Shown here: positions 1 to 64,000 of the stretch, piece after piece
Position numbering within the stretch: the stretch's first letter is position 1
How the letters are laid out: the number at the start of each line of letters is the position of its first letter
Assembly (NCBI GenBank): GCA_963921795.1
Contig: OY997654.1
Span: 4,673,555-4,737,554, forward strand
DNA from: Nannobrachium achirus
Lineage: Eukaryota; Chordata; Actinopteri; Myctophiformes; Myctophidae
DNA length: 64,000 nt
Reading direction: 5' to 3'
Notes under the pieces: generated by a model
The model's database searches: none
Told to the model about the DNA's origin: nothing
Seen by the model: the letters and a program-made list of their open reading frames with translations, nothing else
Program-made: the position numbers and the translations under genes

Positions 1-875
1 GGTAGTAGTATACTTTGTCTGTTGTACGGGACCACGCACATAGAAAATAGCCGATATACAAGCTCACAACACATCAAACCCACGCTGCGTTGTGAGCTTG
101 TAGCATGGTTATTATCTGTCACGACCACACACACACCCACACACACACACTAACAGCTAGTTTTAATTGTGGTTATCACAATTCGCATTCTCACTGCAGT
201 CAGCTCTCTGTGGCAATGATATGCATGCTAAACTCCGCCCCCTCAAGGCGACAGACAGTAGAGTATAGTTAGTACAGTAGAGGCGCTGCATGACGTCACT
301 CAACAACAATAGTAGCCAAACAGATTTACCTTGTTGGCATGTCATAAACACTTTAATTGCAATGCATTATGTCCTATGTAACTTGGTATGGTCTGACTGA
401 AAGTACATTTTGTCAGGACAAATAGTCGGCCCTTGGGCGTTAATATTTTCTAATGTGGCCCCCTTTGGACATAACGGGTCCATTTGGTTCCATTTGTATT
501 CTCTCAGAGTTATGAGGGTCCTTGAAATGATAAAGGTTTGAGAACCACTGTGCTTCAAATGGAACAGTCTTAACAAATATAAATGGTAAAAGCTGCTAAG
601 GAAGTAAGGAAGAGTCCCAGTTTCTTTCCAATATGACGAATATGTGCTGTTCTTTAAGTCTATGCCAGGCCTGTTGAGAACATTTTTTGAATATTGAATT
701 ACGATGTACTACATTTATTAAATACACATATTTAGTGGTTTAAATTTTCACCGAATGAAAAGTTTTATGGTCACAATTCACAAGAATCATGGATGAGTTG
801 ATTCTAGGCTTAAAATAATTGATATAAATATGTGTGTAAAAATCTATGGGAAAGACATATTGTGTGGCACCAGTA
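1..875. other. Non-coding repeat mosaic at window start
   Basis: No gene is supported here. A degenerate copy of the dispersed hairpin repeat lies near 45-105 (arms with ACAAGCTCACAAC and GTTGTGAGCTTGTAG). A short CA-rich tract lies at 123-152. A relic of the GGGTCCATTTGGTTCCATTTG repeat, seen again near 6370-6600 and 17220, lies near 475-530. The rest is AT-rich sequence in which I see nothing recognisable. Confidence 0.6.
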
Positions 876-2123
876 CATTGTAATCATTGCTATAGAGTGT
901 TTGTTCAGTAACAGTGTTAAATAGCTCTATATTGTGACAGTAATCATTGTTATATAGTGTTTGTTCAGTAACAGTGTTAAATAGCTCTATATTGTGACAG
1001 TAATCATTGCTATAGAGTGTTTGTTCAGTAACAGTGTTAAATAGCTCTATATTGTGACAGTAATCATTGCTATAGAGTGTTTGTTCAGTAACAGTGTTAA
1101 ATAGCTCTATATTGTGACAGTAATCATTGCTATAGAGTGTTTGTTCAGTAACAGTGTTAAATAGCTCTATATTGTGACAGTAATCATTGCTATAGAGCAG
1201 CGTTCCCCAATAGGCGGCCCGGGGGCCATTTGCGGCCCGCGGGGGGCTACTTTCTGGCCCCCACCAACCCCAGTAATAATGGTGGTATAACAGCAGCAAC
1301 AACACTAGTATGTCGTCGTTGTCGGGTGGAAATCTCGTATCTCCAAATTTGTACGTTCTTTCGCAAATCATACAAGGCCGTCGCACAAAAGTAGTGAAAA
1401 CAGCAGATCTACAAGCACACAATGCCTCGCGGTGTGCTTGTAGATCGGCTGTTTTCATTTTTAAAATGATAAATTCAAAACGAACGGTTTTGGACATACA
1501 AGATTTTCACCCGACAACAACGAAAACTGTCGCTGGAGTAGCGGGAACGCCACCATCGCCCCCTGCAATGTTGTGGCCCTTGGCTTGGTACCCTAGACAT
1601 GATTCGGCCCTTGGGGAAAACTAATTGGGGAACCCTGCTATAGAGTGTTTGTTCAGTAACAGTGTTAAATAGCTCTATATTGTGACAGTAATCATTGCTA
1701 TAGAGTGTTTGTTCAGTAACAGTGTTAAATAGCTCTATATTGTGACAGTAATCATTGCTATAGCGTGTTTGTTCAGTAACAGTGTAAAATAGCTCTATAT
1801 TGTGACAGTAATCATTGCTATAGAGTGTTTGTTCAGTAACAGTGTTAAATAGCTCTATAGTGTGACAGTAATCATTGCTATAGAGTGTTTGTTCAGTAAC
1901 AGTGTTAAATAGCTCTATATTGTGACAGTATAATCATTGCTATAGAGTGTTTGTTCAGTAACAGTGTTAAATAGCTCTATAGTGTGACAGTAATCATTGC
2001 TATAGAGTGTTTGTTCAGTAACAGTGTTAAATAGCTCTATATTGTGACAGTAATCATTGCTATAGAGTGTTTGTTCAGTAACAGTGTTAAATAGCTCTAT
2101 ATTGTGACAGTAATCATTGCTAT
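876..2123. repeat. 60-bp tandem satellite, about 13.5 copies, split in two
   Basis: The unit contains TGTTTGTTCAGTAACAGTG and ATAGCTCTATATTGTGACAG and repeats every 60 bases, with one 62-base unit near 1931. About 5.4 copies lie at 876-1197 and about 8 at 1638-2123; a hAT-type insertion separates them. Units are nearly identical, with only scattered substitutions. Because 60 is divisible by three, the minus strand shows a long open frame with a 20-residue period; this is a by-product of the period, not a protein gene. Confidence 0.95.
1198..1637. mobile_element. Non-autonomous hAT element inserted in the satellite
   Basis: The ends are CAGCGTTCCCCAAT and ATTGGGGAACCCTG, 14-bp TIRs with one mismatch. 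Both sides carry the 8-bp TSD CTATAGAG (1190-1197 and 1638-1645), which is part of the satellite unit. The sub-terminal sequence rich in GGCCC/GGGCC is typical of hAT elements. The interior is itself a foldback: GTCGTTGTCGGGTGGAAATC near 1316 is mirrored by ATTTTCACCCGACAACAACG near 1503, and the 80-bp hairpin family sits at 1395-1457. No transposase is encoded. Confidence 0.9.
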
Positions 2124-2536
2124 TAGTCGGGGGCCCCAGGGCAATACAAGGACTGTTTGGTTCAGATTCTCGCAAATTCGCCAAATTTGGCACAGATGTT
2201 GTCCATAACATACTTAATCATTTTAAGATGGGTGCCAAGATGGGCACCCATGGTACTGCCATATTGCGCAATCCAATTGGTGTCCCATTAACTTTACATT
2301 ACAGGGAAAAAAAACAAAAAAAGAATCTGCTTTAAGTAGCATATAACTGGTCAAACTAGGGGGTTTTCATGATGCTGAATCCATTGCAGGCATTTGTTTT
2401 GCACAAAAAACATTCCGTGGGCTAGAAATGGCCTCAGAAAACAATACACGTATGGGTGAGTATTCATGTTAGTCAGAGGCCTTAGGGTTTTTTTTCTCTC
2501 GTGCTAATCAGTCTAAAAGTTCAAAATTTTGCACAG
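2124..2536. other. Unassigned non-coding stretch
   Basis: It begins where the satellite stops and ends at the TSD of the palindromic element. A short imperfect inverted motif, GGGTGCCAAGATGGGCACCC, lies near 2229. No exon, RNA gene or known repeat was recognised. Confidence 0.4.
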
Positions 2537-3024
2537 ATGTAGCTTAGGGTGGATCTTAAATGACCTTTTTTAGATTTTCTTGAGTCTCACCCCCCAATTA
2601 TGTTCCAATGTACAAAAAACTGCTTTGGTCAAAATTTGGTTGAATTTCAAGCATATTTAGAGGTAGCTCAATCAAGCCAAAGATTGTACATTTTATTGGT
2701 CAAAATCGAATTGCACTGCAGGCACATTTAAGTTATACATTACACATTATTCTTATACTAATCACAGAAATTATATTTTTTTAAGCTTACAAATCTAAAC
2801 ACAAATCTGATTACATGTTTGTCATATGTCGAACCAGAATTAATATATTGTAGGAAATAGCAAAGCAAAGAATGACAAATTGCTATTTTTCATTTAACGT
2901 GCACAATGACATGTCTTTATTGCTTCAATCATACTCACAACACACAACAAGCACACAGCCTCACTTCCTTGTTTACCCCCAAAACCCCTGAAAGTCACTG
3001 CAGTATTTAATAGTAATTCAGTAG

Positions 3025-3432
3025 TTACTGATCAATTAAAGTTTGTTTACGGCTATCGGGATACTTGTGCCGATGGTTCTGCACAATTTGCAGCAAGTAT
3101 TGGAGTTGGGACTCATCTTTAGTAATGAGACCACAATATTCTTGTATTAGGGCAACCCCACGCTCTGCATGATCATTGACAACATTCATCGCCTTCACTA
3201 CAGCCAGAGCTTCTTGGTAGTCCACCCTGGGCTCCCACTCATCGGGATCAACGTCAAGGAAGTCATCTGGGAGATCCATCATTTTGAAAAGCACCTTGGA
3301 TTTGGGAGACACAAAATCTTCAATGTTCTTCCTTGCAATTGTTCCAAGGTCAACAGTAATTCTCTTCATATGCCCCTGTTCACCATAAGTGATTGGAAAA
3401 CCTTTGAGAAGCAGCTTTAGACACCTCAGCAT
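3025..3432 (-). pseudogene. Inverted left-arm copy of the same transposon protein
   Basis: This minus-strand frame repeats the protein of the right arm from RITVDLGTIARKN through LPDDFLDVDPDEWEPR, VVNDHAERGVALIQEY and HKYPDS to the stop. Only a few residues differ, for example SPKSK against FPKSK and DSRKQ against DSHKQ. The segment upstream of the shared region is deleted relative to the right arm, so it is shorter. The close identity implies either a recent inverted duplication or gene conversion between the arms. Confidence 0.6.
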
Positions 3433-3744
3433 TTATTGATGAACCGGATACCTTGAGCAGCGATGTATCTGGTTCAGAGCTCCAGTAGCTACCCATCATG
3501 CCCGTTGGATGGCAAAGGTTATTTATTGTTTGAAGATCTGGATGTTTCATGGCCAATTCAAACTGACCCTCAGGGAAGAAAAAGCATGCATGGATTTGTG
3601 CATGTTTACAGTTTGCATTTATGTGAAGGCATGGATGATGGCACCTGTTGCTGTCAGCGCTCCACTAAATGACTTGGCAGCTGTTAAAATCGTTGCTGGA
3701 ATATTCATCAATAAATGCTGAGGTGTCTAAAGCTGCTTCTCAAA

Positions 3745-4226
3745 AGTGTTCCAATCACTTATGGTATTTGGCTCCAGAGATCGTCAGACTTGCAATGTTT
3801 GACAGTCAATTGAGCGCGCAAACGAAGAGGCTGATGGTGAGAGCCATGAAAGATGGAAATGAAGATGATGAACAGGGGCATATGAAGAGAATTACTGTTG
3901 ACCTTGGAACAATTGCAAGGAAGAACATTGAAGATTTTGTGTTTCCCAAATCCAAGGTGCTTTTCAAAATGATGGATCTCCCAGATGACTTCCTTGACGT
4001 TGATCCCGATGAATGGGAGCCCAGGGTGGACTACCAAGAAGCTCTGGCTGTAGTGAAGGCGATGAATGTTGTCAATGATCATGCAGAGCGTGGGGTTGCC
4101 CTAATACAAGAATATTGTGGTCTCATTACTAAAGATGAGTCCCAACTCCAATACTTGCTGCAAATTGTGCAGAACCATCGGCACAAGTATCCCGATAGCC
4201 ATAAACAAACTTTAATTGATCAGTAA
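3745..4226 (+). pseudogene. Transposon-borne protein fragment, right arm copy
   Basis: The open frame encodes about 160 residues starting near APEIVRLAMFD, with RITVDLGTIARKN, LPDDFLDVDPDEWEPR, the conserved-looking VVNDHAERGVALIQEY and HRHKYPDS near its end, and stops at TAA. I recall VND.AERGVAL-type proteins as recurrent, poorly characterised products linked to animal transposons, but cannot name the family. No catalytic motif is visible and no upstream exon was found. It is the longer of the two inverted copies and looks like the C-terminal exon of a larger gene whose 5' part is missing. Confidence 0.6.
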
Positions 4227-4855
4227 CTACTGAATTACTATTAAATACTGCAGTGACTTTCAGGGGTTTTGGGGGTAAACAAGGAAGTGGGACTGTGTGC
4301 TTGTTGTGTGTTGTGAGTGTGATTGAAGAGTGTGCAATAAAGACATGTCATTGTGCACGTCAAATGAAAAATAGCAAATTGTCATTCTTTGCTTTGCTAT
4401 TTCCTACAATACATTAATTCTGGATTGACATATGACAAACATGTAATCAGATTTGTGTTTAGATTTGTAAGCTTAAAAAAATATAATTTCTGTGCTTAGT
4501 ATAAGAATAATGTATAATGTATAACTTATATGTGCCTGCAGTGCAATTCGATTTTGACCAATAAAATGTACAATCTTTGACTTGATTGAGCTACCTCTAA
4601 ATATGCTTCAAATTCAACCAAATTTGAACCAAAGCAGTTTTTTGTACATTGGAACATAATTCGGGGGTGAGACTCAAGAAAATCAAAAAAAGGTAATTTA
4701 AGATCCACCCTAATGTAGCTCAATCTTACCTAAAATATTATGGTAAGATTGTGATTATGGTAAGCTTACGTTTCATATCGCATTCACCTTACCTGTAACT
4801 TTCACTACTCCCAGAAAAAAAAAACATTTTGAAAAAGAAAAAATATATATATATA

Positions 4856-5602
4856 CCGTATTAGCCCGAATATAGTACGACTCCGATTATAAGACGACCC
4901 CTATTTTTCAAATATCATTTTTGGAAAAAAATATAAATATTATATATTATATATTAGGTTATTTATAAAGAAAAACGTTTTTTTTTTGGAAAATCATCAT
5001 AGAAAAGCTCATACAGAGATAACATTCTGCTGTATTGTATTGCATTAACCAATTCATACTGAAAATCAGCTCCTCATGATGTGTATCAGAATAGAATACA
5101 GTCCACACAGCATACTGCTGGGGAATAAAAAACACTACATTTCCCATCAAGCTCAGCGGCTCATTTCGTCATTCAGATGCGACTCTCCATGGTAAACAGG
5201 AACCACACAGGATACTAGGCAGGCAGCATTAGCTTCATTGGGCTTCATTTACTGTTTGGATTAAACTTCCACGCTAAAGATCTCATGTGCGGCCGTCATC
5301 CACGCCGATGTTCGCGAGGACAACGCACGCGCCTCGGTAAGTTCAATGCCAAAGTCATCCGACTTGCCAAACGGAACGTGAAATGAGCCGCGTCCAAATT
5401 TCGCTGCGCAGTTTGTAGACAGTGTACGGTAAATCACCGTAACAGCTCGCTTGGGCCGCTGTGACAGAGAAGGGAAAGGTCCTGAAAGATACATAACGTA
5501 TCTCCCCGGTGAAAAGTCTACGGCCCTATTATAGGACGACTCTCTATTTTGAGGATATGTTTATTCGAATAAAATATCGTCCTATATTCGGTCCAATACG
5601 GT
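4856..5602. mobile_element. TIR element with ACCGTATT.GCCCGAATATA ends
   Basis: The left end ACCGTATTAGCCCGAATATA is mirrored by CCTATATTCGGTCCAATACGGT on the right, and the sub-terminal GACGACCCC / GGACGACT also matches inverted. Both ends abut TA-rich tracts, so the TSD cannot be read with certainty. TIRs with CCCGAATATAAGACGAC are common in animal DNA transposons. The interior holds no intact transposase; a GC-richer block at 5280-5500 has an open minus frame that I do not recognise. Confidence 0.65.
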
Positions 5603-5603
5603 A

Positions 5604-5634
<31 letters not shown>

Positions 5635-5721
5635 TTTTCCGATATTTTTTTCCCGATCTCCGATCTTATAAAAATGACCATATCGGCGGCCGATCCGATC
5701 ACGTGATCGGGATCGGGCAAC

Positions 5722-5768
5722 ACTACTATATAGTGTTTGTTCAGTAACAGTGTTAAATAGCTCTATAT
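5722..5768. repeat. Isolated partial monomer of the 60-bp satellite
   Basis: TAGTGTTTGTTCAGTAACAG and AACAGTGTTAAATAGCTCTA match the satellite unit at 876-2123, about 3.6 kb away. It is one partial unit, just beyond the 3' side of the Ig exon, next to a fragment with CCGATCCGATCACGTGATCG that looks like another transposon end. Confidence 0.85.
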
Positions 5769-5814
5769 GGGATTGGGGATGAAGGGTAAATGACACTCTT
5801 ACCAACAATCTTAC

Positions 5815-6174
5815 CAACAACAATGAGCTGGACCAAACTGCTTCTGTGCGGGGTTGGAACGTCGTTGGTTATTGCAGAACACTTGTAGGTCCCATTGTCT
5901 GAGATCTGCACCCTGGACAGCTTCAGTGAGATGTTACCATGAGACAACTCTTCATGAAACAGGGTTGTCCTCTGTTTGTACGACGGGTAGGTATCTGTGA
6001 AGCCGTTACGTCCATCTTGGAGAAGGTACACTCCTTCTGGCTTCAGGTCAGGTCTGGTCCACTCCACCGTCTGGTACTCCATGTTGACAGGTGGTTCAAT
6101 GTGACATGGAAGGATGACATCATCTCCCTCTTTAACCCGCACAGGCTGAGAAGACCCGATGACCTGACGTTGTC
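5815..6174 (-). CDS. Ig V-set exon of a butyrophilin/B7-like receptor
   Basis: The exon is 360 nt and codes about 120 residues of an immunoglobulin V domain. Visible hallmarks are the first cysteine in DDVILPCHIEP, the core tryptophan in VEWTRPDLKP, the segment SYKQRTTLF, and the second cysteine in DNGTYKCSA after ISLKLSRVQIS. A pyrimidine-rich acceptor ending TTCTAAG precedes it, and the donor G|GTAAGA follows. Both boundaries are phase 1, the usual arrangement for Ig exons, and the residues before the domain (QRQVIGSSQP) resemble fish butyrophilin-like proteins. Such proteins are cell-surface members of the butyrophilin/MOG/B7 group, mostly immune. No leader, constant-domain, transmembrane or B30.2 exon was found nearby. 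It could be one exon of a larger gene extending beyond the repeats, or an orphaned exon. Confidence 0.85.
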
Positions 6175-6369
6175 CTTAGAACAAAACAAAATCATTCATT
6201 ACATACTGCAGATGTACTGTATGCTGTTCACTTGTACACATGTTAAGTAAGATTAAGTTGTGTCCTGTAATGTTACAGTACTGTATTAAATGGAGGCCTT
6301 GTGTTATTTGCTTTTTGGGCCCCAGGGGGCCACATCAAGGGCACTGGGGGCTCCTGGGTAAACGCTACT

Positions 6370-6600
6370 GCAGCGTACACTCTGAGTTACCCTTTAAAGG
6401 GTCCATTTTTGTTTCATTTGTACACTCTCAGAGTTACCCTTTAAGGGTCCATTTGTACACTCTCCTGTAAGGGTCAATTTGGTTCCATGTGTACACTCTC
6501 AGAGTTACAGAACTGTAAGGGTCCATTTGGTTCCATTTGTACCCTCTCAGAGGTACAGACCTGCAAGTGTCCATTTGGAACCTCCTCACACCACACGTTG
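6370..6600. repeat. Minisatellite-like tandem repeat, about 40-50 bp units
   Basis: About five degenerate units built from AAGGGTCCATTTGGTTCC, ATTTGTACACTCTCAGAG and TTAC lie head to tail. Single related units occur near 475-530 and 17220-17260, so the unit is also dispersed. No coding role is apparent. Confidence 0.75.
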
Positions 6601-7546
6601 AGAACCATGAATCTATGTGATTAGCAGGGTTCAGAAACAATAGAAAATACATTATTATCAAAGTTTTGCTTCCCCCTAGTGGTCACCTTTGCTCACTTCA
6701 GGCTTATGTGAGCAAAGGCTTATTTAAAATGTTTCAATGTTTGTATGTTTCAATGTTTGACAGAGAAGAGGTGATCAAACACAAGTGATTGACAGCTCAG
6801 CAGTGTGTCACGGTGACACGGCACCAATCAAACTGTAGCAGGCACCCGACATTTGATAACAGTCGCACATAGATTAATACAAGGGAAATACAGTAAAACC
6901 CCCAAATAAGGAGATTTATAATATCAAGCAAAGAAATGAATTACGCGCTGCGCTCTGTGGGGGGAAAATCTCCGCCAGGTCATGTCCACCCCTGGCCTGT
7001 AAAACTCATAGGAACCAAATGGAATGAAATCTGCTTAAACTGACTGACATATGGATACAGAACCATATATAGGCGTTATAATGTCAGGTGGAAACCTTCT
7101 ATGTCCATAAATAAATTAATAAAGTCATGAATTTATGTTAGCTGTTTTAGCTGCACAATCGGAGTCCTAAATTACAACCGGAATAATTACATTATCATCA
7201 TTTTTATTTGTTGTTGTTGTTATTATTAGACTCATTCAAATGACCACCAGTGAGCCCTGGGACTCACTTCATTGAACAACATAACTGTACTATATTAGAT
7301 ATTATTATAATATCTAATAAATATCTAATACATTTAATATATGTTGGCAATGCATAAAGGGGAAGACCACCCATTTTCAATACTGAACTATGTCACTAAT
7401 ATACCTTAGAGGAGTTGTGTGGGGGGAAAAAAAGTCCCCCTCTTCTGTGTTGCCTAGAACTGGAGGATTGATTTTGGGGTTTGTATTGTAAAGTACAACG
7501 GTGTGATGTCATCACATTGTGATTTGTTGTAAATATCTTCTCTAGA
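6601..7546. other. Intergenic AT-rich stretch
   Basis: No coding or RNA feature was recognised. A small AT palindrome around TATTAGATATTATTATAATATC lies near 7291-7320. The last bases (CTTCTCTAG) make a plausible splice acceptor for the hAT transposase relic that follows. Confidence 0.4.
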
Positions 7547-8757
7547 AAATGCAGTTAAAAGTGAGAAGCGGATCAGCCAAACAACAACTGTCTGCAAAAG
7601 GTTGGTATGCCACTTCTCACACAGCTGGAAAAAAGAAGGTGGCACTTGATGAGGCCCAGAAGCACTTCCAACTTCCAGATCATGGACTCGTCACTGAGTG
7701 CCAAACTCCATGGGGCTCCAGGCTGGAAATGATTGACAGGATCCTGGAGCAGAAGAAAGCACTGGCAGAGGTCCTCTCAGAGGACACAAGAACACAACAT
7801 CTAGTTCTAGGGCATCATGATCTAGATGTACTGGAGTCGGTCAGCAGTGCACTGGGATCACTGCTTGAGTTCACTGATGCTCTGTCAGGTGAAAGTTATG
7901 TTAGTGTCTCACACCTTAGCCTTTTCAACACAAGCCTCTTGACACCAAAGGAGGGGGACAGTAACTTGACAAAGTCCTTAAAAGAGAAAATGTTAGACTA
8001 CTTGAATAGCAAGTATGAAGATTAAGTCACACAAGAGCTACTGGATGTGGCATCCTTCTTAGACCCAAGATACAAGACCCAGTACGTCAGTGAAGCCAAA
8101 GTCCCCATCATCAGAGCCAGACTGGTGAAAGAGATCAAGGAGCTGGAACTCAAAGGTAAATATAATGATTAGAATAGAATGTATATGAAACAGAATACCT
8201 TTAATTTTATTACACCACCCAGTATCTTACTTTTCAGTAAATGTTTAAGTGTACACTGAACATGGTTTTCATACAGTAATGATTGTCATTATATTACAAT
8301 GTTGTAATATAATATTTCAAGTAACATAACAATAATGACATTGCTTTCTTCATTTTATTTTAGAATCCTGGGGGCTTAGGAGTTGGAGTAGAAGAACTGG
8401 AAGTTCCACGTCTCCCACCCCCCAAAAAGAAGAAGACGTTGGCACGCTTCTTCGCTAGCGCCAGTGCCATTGCCACGGCAGAACCAGTTGACCCCACTCC
8501 TGCCATAGAAGCTGAGCTGAGTGGCCATCTTCTGGCCTTGACAGCTAAGCCAGAAAGCAACCCGCTTCTGTGGTGGAAGAAATATCAGGTCAACTTCCCC
8601 AGGCTCAGCCACATGGCAAGAAAGTATTTGTGTGTGCAAGCCACCAGCTCTCCTTCAGAGAGTCTTCAGCTCCGGGGGAAATACTGTAAGATATGAGAGG
8701 TCCTGCCTTGCTCCAGACACGGTTAATAAGCTGGTGTTCCTTGCAAAGAATCTCTAG
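7547..8757 (+). pseudogene. ZBED-type hAT transposase relic (C-terminal half)
   Basis: Block one (7547-8155) codes the middle of a hAT transposase: LVTECQTPWGSRLEMIDRILEQ and, after an in-frame TAA at 8023-8025, ELLDVASFLDPRYKTQY. A GT donor at 8156 and a TAG acceptor at 8361-8363 would remove 208 bp, though the joined phases do not match. Block two carries the PPPKKKKTLARFF linker and the dimerisation region: WWKKYQVNFPRLSHMARKYLCV and ATSSPSE. A 2-bp loss in a GAGAGA run near 8659-8661 then shifts the frame before RVFSSGGN and LVFLAKNL. The known function is cut-and-paste transposition; several families of this type have been domesticated. Here a stop, a frameshift and a missing N-terminal BED finger make a dead copy. 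Confidence 0.85.
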
Positions 8758-9308
8758 AAGTCGTGCACACAAATATTAATGCACAGCTATGCAAGCACAG
8801 ATTGCACACAAGATGGTGCTTAGCCGCACGCACACACACACCCCTACCTCTATTCCGAATGTGAAAATATAAAGCTTGTTTACTTGTCCTTCTGATTCTG
8901 ATTCTCTATGGTACATTCTAGTTAGGCTAAATTAAGGGTGAGGATTTTATTGTCTAGTACTGAATCAAAATGAATGAATATATGGCCTTATTCATTGCTT
9001 AAACATTATAAACATATAACATTGATTCATACACATATTTAGGTAATGTTAAGTAGACTCAGTGTAAATCAATCCATCCAATCAATCAATCCAAACCTCA
9101 ACTTTTTGTTTACAAGTTGTTTACTGTTGGAAATTGAATGAATGGCAATCAGCCTAGTATAACAGTTATACCAGTAAGACTCCCTAATCGGGAGATAAGC
9201 GACCGTTGGTCGCTTATCTCCACAAATAGGCCAAAAGTTTGTTTTACCAATTATCAAGACATACGGGCAGTTGACAGTTTGCCATGGTTACTCATTGAAG
9301 TTGAATCT
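8758..9308. other. Non-coding stretch with a 14-bp perfect hairpin
   Basis: A CA-rich tract lies near 8828-8842. At 9191-9221 GGAGATAAGCGACC and GGTCGCTTATCTCC form a perfect hairpin with a 3-base loop. No gene recognised. Confidence 0.5.
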
Positions 9309-10150
9309 CCATATATGGAGACATAAGTTGCTCATACCATAGCAACCATGTTTTTTACAGGGCCTGGGATTGATGACATCAGAAATCTCCATATATGGGC
9401 ATGAAAGGGATTTTGTTTCTGGAAATATGTCTGTGGGGTGCCACATTTGGAATAAAACACTTACATCACACATCTGGATATCCATACAGCCCATCTAGTT
9501 TGCCTGTGTCCATTTATGCCCATATATCTGATGACATTGGGACACTGATCTCCATATATGGGCATAAAACTTATGTTAATTAGTAAAGCCTGGGGATCTC
9601 CATATATGGGCATGAGGGGTACCCTAAAAGGGCATCATCTGGGAATAGCAAATATAGTTATCCTAGAAAGTGAAAATCTTACATCAAAGGCCATAACTAC
9701 CTACCTACCACCATACTGCATTCCTCATTCAACTACCTACCAGTAAGATGCCTATAGGGAGAAAAGCAAAGGGCGAGGTTGCACCATTTCTTGGTCTTCT
9801 GGCCAGTGATGTATATCGGACCATTTAACCATATATGGAGACATCTGGTACCCAAAGATATTCACAGATATGGGCTTAATATTGATGACATAAGGGATCT
9901 CCATATATGGGCGTAAAAGGGATTTGGTTCCCCTGGCATCACAGGGATCTCCATATATGGGCATAAAATGGATTTGGTTACCCTGGCAACACGGGGATCT
10001 CCATATCTCCATATATGGGCATAAAAGGGATTTGGTTCCCCTGGCATCACAGGGATCTCCATATATGGGCATAAAAGGGATTTGGTTCCCCTGACACTGA
10101 CAGTGATGTCAGTGGCTGGTTCTACAGAGGGGATCTCCATTTATGGGCAT
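9309..10150. repeat. CCATATATGG repeat cluster (first block)
   Basis: The motif TCTCCATATATGGGCATAAA recurs irregularly. Exact CCATATATGG occurs at 9309, 9389, 9552, 9600, 9829, 9901, 9951, 10009 and 10059, plus CCATTTATGG near 10137. From 9890 the units become a ~55-60-bp tandem (GATCTCCATATATGGGC ... GATTTGGTTCCCCTGGCA). CCATATATGG is an exact CArG box, the SRF binding consensus CC(A/T)6GG. Any binding role is inference; the motif may simply be carried by the repeat. Confidence 0.85.
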
Positions 10151-10409
10151 AAAAGGGAATGTATGTATGATGATGTCAGATATCATAGACGTCATAGGAC
10201 TTTCACATAACGAATAACTGAGTAAGCATGTAAACCCGTAAAATCTATATTTGGGCATGGCTGATTTATGACCTCATCATGATGACACGAGCAAACACAG
10301 CTGAATTGTATAAATGATCAGTGCAGAAACCAACAGAAGTATTTGACCAAGACTCTTCGATTTAAACATCAACAAAGGTGTGACGTTTGTTGATGGTCAC
10401 AAAGGTGTG

Positions 10410-10445
10410 ACAGACGGACGGACGGACGGACGGACGGACGGACGG
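10410..10445. repeat. (GACG)n tetranucleotide microsatellite
   Basis: About eight GACG units in a row, followed by GGCCGGTGG. It sits in a short open frame by chance. Confidence 0.9.
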
Positions 10446-10559
10446 CCGGTGGAGGTTTTCATAGTAAACTGCTCCCTGACGGTCGCAACTAAACTAGAAA
10501 AAAAAAAATCGAAGAAAGTGTGCCTGCAGCTCGCTAAGTGTGTGCAACCTTGTATGTGT

Positions 10560-12168
10560 TAACATTAGCATCTTTGTTAGCATTAGCATTTGTTTGCATT
10601 AGCATGTGTTAGCATTAGCAATATGGTTTCTTGTTTTTAAGAAATAGGCTCCTCCCACAAGTTCCGCAAGGCGATTACGTTGTCCCGTCGCTCCCGAGAT
10701 CGTTTGTGTTTCGTTTTGAGAGGGTCGTTCCCCCTGAAAAACATGTTTTGGCATGAAATGGTTACGTTTTGCGCGTTTGTGGTGCCCCCTATGGGTCGAA
10801 GTGGAAATGCTTTTGGCTATATGTTCAGTATAGCGCCCCCCACTTGTGGTTAAAATTTGGTGTTGACTGGATGTTTCGTTTGTGATTTATGGCTACTTCT
10901 TACAAAACGGGCTCCTCCCGCTAACTTTGGAACCCTGTTATGGAAGAACGGTATGGACTATCAAAATATTGTTTAAATATGTTTATCGCATGAGTCCATA
11001 GATCGTGTGTATCGATTTTTGTGACATTTGGAGAAAATATGTAGGAAAAGGAGCAAAAAGTGTGTTTTGAAGAAAATTCAAAATGGCGGAAAATCTATCC
11101 TGACGCAAATGGGCGCGGCCTATATGAGGAGATGCGTCATGACCCAAGGAATCCAGGGAAAAATGAATTTTAATTTTCCGACCCACGGTTCAAGAGTTAC
11201 AGGCCGAAAGGTAAAGTGGACTGTTATAGCGCCACCATGAGGCCAACTGACGAAATTATTTTTTATTTAATCCTTGATATCATTATAAATCTCCTCTCCA
11301 AGTTTTGAAACTGTAGCCCCTATGGTTTGCGAGAAAGAAAATATTGAATGTGAGTTTTTGTGATTCCCATTATAAGTCAATGGGTAAAATTAATTCACTA
11401 ATAAATTAATATCAATTAAACGATACAACTTTTCTCTTAGAAAAGTAATAGCACACCATTCCCGGCCTAGCCGCACGTTTTGATGTATAAATTGCGGCGG
11501 TGGCGTAAATTGTGCGGCAGTTATTAGCGCACCAAATTTGTTGGATCATTATTAATTAAGTATGGCGGATTACAATAAATGTTTTGCCATTGCATGGCAG
11601 GCACACTTAATTAGTAAAGCTTATGGAATGCAGGGATTCATAGATCGGGTGGCTTAGTAGTAGCCAATAGTGATGGGTGTTTTTTTGTTCAGTATGTTGC
11701 CTTTGATGACAAGCATTGCACGCCATGCAGTCATGCACTGAAATTTACAGTATGTGTTATTGTGATGTGTAATTGTTTGTTGGTACTTGCTTTACCGTGA
11801 CTGAATGGGTTTTATTTTTGAATATAGTTTATTACCATGAAAGATTGATGAGTAATATAGCTGGTTTTCCAGGTATTTTAGTTTCATGTTGTTTTTACCT
11901 TTCAAGATGGGAACCCATTTTTGGGTTGTTGCTATTGTACACTGTACACAGTGTACAGTATAGCATTTCTTTCTGGAAACCTAGGTCAGGAACACAGGAT
12001 TTAAGGGCTTTGCAAACAGGCGCGATTTTCAACCATTGTGTTTTTTCCGTTTGCTGCATGATTAAAACGCATTGGATTTGGTGTGCAAGGCTGTGAGGAA
12101 TCCACACTGTGGATCCCAAGAGGAGTCATAATAGTACAGCGGCTAACAGCAGTATTTGGGGAGAATCG
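10560..12168. other. Unassigned repeat-derived stretch
   Basis: TTAGCATTAGCA-type short repeats lie at 10560-10620. The block 10640-11250 (GCTCCTCCCACAAGTTCCGC, CAAAATGGCGGAAAATC) looks like an old dispersed repeat but I cannot name it. The block at about 11995-12130 recurs in inverse orientation at about 23985-24115 (CAAACGAAAAAAACTC side), so it belongs to a dispersed family. From about 12130, TAGTACAGCGG marks the outer end of the foldback cluster. Confidence 0.5.
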
Positions 12169-12410
12169 TTCACTTGGTGATACAAGCGTGAAAATTGGTA
12201 CACATCATCTTTGGAGGCCACTCTTCGATTTAAGAAACCGGGCCACTTGAAAATCAAAGATGGCGGCCCCCGAAATCCAAGATGTTCGTCCAAAAAAGTG
12301 TTTTTTCCTTTATAACTCCAAATGCATTGATTTTAAGACCCATAAATGTATTAAAGTTGAATATAAAGTTGGGCATTGCGGTTATTTTGGTACCAAGTAC
12401 GTGTCTGTAT

Positions 12411-12811
12411 TAGGGCTGTCACAATTATTACATAATCGTCTAATCGTGATTATTTGACATTATTGCAATTATTTTGTCATAATCGTCATAATCGTGAATG
12501 TTGAAAAATGACAGAAATAGTGGAAATAGCCGATCTACAAGCTCACAACGCGTCGCATCGCGACGCGTTGTGAGCTTGTAGATCGGCTATTTCCACTATC
12601 AAAGTTATTTTTTAAGTATAAAGTTGTCAAATATGTCAGTAATTTCTTTGTATATTTAGGTTATGTGTCATATCTACCATGTGCAACTTCAAAGCCTAAA
12701 AGCCAAACAGAAATGTAATTGTCAACGACAAAAACACAATTAAATCGTTAATCGCCAATTATTTGAGTGACAATTAATCGTCATGTAAAATGTCATATCG
12801 TGACAGCCCTA
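12411..12811. mobile_element. 401-bp hAT-type MITE inside foldback copy a
   Basis: The ends TAGGGCTGTCAC and GTGACAGCCCTA are perfect 12-bp TIRs, flanked by the perfect 8-bp TSD GTCTGTAT (12403-12410, 12812-12819). Comparison with uninterrupted family F copies confirms that the site is whole without it. The interior is AT-rich and contains the 40-bp-arm hairpin at 12517-12599. Confidence 0.92.
12517..12599. repeat. Perfect 40-bp-arm hairpin (dispersed hairpin family)
   Basis: Bases 12517-12556 and 12560-12599 are exact inverse complements by my reading, with a 3-base loop (ATC). The arm contains AATAGCCGATCTACAAGCTC. This is the best-preserved member of a family present in about a dozen full or half copies in this window. 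Confidence 0.95.
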
Positions 12812-13377
12812 GTCTGTATCTAATTCAGTTCTTGAGATACAGCATATAGGTACACCTGAGTCTGTTAAAGTACCTATATGCTGCATCTCAAGACTTTAAT
12901 GTGTTTATGGGTCTTAATATCAATGCATTTAGAGTTATGAAGGAAAATACATATTTTCGGACGGACATCTTGGATTTCGGGGGCTGCCATCTTTGATTTT
13001 CAAGTGGCCCGGTTTCTTAAATCGAAGAGTGGCTTCCAAAGATGATGTATACCAATTTTCAGGCCTGTATCACCAAGTGAACAGTTCTTCACTTAAAAAC
13101 AAACAAATCTGATTTCTTCAGACAGGACTCTTCTTCTGCTGAACCCTCAAAGCAGAAGCTTCTCAAGGAGGACTGTCAGTACACCCCTTCGTGAAAATGT
13201 CCAAATTGGGCCCAAGTGTCAATATTTTTGTGGCCACTATTACTTTCAGCACTGCTATAACCCACTTGGGCATGAGTTCACCAGAGCTTCACAGGTTGCC
13301 ACTGGAACCTTCTTCCACTCCTCCATGACGGCATCACAGAGCTGGTGGATGTTAGAGACCTTGCACTCCTCCACCTT

Positions 13378-13589
13378 CCATTTGAGTGCTGCCGGCACTG
13401 GGAAGCTACATTTCATTGAGGGAACCATGAATGGCAAAATGTTCTGGGACATACTGAAGGAGAGCATGAACCCCTCCCTTCGGAAACTGGGCTGCAGGGT
13501 AGTATTCCATCGTGATAACGACCCCAAACACACCTCCAAGACGACGCTGCCTTAATAAAGGAGCTGACTGGCCAAGCATGTCTCTAGAC
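13378..13589 (+). pseudogene. Tc1 transposase, central fragment
   Basis: Reading frames here give LSAAGTGKLHFIEGTMNG and CRVVFHRDNDPKHTSKTT, the region of the second catalytic aspartate of the DDE domain (HRDNDPKHT). After a frameshift near 13545-13551 they give LNKGADWPSMSLD. The protein then stops at the hAT insertion point and resumes at 19430. The upstream part with the paired DNA-binding domain and first aspartate is absent. Tc1 transposases cut and reinsert DNA at TA sites; this one is dead. Confidence 0.88.
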
Positions 13590-14684
13590 CAGGGGTGGGC
13601 AACTTTGATGATGGCGAGGGCCACTATATTTCCACCTTCACTCCAGAGGGCCACATTGCATATTGCTACGTTCTACTTTGTCAGTCTAGTATCTCATACA
13701 AAAGAAGAAACTAGAATTGAATATTTCAATAATAACGTTTTGTTGCTTGTTGTTTTCTTAACCTCACTCAATGCCAAATGCCCAAATGGCTCCAAGGTAG
13801 CTGTGCCCTGATTTTGTATGTTTTTCTTTGCCATGCAATGAAAAAAAAATGTTTTTTTTTATATAATTTTTTCCCCCACATAAACAGACACAGTTGTTGT
13901 GATTCAGTGGCAAAAAGAATTTTGTCAATCAGACAAATGGTTCCAGAGATAGAGCTGTCCATCCACTAGAATGGACACACATTTTCTCAATCAGCTAAGC
14001 GAGGGAGCGAACACACAAACAGAGAAAACCATCTCTCTGATCTCAGGTCATTTTGACATCTTTAAAAAAAAAAAAAAAAATGAAAAAAAAAAAAAAATCT
14101 ATACAAAAAACACAAAAGACGTCAAAGACGTCATTGGCACTGAGGCCCATTGAAAAAAAGACGTCAAAAGACGTCATTGGCATTGAGTGAGTTAATGTGT
14201 TAAGCCGCAGGGGGTCCGGGGGGGTAATCTGCCTAAAATGATTGTGCCTAGTGTTCACCCACCAAATGTCAGCTAACCCCTGGAAATGCACAAATGATAT
14301 GTATTTGGTCCACGGAGCGGCTCCATGGCCTGCCCATCCCAAAATATTTTGTTCCAGGGACCCCCAGAAGTAAATATTTGAGTTAACAAGACTGACCTAT
14401 GACTGTCTTGATCCAAGGCTAAACAAGCGAAGCTTAAACCAGCGCCCTCCAAGTTACACCACTTTTTATGTCAAGGACCCCTAAATTGACACGTATTAGC
14501 CAATGGACCACCATGAATCACTGCTGAATCACCATGCCCATGTTAGTTAAAAAAAAATCTCTTTCACTTCAAATTGCATAAATTAGCTATTGTTCATAAG
14601 TACTGTAGTTATAGAACTGACTGCCAACAGACTGAAAAACAATGCTGGTATAACAGCCATTCACACTGAGTGTAATAGTTTGGA

Positions 14685-14867
<183 letters not shown>

Positions 14868-14870
<3 letters not shown>

Positions 14871-16275
14871 TGGCGAATTTTCAGGACCTTCAGGGTATTC
14901 AGAGAAGACCCAGGGATCCTCAGAAGAAAGAAAATAATATTTTTTATTTTTAAATAAAAAATATATTTTTATTTTTTATTATTTTTATTAAAATAATTAC
15001 AATTATTTGTGTTGGTAATCTGTTAAACTGCACTGTTTCGCTCGCTATACTCGTTGTAGTTGTTTCTTCCCCAAGTTCTGTGCATAGGGAGTGCTTGTGT
15101 GCTGGGGAAAATAACAGCCAATGAGAGATTTTTTCTACTGAGTCTCTGCGCAGATTACTCTCACTCGCAGGTCTTCCAGAATTCCCTGAGCCAGTTCCCC
15201 ATAATACAAGCCTTGGTGTGGATTGTCAGTTTGATCAACCAATCATATTTTGAGGGCTCTGGTCAAGGGTATACGGAACACCCACGTTCAACCACCAATC
15301 AAAATGAGTCAAGTGACTACTGGCCAATCACAACACAGCTTTTCCGGGACTTGGAGTGGAACAACAAGCATGTTTCACACTCACTATGCACTACACGTGA
15401 AACTTGTAAAGTAAACAGACGCGACATGGCTGCAGCTGGAGTGAACGCTGTGGATTTATTATTATCGTTGCCTTTTTCAAGAAGACTGTTTTATGAAAAG
15501 ATGGACAGAACTTAAAAGGAATGATAGCTTTATGAACCCATCTTTGAGAAATTCATCCAAAAGGACAGGAGGATGTTTTTCTTTTCTTCAAGTGAACAAC
15601 TTCATTGGTGAGAGAAACTGAATTAATTTATATTGCTGGATATGCCGCTGTGCATTTAATTTCCATTGATTGATCATTGAAGAATGTATTAGAAGTTTGC
15701 AATTGGAAAAGGTACAGTTTCATGACAGTACAAATCACTGGTCAGCTAAAAGGAGATCCTAGTAAACCTTACAGCTTATTTACACAGGAACCACTTTATG
15801 TATCTCATATAACATTGAAAGACAGATTGATACACTTAGGCCTGTTTTTGTCTATTTAATGTGGGTCTTTCTTGACGTGGTCTTTCTTTACATTGATAGC
15901 TGGTGTTGTTACATGATGGTGGACAGTGCGTTTTGCTTTGTAAAGCATGCTATGTTAAATGGACGTTTCGATTGGTTGCGCTGGTTGTGTCTTGTGTGGC
16001 TCTGTCTGTCAGCAGCGCACATCTATTTAATCCTTATATTGGCATTGGTTTGGAAGTCTTGGTTTGGAGTATGTGTGTAGGTTAAGCCTACCCAGCGTGC
16101 TTGCCTTGTACACAGTCTGCTGTTCATTGTTAACCAGTTTTGTAAAAGAAAAAGAAGAATGAAAAAGGCATACAATTTGCGCGCATGTGCACGCGCGGGG
16201 GGCGGGGGGGGGGGGGGGGGGGGGGGGGCGGTGGTGCGTCCCCGAAGGTCCGGTCCCTTGGGGCACGCATCGCCA

Positions 16276-16278
<3 letters not shown>
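14868..16278 (+). mobile_element. 1.4-kb deleted hAT of the CAGTGGCG type
   Basis: The ends CAGTGGCGA and TCGCCACTG are perfect inverse, flanked by ATATATAT on both sides. That is compatible with an 8-bp TSD but not decisive inside TA repeats. The 3' sub-terminal region holds a long G run (about 16199-16228). It keeps only the start of a TTF-domain hAT transposase gene, so it is an internally deleted derivative. Confidence 0.78.
15426..15620 (+). pseudogene. N-terminal scrap of a ZMYM/TTF-type hAT transposase
   Basis: ATG at 15426 opens MAAAGVNAVDLLLSLPFSRR and LFYEKMDRT before a stop. This matches the start of hAT transposases with a TTF zinc finger, which resemble vertebrate ZMYM1-like genes. 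A second frame nearby (CFSFLQVNNF, about 15573-15602) resembles a later part of the same protein, implying an internal deletion. Upstream text such as CTGGCCAATCAC recurs in inverse near 59015. The rest of the transposase is missing. Confidence 0.6.
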
Positions 16279-16316
<38 letters not shown>

Positions 16317-16399
16317 TTAATGGCACTTAGCTGGATGTGTATATATAAATAAAATATACATAAATGTGTGTATATATATAAACATATGCATATACATAT

Positions 16400-16474
<75 letters not shown>

Positions 16475-16492
16475 GAACATTTTCAAACAAGA
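16279..16492. repeat. (TA)n(CA)n microsatellite, right inverted arm
   Basis: TA repeats, a short linker and about 35 CA units (16401-16472) end with AATGAACATTTTCAAACAA, the inverse of the left arm at 14685. Confidence 0.9.
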
Positions 16493-16560
16493 GCTGTTTG
16501 GTAGGACTTGTTAGGGGGTCCCCCCTAACTTGTTTTGAGGTTCGAATCCTCAGAGCTCTC
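16488..16560 (+). other. tRNA-like sequence with B-box
   Basis: GAGGTTCGAATCCTC at about 16539-16553 is an exact T-arm/B-box hairpin. AGAGCTG at the start can pair with GAGCTCT at the end. The middle contains the palindrome TTAGGGGG-TC-CCCCCTAA instead of a normal anticodon arm. It is probably a tRNA pseudogene or the head of a SINE, not a working tRNA. Confidence 0.4.
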
Positions 16561-18429
16561 TGTGCTAAAGCCACATGTATCTGTTGCAAGAGATTTATGT
16601 GAAATGTGAAATATAGAATTCTATATTTCAAGAACAGTTGGGCTAAATTAAGAACCCAGCCCTATTCACACTGGCCAGAGGGAGTTGTTAACACAGGGAC
16701 CTATGTTTGAATGCCCCACTGGAATGACAAAGAGAACAAAACATGCGTATGCAATGAGTCTAACCAATTGACCAAGTGACACCTTTTGATTGTCTGTGTT
16801 TGCCTTGAGAGGGAGGGAGGGGATGCCAGGATGAGTCTGATGATGTCTTTCACACCTCTTCTGTCTTTCTAGGGCAGGGGGGCCATTGTGTTGCAAAAAG
16901 GTTCCAGACACCTTTTGAAAGAGTTGTAGGACTATTAGCGATGGCCTGTCTGGTTTAGATTTGACTGACTATCAGTGATGGCCTCTAATTTTCTGTGCCT
17001 AGGAATTCAAAAATATGAGAAACTCTCAACGTGAAATGTCTAATCAAAGCAAATCTATTTTTCATGCCATACGCCCATCCACACGCACCGAGGCTGGTTG
17101 GGGCAGAAATGGAACGCGACTGGGACAATTGGAACGCCACGAGAAATGGAACGCCACAGGGAGAAATGGAACGCCACGTGGAGCGAGGCTTCAGAATGGT
17201 AACATTTCCCCATACTGGCCACGGGTCCATTTGGTTCCATTTGCACACTGTCAGAGGTAGGACACCAGAAATGCAACACCAGAAATGCAATTAAATGAAT
17301 GAATTCAGTTCAGTGGTCACCTGTATGAAGGTGGAACAGTTTAAAAGCACACACGGCACACATGAGTACAAAGGACCCCAATGGAAACAAGCCTTCATCT
17401 GCTTGGGCGTGAAAAATATTTCATTTTTCTCAATCCTAGTTCATTGGGTTTAAAATATTCTCTCCAAAACTACAGTATTCAACTGTACTTTCCTCTCTCT
17501 CTCCCTCTCTGTAGATAGATAGATAGATACGGCGACAAGCCACAAAACTTATTATTGAAATATTTCAATTCTAGTTTAATGTGAGAGCGCACTGTCTCGC
17601 AAACAGGGAGCGTGTGTACTATTTGATTCACTGGAGTAGGGACCCTCGCTGTCTCCGTTCTACTCTCTCTTCTCTTCTCCTTTCTCCTGCGCTAGAGACA
17701 GATAATCACCCCCTCGTTTTAGGCGGAGGGGGAACGGTGAACGAGTGTTGTCTCTTCTATGATGTGATGGGTTGTGTGCGCCGGTTTTCCATTGTTTTAT
17801 TTGTTTCCCCGGCCGGTCTCCTCTCTCCTCTCTCTCCTTTCTCCTGTGGCTACAGGCAGATATCACCCCCTCGTTTTTAGGCGAAATAAGCGAATATTGC
17901 CAACAGATAGATTATATCACGGTTTCATTAAAATGGGTGCAAATGATCTAATTCCATGATTGATTGATTGAAGAGTTTAGCACTGTTTGCAATAGAAGAC
18001 GCAGTTACAATACACAACATTGGCCCACACACACAGTCCCATTCCGCGACCCACCCGTGGGTCGACACCCAGTACTTGGGAAACAATGCTTAAAACATCA
18101 TACACACGCAGTTTTTATAGACGCTGTCTGTATCTGTCGCTCTCTCTACGCCCCCCCTGGAGCCCGGGTGTCCTTTCCAATCACGCATCTCCGAGGCATT
18201 AACGCACACTCACTCACTCACACACACACACACACACGCGACGCGAGCGTAAAGCGGTTGTCCGTGGTGTAAGATAACTCTATGGGTGTAACACGTTGAA
18301 AAATAAAAAATATCCGAGCACATCGGTGCTTAATAATAAGTGAACTTTCCGACGGCGAAGTGCTTCTGATGGATTTTTCTTGGCTGTCAATGTCTCTATA
18401 GTCCAAAAAATCGCTCTGAACGTGAGTAA
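16561..18429. other. Non-coding interior of the 5.8-kb hAT
   Basis: Degenerate AAATGGAACGCCAC tandem units lie at about 17105-17180, and a GGTCCATTTGGTTCCATTTG relic near 17224. TAGA repeats lie near 17513-17528 and a CA tract at 18220-18236. I found no exon or RNA gene. Confidence 0.45.
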
Positions 18430-18935
18430 AACGATAGTGTACTGTGTATGCTGTATCGACTTGTCATCTAAAGCATTGCCAAATGGGAAATGTTAACTTG
18501 AGCATGTTTAAACCACTCACCGTTTTTTCCTCCTCTGCTGCAATGAATCGCTCGCCTCTGCTCGCACGAGCCGAGCACAAACGAGGAAGCGCGAAACTTG
18601 CCGAGGCACAAATGAGGGAAGGCTGGTGGGCTGTGGCGCTCGATTCCACATCTAAGCTATAGCGAGGGCACATACGAGGAGAAAGCCTCGTTAAAATACG
18701 CTAAAATACGTGCAGACAGCCTGGCTCCGCCCGGCCAAATACCTTCCGACACGTATATCGCCCTTCCCAAACCAAAGAAGGGGGGCGAAAAAGCAACTAG
18801 CAAAGCCCACGGATAGAGGAGCAGTTGATTCCACATGATCTGCACGCTGAGCGGGGGCGGCGCCCACTGACTTCAATAGAATACGTGGAGCCAGCCGAGA
18901 GAATCGCCCGCGTTTATCATCAAGTGACATTTATC
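18430..18935. repeat. Dispersed repeat, inverse copy at 54225-54850
   Basis: AACTTGAGCATGTTTAAACC, CGCCCGGCCAAATACCTTCC and CGCCCTTCCCAAACCAAAG all reappear as inverse complements at 54225-54850. This shows a shared mobile or duplicated unit of at least 500 bp. No protein recognised. Confidence 0.75.
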
Positions 18936-19016
18936 CACTTTCCATTCTGACGTCACTGCCAAAGTGATTTCCAGGGGCTAGGTAAAGACGTTTTGCTATC
19001 ACAAAACGTAAAAATA

Positions 19017-19075
19017 GCAGATCTACAAGCTCAAAACGCATCACGCTGCGATGCGTTTTGAGCTTGTAGATCTGC
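19017..19075. repeat. Hairpin family member, 26-bp perfect arms
   Basis: 19017-19042 and 19050-19075 are exact inverse complements around a 7-base loop. The arm contains GCAGATCTACAAGCTCAAAA. Confidence 0.93.
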
Positions 19076-19429
19076 TCTGTTTGCTTCTTTTGAATTGGAA
19101 TTCTGAATTATTTTTTGTTATTTTTTTATTTGGAATCCTGAAATGTAACATTTTTATTTAATTTCAAACGCATTTAGTTATATACTCATGTTAACTTTAT
19201 GAACCTAAATACAAATAACTTGGACATAAAAAATACATTTTAATACTACTATACTAGTCAGTAAGCTACTAATATAGACTGACACAATTAAAGCAGGTCA
19301 TGTTATGAATTGTAACAGCTGAAATCAATAATATATCAGTATTTCGGTATTAACCTGAGGGCCGCATTAAATGAAGGCAGGGGCCGCATGTGGCCCCCGG
19401 GCCGCCAGTTGCCCATGTATGCTCTAGAC

Positions 19430-19660
19430 CTAAACCCTATTGAGCATCTGTGGGGCATCCTCAAAAGGAAGGTGGAGGAGTGCAAGGTCTCTAACATCCA
19501 CCAGCTCCGTGATGTCGTCATGGAGGAGTGGAAGAAGGTTCCAGTGGCAACCTGTGAATCTCTGGTGAACTCCATGCCCAAGAGAGTTATAGCAGTGCTG
19601 AAAGTAATGGTGGCGACAAAAGTATTGACACTTGGGCCCAATTTGGACATTTTCACTTAG
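19430..19660 (+). pseudogene. Tc1 transposase, C-terminal fragment
   Basis: Directly after the hAT TSD the frame continues LNPIEHLWGILKRKVEE, holding the third catalytic residue (E in NPIEHLW, DD34E type). It then runs through NIHQLRDVVMEEWKKVP and LVNSMPKRVIAVL to a stop. Joining 13589 to 19430 restores MSLD-LNPIEHLW without a base lost, which proves that the hAT landed inside this gene. Confidence 0.9.
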
Positions 19661-19764
19661 GGGTGTACTGACAGTCCTCCTTGAGAAGCTTCTGCTTTGA
19701 GGGTTCAGCAGAAGAAGAGTCATGTCTGAAGAAATCAGCTTTGTTTGCTTTTAAGAGAAGAACC

Positions 19765-20810
19765 GTTCACTTGGTGATACAAGCCTGAAAATTGGTACAC
19801 ATCATCTTTGGAAGTCACTCTTCGATTTAAGATACAGGGCCACTTGAAAATCAAAGATGGCGGCCCCAGAAATCCAAGATGTCTGTCCGAAAACATGTAT
19901 TTTCCTTTATAACTCTAAATGCATTGACTTTAAGACCCATAAACGTATTAAAGTTGAATATAAAGTTGGACATTGCAGATATTTTGGTACCAATTATGTG
20001 TGTGTATCTATTACAATTCTTGAGATACAGCATATAGGTACTTTAACAGACTCAGGTGTACCTATACACTGTATCTCAAGAACCGAAATATATACAGACA
20101 TGTACTTGGTACCAAAATATCCGCAATGCCCAACTTTATATTCAACTTTAATACATGTATGGGTCTTAACACATCGGGTGCCCACGTGGTGTCTACAAGC
20201 CAATTTCTTTGATGTCGCTGGAGGCCCACGACGCGTTTGACGCGTTGTACAGTAAACTATACTGTACTGTAGCTACTGCACTTGGCTACCGCGGTGATGA
20301 AACAAACTCCATTTCCCAACATGCAGCGCGCAATTACGTCATCCGGACGCGCTGTGTGTCTCGTTGACTTCCTGTCTAGCGGCTGCTGTTTTCTCCTAAT
20401 CTAGCTTTTAAATCACTTTCATTTCAAAACGGCAGCCTCTTCTACCTGCCGTAACACAAACACTGTGGCTTAGAAATGATAAAAAACGGTCCTGACTGAA
20501 AGAAAAGATTTTCGCGAAATAAACAGGACATACTCCGATTACATTTACTCGGATTACTTTTCTCGCCAGTAGGTAAAATGACGCGTTGCCATGGGCACCA
20601 GCAAACACACACACGTCATACATCCGGGCACCCGATGTGTTAATATCAATGCATTTGGAGTTATAAAGGAAAAAACATGTTTTTGGACGGATATCTTGGA
20701 TTTCGGGGGCCGCCATCTTTGATTTTCAAGCGGCCTGGTTTCTTAAATCGAAGAGTGGCCTCCAAAGATGATGTGTACCAATTTTCACGCTTGTATCACC
20801 AAGTGAACGA
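19765..20810. mobile_element. Foldback element family F, copy b
   Basis: The left arm starts GTTCACTTGGTGATAC and runs through AAGATGGCGGCCCCAGAAAT and the centre GAGATACAGCATATAGGTAC. The right arm ends AGCGGCCTGGTTTC ... TTGTATCACCAAGTGAAC. A TTAA-flanked MITE splits the right arm. Together with copy a it brackets the Tc1. Confidence 0.85.
20170..20639. mobile_element. 470-bp piggyBac-type MITE
   Basis: CACATCGGGTGCCC and GGGCACCCGATGTG are perfect 14-bp TIRs. TTAA flanks both sides (20166-20169, 20640-20643). Uninterrupted family F copies read GGTCTTAATATCAATGC, with a single TTAA, so this is a clean TTAA insertion. That is diagnostic of piggyBac transposition. It has no coding capacity. 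Confidence 0.92.
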
Positions 20811-20857
20811 TTGCTCCTATTAACCGCTGTACTATAAAAGGAGTCAATGAATTGTTA

Positions 20858-21391
20858 CAGCCGGGGTTGACACTAAGGTCTCAGAGGCACTTGCCCATCG
20901 GGCAAGTACAGGTCATGTTCTACTTGCCCGAAGGTAATGCCCACTTGCCCGAAAAGTAAATTGTCCTTTATAAAATGATAGGTACGATTTTAATTACCGC
21001 TCAATTTAACACTTATTTCTTTACTTTCTGGGCCTGTGCGATAAAATGTCATACCTCAATACCTCCAAATCCAAATACCAAATACTTTAGCTATGATTCA
21101 ATATGTCTATGGGTTCACACTTGTTATTTTTTATTTTTAAATGTAGCAACAGTAAAAACAGCACATTATAGGTAAATAGTGCTCTTATTTTACATTCCAC
21201 AGACCAGAAGACACAGTGCACTGGCCACATTCAGGTGTTAAGACAGATATCTCGTGTTGTGTTTATAGACATTTGTGTCCCCTCTCAAATGAGCACTTGC
21301 CCTGTCGGGCAACCTGAAAGCCAACTTCACCTGCCCTGACGTTTTATTTACCTGCCGGGGGCAGGTGGGCAAGCCTTAGTGTCAATGCCTG
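20858..21391. mobile_element. TIR element with TTGACACTAAGG ends
   Basis: TTGACACTAAGG (20867-20878) is mirrored by CCTTAGTGTCAA (21374-21385). Inside are repeated CACTTGCCC / GGGCAAGT motifs near both ends. CAG and CTG at the extremes suggest hAT, but I could not find a matching 8-bp TSD, so the class is uncertain. Confidence 0.6.
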
Positions 21392-22783
21392 TACAGCATG
21401 CGACAAGACCCACAAATCGAACTGGGTTTGATCGGGAAAAAAATGCACAGCCGCAGCCACCTGACGCATGGCCAATTTGGAGCCGGTGTGCATGAGGTCA
21501 TAGAGAATCATTGTTTTCTTTTAAAAAAATGAAATTGTCCGTTTTTTGTTTAGTTTTTTCATGCAAAAAAAAAAACGCATCTGTGTGCAAAGCCCTTTAG
21601 AAGGCATTTTTGGAATCTTCCTCAGGTCCAACCAAATGGGTTAAACACTGTAGTGTTAAAGAATATGGACATGGCCTCTTTGCATTCCTGTCTAAACAAA
21701 ACTGTAAAGCTAGAAGGTAAATTTTCTTTTGCACTATTGTGCTGTTAAGTCATATTGTACAACTGTATACATTTACTGCCCAAGCACTTGCACTGTTGAC
21801 CTGAATATGTTCATGTTGATTGACACATTTGACAGTGGTCTGTTACTCTGTTCTGAGCAATAAAACGGCCCTTTTCCACGTCCATACTGTATTATGCATT
21901 TTTTGTTGAAAATGCTTAGTTTTTACTGTTTCTACAGTTTCAATATCAATTAATAAGTCATATCGTATCGATATCGAGATATCTGGCATAAATATATTTT
22001 TGTCCATATCTTGCAGCCCTAATACTGACATGATACTGGCAGTATACGGACCATGATAAATATTCTTTTTTTATTACATTATGACAAATAATCCTGAAAC
22101 TCGTGATAGAGCAGTCAATGTTAATTCCTTGTGTCAACTGTATTTTTATAAGATGTTAGTCTATTAAATTATAGGTAATGATGCAACTTTCATTTCATTA
22201 ATCATCCGCTTGCAGGGAATAAAGAACACATTGCTGTAATATAAAGTCATTTAGGCTAGAATCAGCAACTTGTGGGTGTCTCAAACCGGGCTCCAGACTA
22301 ATATAACTTTTTTCACGGGTAGCACTGGTGCCACCTACCTTAGCACCACCACAAATTACGTAAAACCATGTTTTTCTTTGTATAACGTGGTATTAATACA
22401 TAAGTAAAACACCGACCGTGGCGACCATAGGGGCACGAGATTGCTGAGTTGATAAAGTGATATGACATCAATGAGGAGGCATTTATAAACAATAATTGCA
22501 GGCAACACACAGAGGATTCGGACAGAGAATCGGATATTCCTACAGCGCGGAAACCAATGCACGTTATAAAACAAAACACAAATTTAGTGAGCACTGAGAG
22601 CAGACACTGCAAGCAGAGTCAGACGCTGTGGCAGCCTCACAGTGGTCTACGTTACTGACACCATTGTGACACATAGAAATCTGTTACTGTAGGGGTGAAA
22701 GTGGGCCGGAACGGTCCCGTAGCCACAGCAATCCGCTAAAATATTCTTCCATAGTAACCTGCTCGTGTAACGGAGGTGATGCG
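21392..22783. other. Non-coding stretch
   Basis: AT-rich with short homopolymers. The part at 21400-21620 contains GTGCAAAGCCCTTTAG, resembling the dispersed block near 12000 and 24100. No open frame with protein-like character was recognised. Confidence 0.4.
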
Positions 22784-22852
22784 AACCTCCCCACCCGGGC
22801 TTTGAACCCGGGCCTCTCGGGTGAAAGTCCAATATCTTAACCATCACTGCGA
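22784..22852 (-). tRNA. tRNA-Glu(UUC)-like pseudogene or SINE head
   Basis: On the minus strand the sequence reads GTGATGGTTAAGATATTGGA, then CTTTCACCC with a TTC anticodon position, then GGCCCGGGTTCAAAGCCCGG. The T-arm (CCCGGGTTCAAAGCCCGGG) is strong and the A-box region is recognisable. The anticodon stem is poorly paired and the acceptor stem unclear. It is more likely a tRNA-derived repeat than a functional gene. Confidence 0.5.
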
Positions 22853-23211
22853 AGTGATATCCCTATGTAACGAGGGAGATACTAGGCTTTTTGAGGCTTC
22901 AGGCTGGGGCTGCGACTCTCTCCACCACACTAAGAATGCATGTTCAGTCCAGTCCAACTAGAAAACAGTGGCAACACAAGCACACTAACGTAAAACCAAC
23001 ATCAGTATTAACTTTCTTACAAAGTGCTTCTAAAGCCACAATCCAATGGCAAGTCCTGCTCATAACAAATTAATAACAAACGTAATGCACACATCCTAGA
23101 TATGGACTACTTTATTAAGAAGAGAATAATAAAATGTAGGCAACACCACCGTTTCACGGTGGTAACTTGACGTTAGCCTCTAATCGGTTGAATCAAGGGT
23201 TGCAAACGCAA

Positions 23212-24296
23212 CCCTAACCCTAACCCTAGGGTTGCAATACCTCCCATAGGCAGCCAATGAATCAAAACAGTGTTTTGCCATCTGATTGTATTAAACGACC
23301 TCAAACTCACCAATATTGGGGCTGTATATGGAAAGCTAGGAGTATCCTCTTTCTATCTGCAAAGTGTCTGTTTCATAAAAACCCAGCATAGACATGTTAT
23401 GAGCTACTTCCTATCAAGAAATTAAAGTTCAGGCAATTATATGTTCCAAGTGCTGGAGTTTGGAAGTCACTCATCGGTCCTGGGTACCAGCTGGTTCTAA
23501 ATCTCACATAATGCAGGAGGCAGCGGGACATGGCGTTATAGAACAGAAAAAAACATGTCAATTTCATTTTGTTAAAGAAAACAATGATTCTACAAGCACA
23601 CAATGCCTCGCACCGCGAGGCATTGTAGATCGGCTGCTTGTAGATCGTCTGTTTTCACTAGTTTAAATCATTTCAAAAATGATGAATTCAAAACGAACGG
23701 TTTTGGACATACAAGATTTTCACCCGACAACGACGAAAACTGTCGCTGGAGTAGCAGGAACGCCACTGTCGCCACCCTGCAATGTTGTGGCCCTCGGCTT
23801 GGTATCCTAGACATAATTCGGCCCTTGTGGAAAACTAATTGGAGAACCCTGCTCTATGACCTCATGCACACCGGCCCCCGAATTTACCATGCGGCAGGTG
23901 GCTGCGGCTGTGCGTTTTTTCCCGATCGAACCCAGTTCGATTTGTGCGTCTTGTCGCATGTGGTAAAAACTCATCACTCCTCTTATGACTCATTTTGGGA
24001 TCTGCAGTGTGGATTCCTCACAGCCTTGCACACCAAATCCAATGCGTTTTAATCATGCAGCAAACGAAAAAAACTCAATTGTTGAAAATCACGCCTGTGT
24101 GCAAAGCCCTGCGGGGATTTATTGACAGATATAACTCATAACATGTCTACGTTGTTTTATATGAAACAAACACAAAATACTCCAAGCTTTCCATAGAGCC
24201 CCAATATTGGTGAATTTGACGTCATTTAATACAATCAGTTAGCAGCCGAGTGCTGAAGACGAGTCACTTGCCAATAGAAGGTATTGCAACTAGGGA
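23212..24296. mobile_element. Foldback element with GGTTGCAATACCTCC ends, copy 1
   Basis: Left arm 23221-23410 (TTGCAATACCTCCCATAGGC, TCACCAATATTGGGGCT) is mirrored by 24117-24296 (AGCCCCAATATTGGTGAATT, AGGTATTGCAAC). A second copy is at 27216-27893. The middle carries a rearranged copy of the hAT MITE seen at 1198-1637. (CCCTAA)3 at about 23207-23228 belongs to its edge. Confidence 0.78.
23580..23853. mobile_element. 5'-truncated copy of the 1.2-kb-position hAT MITE
   Basis: AAACGAACGGTTTTGGACAT, CACCCGACAACGACGAAAAC and the right end TAATTGGAGAACCCTG match the element at 1198-1637. The left end is missing and the hairpin repeat at 23588-23660 is rearranged (the loop is shifted). Confidence 0.75.
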
Positions 24297-24302
24297 ACTC
24301 GT

Positions 24303-24462
24303 TTCCTACAGAGGATCGCCCCGATGGTCAACTTCAACACACTGAAGACCATAGCTGGTGCAATAATCCAGCCCCTCTTTGACTACGGAGTCCACGTATG
24401 GTATCGTGACGCCCCACAAGCCCTAAAAACTAAACTCCAAACAGCCCAAATCAAACTAATCC
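24303..24462 (+). pseudogene. Non-LTR retrotransposon reverse transcriptase, fragment 1
   Basis: The frame NFNTLKTIAGAIIQPLFDYG ... KTKLQTAQIKLIQ matches the late part of a fish LINE reverse transcriptase, downstream of the catalytic core. It is cut by an insertion after KLIQ and continues at about 27200 (IRVLLNLP) and 27903. The copy is 5'-truncated near 24303, the usual outcome of incomplete reverse transcription. Confidence 0.8.
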
Positions 24463-25256
24463 AAGACTCCCGGGTGCTCCGCCCCCACCTCTCCGACCTC
24501 GTTACTGTCGCTATGTCCGACAAGCTTTTATGTCCGACAGCCCTCACTCAGTCATTTAAAACTGTCAGCACAATGGAGGAGAATGTCACACACAGACACA
24601 CTGCATGTCGCGTTTTGGACCCAGAGCCTCGAAATCTCTTCCAAATCCGTCAACAAGACCTGGCATGAAATTAGAAAAATATGTAGGCCTATTAAAACAA
24701 ACCAGCAGAGAATACAGAAGGAAATCTCTCTGCTGGATTCAGAGCCGTTTTACACTGACTCGGAAAGATTTAAATATGAAGGTCTACACTGTATTGGCTA
24801 AATGGCCCATGACTATAACACCAACACCTTATTTGTTATGTTAAATATATCTATCTATCTATATATCTATTAAGTAGCCTGCCTAACATCAACCCATACA
24901 AACGTCATCATCATCAACACAGACTTTATTTGTTTAGATCGATTCATGCCATTATGATGATTAGTGTTATTGACCTGGGCGGAATGTGAGTTACTTTCAT
25001 CAAGTCTTGTCATGAGACAAGATGAGAAAATATGTGTAGGCTACGACTCATTTTATACCAACACATTGTATGTGTTTATATCAAGAAGCACCACAGAATA
25101 GGCTACTTCATCTGATATAAAGCAACTTATCACTGGACTGGACAGTTGTGTACATAAGGTAAGAAAGACAACAACCTAATAAATATACCTACAAGTGAAT
25201 TTGAAGCCTAAACGGCGTGTTAATGAATTTATTTGATCTGTGATGGTGTTTAACCC

Positions 25257-25345
25257 ATTTAGACCGGGAACGCAAAATGCGTTTTTACCTTTCAGGTCGG
25301 GAACGCAAAATGCTGTTTATCCTTTCAGACCGGGAACGCAAAATT
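25257..25345. repeat. Three-copy tandem of the ACCGGGAACGCAAAAT motif
   Basis: Three ~32-bp units carry CGGGAACGCAAAAT, preceded by TTTAACCC. TTAA followed by CCC is compatible with a piggyBac left end, but no partner end was identified. Confidence 0.6.
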
Positions 25346-25523
25346 AGTTTCCTGTAGTTTTTACCCTCTTCTGGTCTCGTGGCCAATGAAATGCATCAGG
25401 AGGCGATGACGTATGCTTCCCTGACTACCGCAAAGCATTCTGGGATTTTCTTTTTTGGCTTTACGTAACTTTATTTGTCGGAGAATCCCAGTGCGCACAA
25501 GAACAGCTTCTCATAGCGGCGAA

Positions 25524-25757
25524 ATGGAAGACGCGTTGAGCGAAGGCAAACCGGACCCGCTGGAATTGGCATTGTTATTGTTACGTGATATGTTTGAAAA
25601 TGACAACGATGATGAAGAAGTGTTTCATGGATTTCATGAGGACTGGATAACTTTTCACGGACGCACTTTGACACGGCTAGTTTCAGAGACCCGACTCTTT
25701 GCAGCACAGAGTCAACCCCAAACTCCAGAACAACAGATTCGCAGCTATCTGGAGGTA
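25524..25757 (+). CDS. Exon-like acidic frame, possibly piggyBac-type N-terminus
   Basis: From the ATG at 25524 the frame reads MEDALSEGKPDPLELALLLL, then FENDNDDEEVFHGFHEDW and LVSETRLFAAQ, and meets a possible donor GGAG|GTAATA near 25755. An acidic stretch with DDEE.F.GF is common at the start of piggyBac-family transposases, and the TTAA-CCC motif lies 260 bp upstream. No catalytic domain follows before unrelated repeats. Identity is uncertain; this may be a leftover first exon of the element that contains it. Confidence 0.35.
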
Positions 25758-26563
25758 ATAACACTTATAAAATGATCATGATGATATGGTTCATTCATTC
25801 ACACACACATGCACGCACATATAATAATAATGACAAATGTCGCTCGCCAGATTTACCGTTATATGGAGCTAAAAACAACAAGAATTGACATAGTCAATAT
25901 AAGGGCTGGTGATAAAGTGGTGGCCTATGGTGTAAGGTCTCAAATATTTGCTAATTATGTTTCTATGTGCTACATAGGCTGAGAAATGTATTTTTTATTA
26001 GACGTTTTATAAGATTTATTACAATTTTTTTAGTTTGCAGATTTTTATTTAAAAATTATAAAGGTCTGGACAATGATAAGTAGTTCTCCATGAAAGCCGA
26101 AGTTGTAAGCTATCAAACAGTTTTGAAATTTTGTTTCTAGCTGCTACAGAGGCTGAGAAATAAATGTTTTAGTAGACGTTGACACCTCTGTGAAGTTTTC
26201 CATAAAATCTCAGGTTTAGGGGTATTTTTCCAATCGGCCATAGGTTTTTAAGGCTTTTTTCCAGGCGGACTAAACAGCCTGTAGCGACGAATGAGGTAGG
26301 CAGTATCCTACTCTGTCTATTTCTCTCTATTTCACAACAACCAGAATAAACTGCTTCAAATGTTGGCTAGGCCTATGTGTTTCTTATCATACCGATTGCT
26401 TATAAATCTACATTTGATATCTCTGGCGTTAAAACGTCTCGATTCCGAAAAGTTTTAGCCGCGCGAGTCACAAAACGAGCAAGGGTGTCGTCGCACCAAA
26501 TTCTGGGCCCTGGGTACAAGGATTCACTGTGGGCCCACATGAATGTTCTTCATCTGGGGATTT

Positions 26564-26602
26564 CAAAAATAGCAGATATACAAGCTCGCAGCGTGGCACT
26601 TT
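26564..26602. repeat. Half copy of the hairpin repeat
   Basis: AAAAATAGCAGATATACAAGC followed by CTCGCAGCGTGG is the left arm only; the right arm is absent. Confidence 0.8.
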
Positions 26603-27215
26603 CTAGTTTATATATTCACTATTTTTCAATATCTAAAGTATAAAATAATTAAGGCCCTTCCACCTTGGGCCTTAGTAACTCAGTCCCACTCCCCCCTCTT
26701 GTGACGCACCTGCACACGTCCTGCGTCTACTGCTGCATGTCAGAAATACAACACTTTGCGTTGTTCATACTTCATTAGGCTACTTTATCAGTAGCTATTT
26801 TACATAACAAATAAGGTGTTGTAGTCATGGGTCAATGGCCTTTTAGCCAACACAGTGTATTCATATTTAAATCGGCTTTTTTATATAAAAAACGGCAATA
26901 TGTGGTCCAACAGACAGCTTCCTCATTCCTTTTTTTCCCAAATATTCCTCTGCGGTTTTGTTCCATAGTTTTGATCCATTAGCCGTGTAGGCTACTACAC
27001 CTTCCTCCAACGCATGCCTTGCCCTACCGACGGACCAGGAAGAGATTTCGAAGCTCTGGGTCCAACACTGAATTAGTATTTAATGTGTAAAATGTGTGTA
27101 CAATCCGCCGTATTTCCCATTGAAGTGAATGAAGCCAATAGCGGCGCGCTGTGATAGTGGTCGGAGGCAGCTTTTGGAGGGGGCGGAGCCGGTAGTCGTC
27201 CATTAGGGTCCTGCT

Positions 27216-27893
27216 TAGCCGCAAATTGCAACTCTAGATTTTATTTTAATCGGATGATACTAGGGTTGCAATACCTCCCATAGGCAGCCAATGCATCAAA
27301 ACAGTTTTTTGCTATCCGATTGTATTAAACGACGTCAAACTCACCAATATTGCGGCTCTATGGAAAGCTTGGAATTTACTCTTTCTATCTGCAAAGTGTT
27401 TGTTTCATAAAAATCCACCATATACATGTTATGAGCCAGTTTCTATCAAGAAATTTGGTTCAGGTGATAATTTCTTCTAAGTCCTGGAGTTTGGAAGCGC
27501 TCGTGGAAAATCGCTCAACGGTCCTGTAACCACCTGGTTCTAAATGTCACATAATGTAGGAGACAACGGGACGTTGCGTTATAAAAGACGAGTGCTTCCG
27601 CAGTTCAACACTTAGAAAATAAACCATGTCTGCTCAGATTTCTTGACAGAAAATAAATCATAACTTGTTTACGGTGGATTTTTCTGAAACAAACACTTTG
27701 CAGATAGAAAGAGTAAATTCCAAGCTTTCAATAGAGCCGCAATATTGGTGAGTTTGACGTTGTTTAATACAATCAGATAGCAAAAAAAAAAAAAAAAAAA
27801 AAACGTTTTGATGCATTGGCTGCCTATTGGAGGTATTGCAACCCTAGATTCATCCGATTATAAAAAAAAAACTCATGTTGCAATTTGCGGCTA
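27216..27893. mobile_element. 678-bp foldback element with 9-bp TSD, copy 2
   Basis: TIRs are TAGCCGCAAATTGCAAC and its exact inverse. The 9-bp TSD GGTCCTGCT lies at 27207-27215 and 27894-27902. The arms extend about 300 bp each (CTAGGGTTGCAATACCTCC, TCACCAATATTGCGGCTC, CACTTTGCAGATAGAAAGAG), with an A22 run in one arm. Removing it restores the LINE frame IRVLLNLP. A 9-bp TSD is typical of Mutator-like elements, so this may be a MULE-mobilised foldback. Confidence 0.88.
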
Positions 27894-27902
27894 GGTCCTG
27901 CT

Positions 27903-28270
27903 TAACCTTCCCTATCAGACTCACCTCACCGCTACTCACCAGTTAAGAGTGGGGTGGCTCAGAGTAGATGACAGAGTACAGCAACTTGCAATGGGCCTGG
28001 TGTACAAGATACACTACACCACTATGATACCCATGTACCTGATAAACTACTTTATAAACTTTAAGGACGTCCACAATTACTACACCAGAGGCAGCGCCAC
28101 AGATCACGTTCAACCCAGAGTCAACTCAAACAAAGGGTCAAACTCGTTCTTCTGCTATACAACCAAAATGTGGAACGCCTAACCAAGGCCTTAAAGGAGT
28201 GTGGATCCCTAGCATCCTTTAAAATCATCCTGGAAAACCACTTACAGGCAGCAGCCGTTCGCAACTGGTA
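27903..28270 (+). pseudogene. LINE reverse transcriptase C-terminus, fragment 2
   Basis: After the foldback the frame continues NLPYQTHLTATH and VGWLRVDDRVQQLAMGLVYK, then NYYTRGSATDHVQPR, ending near KLWNA-like KMWNA and CGSLASFK-type sequence in another frame. A stop and frameshift near 28180 show it is dead. This is the conserved C-terminal region of a fish non-LTR retrotransposon. Confidence 0.85.
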
Positions 28271-28555
28271 AAAAAACAAACATAGCCCAGCCCTACCCTC
28301 CCCTGACCTTTACCTACTGTATGTTTTTATCTTTTAAAATGTCTTCCCCCTTTTTTTCCTGACTATATCTACTGCATAGTGCTCTGTTCTATCCGTCTGT
28401 CATTTAATGTGAGATACTTCAATGGTTTCCTGTGGAAATAAGCCAAGTGCTTTTCTAGAATCTCCTTTTAGTTGACCTTGTACCAGTGAACTGTACCATC
28501 ATGAAACTGTACCTTTTCCTATGCAAACTTCTAAAGTCTTCAATCAATCAATGTC
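28271..28555 (+). mobile_element. LINE 3' untranslated region and tail
   Basis: AGCCCAGCCCTACCCTCCCC and TCCTTTTAGTTGACCTTGTA follow the coding end, finishing in CAATCAATCAATG. The same 3' text occurs alone at about 44630-44745 and, inverted, at 63250-63300. Confidence 0.75.
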
Positions 28556-29017
28556 CCGATACCACTATTTTTGCTGAAGTAGAAGTACGAGTACTTAATT
28601 TGAGTACTTGCCGATACGAATACCGTTACCAAGTACAATTAATAACATAACATACAAAAATAATAAAACTCAGGGCTAGAGATTAACCTTTTTACTTGGT
28701 AGCAACATTTTAGGAGGACCAGAAATAATCTAAGAGCATCCACCAAAAGGAACCAATATGTTATTGTTGATTTTAAATGAATAAAAAACAATATAACATG
28801 CAATGGTGAAAAGGTGAATTTCGTGGCTATAAAATAATTGCAATGCAAATATAATAACATGGTTTATGAATGGTGTATGCCATTACATTGCAAAGAGCCT
28901 ACTCACTTCAAATGTGGACAATGCACACTGATCAGGCCTTTTGTGCATATAGCCTACATTTCTTGAGAATATTGAAAACCATTTGATTTGCCCCAATACA
29001 GTAACTTGTGTTGCCTT

Positions 29018-29019
<2 letters not shown>
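28556..29019. other. Non-coding stretch with transposon-end-like sequence
   Basis: GAGTACTTAATTTGAGTACTTGCCGATACG at 28587-28616 resembles a widespread fish DNA-transposon terminus, but no partner end is seen. The remainder is AT-rich with no gene. Confidence 0.4.
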
Positions 29020-29178
<159 letters not shown>

Positions 29179-29482
29179 GATGTCATTACGTGCGCATCCC
29201 GCATAAAAAACTCATTCAAGTCGCCCAGGGACTCATTCATGTCATGGTCCTGGGGTCCCGGGGATGCGCGTCCATTGGAGTCCATGTTAAAATAATTTAC
29301 CGGGTCGCGGTAAAAGAAAAACATTTTAAAATTCCACAGACACCACCATTGTTCATGGGTGAAAGCATCCTACTTTACCCTACGTTAACACAAATAAATC
29401 CACGTAGAAAGTCTTAAACAGGCGATAGAAACGTCAATGTTTTGATTCCACCGACGTCCGACGCCATTTCGCGCGCCCGAAT

Positions 29483-29798
29483 TAGAGTTCTCAAATTCTG
29501 CCCGAACCCGACCATACCCGAACCCGACCGACATTTAGGGTAGGGTAGGGCCTAAAATGTATGCTAATTAGTAGGGCCGGGTAGGGCCTCGGGCTCAATG
29601 AAAAAAGAAAATATATTTTTGTATTATTTTATTACTACTCTGTTATAGACCCGACCATACCCGACCCGACCCGACGTTTTCGGGCCGGGTAGGGCCTAAA
29701 ATGTATGCTAACTAGTAGGGCCGGGTAGGGCCTTGGGCCTGCCCAGTTAGGGCCCAGTTAGGGCCGGGCCTTAATTTTCAGGCCCGTTGAGAACTCTA
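29483..29798. mobile_element. 316-bp hAT-type MITE rich in ACCCGACC / GGGTAGGGCC
   Basis: TAGAGTTCTCAA and TTGAGAACTCTA are perfect 12-bp TIRs. The 8-bp TSD GCCCGAAT lies at 29475-29482 and 29799-29806. The interior is made of CCCGACC and AGGGCCGGGTAGGGCC motifs duplicated around an AT-rich middle. No coding. Confidence 0.92.
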
Positions 29799-29894
29799 GC
29801 CCGAATTCATTAGGGGCACATGTTTTAGTAGTTTTAGTAGTTCTAAATTCAAACATTAGCCAAATTGTAAAATAAATATAAGAAATAGGCAAAC

Positions 29895-29938
29895 ATTTTG
29901 AAAATAGCCGATCTACAAGCTCACAGCGCTCGAAAACA
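29895..29938. repeat. Half copy of the hairpin repeat
   Basis: TTTGAAAATAGCCGATCTAC and AAGCTCACAGCGC form the left arm only. Confidence 0.82.
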
Positions 29939-30033
29939 TTGTATTGAGGACTCATAAAACTTTTCTAGGACCCATTTGAATGACCACCTGTGGGTCCCGG
30001 GACCCATTACATTGAAAACCTAGTAACATCACT

Positions 30034-30035
<2 letters not shown>

Positions 30036-30083
<48 letters not shown>

Positions 30084-30150
30084 TCAGCCCTAGCTCTGGT
30101 CCATATCGTTAGTGGAGTTCTCTCCACTAACGATATGGACCAGAGCTAGG
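30036..30150. repeat. (CA)n followed by a 29-bp perfect hairpin
   Basis: CA units fill 30036-30081. 30089-30117 and 30122-30150 are exact inverse complements around the loop TTCT; the arm contains GGTCCATATCGTTAGTGGAG. It is unrelated in sequence to the dispersed hairpin family. Confidence 0.93.
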
Positions 30151-31312
30151 TCATCCCCACCTCTTCTCATTCACACAGGCTCCCTTTAACAGACATAGTT
30201 CACTCCATGGTTACAGCTGTATTGTAAAGTTTCTCAACCTACAGATACTTGTAATGAAGTTAGCTTCTTTCTGACAAGCGCCACATAATAGTGCTGGAAT
30301 GTCGCCGATCCGCGATGCCCCCGCATCGCTCCGTTATGTCAAGAAGTAAACCATCACACTACAATGTAGTGACTACATGGTATTAGGGTAACATTTTCTG
30401 CTGCTTGGAGGGGCACGTTTGTTTTGGTGACGGGGGATCTTGTCTGATCCGCCGACCCACCTCCGACAAGTGCACTCACTGCAATGCACCGTGGTATCGG
30501 ACGCTGCCATGAGCAATATCGGATGAGAGTACCAATTCCGCATCCCTGCCCGCAACGGTGTCAGGCATCGTTACCTGACACATGAAGTGCTGTAGCAGCT
30601 TGTCCATAATGTTACCATAAACATTGTCAACTTTGTCATCATGATTTGAAAGCTACAACACGAAGCTGTCAGGTAAACAAACAAATCATGTAAATAAAAC
30701 AACTTCACGTTACCTTGCACAGAAGTGTGGCAGTAGCTTGTACATAACATCACCAGCAACATGTTGAACTTTGTCTTTATCCACATCATGATTTGAAAGC
30801 TACGACACTAAGATGAGTGTGCAGGTTATGACCGATGTAATAAGTCACTCTTGACAAACTTTCTTTAACTACAGAGGTTGTTGTTTATGTTTATTTTCGC
30901 GAACGCTGGTGAATGCTAACCTCTGGTGAGTAGCTACTAGCTAACCCTAACTAACTAAAAACAATTGGAAACGCAGCTGGTTTTCACGGCCTCTGCATCT
31001 GCGCAGAGCTGCAGTCAAGTGAGCAATATGCGCTACTTTACTTTCGGTTTCATCCAAGAGGGCGATAGCAAGGGCTATGTTCCGTGAACAAATTTAGTGT
31101 CAGCAAATATAAGACTTTCGGTGTCAATCTCTTCAGAATAAGAGTACCCCTAAAGCCATTGAAAACGATTCATTTGTATATGATATAGGTCTACACATTA
31201 AAAATATAGATTAAGCATTTAATTGAAGCTGTACAACGAAAATTATGTTTCTGTGTAAAAATAACGTTTTAATGACAAAAATATATATATACAACTAGAT
31301 AATTGCTCTTAA
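30151..31312. other. Non-coding stretch with ~140-bp direct repeat
   Basis: The block at about 30580-30670 (CAACTTTGTCATCATGATTTGAAAGCTAC) recurs at about 30725-30812 with changes. I see no exon. Confidence 0.5.
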
Positions 31313-32161
31313 ATGGAGTGCATAGCCTTTACAAATTGGACACTGGAGAGCAGACGGCTCTTCGTGTCGGCACTTTTGACACACGCACGCGTTCACAGAG
31401 ACCTCCTCTATCACACCACACTCTCCGCTAAGCGGGAGAGGTGGCATTGCAAAATTTGCTGGCCATCCACGGCGTCCAGTGGGGCCAGGTGCCAAAAAAA
31501 CTCCTCAAATGGCGCAGTTTTCCGACTCTAGCGGGCGCTGGAGAGGAGACGGCTCTTCGTGTCGGCACTTTTGACACACGCACGCGTTCACAGAGACCTC
31601 CTCTACCACACCACACTCTCCGCTAAGCGGGAGAGGCGGCATTGCAAAATGTTATGGCCGTCCAGTGCGGCCAGGTGCTAAAAAAAGTCCTCAAATGGCG
31701 CCGTTTTCCGACTTTAGTGGGCGCTGGAGAGGAGACGGCTTTTCGTGTCGGCACTTTTGACACACGCACGCGTTCACAGAGACCTCCTCTATCACACCAC
31801 ACTCTCCGCTAAGCGGGAGAGGCGGCATTGCAACTACTGCAGGCCGTCCAGTGCAGCCAGGCGCTCAAAAAGGCCTCAAAAGGCACCATTTTCCGTCTGC
31901 ATTTTTTGCAGGTTGTTTTCATTTTCTGAAATCAATAAATACTCACTTTCTAATCCACACATGTTATACCTATACATATACACCTATACATATACATGGG
32001 AATGGGCTAACACGTTTACACTGTCAGTCAGCAATTATTTTTTTTACACTGCACACAAAGAGCCTTCTCCTGTCTCCCCGAACGTGTGCATGTGTCAAAA
32101 GTTCTGACACCAAGAGCTGTCTGTTCTCCAGTGTCCAATTTGTAAAGGCTATCCACTCCAG
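31313..32161. mobile_element. TIR element carrying three ~190-bp tandem units
   Basis: TGGAGTGCATAGCCTTTACA and AATTGGACACTGGAGA at the left are mirrored by TCTCCAGTGTCCAATTTGTA and AAGGCTATCCACTCCA at the right. Three tandem units (starting about 31353, 31548 and 31734) each contain CTCTTCGTGTCGGCACTTTT and CTCCGCTAAGCGGGAGAG, the latter a small hairpin. No TSD is clear and no protein is encoded. Confidence 0.75.
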
Positions 32162-33277
32162 TGAACAGCATTTATCTATTTATACATTTTTTGTTTAAAA
32201 CTTTTTTTTACACATACGGGTGGGTGACGTGACGTAACGTTTTCGCTGTCCTCGGTGTCAAACATGTATAAATAAAAAACATATTTGTCAAAAACCTTCT
32301 GAATATTGTGCAGGACATTAAGCTTTATGTGAACTTACTCAATATTAAAACATTTCATTCCTCATTTCTTCAGAATCTTCAACCAAACATGGCAAAACTC
32401 ATATGGTGTGACTGTCCTGACCTTGTTTCTCAAAGTGGGAACTTGAATAAAACTAAGAAAAAGAATTGCTAAAAATCATTTGAAAATGAATTTAGGCAAA
32501 AAAAAAATGTCTATTTTGAGCCTATATCTTTTCAAAGTCAAAGCATAATGTTTTCAGTCATTTCTGATCAAAAACATTTTGTCCCCCAACCCAAAATCAT
32601 TTGGTGTGACACTAGTTTGGAAAAATTAAACAGGCAATTATTTGGACACCTATTGGCTAGAGAGGTCCTTCTTCTGTAAGGCTATTCAGCACTCCCAGCA
32701 CAACTGCAAGACAGGTGTCTGAGGTGAGTTATGATTTTAACATTTTCATGAAATGCCATCTTGTTGAAACGTTGACAAACTCACCATTCTGGATGTCTTT
32801 TGGTGTGACACCTTTTCTTTAAAAAAAGCTTAAGTTATTTGAAGTTTTGGTCATATTTCCATGTAGATCTAGGCTGCTTTGTTATAGCTAGCATGCTGTT
32901 AGCATGCTAATGTGTACATAGTAGCCTCAAGGTAAACCTAAATGGAGAAAACAGTAATATGGTGTGACACTTAATCATATGGTGTGACATGTCTGCTTGT
33001 CACACCATATGACTTGACTGTCACACCATATGATTTATACTGTATTTAACTACAGATATAACAACAAATAACAAAGTTCCATGTTTCTTTTGTACATTTA
33101 AACATTTGTTTTAAACATTTTTACATAAAATGTAATTTAGCTTCATTCAGTGATACTTCAAATTCATCAGACAGAGCAGAAACCCCTTCACAGAAACCTT
33201 AACATATTGTTTCAATCTAAACAATATTTTCTCTTTGTCTTAAACTATACATTGCATTTTCTTTTGTCAGCTGGAAA

Positions 33278-33472
33278 ATGACAAGTGCTGAGAGAACGAG
33301 AAAGTACAGGGAGAAACTAAACAATGACCCAGCAAGGAGAGAGGAGCCAAAGGGGCGAGACTGCATTTTCTACGAAGAGCAGGAGGTTGTCTGTGGCATA
33401 GCAGAACCGCAACAAGGCAGCCGGTTTGCTACCCTCACCAAATACGACTGGCTGATGTACAATACAGTCTAA
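33278..33472 (+). pseudogene. Short transposon-type exon, N-terminus only
   Basis: The frame begins MTSAERTRKYREKLNNDPAR, preceded by a plausible acceptor TTTTGTCAG. Basic starts of this kind (ERTRKYREKL..DP) recur in transposon-associated proteins of fish. The following part (FATLTKYDWLMYNTV) is not recognised. At 64 codons it is a remnant, not a full gene. Confidence 0.45.
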
Positions 33473-33564
33473 ATGTATAATCTAATCTGATCTAATACTT
33501 TTGTACTTTCACTCACTGGACTGGACAGTGGACAGTGTTAAGGTAGGACCCGAGACAAAACTAG

Positions 33565-33631
33565 CGAAAATAGCTGATCTACAAGCTCTCAACACGTTGT
33601 GCTGCGAGAGATTGTAGATCAGCTATTTTCG
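33565..33631. repeat. Hairpin family member, 20-bp perfect arms
   Basis: CGAAAATAGCTGATCTACAA and its exact inverse flank a partly paired 27-base middle. Confidence 0.93.
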
Positions 33632-34798
33632 GAGTTGCGCAACCCAGCACTCTTTAGCTAGTGGAGATGTGGTGTAATGTCATGATTCCTAATTACATTT
33701 GTTCAACACAAAATGCTGTGTTCAAGTTCAGGAGACTTCGGAAAAAAGCAATTTACCTGAATGCTGAGTTCTGTTTCCACTAATTGGTGTTAATAAAATG
33801 TTGCCTTCAATGCCTTGGCTCCAAGTGTGGCTATGCGCCTTATTGTCCCTTTAGGATCCTTCTGCCGTGGGCCGGCAGAAGACTTAGGTGTGCGTAGCAT
33901 TCCTGTGCACATCCTCATCATCCATCTACTACTACAATTCTTTCTTATCCCATGTTAAAGCCCTACAATAATATCCTGTTCAGAAATATTAAGGCCATGT
34001 TATCCTGGGTAATTGTTTAATCAATCAGTAGTTCAGTTCAGTACACTCACTAATAGGTAGGTTAAAACACAGTTTGCTTTGACACATGAAGATATGATCA
34101 TACGGTGTGACACTAAATCATTTGGTGTGACATTCCAAATAGTGAGAAATCATACCTTTATTAATGATTAAACCAAAAAAATGTTTATGGATTACATAGA
34201 GAATATTATCAGGAAGAGTCACAAATATGTGTGTAATTTTAGAGAAGGTTTTGACAGAATACATTTAAAATATGTTGTAAGATCATGAACATGGGCCTCA
34301 CACAGAGTGTCGATTATGAAAAAAATATACAGATATAATTAATTTTCAAAAAACTATAGTGGATCACTGGTTAGTTATGATAAAGGACTTTGATAAAGTG
34401 AGTAACTTAAGAAAGATGTACTCCATTTTCATTTTATGAACAATTATTTTCATGTCACACCATATGACGATTTTAGGCACAAGTACAACAAACTGCTGAA
34501 TAAAGTCTGATTCCAATAAAATATCTAAAAACAAAATGTATTTCCATAAGGTTGAGAGTGAGTAGAACAAAAGTAAATAACTTTTATGCCTGCAATTTAA
34601 AGTTTTTTTAAAAACACATTTTTTGGGGCGTCACGTCACTGACCCATACACATATTTTTGTTATATGGCTTTGTTCAAATGCCTAATTTATATTTTTAAT
34701 GAGCATATAATTAGCAAATTCAACGTTTTTCAATGGAATTAATTACGAGCATTTTACTTTGAAGGCGAATGCTTCAAACCGGAAGTCTTATATTTGCC

Positions 34799-34936
34799 GC
34801 GTGTATGTGTCTACAGGAGAGGTTGAGGCCGATCGCCCCCCGCTACCCCCGCCTCCCCGTTTTTTGCTCCCAGACCACGCCCCCGACCGTCGCGATTGGC
34901 CGGCTGTACTCTGCTGTACTTCCTGGCCATGTCCTG
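34799..34936 (+). repeat. MULE left TIR
   Basis: The 138-bp partner of the right TIR, ending CCTGGCCATGTCCTG. TSD ATATTTGCC abuts it at 34790-34798. Confidence 0.95.
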
Positions 34937-36166
34937 TGTGTATTGTTGTTGTTGTCGCGTCGTACTAGTGCTGTCACGCGTAGAAGGATGTTTGAGAGAG
35001 ATGAGATTCAATTTATTGTCAGTGTACAGTACAAGTACAGTACAGTACAGCGAAAAGTATTTTCACATCTCATACGCGGAGACGTTTGAATACGCGGAGA
35101 CGTTTGGACTTGTGTCAAAATGAAAATGCGCGTGATTTACAACGCAGCCGACCGACCGATGACAATATTGTTGTTGGACCGTCGCTAAATACCATCTAAT
35201 GATGTAAAATTAGCGTGGCATTACTGCCCACAGAAAAGCATGATATCGATGTTGCTTCATGTTTGGGGTTTATTTTCAGACAACAGAGTGTGACTGCAGG
35301 TTTGGGAAGAGAGGGAGAGGGGGGAAAAACGTCTGGAGACTGATGCTCTAGTCTAAAGTAGCCAGCGTGGAATCAGACTATTTTGAGTTCATTTTATTAT
35401 TGTTATTATTATTATTATGTTTGGGAAGAGAGGGGGGGGGACGTCTGGAGACTGAAGTAGCCAGCGTGGAATCAGGCTATTTTGAGTTCATTTTATTATT
35501 GTTATTATTATTATTATTATTAAGGACCAACTGTGGGGGGGGAAAAAAAATTACTGTACCACGTGAATGGCGTGGCATTACAGCCCACCACATAAATAGG
35601 TCTAATTGCACACCATAGCCTACCACAAGAGATAAAGCATTTACATTTTTTATTTGACAAGCTTGGGAGAGAAGACTTGTAATTGAACGTATGGGTAGCC
35701 TAGTATATACATAGAGATGATTAATGAGGTGTTATATTGATGCTAATTCTACACCACCTGAAAGGTAGATATATGAGCCATCAGAATTCCATCCATTCCT
35801 CCTCCTACATTATTCTATAGGCCTATTGTCTGCATGACATCATTGTTAGAGATGCTTGATGAGGCGTTACATTAGATCAGACAAATATACTTCAAAAGGT
35901 ACATAATGTTCGAAAATAGCAGATCTACAAGCTCACAACGCGTCGTTGCAACCCCTGCTAAATACATAAATTGTACTGTGTGAAGTGCTCTCCTGAGTGA
36001 CCACTTCATCAATGCAGTGGGAGCAGTGTGGGACTAAAAAGTACTAGAATAGTATACATTGTTTATATAGTATACAAACATAAATGAGGGGACATTAGTT
36101 CAGTTTTGATACACTTTAATGTAAAATTCACAGTAAAAATGAATGTGCAGTTACAACTGTTATACC

Positions 36167-37008
36167 CAGTAGTGCTTTGGGGGCCGGACGGGACCGGACG
36201 CCGTGTGGCCGGAAATATTTCCCCACATGCACGCGCACGGACGGCACCGAACGGTGCACAAGCGTGTAAACGCGTGCATACCCCCCCGCGAGAGCCGCGA
36301 CAACCCCCCACCCCGCGAATCCGCGATAACTAGGCCTACAAGCAGTGTTGCAGTGGTCTTGGGTCGCGCGCCCCCGACGACCCATATCTTTTTTGAGCCG
36401 GGGTCTCGCACCCACCGAAGTTCACACATTGACAACCGTTTAACAAAGAAACTAGCCGATTTGCATATCAATAGACCTGTATAGTAGGTGTCGAGCGACG
36501 TCCGCGACCCCCCAAACATTGAATCACCTCTGCACCACTGCCTACAAGCAATACTTTTATCAGTGGCTACTACTTCGCATAACAGGTTTCTAGTGGACGG
36601 TGAATGTGTGAGCGTCCTCAAGCCTCTATTCATATGGATAGCCTACTTTAACACCTAGGTTTCCAGCTGTGACTGCATGTGCATGTGTCGATATGTGTGT
36701 GTCCTCTCCTCATACATGGCTGATGGCTCCATATTAGGCTATTTAGTGTTTGAGATTCGTTCAAGGCAAACTTTGTTTCTCTATCCTACTGCAGCGCTGT
36801 ATTTTCTAAATGAATTAAAAGAAAGTAGAACATAAAATCTTAAGTAACAATGCAAATGTAATTAAGACTAGACAACTATTGTTTTCCCACCATTAGATCT
36901 GCTGACATCCTTTCTATCTAAATAGCCTCTAGAGGCGCGTGCACGCGCGTGCACGTGACGTCAATAAATGACTGTCCGCCCGGAAAAAAAAATCCCAAAG
37001 CACCACTG
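36167..37008. mobile_element. 842-bp hAT MITE inside the MULE 3' region
   Basis: CAGTAGTGCTTTGGG and CCCAAAGCACCACTG are 15-bp TIRs with one mismatch. The perfect 8-bp TSD GTTATACC lies at 36159-36166 and 37009-37016. It landed in a tandemly duplicated ~70-bp segment (ATGAATGTGCAGTTACAACT at 36139 and 37069). It lies downstream of the transposase stop, so coding is untouched. Confidence 0.93.
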
Positions 37009-37252
37009 GTTATACCAGGGCAGTGCAACAAAAAGTTTCAACTTCAAATAAAGTGGCAGTAAAAGTTAAAATGAATGTGCAGTTACAACTGTTATACCAG
37101 GGCAGTGGAATACAAATGACAAATATACAATAAAAAGGTGTATTTAGCAGTATCTTCAGCAGCAGTGTCACAATGTGAAAATGAAGCAGAAAAGGCAGGC
37201 AGAATAATTCACTCATATTCACTTGTAATTCAGACTCCACATCCTCACAACA

Positions 37253-40200
37253 TTACTTGTTGGGATGTGGGTGATTATCCTCCACAGAATCTGCCAAATT
37301 GTGGTGTGGAAAAAGTCGCCGTTTCTTGTTCGCAGAGTAGGGATGGTCAGTGCTGCAGCTACTCGGTGACTGTGACGCAGACAGAGTTGCCAGAGATCGA
37401 CGCCTCTTACACGACCCAACAGGCACTCGACGGCCAGATGAACCTGGCTGACATCTAATGATTGGGCCTGATCGTTTCGCTCCTCGCCTGATGGCTGTCG
37501 CTCCTTTAGGAGAGCCAGAGGCAGCAGCTGCAGCCAGAACAGCTTGTGTCCGCTTGAGAAGATCAGCGACATCGCGAGTAGCAACCGATGAACCGATCGA
37601 TGGATTATTTACCAAGGAAGCCATGGCTCTACGCAGATCATTCATCATGGTGGTGTGGTGGTCCGGTGTAGTGTCTGGCGTTTCTGTGAAAAAAAAGGTG
37701 AAACTTTACAACACAACCAGTACACACAATAGGCTCCCACATGTCCATCAGCCTAAATATATTGTAGTATTTGATAATAGCATAGTAATATTTTACATGT
37801 AATTAGGTACTTGTAACCAGCAAATGTATTTCTCTTACCCTCTTCGCCATGCACCACTGAAGGATGTTCCGTAGAATTCTCAGGGCCGGCTTCCTCGCCA
37901 TGTACCATGGAAGGATCAGAATTCTCTTCGTCACCACTTGGAGCAGACAACGGCACAGCAGAACGGGGTGGAGTGGAGTGGTCCTGATGGAGTGCAGGTG
38001 GCTTCTTTTTCATGGGAGTCAGAAAGCTCCCCAAGTTGGTTACATCAACTGAAACAGTGGATGAAATTGCAAATTGAAATCCACGTATATCCACAATTTG
38101 CAATAATAATGAGAAAATAGGCGGAGGGAACCCTGGAGGGAATATAAATAGCATATAGATACGTACCTCCTGTTATTTTCAACAGCTTCTTTTGCTGTTC
38201 TTCTGTCTCGGGCAGAAAGTTATTGGAACAGCAATGAAATGTCTTTAAGACCACAGCCTGGTGTTTGCACGGAGCCCCGGTTTGCCCCACTGGACAGGTA
38301 CACAGTTCCAACTCCATATCCACATCATAGGTCTGTCCTGGAGTGGAGCAGCTGTTCACCACAAAATGGCTTGCATCAATCTGAAAAAGCATACATTTTT
38401 AAATTAAAATTAATAAAAACAGAAGCAAACCACATACCATGAAAGCCAACAGTTAGCAAAAAGGAGACATTCATGACGAGGAAACTTACCTTACGAATGT
38501 CAGATGCCTTGAGCCTGCTTGTCCTTGGGAGGAACCGTGATCTTTGGACGGCTCCCCACCGCTTAATACCAACATTGGTCAAGCGAGTCATGTAGTGCCC
38601 CTCAAGTCTGATGGTCAGCATATTGAAGAGCACTGGAAGGTTGTAGGTCATGGTACGCAGCAGGATTTTGTCCTTTAAGACTCTCATAGCTGCTTCGACA
38701 AAGTTGTTCGTGTTGTTCCCACGAGTCAGCATGGTGTTCCGGAAACTAAGAGCCCAAAACTCCCGACGGCTATACAGCTTCTCAAAGTAGATCAGGAACT
38801 TCCCATTTCTGAAATCAGTTATAAGAAAACAAATAGATAGTGAGGAAATGCATGAATTACTGTAGACATAGACATTTTACTGTTACATTTTCGTAACCTA
38901 ATGCACCCCAATTTCTGCTGTACATACCTCCTGACAACTGTGCTGGTTATGGCGTGTTGGTAGAGTTGCTCCATTCTTTCCACTGTATTGGCATACAGTA
39001 AGTCCTTCACAGTGGTGAAGAGAGACTGTCGGTCCTGCGACTCAACGTCATGCACTTTGTTCCACAGCCACCTCCAGACAGCTTGGAGGACGTGAAAGAT
39101 GCAAAGCAGCCTGATTGCTTCGGGGAACGCTCTGTGCAGTGCTGCTCGCTCTGCTGCACTGTCATCACTCAGGAAAATAGTGGGCCCTCTTTGGCCTCTT
39201 CCAGCAAAGGCCTGCTCTGGCAGCAATTCTTTCAGCAGCTCAAGACCCTCAAAAATGGTTGCTTCATCTTCGTTTTGAGTGAGGATGATCCCTAGCGGCA
39301 ACCCACCTGCACAGCTGTGTGTGAGAAGCAGAAATACACGACAGTTCTCTCTGTCCATATTTCCAGAGGAGTCGATGAAACAAAGTTCACCACTGTGACC
39401 TGTCTGATGCACACGCTTCATTAAGGGGGAGCAGATGGCAACAATAGGGGTCCCTGAAGCTGACGTGGTGAGCTTGGCACATGTCTCCTTGCATGTGTCG
39501 TTGTACTGCTCAACTTGTTTCTTAAGGGCAGCCAGCATGATTGGCCCTGTCCTCATGCCAAATTCCGCTGTATACATCGTTTTGTGCAGCCTGTAGAAAA
39601 AAATGTGTAATGATATTTATTTTATTATTTATCTGAAAGACACTGAAATACTGAGTAAGCCTGACTAAAAGTTATTAATCTGTTCATTGTCATTCACACC
39701 AAATGGAGGATTAAGTAAACTTTTAATCTTTTAATGTGCAGAATGCTTACCTCTGGGAAAACCCAAGGTCAGGGCAGGTGGCTCTGTCAGCAGCAGCATA
39801 TACATAGTTGGCACCAAACTCGGCTTGAAGCTCAACATTGAGGTCATCTAAGGCAGAAGATGGAGTGGCCCCTTTTTCAAAGTGTCTGGTTAAAGCCGCA
39901 ATGGCCTTTGGTCCAACATCTCTGTGTTTCAAAAAGTCAGCTGAATATATGTTGTGGTTATGGATGTTCTTGAGAGTTATCACAGTAGGATACTGTGGCA
40001 TGTGTTTGTCCTTACTCCTGAGAAAAAGAGAAAAAGATCACAAAATAAAATTAGACAATCAGCACAAAATATGTTAACCTTTGTGGAATAGTTGCATTTG
40101 AATTACCGGTAAAGCACTTAATTTGAATGTACAAACTCACCGTGACTTTCTGCCGCCTACAGTTTCAGTGACGCACTTCACGGTCACGGTCATTGTAGCT

Positions 40201-40307
40201 GGACAGCCAGTGTTTTTGGATGTCGATCTGGTGCCTGCTGTGGCTGACCGCTCATACACATTGTGCTGACAGTTGCAGAGAACCTGAAACATATTTACAT
40301 ATAACAT
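37253..40307 (-). CDS. MULE transposase, seven exons, DDE plus SWIM finger
   Basis: Exons (minus): 40307/40283-40141, 40017-39751, 39590-38928, 38808-38490, 38380-38167, 38048-37839, 37683-37253 (stop TAA). All six introns are 109-160 bp with GT-AG ends, and every phase matches, giving about 756 residues from ATG 40307. The N-terminus has CNCQH, TGCPA and IHNHN, a WRKY/GCM1-like zinc finger. The MULE core shows D in CFIDSSGNMD (39371-39373), SDDSAAERAALHRAFP with CIFHVLQAVWRW, and E in NTNNFVEAAMR (38694-38696). A SWIM finger (CTCPVGQTGAPCKH) follows, then an acidic/basic tail with CKRRRS. Known role: cut-and-paste transposition with 9-bp target duplication. The start codon is the weak point; a spliced leader from the TIR is the alternative. 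Confidence 0.9.
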
Positions 40308-40395
40308 CAACACATTGTTCAACAATAATATTGTGTCTCAGTCGAATTAGTTATGTATAGATGATGGTTTCTCACATTACAGATAGTCTTCACTC

Positions 40396-40533
40396 CAGGA
40401 CATGGCCAGGAAGTACAGCAGAGTACAGCCGGCCAATCGCGACGGTCGGGGGCGTGGTCTGGGAGCAAAAAACGGGGAGGCGGGGGTAGCGGGGGGCGAT
40501 CGGCCTCAACCTCTCCTGTAGACACATACACGC
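40396..40533 (-). repeat. MULE right TIR, at the transposase 5' side
   Basis: It is the exact inverse of 34799-34936 by my reading. It lies immediately upstream of the transposase, as in other MULEs where the TIR supplies the promoter. GC-rich in the middle (CCCCCGCTACCCCCGCCTCC). A possible donor AAT|GTGAGA at 40376/40375 would make a leader exon that joins in frame to 40283, but that frame has no ATG in the TIR. Confidence 0.95.
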
Positions 40534-40542
40534 ATATTTGCC

Positions 40543-42433
40543 CGCTCTGACACCGGAAGTTCTATATTTGATCAGTTCACGGACCTGATAGTCTCGCGTA
40601 GCCAGACAACTGAGACGGGTATCTTGGGACAACTATTCCACAATCTCTGAATGCTATATAGAGTCTGGAACAGCAGCTCCCGAACGGCGAGTATTGAAAA
40701 CGGGCATTAACGTTAAAAAAAATATATTTTAAAATGTCATTTCTGCTAAGCAGCAAGCTAAACATGCTTATATGATTTTTATTTATATAATGATAAATAT
40801 GTGTGATGTGAGACTGAAACGGAAGTGACGTGGGGGCTTCACTTCCGCTTCATCTCTAGTCTCGCGTAGCCAGACAACTATTCCACAATCTCCGAATGCT
40901 ATATAGAGTCTGGAAGAGCAGCTCCCTAACGGCGAGTATCGGAAGTAGCCACTGCTGCACTGAACTGTAGTCCCATTGGAAACATAACAGAAACACAATA
41001 GCTCAGACAAAGTCATTCGAGCTGCCTATTATTGTTATGAGTGTATAGTTTATGAAACGTTTGAAAACATCATGAAGGTGACACCAATAACACCAGAGAA
41101 AGACAAAATAAAGCCCCCAGAAATGTTGAAAGGAGACAACGCTTCCAGTAGGACATGTTATTGCTACTGCACCAAGGGAGCGGTTGCGTCACATCCGCTT
41201 TATCTCGCACTCACCGTTTCTATTTCCGTCTGCCAGACTGTATGCCGGGAGCATTTGACCAAATCGCGGAGGCAACAGTCTGGCCACGCGAGACTACTTC
41301 ATCTCGCACTCATCGTTTCTTCCCCGGTTTGCCCAAGGAAGGTTAGGCAGGAACAGACAACACCCGAAAGTTGGCACACCATGGGACACCGCCATGACAC
41401 TTTTGGGTGGCGGAAGTGACGAAGTGCTCATAGACGCTAATGTTATTTTGGGTGGCCACCGGACGTGGCCACCCGCCACCCATGGAGCCTAGATGACGTT
41501 GGTGACTGTTCTTGCTGAGACCTTCTTTGGGTTTGCCCAAGAAAGAAGGTAGAGTCACCAAAACGGCTGGGCATCCGCCATTGACGCTCATGGGAGCCAA
41601 AACTGGGACCGGAAGTTGTGTGAACTGCAATGGAGTCCATGGCAGAAGGATGACAGCCAGCTGGACCATGCTTGTGAATAAATTATTTCTGAACGTTTGT
41701 CACTTTGTCAGTTAATCGGTCCAGGAATATAAAATAATGCATATCACAGGTTGTTTTCCAATCAATTGTTTTTTTATTTGCACACTGTATAATTTTATTG
41801 AGGCATCTAAACAGCGTCATCCTCCGTCATGTATCGTTTCTGGTAGTGTTGCCAGGTTCTGAGAAATAAGCAACCAGGCCTAGGAAAAAAAGACCAAAAT
41901 AACCAACTAGGGCCAGGCAGGTACTAGACTTTTATGAGCACTTACTGCTGTATTGAAAATAACCATCAACAAGCTATAGATCTGCTAAGATTTTGATAAC
42001 TTTTCAAATGCGACATTCTGCATAATGAGCACTTTCTATATTGGTACTTAAATTATATTTTAATATCATTCATTTTTAATTCCTGAGTTTAACTTGTGAG
42101 ATTATATCTAAATTGCTGTATTGATTGATTACTTTTACTACAGTTTGCAGAGACAGGTACAGAGAAGTAGCCAGGCTACAGTACAGTACAAGTTCTGCTA
42201 AAATTATTTTTCCAAAAAAGTATAAGTAGGCTATGGCTTGTTTCCATGGGGTCCTTTGTACTCAATTGATCGAAACATTGATAATATTGATGATACTTTT
42301 ACTCAAGTAAAAAAACGTTGGTACCACCACCACCACTTAGAACCACCGGTTAAAACAATAAAAAGCCCATTCCCTTGTTACTGATGATATCCTATGCAAA
42401 GTAGCCTACTGTGCTCCATCGGTCTCTTTCAAT
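40543..42433. other. Repeat-rich non-coding stretch
   Basis: Two direct copies of TAGTCTCGCGTAGCCAGACA followed by GAATGCTATATAGAGTCTGG lie at 40594-40720 and 40858-40950. An inverted relative (CAGTCTGGCCACGCGAGACT) lies near 41276-41295. The same family appears at about 55005-55030 and 55485-55545. A 10-bp hairpin GGGTGGCCAC / GTGGCCACCC lies near 41450. No gene recognised. Confidence 0.55.
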
Positions 42434-42441
42434 GTTATGAG

Positions 42442-44587
42442 CAGTGTTGGGTAGCGTTACTTTTTTTAGTAATATAGACTGATTACATATTACCTTGATT
42501 TTAAAGTAATATTTTTCGTTACATATTACCCCCCGAGGAGGAGTAATATATTAATATTACTTTACTTATTACTTTTTGGTAAAAAAAAAAAAAAAAAAGC
42601 TCAAATTGAACAAATAATTATCTAGATATTTTATTATTATATTTTATATATTTTATTATTTTATTTTATATTTTGTCTGTTTTTTCATATGAAACACAAT
42701 AGACCTATACCTTCTTAAATGTGGCCTATAATGACATGACAAGTTTGACAACAAGATACAAACCTCTATGCCTTTTTTATTAAAGTCCACAGAACAAGAT
42801 CTGCATGAGCAGCACAGCATATAATGCAAATTAAATTGCTGTTTAAGGTGCTTTCTTCAAGTGGACCATTTCAGTCATGTGGAAAATACAAACACATGGG
42901 CTACATATTAGCTGTAAGACATCGGTCATTATAATGAATGAACAAACACATTGTAAACAAAACACTTGTTAGCCTACGGTATAAACGAAAAAAGCTAGCA
43001 GGTTCATGAGAACAAGGCCTTGACATGTTTTCAACAATGAAATAAAGGTTACTGGCTTTATAAGCCAACGAAATAGTGCAATTACACTCAAGAACAAGGC
43101 ATGCATACATTTTTTACAATGACACACAAAGAGCATGCCTATTGGCTTTAAGAGTAAGACCCAATGAAATAGTCCCATTTAGGCTCAATTGCAGCTTAAA
43201 ACACAGCCTAATAAAATAAAACAAATAAAAACAAACAAAAAAATCTATATACACATTAAACAATATTAGACCTACTGAAGAAGGGCACGGACCCCCACAA
43301 CAATTAAAATAAACGTGCGCTCGCTCGGATTGGAGGCCTCTCTACGGCCAGCACTGGCCTTATTTGTCAAACTGAGCAAAACTGAACAAACGAAAACCAA
43401 ACCATTATTAGGCCTACTATGTCTATGGCTCATTTCAGTCCAACAAGGACACAATAAGGACAGTTCACAGATCAGATTTTAGGGAAACAACAATGACCAT
43501 GTCCTATTCACATTATGTAGGCAGACTCAAAATAAAATAAATATAGGCTACTAGACCTGTCCTAGACTAAATTAACAAATGACAAATAAATGAAACAACG
43601 TAAGGCATAGCCTTCCAGCCTTCCTTGATAGACTCTGGAGCCTAATCCATAACAGTATAGTACCTGTTAAAACGCATCAGAAGAAGCTGTTCGAAGCGTC
43701 GGTCACCGAGACGATTTCGTTTTGGGGTGAGTATAAGACTGCCAAGACTGAACAGCCTTTCTACCGGTGCACTGGATGCTGTTGGCGCGTTGTAACGGAT
43801 TGCAATTTGTTTTATTCTTTTAAACTGGTGCAGGTTTTCCATCGTTGTGCTCGTCGAGGAGCTCCTCATCTTCGTCTGAAGATGGAGCAGCAGCGGCTGC
43901 AGCTTGCTGCTGCTGTTGATTCTCTTTGAAAGCCTTCACAAAGTTACTGCCGTTGTCCGTCACACAAGCAGTCACTTTACTAATGTTCAGTCCATATTTA
44001 GAGAAAATGTCCTCCAGCTCAGTTGTAATTGCATCATAGGTGTTTACACTTAATCATAGGAGTTTACACTTAACTGCAATGTTCTTCTCATCCTTTTGTT
44101 TAATGAACTCGAAATAATGTGAATACATCCATCCTGAAAACGTTGACCCTGGGTCTCCAACCGGCTCGGGCTCATTCTCCTGGACCTGGATCTCCTCATC
44201 AACCAATATTTCATCCGATTCCGACTCCATTCTGACTTGATGCTGCTTGCTGCTAATGTTGTTGTTTGTTGTTTGATGTACCGCACAGCGCGCCAACAGG
44301 AAATAATGGTCGCAGGTGTCAATGGGCTTTGTAGTTTTCTGGCGCTGGCGGTGCTGCTGTTGGACGCTGCGCATTGTGGATGGATACAAAAATAGGAAAT
44401 ACAAAGAAAATAAAAAAAGCACCTTCACTTTGGCCGGTAACGCGGAAAGTAATGCTGTAAATAAGTTGTCATTACTGCATTATATTACCGATGTTTTTTT
44501 TAGTAGGGCGTTATATTAGTCGTTACCGCATTTCGGTAATATATTAGTAATATGCGTTATATTACTAACGTGCGTTACCCAACACTG
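42442..44587 (-). mobile_element. 2.1-kb internally deleted hAT with intact ends
   Basis: CAGTGTTGGGTA and TACCCAACACTG are perfect 12-bp TIRs, followed by TTAC-rich sub-terminal repeats (GTAATATATTAGTAATATG). The perfect 8-bp TSD GTTATGAG lies at 42434-42441 and 44588-44595. Three separate pieces of a hAT transposase gene lie inside, so internal parts have been deleted at least twice. Intact ends mean it could still be moved by an active relative. Confidence 0.94.
43642..44231 (-). pseudogene. hAT transposase pieces: BED start, TDNGSN core, dimerisation end
   Basis: From ATG 44231 the frame reads MESESDEILVDEE and reaches a BED-finger start (SGWMYSHYFEF, VKCK). It breaks at a 20-bp tandem duplication (AGTGTAAAC.CCTATGA, twice at about 44036-44077). 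Next comes part of the RNase-H-like core with KVTACVTDNGSNFVKAF (a catalytic aspartate region), then a CAG/GCT-rich linker. After a frame change the C-terminal hAT dimerisation motif follows: TASSAPVERLFSLGSLILTP and RRFEQLLLMRFNR. The rest of the core is missing. Relatives transpose by cut-and-paste and are close to ZBED genes. Confidence 0.88.
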
Positions 44588-44629
44588 GTTATGAGATACA
44601 TATTGGCTTAAAATAAGACGAAAAGCTTA

Positions 44630-44745
44630 CTAGGATCTCCTTTTAGTTGACCTTGTACCAATGATTACAAGTAGGCCTACTGTCATAAAACTGTACGTTT
44701 TCCAGGCTTCTAATACATTCTTCAATCAATAAAAAATAAATAAGC
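44630..44745 (+). mobile_element. Solo LINE 3' end
   Basis: TCCTTTTAGTTGACCTTGTA through TTCTTCAATCAATAAAA matches the 3' end of the LINE at 28450-28555. It is a strongly 5'-truncated insertion. Confidence 0.65.
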
Positions 44746-45132
44746 AACTTGTTCACTTTAGAACGGGGGTCTTCAATCAGGCCAGGGACCTTCAAAATGA
44801 TGCAGAGATGGAGCAATCCCCTTAATTACCACCTCACATGAATACATAGGCATACCTTATTAACTGAGAACCATGTCAATAATAGCCTACTATCAACAAT
44901 ATGTCAATTGCAGAGTAAGCATGTTTTATTTTTAACAAATGTGGAAAATGTTTTAAAAAATATTTGAAGATAAATTGACATTGGGGGAAAAGAGTAAAAC
45001 TAATGAAATGTATTTATTTATTCATGTTCATCAATCAAGCAATAATTTCGCGGACCCCCTGCAGTACCTCCGCGGACCCCCTGGGGATTGTGGACCCCCC
45101 CTCCCCCTCCCCCACACACACCCAAGACGCCA
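44746..45132. other. Non-coding stretch with GGACCCCCTG motif repeats
   Basis: TCGCGGACCCCCTGCAGTAC and CCGCGGACCCCCTGGGGATT form a short tandem. GGGGTCTTCAATCAGGCC near 44766 resembles a hAT terminus, but no TSD is readable. No gene. Confidence 0.4.
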
Positions 45133-45629
45133 CCTGCAACGGTGTCAGGCATAATCGCCTATAACATTTTCGCCAGGTCTTTTCGCGGGGCACTTTTGCC
45201 GTGGAGGAGAGTCTTTTCACCTACCTGTCTGAGCCATTTCGCCTACCCTCAATTCTGCTGTCACACTGTCCATGTTTTCATATTATCTCTTTAAATATTA
45301 TAGTGACTGTGACAGTGGTGTTACATGTCAAACCTACACACGGCTATCCTATGCACTCCATAATAATCACATAAATACAGAGCTATTGGAATCAGGTGCG
45401 CCCAAATAATTAATTAATCCATGTCCCGATACTATACATTCTTTGGTGCAGTATTGAACAGTATTGTAAAATGAACAGTATTGTAGGCCTATATTCCCAC
45501 TAAGCAATTTGGGGGTTAAATCGCGTTCAAATGACGTCTTCGCCGTAACCGGACGTCTAGCTAGATCCGGTCTGTGACGAGTTTAAATTTTAAAGTTTTT
45601 TCACCGTCTAGTATAGACTAGATAGTGTG

Positions 45630-46800
45630 GTACGATGTGTACTTCCGTAGGATTTTTGTGCTAAAATTGATTTTTTTTGCAGATCCTGGTTCTATAGAGT
45701 CCAAACTATGAGAAAATGATGGGTGTCAACTTTTCCGGACCCCCACCCCCTTTCTGGGGGTCATCTAGTTTGGGACCTCCCAGAACAGTACGCCAGCCAG
45801 TTAATGTCCAATTTTCTTAATATTAGGGTTGTTTTGTAGGTTTTAAAACATTCTGAGTTCATTTATTACACTTTTGAAGCAGCCAGAATAAGCTTTCTGA
45901 CTTTTGGTTTGGGTCTTTCCTCCCCTGGGACCCCCCAGACGGTCCCCTGTGCCTATCCCAGTAATCACTCTGCTCCTGCTCCAGAACAATGTCATATTAG
46001 ATCATAATTGAATAATTTTTTTTTGTAGCTGGGCTCTGAAAACAAAAATGAGTTGTAGCAAATACCAGGGGTCTTCCACAGGGGCTTCGGGACCCCTAGG
46101 GGGTCCTCAGAGTTACTACATAGTGTACTTTTTAGCCAAACTTATTTTTTTTACTGCTTTGGCTTTTATAGGGACCAAACTGTCAGAAAATGATGGGTGT
46201 CAGATTTTCCTGACCCCTGCCCCTTTTCTGGGGGGGTCATCTATATTAGGACCTTGCAGAACAGTATGCCAGCCAGTTAATGTCCAATTTTCTTAATATT
46301 ACTTGGTTTGAAGGTTTTAAAAGTCCATATATTGCACCTTTGAAGCAGCCAGAATAACCTATCTGACTTTTGGTGGGGGTCTTTCCTCACCTGGGACCCC
46401 CGGGATGACCCCTGAGCCTATCTCAGTACTCATTACAGTCTTTGCTCTGCTCCTGCTCCAGAACAGTGTCAAATTAGATCATAATTGAAGCATAAAAGCT
46501 TTTGTAGCTGGGCTCTGACAACAAAAACTAGACCAGGTCAACCTGGTTGTGCCAGACCCCGGTTCTGCCAACCCCCTGTCTGTCATCATCATTTATGACA
46601 TCATGCCTTTTGTAGGCATGTCATCATCATGTCATCATCATATATACCCTTTATATAGAAAACCCGGACAGACATTTGCTTATGTAAGCCTACCCATTTC
46701 ATGGGTCTGGCAATTAGTAGCTAATACCAGGGGTCTTCCACAGGGGGTCTGGGACCCCCAGGTGTTCTCAGAGTTACTAAAGGGGGCCAGCCAAATCTCT
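45630..46800 (+). repeat. Left long arm, two ~450-bp tandem units
   Basis: ATGATGGGTGTCAACTTTTC / ATGATGGGTGTCAGATTTTC, GGGGGTCATCTAG, and CCAGGGGTCTTCCACAGGGG each occur twice or more in direct order. The inverse set is at 51260-52265. No coding. Confidence 0.85.
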
Positions 46801-48097
46801 GGTCACCCCAACCTCCCAGTCAGCCATGCAAGACATCTGACTGGAAAATACCCTCCACTCTCTGAATTCCATCCATTTTCTTCAATTGGTGGAAGCTCAG
46901 GGCAATTTGTCAGGTATCATTTATACTGCATTGTGACGTAGTTGGCATGGAGTATATGGTAGCAGTGCAGCTCCAAGTTCTTTGACTGAAATCCCATCCC
47001 ATTAACCTGCATTATCACAGATGTGGGGATGTTGGACCAAAGTGTTCCAATGACTCCAATGTTGATGGAAATTAGTAAGCCTTGCCCAGGCCTGAGGCTC
47101 TTAGGGCAGGAGTCCATGTCCTGTTTCTGTGAGGCAGCTTGATGTACAAGTACCCCTGGCCAGTGGACATGATTTGTCACAGGAACATACCCCAATCCAG
47201 CCTTTGATGCTGAGGTCATACATTCAAGATGTATGACAAGGTCCATATATGGAGTTCCCTGATGTCTTCAATATTAAGCCCATATCTACAGTAACAGGAC
47301 TTCATATGGGAATGCCCATATATGGAGGCCAAATCGGCCACATACCACACTAACAGAATCCATATTTGGCCAAGACAGATGGCCAAGACAGCCCATATCT
47401 GTGTGGCTGGTTCTACAGACAGGGATCTCCATGTATGGGAATAAAAGTGATTGTATGTATGATGTCAGATGTCATAGACGTCAAAGGACTTTCACATAAA
47501 TATTTTCCTTATGGTCTGCTTAATGAAGCTGGGTCTATTCATTATTTTCTTTAGAGTTTGATTTTGTGTGTCTTTGACTCTTTAATGTTGGGATTATAAA
47601 TGTGTTTAATTTTCTATCTCTGTTTTTTTCCTTTGTATTTTTCATCTGTATAAATGTTAAGGTTTTATCTGTAAAGGATACATTTATTCTACCATGATGT
47701 AATTTTTATCTTTTGAATGTATTACTTATTCCTGGAGAATGCCATTTCTCAAGCCCCTTGAGGGTTTTTCGGCTTCTCCGTCACATTTCCTTGAAATGTT
47801 GTAACCAATTTTAAAAATGTTTTTGTAAGTGAAAATAAACAAACAAACAAACATAACAAATAACTGAGTAAGCATGTTTGGGCTCTCACAGCATATCTCC
47901 ATATACAGTACATGGATCTCCATATATGGGTACCAGGGGTCTCCATATATGGGTATAACAGGTCCGATATACATCACTGGCCAGATGGCAAAGAATTGGC
48001 GCCCTGAGGCATCTTACTAGTAAATAATACTGATAATACTAATAAACCATCAAGTACAGTACATAAACCCAGGATACATAAAACTAACAGTTTCTAA
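46801..48097. other. Repeat-derived spacer with CArG-type motifs
   Basis: CCATATATGG occurs at 47243, 47316, 47920 and 47943 within text resembling 9300-10250, partly inverted (GTCCGATATACATCACTGGCC at 47962 against GGCCAGTGATGTATATCGGA at 9801). Otherwise AT-rich; no gene. Confidence 0.55.
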
Positions 48098-51000
48098 TCT
48101 ATCTATAAATGCGACAAATCTCTGCGTGTGTGTATGTAATCCGCGTATCTCGAGAACCGTTCGTCTCACCGGCTTCAGATTCGGCACGCGCATTCCCCGC
48201 CGTGGCGCGGAGTGCAGTGCCGGGCCTCGACCCGACCCGATGTGCGGTTTTCCGAAACCGGCGCAAAACGTTTGGAATCTCCTTATGCAGAGCTGATTGT
48301 TGACATCAGGCTGTTCCGGAGGAAATCGGCGCAAGCGCTGACTCATTGTGACATCACTTCATAAAAGGCTCTGACATCACGTACACCACATGACCCCACA
48401 CTCCTATGACAGAGATCTACATATATGGGCATATGGAAATTCTGACATCAATTCTGCTGACTCAAAGTCAAACAGGCAAACAGATGGTCGCTGACTCATT
48501 GTGCTCAAGATGAAGACAGACAGATACAGAGATATCCATATATGGGCAAACATCACGTACGCCACATGAGTCAACAAAAAATGCCATGGTTACGTATTGA
48601 ATGTCATCAGTATGACGTAACCGAACCATGGGTAGAGGGGCATCATTCCCCACGGGTGGCAAAGCAAAGAGGCTGTGTATACTGCTCAAGATGAAGACAG
48701 ACAGATACAGAGATATCCATATATGGGCATAAATACCACATGACCCCACACTCCTATGACAGAGATCTACATATATGGGCATATGGGCATTCTGACATCA
48801 CTTCTGCTGACTCAAAGACAAACAGGCAAACAGATGGTCGCTGACTCATTGTGCTCAAGATGAAGACAGACAGATACAGAGATATCCATATATGGGCAAA
48901 CATCACGTACGCCACATGAATCAACAAAAAATGCCATGGTTACGTATTGAATGTCATCATGGGTAGAGGGGCATCATTCCCCACGGGTGGCAAAGCAAAG
49001 AGGCTGTGTATTCTGCTCAAGATGAAGACAGACAGATACAGAGATATCCATATATGGGCATAAAATGGACGCTGACAAACTAAATAAAATAAATAAATGG
49101 GGTTTGCGTTAAAGGGTGGGGCATTCATTCCCTATCTACATCGTTCCCGAGTAGGCCGGTCCCCGACTAGACGATTGGCCGCCCGAAGGGAAGAGATCTC
49201 CATATATGGGCATAAAAGGGACACAGACAGACAGATACAGAGATCTCCAAATATGGGCATAAAATGGATGCAGACATACAGATATCTCCATATATGATTG
49301 GGCATGATAAATCCATATATGGGCATAAATGGACCCAGGCAAACAGATGGTCAAAACGGGTCCTATGACAACAGTTATAATGGGGTTTGCATTAAAGGGT
49401 GGGACACAGACAGACAGATACAGATATCTCCAAATATGGGCATAAAATGGACGCAGACATACAGATATCTCCATATGGGTATGATATATCCATATATGGG
49501 CATAAATAAAGCATAGCGTAAGTTTATGCAGGGCATGGGAGTCAAGTCGCCGCCAGTCTGAGTGTCAGTTGTCAGTCAGCTCTGTTCTCATACCTCATTA
49601 ACATATCTGCTGGTCATTATGTCACATGACTGCCATACTCCAATCAGAGCTCTCAATCAGTAGGGAAGGCTCCTTTAAATAGAGCTTGCTTTCCCTACCA
49701 ATGCTTGGTTCCGAAGCTTCGGAATCATTTGCTGCTTGCTTCCTCCTCCACCCCAGCCTCCACCTTTGCATGATCACTCTGGCTAAGCTCAAATACTTGT
49801 GATTGTCTGATTAAGTTACATGTCAATGTGGTTAAGCAAGTACTGTGATCTTGTTTAAATTTCATGTCATGTTGTTAAGCTCATACTGTGATTTTGTCTA
49901 AGTTCATGTCAATGTTGTTAAGCTCAATACTGTGATTTGACTATGTTACATGTCACGGTTATTGCTATTTGCTATTCTATCCCTATGGGGGGTATTGCTG
50001 CGTTCCCTGATTTTGCTTAGCATGCTCAGAAATGCCTGCACAAAATTCAGGGAGCATCTCCGATCGCGGAGCCCTTCAAACGCCAAGTTTAACTGTATTC
50101 CATTTATGCAATAAATGGTTAAATATCCTTGCCAATATCTTGCCGAGTCTATCTGTTCATTATGTTATTAATTGTTATATTCTTGACGTGAATGTTCCTG
50201 CCTAAAATTGACCCGGGCAAACAGATGGCGGAGCTGATTGTTGACATCAGGCTGTTCCTGAGGAAATCGGCACAATCGCTGACTCATTGTGACATCACTT
50301 CATAAAAGGCTCTGACATCACGTACGCCACATGAGTCAACAAAAAATCTCTGTGAATGTGTATGTATGTATGTGAATCTCGAGAACCGTTCTTCCCACCG
50401 GCACGCGCGTTCTCCAGATATGGGCATAAAATGAATCCCTGAATGGGGAGCTGATGTCTGACATCAGAGTTTTCCGCAACCGGTACTGTGTGTGCAGAGA
50501 TCTCCATATATGGGCATAAGGGGACAAAGGCAAACAGATGGTCAAAACGGGTCCTATGACAACAGGTATATTGGGGTTTGCATTAAAGGGTGGGGACAAA
50601 GGCTAACAGATGGTCAAAACGGGTCCTATGACAACAGGTATATTGGGGTTTGCATTAAAGGGTGGGGCATTCATGGGGTCCACTCCAAAAAAGAAAATAA
50701 AAGAGACAAAGACAAACATAAGACAAGCGACAAAGCGTGGGACTGGGAGGATGACTTGAATGATGCAGATTTAAGCAGGCTGTGTATTCTGCTTAAAGAA
50801 GAAACAAACAAAAAGCGACAGAGATCTCATATATGGGCATAAAATGGACGCAGATAAACAGATATCTCCATATACGGGCATAAAGGGACACAGACAGACA
50901 GACAGATACAGAGATCTCCATATATGGGCATAAAATGGACGCAAATAGACAGATATCTCCATATATGGGCATATGGGCATAAAATGGACCCAGAACTATA

Positions 51001-51191
51001 TCTGCAGTGATCTCCATATATGGACATAAAATGGACACAGGCAAACAGATGGTCAAAACGGGTCCTATGACAACAGGTATAATGGGGTTTGCATTAAAGG
51101 GCGGGGCATTCATTCCCTATTTACATCGTTCCCGAGTTGGCCAGGTCGCCGACTAGACGCTGGGCCGCCCAAAGGGCGGCCCAGCTTCTAG
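48098..51191 (+). mobile_element. Non-autonomous Helitron carrying CCATATATGG repeats
   Basis: The 3' end is a textbook Helitron terminus: a 12-bp perfect hairpin GCTGGGCCGCCC-AAA-GGGCGGCCCAGC (51159-51185), then TT and CTAG (51188-51191), with T following. The proposed 5' end is TCTATCTATAAATGCGAC at 48098, after an A, with CTCGAGAACCG downstream as in many animal Helitrons. The interior contains about eleven exact CCATATATGG motifs with GACAGACAGATACAGAGAT spacers. No Rep/helicase is encoded. The 3' end is firm; the 5' end is inferred. Confidence 0.8.
49510..50205. repeat. Insertion in the Helitron with a ~55-bp minisatellite
   Basis: The flanking text GGGCATAAA / TAAAATTGACCC shows that something was inserted into a Helitron unit here. 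The insert includes TTTAAATAGAGC, an AATAAA near 50110, and three to four degenerate units with GTTAAGCTCA.TACTGTGAT at 49785-49960. It could be a solo LTR or SINE-like unit; the ends are not TG...CA, so I leave it unnamed. Confidence 0.5.
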
Positions 51192-51259
51192 TATTATTCA
51201 AAAATAGATAGCAAATTGCAGAACTGGTTGCAAGAATAGGGCCAAAACTGAAACAGCCG

Positions 51260-52265
51260 TTTGGCTGGCCCCCTAGTAACTCTGAGGACACCTGGGGGTC
51301 CCGGACCCTGTGGAAGACCCCTGGTATTAGCTACTCATTTTTGTTGTCAGGTACAGAGCCAAGGTACAGGTACAAAAGCTTTTATGCTTCAATTATGATC
51401 TAATTTGACACTGTTCTGGAGCAGGAGCAGAGCAAGGACTGTACTGAAATAGGCTCAGGGGTCATTCCGGGGGACCCAGGTGAGGAGAGACCCCCACCAA
51501 AAGTCATAAAGGTTATTCTGGCTGCTTCAAAAGTGCAATATATGAACTTAGAAACTTAAAACCTTCAAAACAACTCTAATATTATGAAAATTGGACATTA
51601 ACTGGCTGGCATACTGTTCTGCAAGGTCCTAAAATAGATGACCCCCCAGAAAGGGGGCAGGGGTCAGGAAAATCTGACACCCATCATTTTCTGACAGTTT
51701 GGTCCCTATAAAAGCCAAAGCAGTAAAAAATACATTTTAGCACACAAATCCTTAGAAGTACACTTCGTATCACACTAGGTAGTAACTCTGAGGACCCCCA
51801 GGGGTCCCAAAGCCCCTGTGGAAGACCCCTGGTATTTGTTACTACTTATTTTTGTTTTCAGAGAAAACTTTTATGCTTCAATTATGATCTAATATGACAT
51901 TGTTCTGGAGCAGGAGCAGAGTGATTACTGAGATAGGCTCAGGGGTCCATCTGGGGGGTCCCAGGTGAGGTAAGACCCCAACCAAAAGTCAAAAAGCTTA
52001 TTCTGGCTGCTTCAAAAGTGTAATAAATGAACTCAGAATGTTTTAAAACCTACAAAACAACCCTAATATTAAGAAAATTGGACATTAACTGGCTGGCTTA
52101 CTGTTCTGGGAGGTCCCAAACTAGATGACCCCCAGAAAGGGGGTGGGGGTCCGGAAAAGTTGACACCCATCATTTTCTCATAGTTTGGACTCTATAGAAC
52201 CAGGATCTGGAAAAAAATCAATTTTAGCACAAAAATCCTAAGGGAGCTGTTTTTTGGACGCATCG
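51260..52265 (-). repeat. Right long arm, inverse of 45630-46800
   Basis: TTGGACATTAACTGGCTGGC, GTTCTGGAGCAGGAGCAGAG and GAAAATGATGGGTG-type inverse text appear twice each. The arm ends CCAGGATCTGG ... TTTTAGCACAAAAATCCTAA near 52240. Confidence 0.85.
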
Positions 52266-52344
52266 TAACACACTAAGACATTGTATCACCGTCATTTAAA
52301 CGCCGTTAGCCGCCGAAAGTAGTGAAAATGTAGTGAAAATGATG

Positions 52345-52530
52345 GCAGCCAGCAGGGTTTAAAATCACTATTCCTTGGTTCTGAGAGCCGTATGCTACTC
52401 GAACCACCGCAGCTGATCGTATTTGTAATGATTTCTTACACTGTTATTGTTTGACACTGGGAGTCGACGGGGTTCGAACTCCTGACCTTCTGTTAATGAA
52501 ACCTGTGCGCTACCGCTAGACCACGGCACA
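52345..52530 (-). other. Two adjacent tRNA-like sequences
   Basis: On the minus strand, the first (about 52530-52448) reads GTGGTCTAGCGGTAGCGCAC (good A-box) and GGAGTTCGAACCCC (perfect B-box) but lacks a pairing acceptor stem. The second (about 52420-52350) reads GGTGGTTCGAGTAGCATACG and a weaker TTTTAAACCC. Spacing suits tRNA-derived SINE heads or pol III promoter relics. A functional tRNA is unlikely. Confidence 0.5.
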
Positions 52531-53680
52531 GCTTGTTACTTATATGTATTCCAGCAGCTATTACTAGTTGACATATCGCCTCCCGCTGTTCGTTTGAGGT
52601 CGGTGCATTTTGTTTGACAACACAAACTAACTTTATATTGATGCATAGCTACAGTATAAAACGATTTTATTTAATCATTATCGTATGGTGGGGTGGGGAG
52701 ACATGCAGTCTTGTGTACGTGTTTGTGTCTGTTGGTGTCAGAATGAATTATGTAACTCAGAGAAGTAATAGTATGCTGTCATAGCAGCACCACGGCATTA
52801 TGCCATTATTTATTACACTTTTAGAATTTTTCAAAGGTATTGCCCAGCACGTCTTTTAGACGGCTATAAGATGTGCAATGGCCAGAAAACTGCTCAGTGA
52901 ATGCAATCAACTATTAAGGTAGAACCGGGAGATACTGTTAGCATCCGATAATGAACAACTTGATAAAAATGTATTAAAAAAAAAGATGGTCTAACACACG
53001 TTTGTCCTAAACGGTGTTATATCGTTTAAATGGAAGCGTTCAGATGACGGCTACAACTAAACTAGACTATATAGTGAAATTGGCTCTTAAAATTACTTTA
53101 GTCCAATATTTGAAAACCAGGTGTGGATATTAAAGCTGTTTTTTTAATCAACAAGTATGGAATAATGGATTAAATGTAATCAGCTACAATCGGTCTATAG
53201 ACAGACTGACGATAGACGGTTCAAATGAGGGCTATACCATAACCATAGGGCTAAATGACGGCTAGTGTTTACTGGGTTGTTTTAACATTAGGCTATACAA
53301 AATATATATGTAGGCTATTAGCCTATATAGGTCTATATAAGATATGCTACACCTAAATAGCCTATAGAATCAACCTTGCCTGTCAACAGGCATAAAAAAC
53401 TATTTTGCCATTTCTTAGGAATAAAATGTGATGTAAATAATAAATGTCAAGTAAACTGTTAGATTCACTTGACACCACTGTCACAGTCACTATAATATTT
53501 AAATGACAAAGAGATAATTTGCAAACATGGACAGTCTGACAGCAGAATTGAGGGTAGGCGAAATGGCTCAGACAGGTAGGTGAAAAGACTCCTCCAAGGC
53601 GAAAATGCCAGGCGAAAGGACCAAATGCGTGTAGGCGAATATGTTATAGGCGAAAGTGCTGGTGACCCCTGCAACAACCA

Positions 53681-54224
53681 ATATTTACAAGCAACTTCAC
53701 AGACAAATAAGCCCAAAGTCGCTTATAATAAGCGAACATGGCAACACTAAATCCTTGGCACGTTCAGAACCTACTTTGTACTCTTTAGATACCTCTATAA
53801 AATTGCACAGTGTTCACATTGAAAAGTAACATAGCAGAAAAAAACGTTTGATATGATGTCTTTTATTCTCCAGAAGTGATTATTTGACAAAGGTCTAAGA
53901 CAGTCAGAATAATTGTTTGTTGATGGTTTGTTCATGAGCTTCTCCACGGACTTCCATGGAATCCAATGCAGGCCACCAAACTTCCGGCTGCAGGGCTGGC
54001 TCCCATGGTGAGACGAATCTGCCGTCTAGAATTGCATGATAGCGAAAATGACGTATATGTCCCTACCTTGTTGTTTTGGGTGAAACCCAAAACCAATAAC
54101 TAGGGTCGGACGTTGCTTTGGCAGTCACGTGGGCAGGGTACAGTGGATACATTTCCCCTGATGAGGACACGCGGGCTGCCTCCATGTATTCTATATAGTG
54201 CGCCGGCCGCTCAGCCGTCCAACA
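53681..54224. other. Non-coding stretch
   Basis: A segment with CTTCCGGCTGCAGGGCTGGC and TCCCATGGTGAG near 53980 is weakly the inverse of text near 41580-41640. No gene recognised. Confidence 0.4.
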
Positions 54225-54850
54225 TGTGGAATCGAGTGCTCCTCCTTTTTAGTCGCTCCAAGTAGCCCCCCTCTTTTGGTTTGGGAAGGGCGATATCTGT
54301 GTCGGAAGGTATTTGGCCGGGCGGAGCCAGCCTGTCTGCATGTATTTTAGCGTATTTCAGTGCTCTCGTCATAGCATATATGTGTAAACGAGCACCACTG
54401 CCTCACTAGCCCTCTCTCGGTGTTCCTCGGCAAAAGTCGCGCTCCCTCGTTTTGTGCCGGCCGCCATTGACTCCTATTCTATACTGAAACATAAAAACGG
54501 CTTTATCTCGAAATAAGGTGCAAATAACGCAGAGGAGGCCGAGATCAGCTTGTCTTCACGGCGACACTATGCCGTGATGGTCGGCCCCGGTTAGGATTTT
54601 AGTTTTCGCGACCGTTTGTAAACAAACAGATCTCCTTCCTGGATCGTCAGTGTACACCCACGTGCACACGCACGGAGCTTCCGGGGCTCTTCAAAATAAA
54701 GCGTAAGTGAATGGTGGCGTCCTGAGTGTTAAAGCAGGTGAAAATAATAATAAACAAATAATAGTTGGACATTTTTGGATTTAAGCTCACAAAAAAACGG
54801 TGAGTGGTTTAAACATGCTGAAGTTAACATTTCCCATTTGGCAATGCGTC
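54225..54850. repeat. Inverse copy of the 18430-18935 repeat
   Basis: GGTTTGGGAAGGGCGATATC, GGAAGGTATTTGGCCGGGCG and GTGAGTGGTTTAAACATGCT are inverse to 18480-18780, with extra sequence between. Confidence 0.75.
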
Positions 54851-55782
54851 ATGGTGTGTTGCAATACAGTGGATTAATGTTTTAAATATACATTTTAGGC
54901 AGATTACCCCCCCGGACCCCCCTGCGGCTTAACACTTTAAGAAAACAACAAGCACCCAAAACGCTCTATCAAAGAATTTGATTCTAGTTTTTAATTTCCT
55001 TGGGTTTGCCAGACTGTATGCCGGGAGCAGAGCAGTATAATCAGAGAGTGGCGTCACCGAGGGGTCCGAAAATGAACTCGTTACGTCACCCATTTCAGCT
55101 CTAAAGTGATGCAGCGTCGCGAATATCGGCATTTTTAGGTAAATATACAACATTAGAACGGTTTTAAAGTATTTTACAGTGACAACTAAAGTCTCTGTAA
55201 TATTTACTTGGTACTATTGCCAAAAAACGATGTAAAATAACATGGTTAATAAAATTCGAATAAGATATCAGGAAATAACCTGTGATATTTTTTCTTTCAT
55301 TTGTCTGAATCGATTATTTTTATAAAGGTCAAAGTCGTTAGGAAATAATGTTTTGAGCTGCTGCTCTCATTCATTTAGCAGACTTCCGGTTAGATATTTG
55401 TCACTATAGAAGCTCCTCCCGAGCCGCCATTGGACTCGCCCCATGAAGTGAACGTAGTTGGCCTAACTCTCCATTCTAGGGCTCTGGCCGGGAGCATTTG
55501 ACCAAATCGCAGAGGCAACAGTCTGGCCACGCGAGACTATGGGAGAGCTAACGTGAACACAGAGCAAAATAATAGTTCAGAAGCGATGGTCACTGAACTA
55601 AATATTGGACCAGATCATCACAAGCCACATAATATTAACAAAATTGTCATACTAAAGTGGCTTTTTTCAGCGACACAACTGAGAAAATCTAATTTATTAT
55701 TGCTCTTTAGCTGTCCCAGCAACACACTCTCGCAGGATCTATAGAGAAACGAAGCCATGTCGTCATTTGTGCGTAATTTCGC
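54851..55782. other. Repeat-derived non-coding stretch
   Basis: Pieces of the TCTCGCGTGGCCAGAC family lie at about 55005-55030 and 55485-55545 (ATTTGACCAAATCGCAGAGG, CAGTCTGGCCACGCGAGACT). No exon found. Confidence 0.5.
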
Positions 55783-57140
55783 CCTCTAGGGGGTTCATGC
55801 TGGTATTGTTTTGTATTCAAATCGCCATTGGGGATTCTGCGATCGCCGCATATAAGGACTGTGTTAAAAAACTAGACCAGGTCACCTGGTCGTGCCAGAC
55901 CACCCGCAATGAAAACTAGTATGGCACTGAACTAACACATGAACACACAGGATTTTATAGTCTCAGCAACAAAGCGTAGTGAGCTTGTAGATCGGCTGTT
56001 TTCACTAGTATGGCACTGAACTAACACATGAACACACAGGATTGTATAGGCTGAGCAGCTGGAAATGTTTGTGAGCTTGTAGATGGGCTGAGGAATTTAT
56101 AGTGTCAGCAGCTCGTCAGCCAACTCAACTCAGCTGGTCCTGTACAGGTGACGGCACTCAAGGCAATCAGCCCAGCAAGGGAAGGGAGGGGCAGATGAGC
56201 AGGCACACTGAGGAAAAAAGGGACAGGCACACTGAGGAAAAGAGGGACCGACAGACCGACAGACCGACCGACAGACCGACAAAGCCTTATGTAGGCCGAC
56301 CCCCTGGGTCTGGCAAATAAACACACCATGTGCGCGTTTCTGTCAGCGGGGGGGTTCTGCATAGTTTATGATATTCATTCATATCTGATATAGCCTGTGT
56401 AACTCGTTTCTAGCGTTTATTGTGTTACTCTTTGGGTAAATCTGTACATTTCCACCTTAGTCTTAACTTGCTTCATATCCATTTGGGTCAATCCGAGAGC
56501 ATGGTGTGTTTATATTTTTAACACAGTTCTTAGGCCGCGCTCACACATGTGCGTCACGCATCGAATCTTATCGTATGAGAATGGCCACTGGGAGCGCCGT
56601 ACTAATGCATTGTCAATGCAAGGTTGTTTGGTTTTTGAGCGGTGGTCACGCCGCTCCTATACGTGGCCGTGTGTGTAGAGGTACGTGTGTGTATGTGGGT
56701 GGGTGGGTGCGTCCGTATGTAGCCTCAAGAATGTGGTGTAGTACCTTTTCTAACCACACATGTTAAGGGAGGGGCGCTGTTTTCAGGCCAGGCCAGGCCA
56801 GGCACACACACACACGCACACACACACACACACACAGGGGGGAAGGGGGGGGGGGTAAACCACCGCTCAGTTCACACGGGTGTGATTTTTTGTCTCAAGC
56901 TCAACCGCAGCCTGTCTTTTGGCCAAGAGACACGGCAACGACAAAACACCAAAAAACCTTCCATTGACAATGCATTAATTAGTACAGCGCCCCCCAGTGG
57001 CCATTTTCAGACGTTAAGGACAAGATGTTGTCGCATATGTCTGTGGCCGGCCTTATATGCGGTGATCGCAAATTCCCCAATGGCGATTTGAATACAAAAC
57101 AATACCAGCATTAACCCCGTAGACTCGTAGAGGGCGACAT
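55783..57140. mobile_element. Foldback element with two pairs of inverted arms
   Basis: CATGCTGGTATTGTTTTGTA and TTCAAATCGCCATTGGGGA (55795-55840) are mirrored at 57065-57115. A second, inner pair (AATGGCCACTGGGAGCGC at 56580; GCGCCCCCCAGTGGCCATTT at about 56986) is also inverse. The interior has half hairpins at about 55985-56018 and 56069-56090, GACC/GACA repeats at 56245-56283, and a CA tract at 56801-56836. Confidence 0.75.
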
Positions 57141-57283
57141 TTCACGCCATTTCACGGAAGTGACATCACACTTCGCTACTGAATAGCACCTGTAAACAGG
57201 ACGTGCGCGAGATTTGCCGTCAGAACCGGCGCTCACTTTTAGGAGGCTTTTTGTAGGATTTTTGTACCATGTTGCACTCTAGA

Positions 57284-58036
57284 CTAGGGGTATTCAACAA
57301 AATTGTCCAGGGGGCCACATTGACAGAAACCCAAGGGGCCGGGGGCCGCACTAACGTAACCCCCCCCCCCCCCCCCCCCCCCCCCTATTAATCTAATGAA
57401 CACTTGAAACAACGGGCACGACCACATTTTCACTACTACATTTTCACAAACAACAACATTTTCATCCAACTACATTGCAAAGCTGAATACTTTTCATGTT
57501 AATGTGCTAAATTTCTGTTCAACAAGTTGACAACTGTACACATGCATGATGGCCAACCTGGCTTTTATGCTATTTTAGAGTAGATGTCGACCTTATTGAC
57601 AGTGCACACACAATTGCCTTCTTTGATGCTTTAACGATGCTGGGTCGCAGACACACACACACTCCACTCTGCTGCAGTGCTCTGACTGGAGTCTCTTCAC
57701 TTGAATATGATGGAATATGATTAGGGATTACTGTGATTATGGTAAGATGAAGCTCACGTTTCATTTCGCGCAAACCATCAAACATATAATTTTCCAAATG
57801 TCTGAGTGTCTGTCTGTCTGAAACAGCGTTTCTCCTCAGTGGCTGGAGCAATTGATCTGAAATCGCATCACCATTAGCATATGAACACACCTAACATAAC
57901 TGTGAAGCCCGTTTGTCACTTTCACAAATTGTATGCTGTATATTAGCATTTTTATGGTGTATCTATATCTATTCTGCATCTAGCATGAGGCTTATCTATT
58001 CTGCATCTAGCATGAGGCAACATGTTTAACCAGCTG

Positions 58037-58114
<78 letters not shown>

Positions 58115-58525
58115 ACGGGGGGGGGGGGGGGGTTGTCTGGCCCTGTTACAGATGTTGTGCAAAAATCATGCAGATCGGTACACAGTATCTCTGTAGCCAT
58201 TAAACGAAACGGGTATTTCTTACATTGATGCTCCTACATAATTATCATGTAAGCACCAGTTAAAGTTACTTTCCATCCCTCATATACATGTGCACAGTGC
58301 ACACCCCATAACCCACACACTGCAGAGCTCATATCTTTGAACGGGTAAGGGCTAGTACATATAACGTTCATTAGTCTCCAAAAAAAACGCTTTTTTTCTT
58401 TATTTTCAAATTTTTCAAATTTTTCTTTTCTTTTTTTTTTTTTTTTCAAAATTGCTCCAGGGGCCACAAGGAAGGTCCCCGCGGGCCGCACTTGGCCCGC
58501 GGGCCGCCAGTTGAATACCCATGAG
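57284..58525. mobile_element. hAT-like element with GGGTATTCAAC ends
   Basis: CTAGGGGTATTCAAC is mirrored by GTTGAATACCCATGAG, with GGGGGCCACATTG / GGGCCGCCAG sub-termini as in other Charlie-like hAT elements here. TCTAGA flanks both sides (57278-57283, 58526-58531), a 6-bp match inside what should be an 8-bp TSD. It contains a C run (57361-57386) and (GT)n at 58039-58112, but no transposase. Confidence 0.7.
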
Positions 58526-58531
58526 TCTAGA

Positions 58532-59224
58532 GGATCCAATGAGGATGAGCTATCTTCATTAATTAAATATCTTTGGTTTCATCCGCCGTGGATTTCTACA
58601 TCCACCAACGGAATATCGGTTTATTCAGCAGGATGTTGATCCGGTCTGCGTCCACAACCGGATACGGAAACGGTGCGTATGTGTAAACGACGTACAAACG
58701 GCCATATACGGAAGGCGGGCTTTAAACAGGATCACACTGGTCAGGTTGGAATGGAAACCTTATGGGGTTACAGTCATAGACATAGAAAGGTAGACGCCTC
58801 CTTCGACTTCTGATGCATGTGCATCGAGGGACCAAGGGAATCACGTGTGCATTGCTTCCACGTGCGTCACACATAGGGAAGTTGCTAGGCCAATCAGAGG
58901 TAGGTGGGGGCGGGTCTTTACGTATGTAGCCTGTAAGAACAGCTGAGCCGCGCAACATCGGAACTGGCTCTGTTGAATTGAATTGTAGTCCTTGGATAAG
59001 TCCCGGAAAAGTCACGCTGTGATTGGCCAGTAGTCACTTTGACTGACAGCGTTCCCTTAGTTTTTCCAGGATGTCCGGGACTACAACTGTTGCACATCGC
59101 TCCAATGAACTGCAGAGGCGAACGAGGCATCTAGCTCTTTATATCTGTGGTTACAGTGACATCTACTGGCACAACAATGTAATGTTTGATTGATTGAAGA
59201 CGTTATTAGAAGAAGGTCAAGGTC
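58532..59224 (-). other. Non-coding stretch related to a hAT 5' region
   Basis: GGAAAAGTCACGCTGTGATTGG and CCAGTAGTCACTTTGACTGA near 59005-59045 are inverse to sequence at 15300-15360, upstream of the TTF-type hAT start. It is probably a relic of the same family. No open gene. Confidence 0.5.
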
Positions 59225-60050
59225 TAGTGGGGCGGTTAACCAAACCAATTGTGCATTTTATGATAGAAGCATGAAACTTTCTACAGTGTTTCTATATATG
59301 AAGTTTGTTTTCAGACGTGGAACCACTTCTGAATTGACCTCTGCGGCCCCCGAAATTCAAGATGTCCGTCCAAAAAAGTGTTTTTACCTTTATAACTCCA
59401 AATGCATTGATTTTAAGACCAATAAATGTATTAAAGTTGAATATAAAATCAGGCATTGCGGACATTTTGGTACCAGGTACGTGTCTGTATCCATTTCAGT
59501 TCTTGAGATACAGCATATAGGTACACCTGAGTCTGTAAAAGTACCTCTATGTTGTATCTCAAAAACTGTAATAGATACAGACACATACATGGTACCAAAA
59601 TATCCGCAATGCCCAACTTTATATTCAACTATAATATGTTTATGGGTCTTAAAACCAATGCTTTTGGAGTTATAAAGGAAAACACACTTTCTTGGACGGA
59701 CATCTTGGATTTTGGGGGCCGCCCAAAATCTTTGATTTTCACGTGGCTCAGCTTCTTAAATCAAAGAGTGGCCTCCAAAGATGATGTGTACCAATTTTCA
59801 CGCTTGTATCACCGAGTGAACGATTGCTCTTATTATTTCCTGTACTATGAGGCAAGACTCCTGATCAAGATCTAATTCTTCATTGTCAGTTTCTTCATTG
59901 TCAAATTAGTTTTTGTAACAAGCTGCACAGGCACATCCATATGCTCCACTTTAGTAAAGCCCTCTTTTATGACAGAGACGATGGTTTACACTTGCCTGTA
60001 AGTGGAAACCAGTGCACAAACTGTTCCAAGCAGCCTGAAGAGGTTCTTAA

Positions 60051-61018
60051 AGACGGGGTGAAATCAAAAACATGTTTTTCACACTTTTAGAGCATATCTG
60101 TAGTGATAATATGGCCATACCTAACACTAGATGCCAAAAAATAGAAAATAAACAATTTTTGTGTATATTTATATCAAAGGTCCTATGAATAGGCCATTCT
60201 TAATTACTTCCTGTGAACAGAAATTCAAAAAGTGATGACATAGATAGAGTTTTTGAATATAAATGAACCTTTGATTACATTCACCTGTGTGTTTCCCATT
60301 GCTGGCTCCCATTACTCCCATTACTCAGATTCTAAATCCCATCGCCTGAAGGGCTGGTCCCAGGGATGTGCTGGGCCCCTGATTCAGCCCGGGAAAAAGA
60401 GTTGGAGAGGCCCTCATTGCGTGCTATAGAGAGAGAGATCTCTCTATAGCGCTGCTGCTACTCAAAGATTTGTCATTTCAGATCATGACAAGTGACAAGT
60501 CAGTGGGCCAATTATATGAGTTATATTTTGTCGTTGTCGGGTGGAAACCTTGTACCGATATGTCCAAAACCGTTTGTTGTATTTATCATTTTAAAAATGA
60601 TTTAAACTAGTGAAAACAGCCGATCTACAAGCACACAACGCCTCGCACCGCGAGGTGTTGTGTGCTTGTAGATCTGCTGTTTTCACTGCTTTTGTGCGAC
60701 GGCCTTGTATGATGAAGCAGGGCTTTGCCAAAAAATAAATTACAAATTTGAAACTTGGAGATACAAGGTTTCTGCCCGACAGTGACGATTTACTGCCCAG
60801 CCCCCAAAATGGAACGAAGGCCGACATTTTATTTTTAATTTTTTCCTAATGGCCTGGACCGGCTGGGAATCAACCGGCCGTTCGGGAGTTGTCCCGCTTT
60901 TCCCAATGGCCAGCACGTCCCTGGCTGGTCCCCTCGGATAGGTTCAGAAACACACAGGCTTCCTTTTCAAACTGAAACTTCAAAATAAAATACCCAAAAT
61001 AGTAATTTCATTGGGTCT
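60051..61018. mobile_element. 968-bp piggyBac-like TTAA insertion
   Basis: TTAA lies on both sides (60047-60050 and 61019-61022). The mirror arm reads GGTTCTTAAGTTTAAAGC without the insert. The ends AGACGGGGTGAAAT and ATTTCATTGGGTCT are imperfect inverse (about 10 of 14). Inside lies a hairpin family copy with the same foldback context as at 1306-1530. No transposase. Confidence 0.82.
60609..60687. repeat. Hairpin family member, ~38-bp arms with two or three mismatches
   Basis: AGTGAAAACAGCCGATCTAC ... CCTCGC-ACC-GCGAGG ... GATCTGCTGTTTTCACT. It is embedded in a larger foldback (TTGTCGGGTGGAAACCTTGT at 60533; ACAAGGTTTCTGCCCGACAG at 60763). Confidence 0.92.
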
Positions 61019-63070
61019 TTAAGTTTAAAGCTGGGGGACCAACCTGCCTTCTACCATGTGCCAGCCACAATTCATTGGTGAGGGCTTTGGATACCCTTGT
61101 TGATAGTGGGTCCTCATGATGTGCAGAGTCAGAGCATCACTTGTTGGCATTGTATCAATATTGGCTTTCAGTTTTCAAAACAGGCCACAGAAACTGCATG
61201 AATTGATTTGCTGTTGATTTGGGGTCATATGAGTGTGCATACAAACTGCCAATGACATAGTAATAATAATAATAATAAGATTAAGATAGTAGCTGTACTT
61301 GGTACTTCATCCTCACCAAAGTTATGGAGAAGTTGAGGGCTGGAACAATTTCCAGGCTCTCTTTTTTCCTATAGTGAACTGGCAGTGAGAGCACTCTGCA
61401 CTGTAGAGGCTTGAGGATGTTTTTGAAGAGGCTGTCGTGGAAGTCTTTCGTGGAAGTCTTTATTCTTTGTGACCAGTTGATTCCCAACACATTAAGTGAT
61501 AATTTTCTTGCGAGACTGCAGCATTTCCAAGTCCTTCAGTGTATCTTCTGAATCAACATCACCAGTTGAGACACTAGATCATAAACATTCTCCTATTGGA
61601 AGATGTGATATATTTTGATTCTTGGTGTCTTCATCATCACGTGTCAGTCCAAAACATGATCTGGTATCCTCTGCCAAGGTTGCACAAACACCTTCATTAG
61701 GTGATGGACAAACGGTTTATAACTGTCTCATGCCTGTGATCATAAGCAGCAAACCAGGGCATCATGCTCTTGAAATAATATTCACCATTACTCTTGCAGG
61801 CATCAACTAATATTAGCTTTGCTACCTGCATTTTCATTACATTACCACATTAGCAGTACATTTACATATTATGCAACTTTGCTCAACATTATTGCAGCAA
61901 ATATAAAATAAATGGCCAGTACTGATTTGTGAGAATACAACCAGGAGGTGTTATCTTAGGTCAAGTCAATATCAGCTTTGGCCCCCTGACACCCAAAGAC
62001 TATTATATTCATTATCACTTTTGCCAGCATCAACTAATATTTGCTTTGCTACTTGCATTTTCATTTCACTACCACATTAGCAGTAATACGTTTGGAAATG
62101 CACTCAACATTATAGCAGCAAAATCTGATTTTACCACTTTTAAGTATACAGTGAGGATCCACTATCAACAAGGGTATCCAAAGCCCTCACCAATGAATTG
62201 TCCCCCAGCTTTAAACTTAAGAACCTCTTCAGGCCAGATGTTTGGAACAGTTTGTGCACTGGTTTCCACTTACAGGCAAGTGTAAACCAGTGCAGTATAG
62301 GGCATTGTCTCTGTCATAAAAGAGGGCTTTACTGAAGTGGAGCATATGGATGTGCCTGTGCAGCTTGGTACAAAAACTAATTTGACAATGAAGAAACTGA
62401 CAATGAAGAATTATATCTTGATCAGGAGTCTTGCCTCATAGTACAGTAAATAAAAAGAGCAATCGTTCACTCGGTGATACAAGCGTGAAAATTGGTACAC
62501 ATCATCTTTGGAGGCCACTCTTTGATTTAAGAAGCCGAGCCACGTGAAAATCAAAGATGGCGGCCCCCGAAATCCAAGATGTCCGTCCAAAAAAGTGTTT
62601 TTTCCTTTATAACTCCAAAAGCATTGGTTTTAAGACCCATATATATATTATAGTTGAATATAAAGTTGGGCATTGGGTTAGGGTTAGGTACCAAGTATGT
62701 GTCTGTATCTATTACAGTTTTTGAGATACAACATATAGGTACTTTTACAGAATCAGGTGTACCTCATGTGCTGTATCTCAATAACTGAAATAGATCCAGA
62801 CACGTACCTGGTACCAAAATGTCCGCAATGCCTGATTTTATATTCAACTTTAATACATTTATGGGTCTTAAAATCAATGCATTTGGAGTTATAAAGGTAA
62901 ACACACTTTTTTGGACGGACATCTTGGATTTCGGGGGCCGCAGAGGTCAATTCAGAAGTGGTTCCACGTCTGAAAACAAACTTCATAGTATATAGAAACA
63001 CTGTAGAAAGTTTCATGCTTCTATCATAAAATGCACAATACCTTCCATATCATGAGCTTAACAGCCCCAC

Positions 63071-63249
63071 TATAAAAGGAGATCCATGAAAAGACTAAGC
63101 TTATTTCCACAGGAAACCATTAAAGTATCTCATATAACATTGAATGACAGACGAATAGAACACAGTACTATGCAGTAGATATGTAAATAAAATAAAATGA
63201 GAGAACAAGAAAAAAAAAAGAAAACAGTAAGTCTAAACGAAGAGAGAAG
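63071..63249. other. Short non-coding stretch
   Basis: AT-rich, with TATCTCATATAACATTGAA near 63125 that also occurs near 15801. Nothing coding. Confidence 0.4.
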
Positions 63250-63405
63250 GGGCAGGGGAGGGGAGGGCTGGGCTAGTTTTTCTTTTCTTTTTTCTTTTTA
63301 TTTTTTTACCAGTTGCGAACGGCTGCTGCCTGTAAGTGGTTTTTCAGGGCAAGTTTAAAGGATGCTAGTGATCCACACTCCTTTATGGAGTGAACGTGAA
63401 CGTTA
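63250..63405 (-). pseudogene. LINE 3' fragment, minus strand
   Basis: On the minus strand the text reads GAGTGTGGATCACTAGCATC, AACCACTTACAGGCAGCAGC and CGTTCGCAACTGG, followed by AGCCCAGCCCTCCCCTCCCC. This is the same coding end and 3' region as 28195-28310. It is 5'-truncated. Confidence 0.78.
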
Positions 63406-63689
63406 CTTAAATAAATTGATTGATTGATTCTAATACCGTACTGCAATCAATCAATCAATACCAGTATTAGAAGTTATACTTTATTAAAAAATACAGGACA
63501 GTACAGTTCTGATACATGGTCTACTAAAAGGATTTAGACCACAATAAAGCACTATTGCTTGTTTACATTGAGATCCTTTTGAATTCCTAAAAACAATAAA
63601 TGACAGACAAATCAACACAGTCAGAATGCAAAAGTAACATAACAGTTAAAAAAAGGAAAAATTAAATAAAAAAATTATACAGTAATAAA

Positions 63690-63905
63690 AAGTTCAGGGG
63701 GAGGTAAGGATAAGCTTTGTCTTTTTTACACCAGTTTCGAGTAGCAGCCACCTGTAATTTGCTTTTCAGAGCGGTTTTAAAGGAGGGTATAGGGATTTAC
63801 ACTCCTTTAAGGCTATCGGTAGGGTGTTCCACAAGAGAACAATTTTAACCCTTTGTTTGTGCCAAATCTGAGTTGGATGTTGTAACTGCTCCTAAACCGT
63901 TCCAC
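63690..63905 (-). pseudogene. Second, more diverged LINE 3' fragment
   Basis: The minus-strand frame contains LWNTLPIALKECKSLYPP-type sequence and ends in a TGGCTGCTACTCGAAACTGG region, equivalent to 28160-28270. Differences from the other copies suggest an older insertion or a related subfamily. Confidence 0.6.
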
Positions 63906-64000
63906 ACTGTGAAAACTGTCAAAGAACATAGAAATAATTTTACACCATCTTTATATTACAAAAGAGTAAGTGATCTACTTCCGGGTCATGTATCGCTAAC
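63906..64000. other. Window end
   Basis: Too short to classify; it may continue the diverged LINE on the minus strand. Confidence 0.4.

What the first reader, a model, noticed from the sequence alone, without database searches (positions are those of the whole stretch)
34799..40533. Apparently intact, recently inserted MULE in a fish genome
I read 138-bp TIRs with no difference, a perfect 9-bp TSD (ATATTTGCC) and a spliced transposase whose seven exons join in one open frame of about 756 codons. The D, D, E and SWIM zinc-finger motifs are all present. Intact Mutator-like elements are rarely described in vertebrates, and the coordinates here are exact enough to define the family.
Basis: partly seen in the sequence, partly recalled or inferred. 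Interest (0 to 1): 0.92.

Follow-up and report, generated by a model that had tools for sequence, protein, structure and literature searches.

The report
Fish Mutator transposon missing gene start
A stretch of what is most likely a fish genome holds a jumping gene of the Mutator kind, whose presence in vertebrates a 2019 survey doubted; its ends are perfect, but its transposase gene lacks the first part found in its relatives, so it is predicted to move only with a complete copy's help.

Summary
It is a Mutator-like element (MULE). Its predicted transposase is 58% identical to a goldfish protein and lies in a fish-only clade (support 100/99). The host is most likely a teleost.

"Intact" does not hold. 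Relatives carry about 76-100 more N-terminal residues, part of a predicted DNA-binding domain, which I found encoded nowhere in the window. Only 112 bp separate the right TIR from a splice acceptor whose position matches a boundary inferred in a cyprinid relative; the 756-codon frame starts inside what looks like the end of that intron. An 842-bp hAT-type insert also lies inside. I read it as a deletion derivative with good ends, likely mobilised in trans, or truncated after landing.

Copy number, empty sites and expression were not tested: the host-genome search did not complete (nine tries). It matters because a 2019 survey asked whether vertebrates have MULEs at all; this element and its fish relatives argue that they do.

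The parts
34790..34798 (.). left target-site duplication ATATTTGCC
34799..34936 (+). left TIR, 138 bp
   Evidence: 138/138 complementary to the right TIR
34937..37252 (.). non-coding left part, downstream of the transposase stop codon, with tandem duplications (69-bp copies 99 bp apart; 44-bp copies 82 bp apart once the hAT-type insert is taken out)
36159..36166 (.). left 8-bp TSD GTTATACC of the nested insert
36167..37008 (.). nested 842-bp insert with hAT-type ends (15-bp terminal repeats starting CAGT, 14 of 15 matching)
   Evidence: classed as hAT by ends and TSD length only (recalled signature)
37009..37016 (.). right 8-bp TSD GTTATACC of the nested insert
37253..37683 (-). transposase exon 7 of 7, with stop codon
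37839..38048 (-). transposase exon 6
38167..38380 (-). transposase exon 5, SWIM zinc finger (C491, C493, C502, H504 at about 38302-38261)
38490..38808 (-). transposase exon 4, catalytic E396 (codon 38696-38694)
38928..39590 (-). transposase exon 3, catalytic D210 (codon 39373-39371) and D279 (39166-39164), CIFH motif
39751..40017 (-). transposase exon 2
40141..40283 (-). transposase exon 1 of this copy; in relatives this is preceded by further coding sequence
40284..40395 (-). 112 bp between right TIR and the acceptor: apparent rump of an intron; the ATG at 40307 gives the 756-codon read-through frame
40396..40533 (-). right TIR, 138 bp
40534..40542 (.). right target-site duplication ATATTTGCC

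Best explanation
This is a Mutator-like DNA transposon in what is most likely a teleost genome, with flawless ends, whose transposase gene lacks its N-terminal exon(s), so that it would likely be moved only in trans by a complete copy. SHOWN: 138-bp TIRs without a difference, 9-bp TSD, a seven-exon open frame with the DDE and SWIM residues of its relatives, absence from the window of a sequence recognisable as the relatives' N-terminal region, an orphan splice acceptor 112 bp inside the right TIR, and a nested 842-bp hAT-type insert. INFERRED: the family transposase has a DNA-binding domain at the N-terminus followed by an RNase H-like DDE core and a SWIM finger; a full-length enzyme would bind the TIRs, cut at both ends, and insert with a 9-bp stagger. 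INFERRED: this copy, or the copy it came from, lost the 5' exon(s) by internal deletion next to the right TIR, as by interrupted gap repair (a mechanism recalled for maize MuDR derivatives), which leaves the ends usable and the catalytic frame open but likely cripples DNA binding.
Against: No second copy, full-length copy or empty site was seen, because the host-genome search did not answer in nine tries. Open frames from TIR ATGs spliced to the acceptor exist (766-790 codons), so a replacement first exon is not excluded. 64 of 99 relatives do not show the N-terminal region clearly either, though many are fragments or partial gene models. One cyprinid model, P0006, skips a stretch whose ends do not match window junctions (residues 373/480 against 358/465), and P0002, P0086 and P0099 gave no clean breaks. 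The structure model is of P0001, not of the window protein. An assembly error at the right end is not excluded.
Confidence: 0.66

Rival explanations
1. The element is autonomous as it stands: translation starts at the ATG at 40307 or in a TIR-derived first exon, and the shortened transposase works.
For: An ATG-initiated 756-codon frame and four possible spliced frames of 766-790 codons exist; the catalytic and SWIM residues are all kept; the C-terminal tail aligns with those of the long relatives. The frame has stayed open.
Against: Relatives in the same clade (P0001, P0008, P0009, P0013) have the N-terminal region; the TIR-derived peptides do not resemble it; the acceptor sits at a position that matches an inferred boundary in a cyprinid relative, so the read-through start lies in apparent intron.
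Confidence: 0.14
2. The copy landed complete and lost its 5' exons afterwards by an ordinary deletion in place.
For: The deletion borders the right TIR and the rest of the frame is open, so the loss is young.
Against: The right TIR is untouched over all 138 bp and ends where the left one ends, which a random later deletion would have to respect; no direct test was possible.
Confidence: 0.14
3. A transposase-derived host gene (domestication) rather than a mobile element.
For: Conserved open frame with introns; weak Pfam match to ZSWIM1-3 RNase H-like (16.8 bits, cut-off 27.2).
Against: Perfect TIRs and TSD flank the gene; domesticated genes as a rule lose them (recalled).
Confidence: 0.03
4. 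Assembly artefact at the right end: the missing exons were lost in assembly, with the right TIR copied from the left.
For: The TIRs are identical and the exon loss abuts one of them.
Against: The TSD, which is not part of the TIRs, is exact on both sides; the window holds no N.
Confidence: 0.03

Closest known systems
Animal MULEs with SWIM finger (groups listed by Dupeyron et al. 2019, PMC6446971, e.g. Curupira, Ghost)
   Same: DDE core of the MULE kind, SWIM finger, TIR length inside the 14-500 bp range and TSD inside the 8-11 bp range given there (sections and passages read)
   Different: Those authors list no accepted vertebrate member; TIR 138 bp and TSD 9 bp here; assignment to one of their groups could not be tested for want of their sequences
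Uncharacterised fish proteins of the same clade (Carassius P0001, Misgurnus P0002, Trematomus P0003, Chaenocephalus P0008, Dissostichus P0004/P0013/P0032, Genypterus P0009, Lampris P0021)
   Same: One clade with the window protein, 10 rows, support 100/99
   Different: At most 61% identical over the core; four of these nine carry the full N-terminal region; their TIRs were not seen
IS256-type bacterial transposase ISCth4 (6xgx)
   Same: Best solved-structure match of the modelled relative P0001
   Different: 14% identity; prokaryotic insertion sequence without introns or SWIM finger (the latter recalled)
ZSWIM1/ZSWIM3 proteins
   Same: Weak Pfam similarity of the core, 16.8 bits; one relative, P0020, weakly matches the ZSWIM3 N-terminal family, E 0.15
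   Different: Below both curated cut-offs; those are host genes, this lies between TIRs
Zisupton (fish DNA transposon)
   Same: Fish transposon of long TIRs with a SWIM-type finger (recalled; seen only as a name in PMC7599744)
   Different: Recalled TSD of 8 bp; no sequence was compared

Membership tests
Mutator-like elements (MULE) | TSD of 8-11 bp | tested here: met
   9 bp, exact; range from PMC6446971
Mutator-like elements (MULE) | TIRs, often long | tested here: met
   138 bp, identical
Mutator-like elements (MULE) | MULE-type DDE transposase core | tested here: met
   Pfam MULE 25.5 bits, E 1.8e-5 but under the cut-off of 27.6; of seven relatives scanned five or more pass or nearly pass: P0001 34.2, P0005 33.9, P0020 32.7, P0008 and P0019 27.8, P0030 26.7 (under), P0053 no match; catalytic columns invariant; D-D 69 and D-E 117 residues, near the 60-76 and 120-135 given for most arthropod clades
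Mutator-like elements (MULE) | Zinc finger of SWIM or other type | tested here: met
   SWIM 20.3 bits, cut-off 19.6
Mutator-like elements (MULE) | N-terminal DNA-binding domain | tested here: not met
   Present in 35 of 99 relatives at E <= 1e-6, absent from the window; lowers 'complete MULE', not 'MULE'
Mutator-like elements (MULE) | Several copies with differing TSDs in the genome | not tested
   The genome search did not complete; within the 64-kb window there is one copy
Autonomous (intact) transposon | Complete transposase | tested here: not met
   N-terminal region missing
hAT-type element (nested insert 36167-37008) | 8-bp TSD and short TIRs | tested here: met
   GTTATACC both sides; 15-bp ends, 14 matching
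hAT-type element (nested insert 36167-37008) | hAT transposase or known hAT relative | not tested
   842 bp only; no family search made with it
Zisupton | Sequence relation of transposase | not tested
   No Zisupton sequence was fetched

The most novel reading that the evidence does not exclude
Teleosts carry a living Mutator lineage: complete, autonomous SWIM-MULEs of this clade still jump in this fish and drive deletion derivatives such as this one, so that the published doubt about MULEs in vertebrates is wrong, and a second fish lineage nested among echinoderm proteins points to exchange between phyla.
Probability: 0.4. Interest if true: 0.72.

Novelty: new member of a known kind. Interest (0 to 1): 0.52.

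Why it matters
Dupeyron et al. 2019 (PMC6446971; abstract, sections 6 part 1 and 8, and passages seen) found limited evidence for MULEs in chordates, judged the zebrafish and mammal Repbase entries probably misidentified, and listed as an open question whether MULEs are really absent from vertebrates. A 2026 arthropod survey (PMC13359780, passages seen) still says that only a few reports exist for animals. Here a fish-type window shows the whole signature: matching TIRs, TSD, spliced DDE plus SWIM gene. The exact ends allow the family to be counted in any fish assembly, and the full-length relatives name candidates for an active vertebrate Mutator. It also shows how perfect ends can make a copy look intact while its gene is cut short. 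RepeatMasker counts of MULE-MuDR in zebrafish, medaka and stickleback were printed before (PMC4746887, passages seen), so the label is not new for fish; well-delimited ends with a readable transposase are what I did not find in ten paper searches.

Tried and rejected
The genome search for the TIR in the window's own genome gave no answer in nine tries: copy number, sibling deletions and empty sites stay open. The search for related loci in viral contigs with alignment A1: 98 stretches matched a pattern, none encoded a relative. Sequence search of solved structures with the core gave no believable match, best E 0.057. Rfam and tRNA scans of the window: nothing. Host identification by the inverted ORF pair at 3025-4226 failed: 45 hits, of which only one names an organism, Artemia at 62%; the Ig exon served instead. 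I looked for another ORF in the left 2.3 kb: the 160-codon frame at 36160-36642 lies almost wholly in the nested insert, and no family search was made with it. A first splice script missed exon 3 through a mistyped anchor and was corrected. The translation was in the wrong frame and was not used. Domestication and assembly artefact were considered and set low. The VIA list covers mainly model residues 301-622, so it says nothing on the N-terminal fold.

Full report
What was checked. The two ends are exactly as stated: 138 bp, reverse complements without a difference, flanked by ATATTTGCC on both sides. The bases just inside the two TIRs are unalike. With 0 of 138 differences the 95% upper bound on divergence is about 2.1%. 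The window holds no second TIR and no second piece of the transposase.

The gene. On the minus strand seven exons with GT-AG introns of 109-160 bp join to 748 codons plus stop. Pfam finds SWIM above its cut-off and MULE just below. D210, D279, E396, and the SWIM ligands C491, C493, C502 and H504 are invariant in a 17-row alignment. Against columns conserved in at least 90% of 29 chosen relatives the window protein keeps 68 of 72, and 5 more such columns are gaps in it.

Relatives. A protein search gave 99 hits at E <= 0.01, scoring only the 7,997 candidates that share most words. They come from teleosts, echinoderms, molluscs, arthropods, a nemertean, a bryozoan, a coral and unnamed metagenome contigs. 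The best is a Carassius protein, 58% identical over 74% of the query. From 44 named hits plus the window protein, 41 rows were kept for a tree (P0006, P0011, P0041 and P0081 dropped as too short). The window protein lies in a clade of 10 rows, otherwise all fish, with support 100/99; within it, its sister relation to the notothenioid proteins is weak (89/68). A second set of fish proteins lies among echinoderm ones; the 10-row fork that holds both has 100/99, but the forks inside that mix fish with echinoderms have 89/79 and 87/81. So this transposase family has at least two teleost lineages; whether by old descent or transfer is open.

The host. An Ig V-set exon at 5756-6175 (-) has 63 hits; 34 name an organism, and all 34 are fish that I know as teleosts. 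The MULE's own nearest relatives are also fish. The species was not identified.

What is missing. Relatives that reach the CQHN motif at the start of the window protein mostly continue upstream for some 76-105 residues, with a W-R-x(4)-T-x-P motif. A profile of this region from 21 relatives found nothing in 3,350 six-frame fragments of the window (best E 1.4); leave-one-out controls gave E 2e-23, 8e-37 and 7e-33. The fragment holding the first exon itself scored 3.6 bits. The control used the region whole; if it were spread over several short exons the test would be weaker. The same profile finds the region at E <= 1e-6 in 35 of the 99 relatives, 14 of which were not in the profile; in the window's own clade P0001, P0008, P0009 and P0013 have it among nine fish rows, P0004 has a weak partial match (14.9 bits), and the other four start further in. 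The segment from right TIR to acceptor is 112 bp, too short for the 75-residue piece that P0011 skips relative to P0001.

Exon boundaries. Six of ten cyprinid-type models compared with P0001 skip pieces whose ends fall on window junctions: P0049, P0053, P0067 and P0074 at 137/358, P0096 at 48/358, and P0011 at the start of window residue 1. P0006 skips a piece at 373/480 that matches no window junction, and P0002, P0086 and P0099 show no clean break. That these skips mark introns is an inference, but the coincidence supports both the splice model and the reading of 40284 as the acceptor of an intron whose upstream exon is gone.

Nested insert. At 36167-37008 lies an 842-bp piece with 15-bp ends (14 matching) and the 8-bp duplication GTTATACC on both sides. 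Taken out in a script, it leaves a 4,885-bp element in which a tandem duplication (44-bp copies 82 bp apart, 98% alike) is whole again. So something has landed in the MULE, or in its parent.

Mechanism. I hold it most likely that this is a deletion derivative: ends fit for a transposase, gene cut at the 5' side. A complete relative would supply the enzyme. The truncation may have come before the last jump or after it; only sibling copies can tell. An autonomous short form is the main rival.

Literature. Seen: PMC6446971 (abstract, section 6 part 1, section 8, passages), which doubts vertebrate MULEs and lists their absence as a question; PMC13359780 (passages); PMC4746887 (passages), with MULE-MuDR counts in zebrafish, medaka and stickleback; PMC9004415, PMC10027918, PMC7599744 and PMC9168764 (passages); PMC11785729 (a term search without a match). 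Other papers were seen as listings only. Ten searches showed no paper that delimits a vertebrate MULE with ends and transposase; the library lacks most subscription journals, and Repbase and Dfam were not searchable.

Verdict. Observation confirmed; 'intact' not supported; a new, well-delimited member of a known superfamily in a host group where its presence was doubted.

Noticed in passing
window 2544-4713: Large inverted repeat: 2544-3386 and 3865-4713 are 96.7% identical over 849 bp (plus 62-bp arms at 3382-3443 and 3704-3765); both arms carry a related open frame (3025-3432 minus, 3669-4226 plus) without Pfam match, with 45 homologues mostly on unnamed metagenome contigs and one in Artemia.
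   Followed up: partly
window 880-1197 and 1636-2123: 60-bp minisatellite, 5.3 and 8.1 copies, 97-98% alike, open in one frame (YSNDYCHNIELFNTVTEQTL repeats).
   Followed up: no
window 5756-6175 (-): Ig V-set exon of the butyrophilin / myelin-oligodendrocyte-glycoprotein-like kind; named hits all fish.
   Followed up: yes
window 31343-31895: 186-bp tandem repeat, 2.9 copies, 90% matches.
   Followed up: no
window 34779-34796 and 40552-40569, also 31103-31122 (-): Short repeat like CCGGAAGTCTTATATTTG lies on both sides of the insertion and again at 31103-31122 on the other strand: the MULE landed in or beside an older repeat.
   Followed up: partly
window 40589-40611 and 40857-40879: Exact 23-bp direct repeat TAGTCTCGCGTAGCCAGACAACT just right of the element, followed by further repeated pieces.
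   Followed up: no
proteins P0002, P0053: Fish gene models that fuse this transposase to retroelement domains (gag, reverse transcriptase), likely annotation joins of neighbouring repeats.
   Followed up: no
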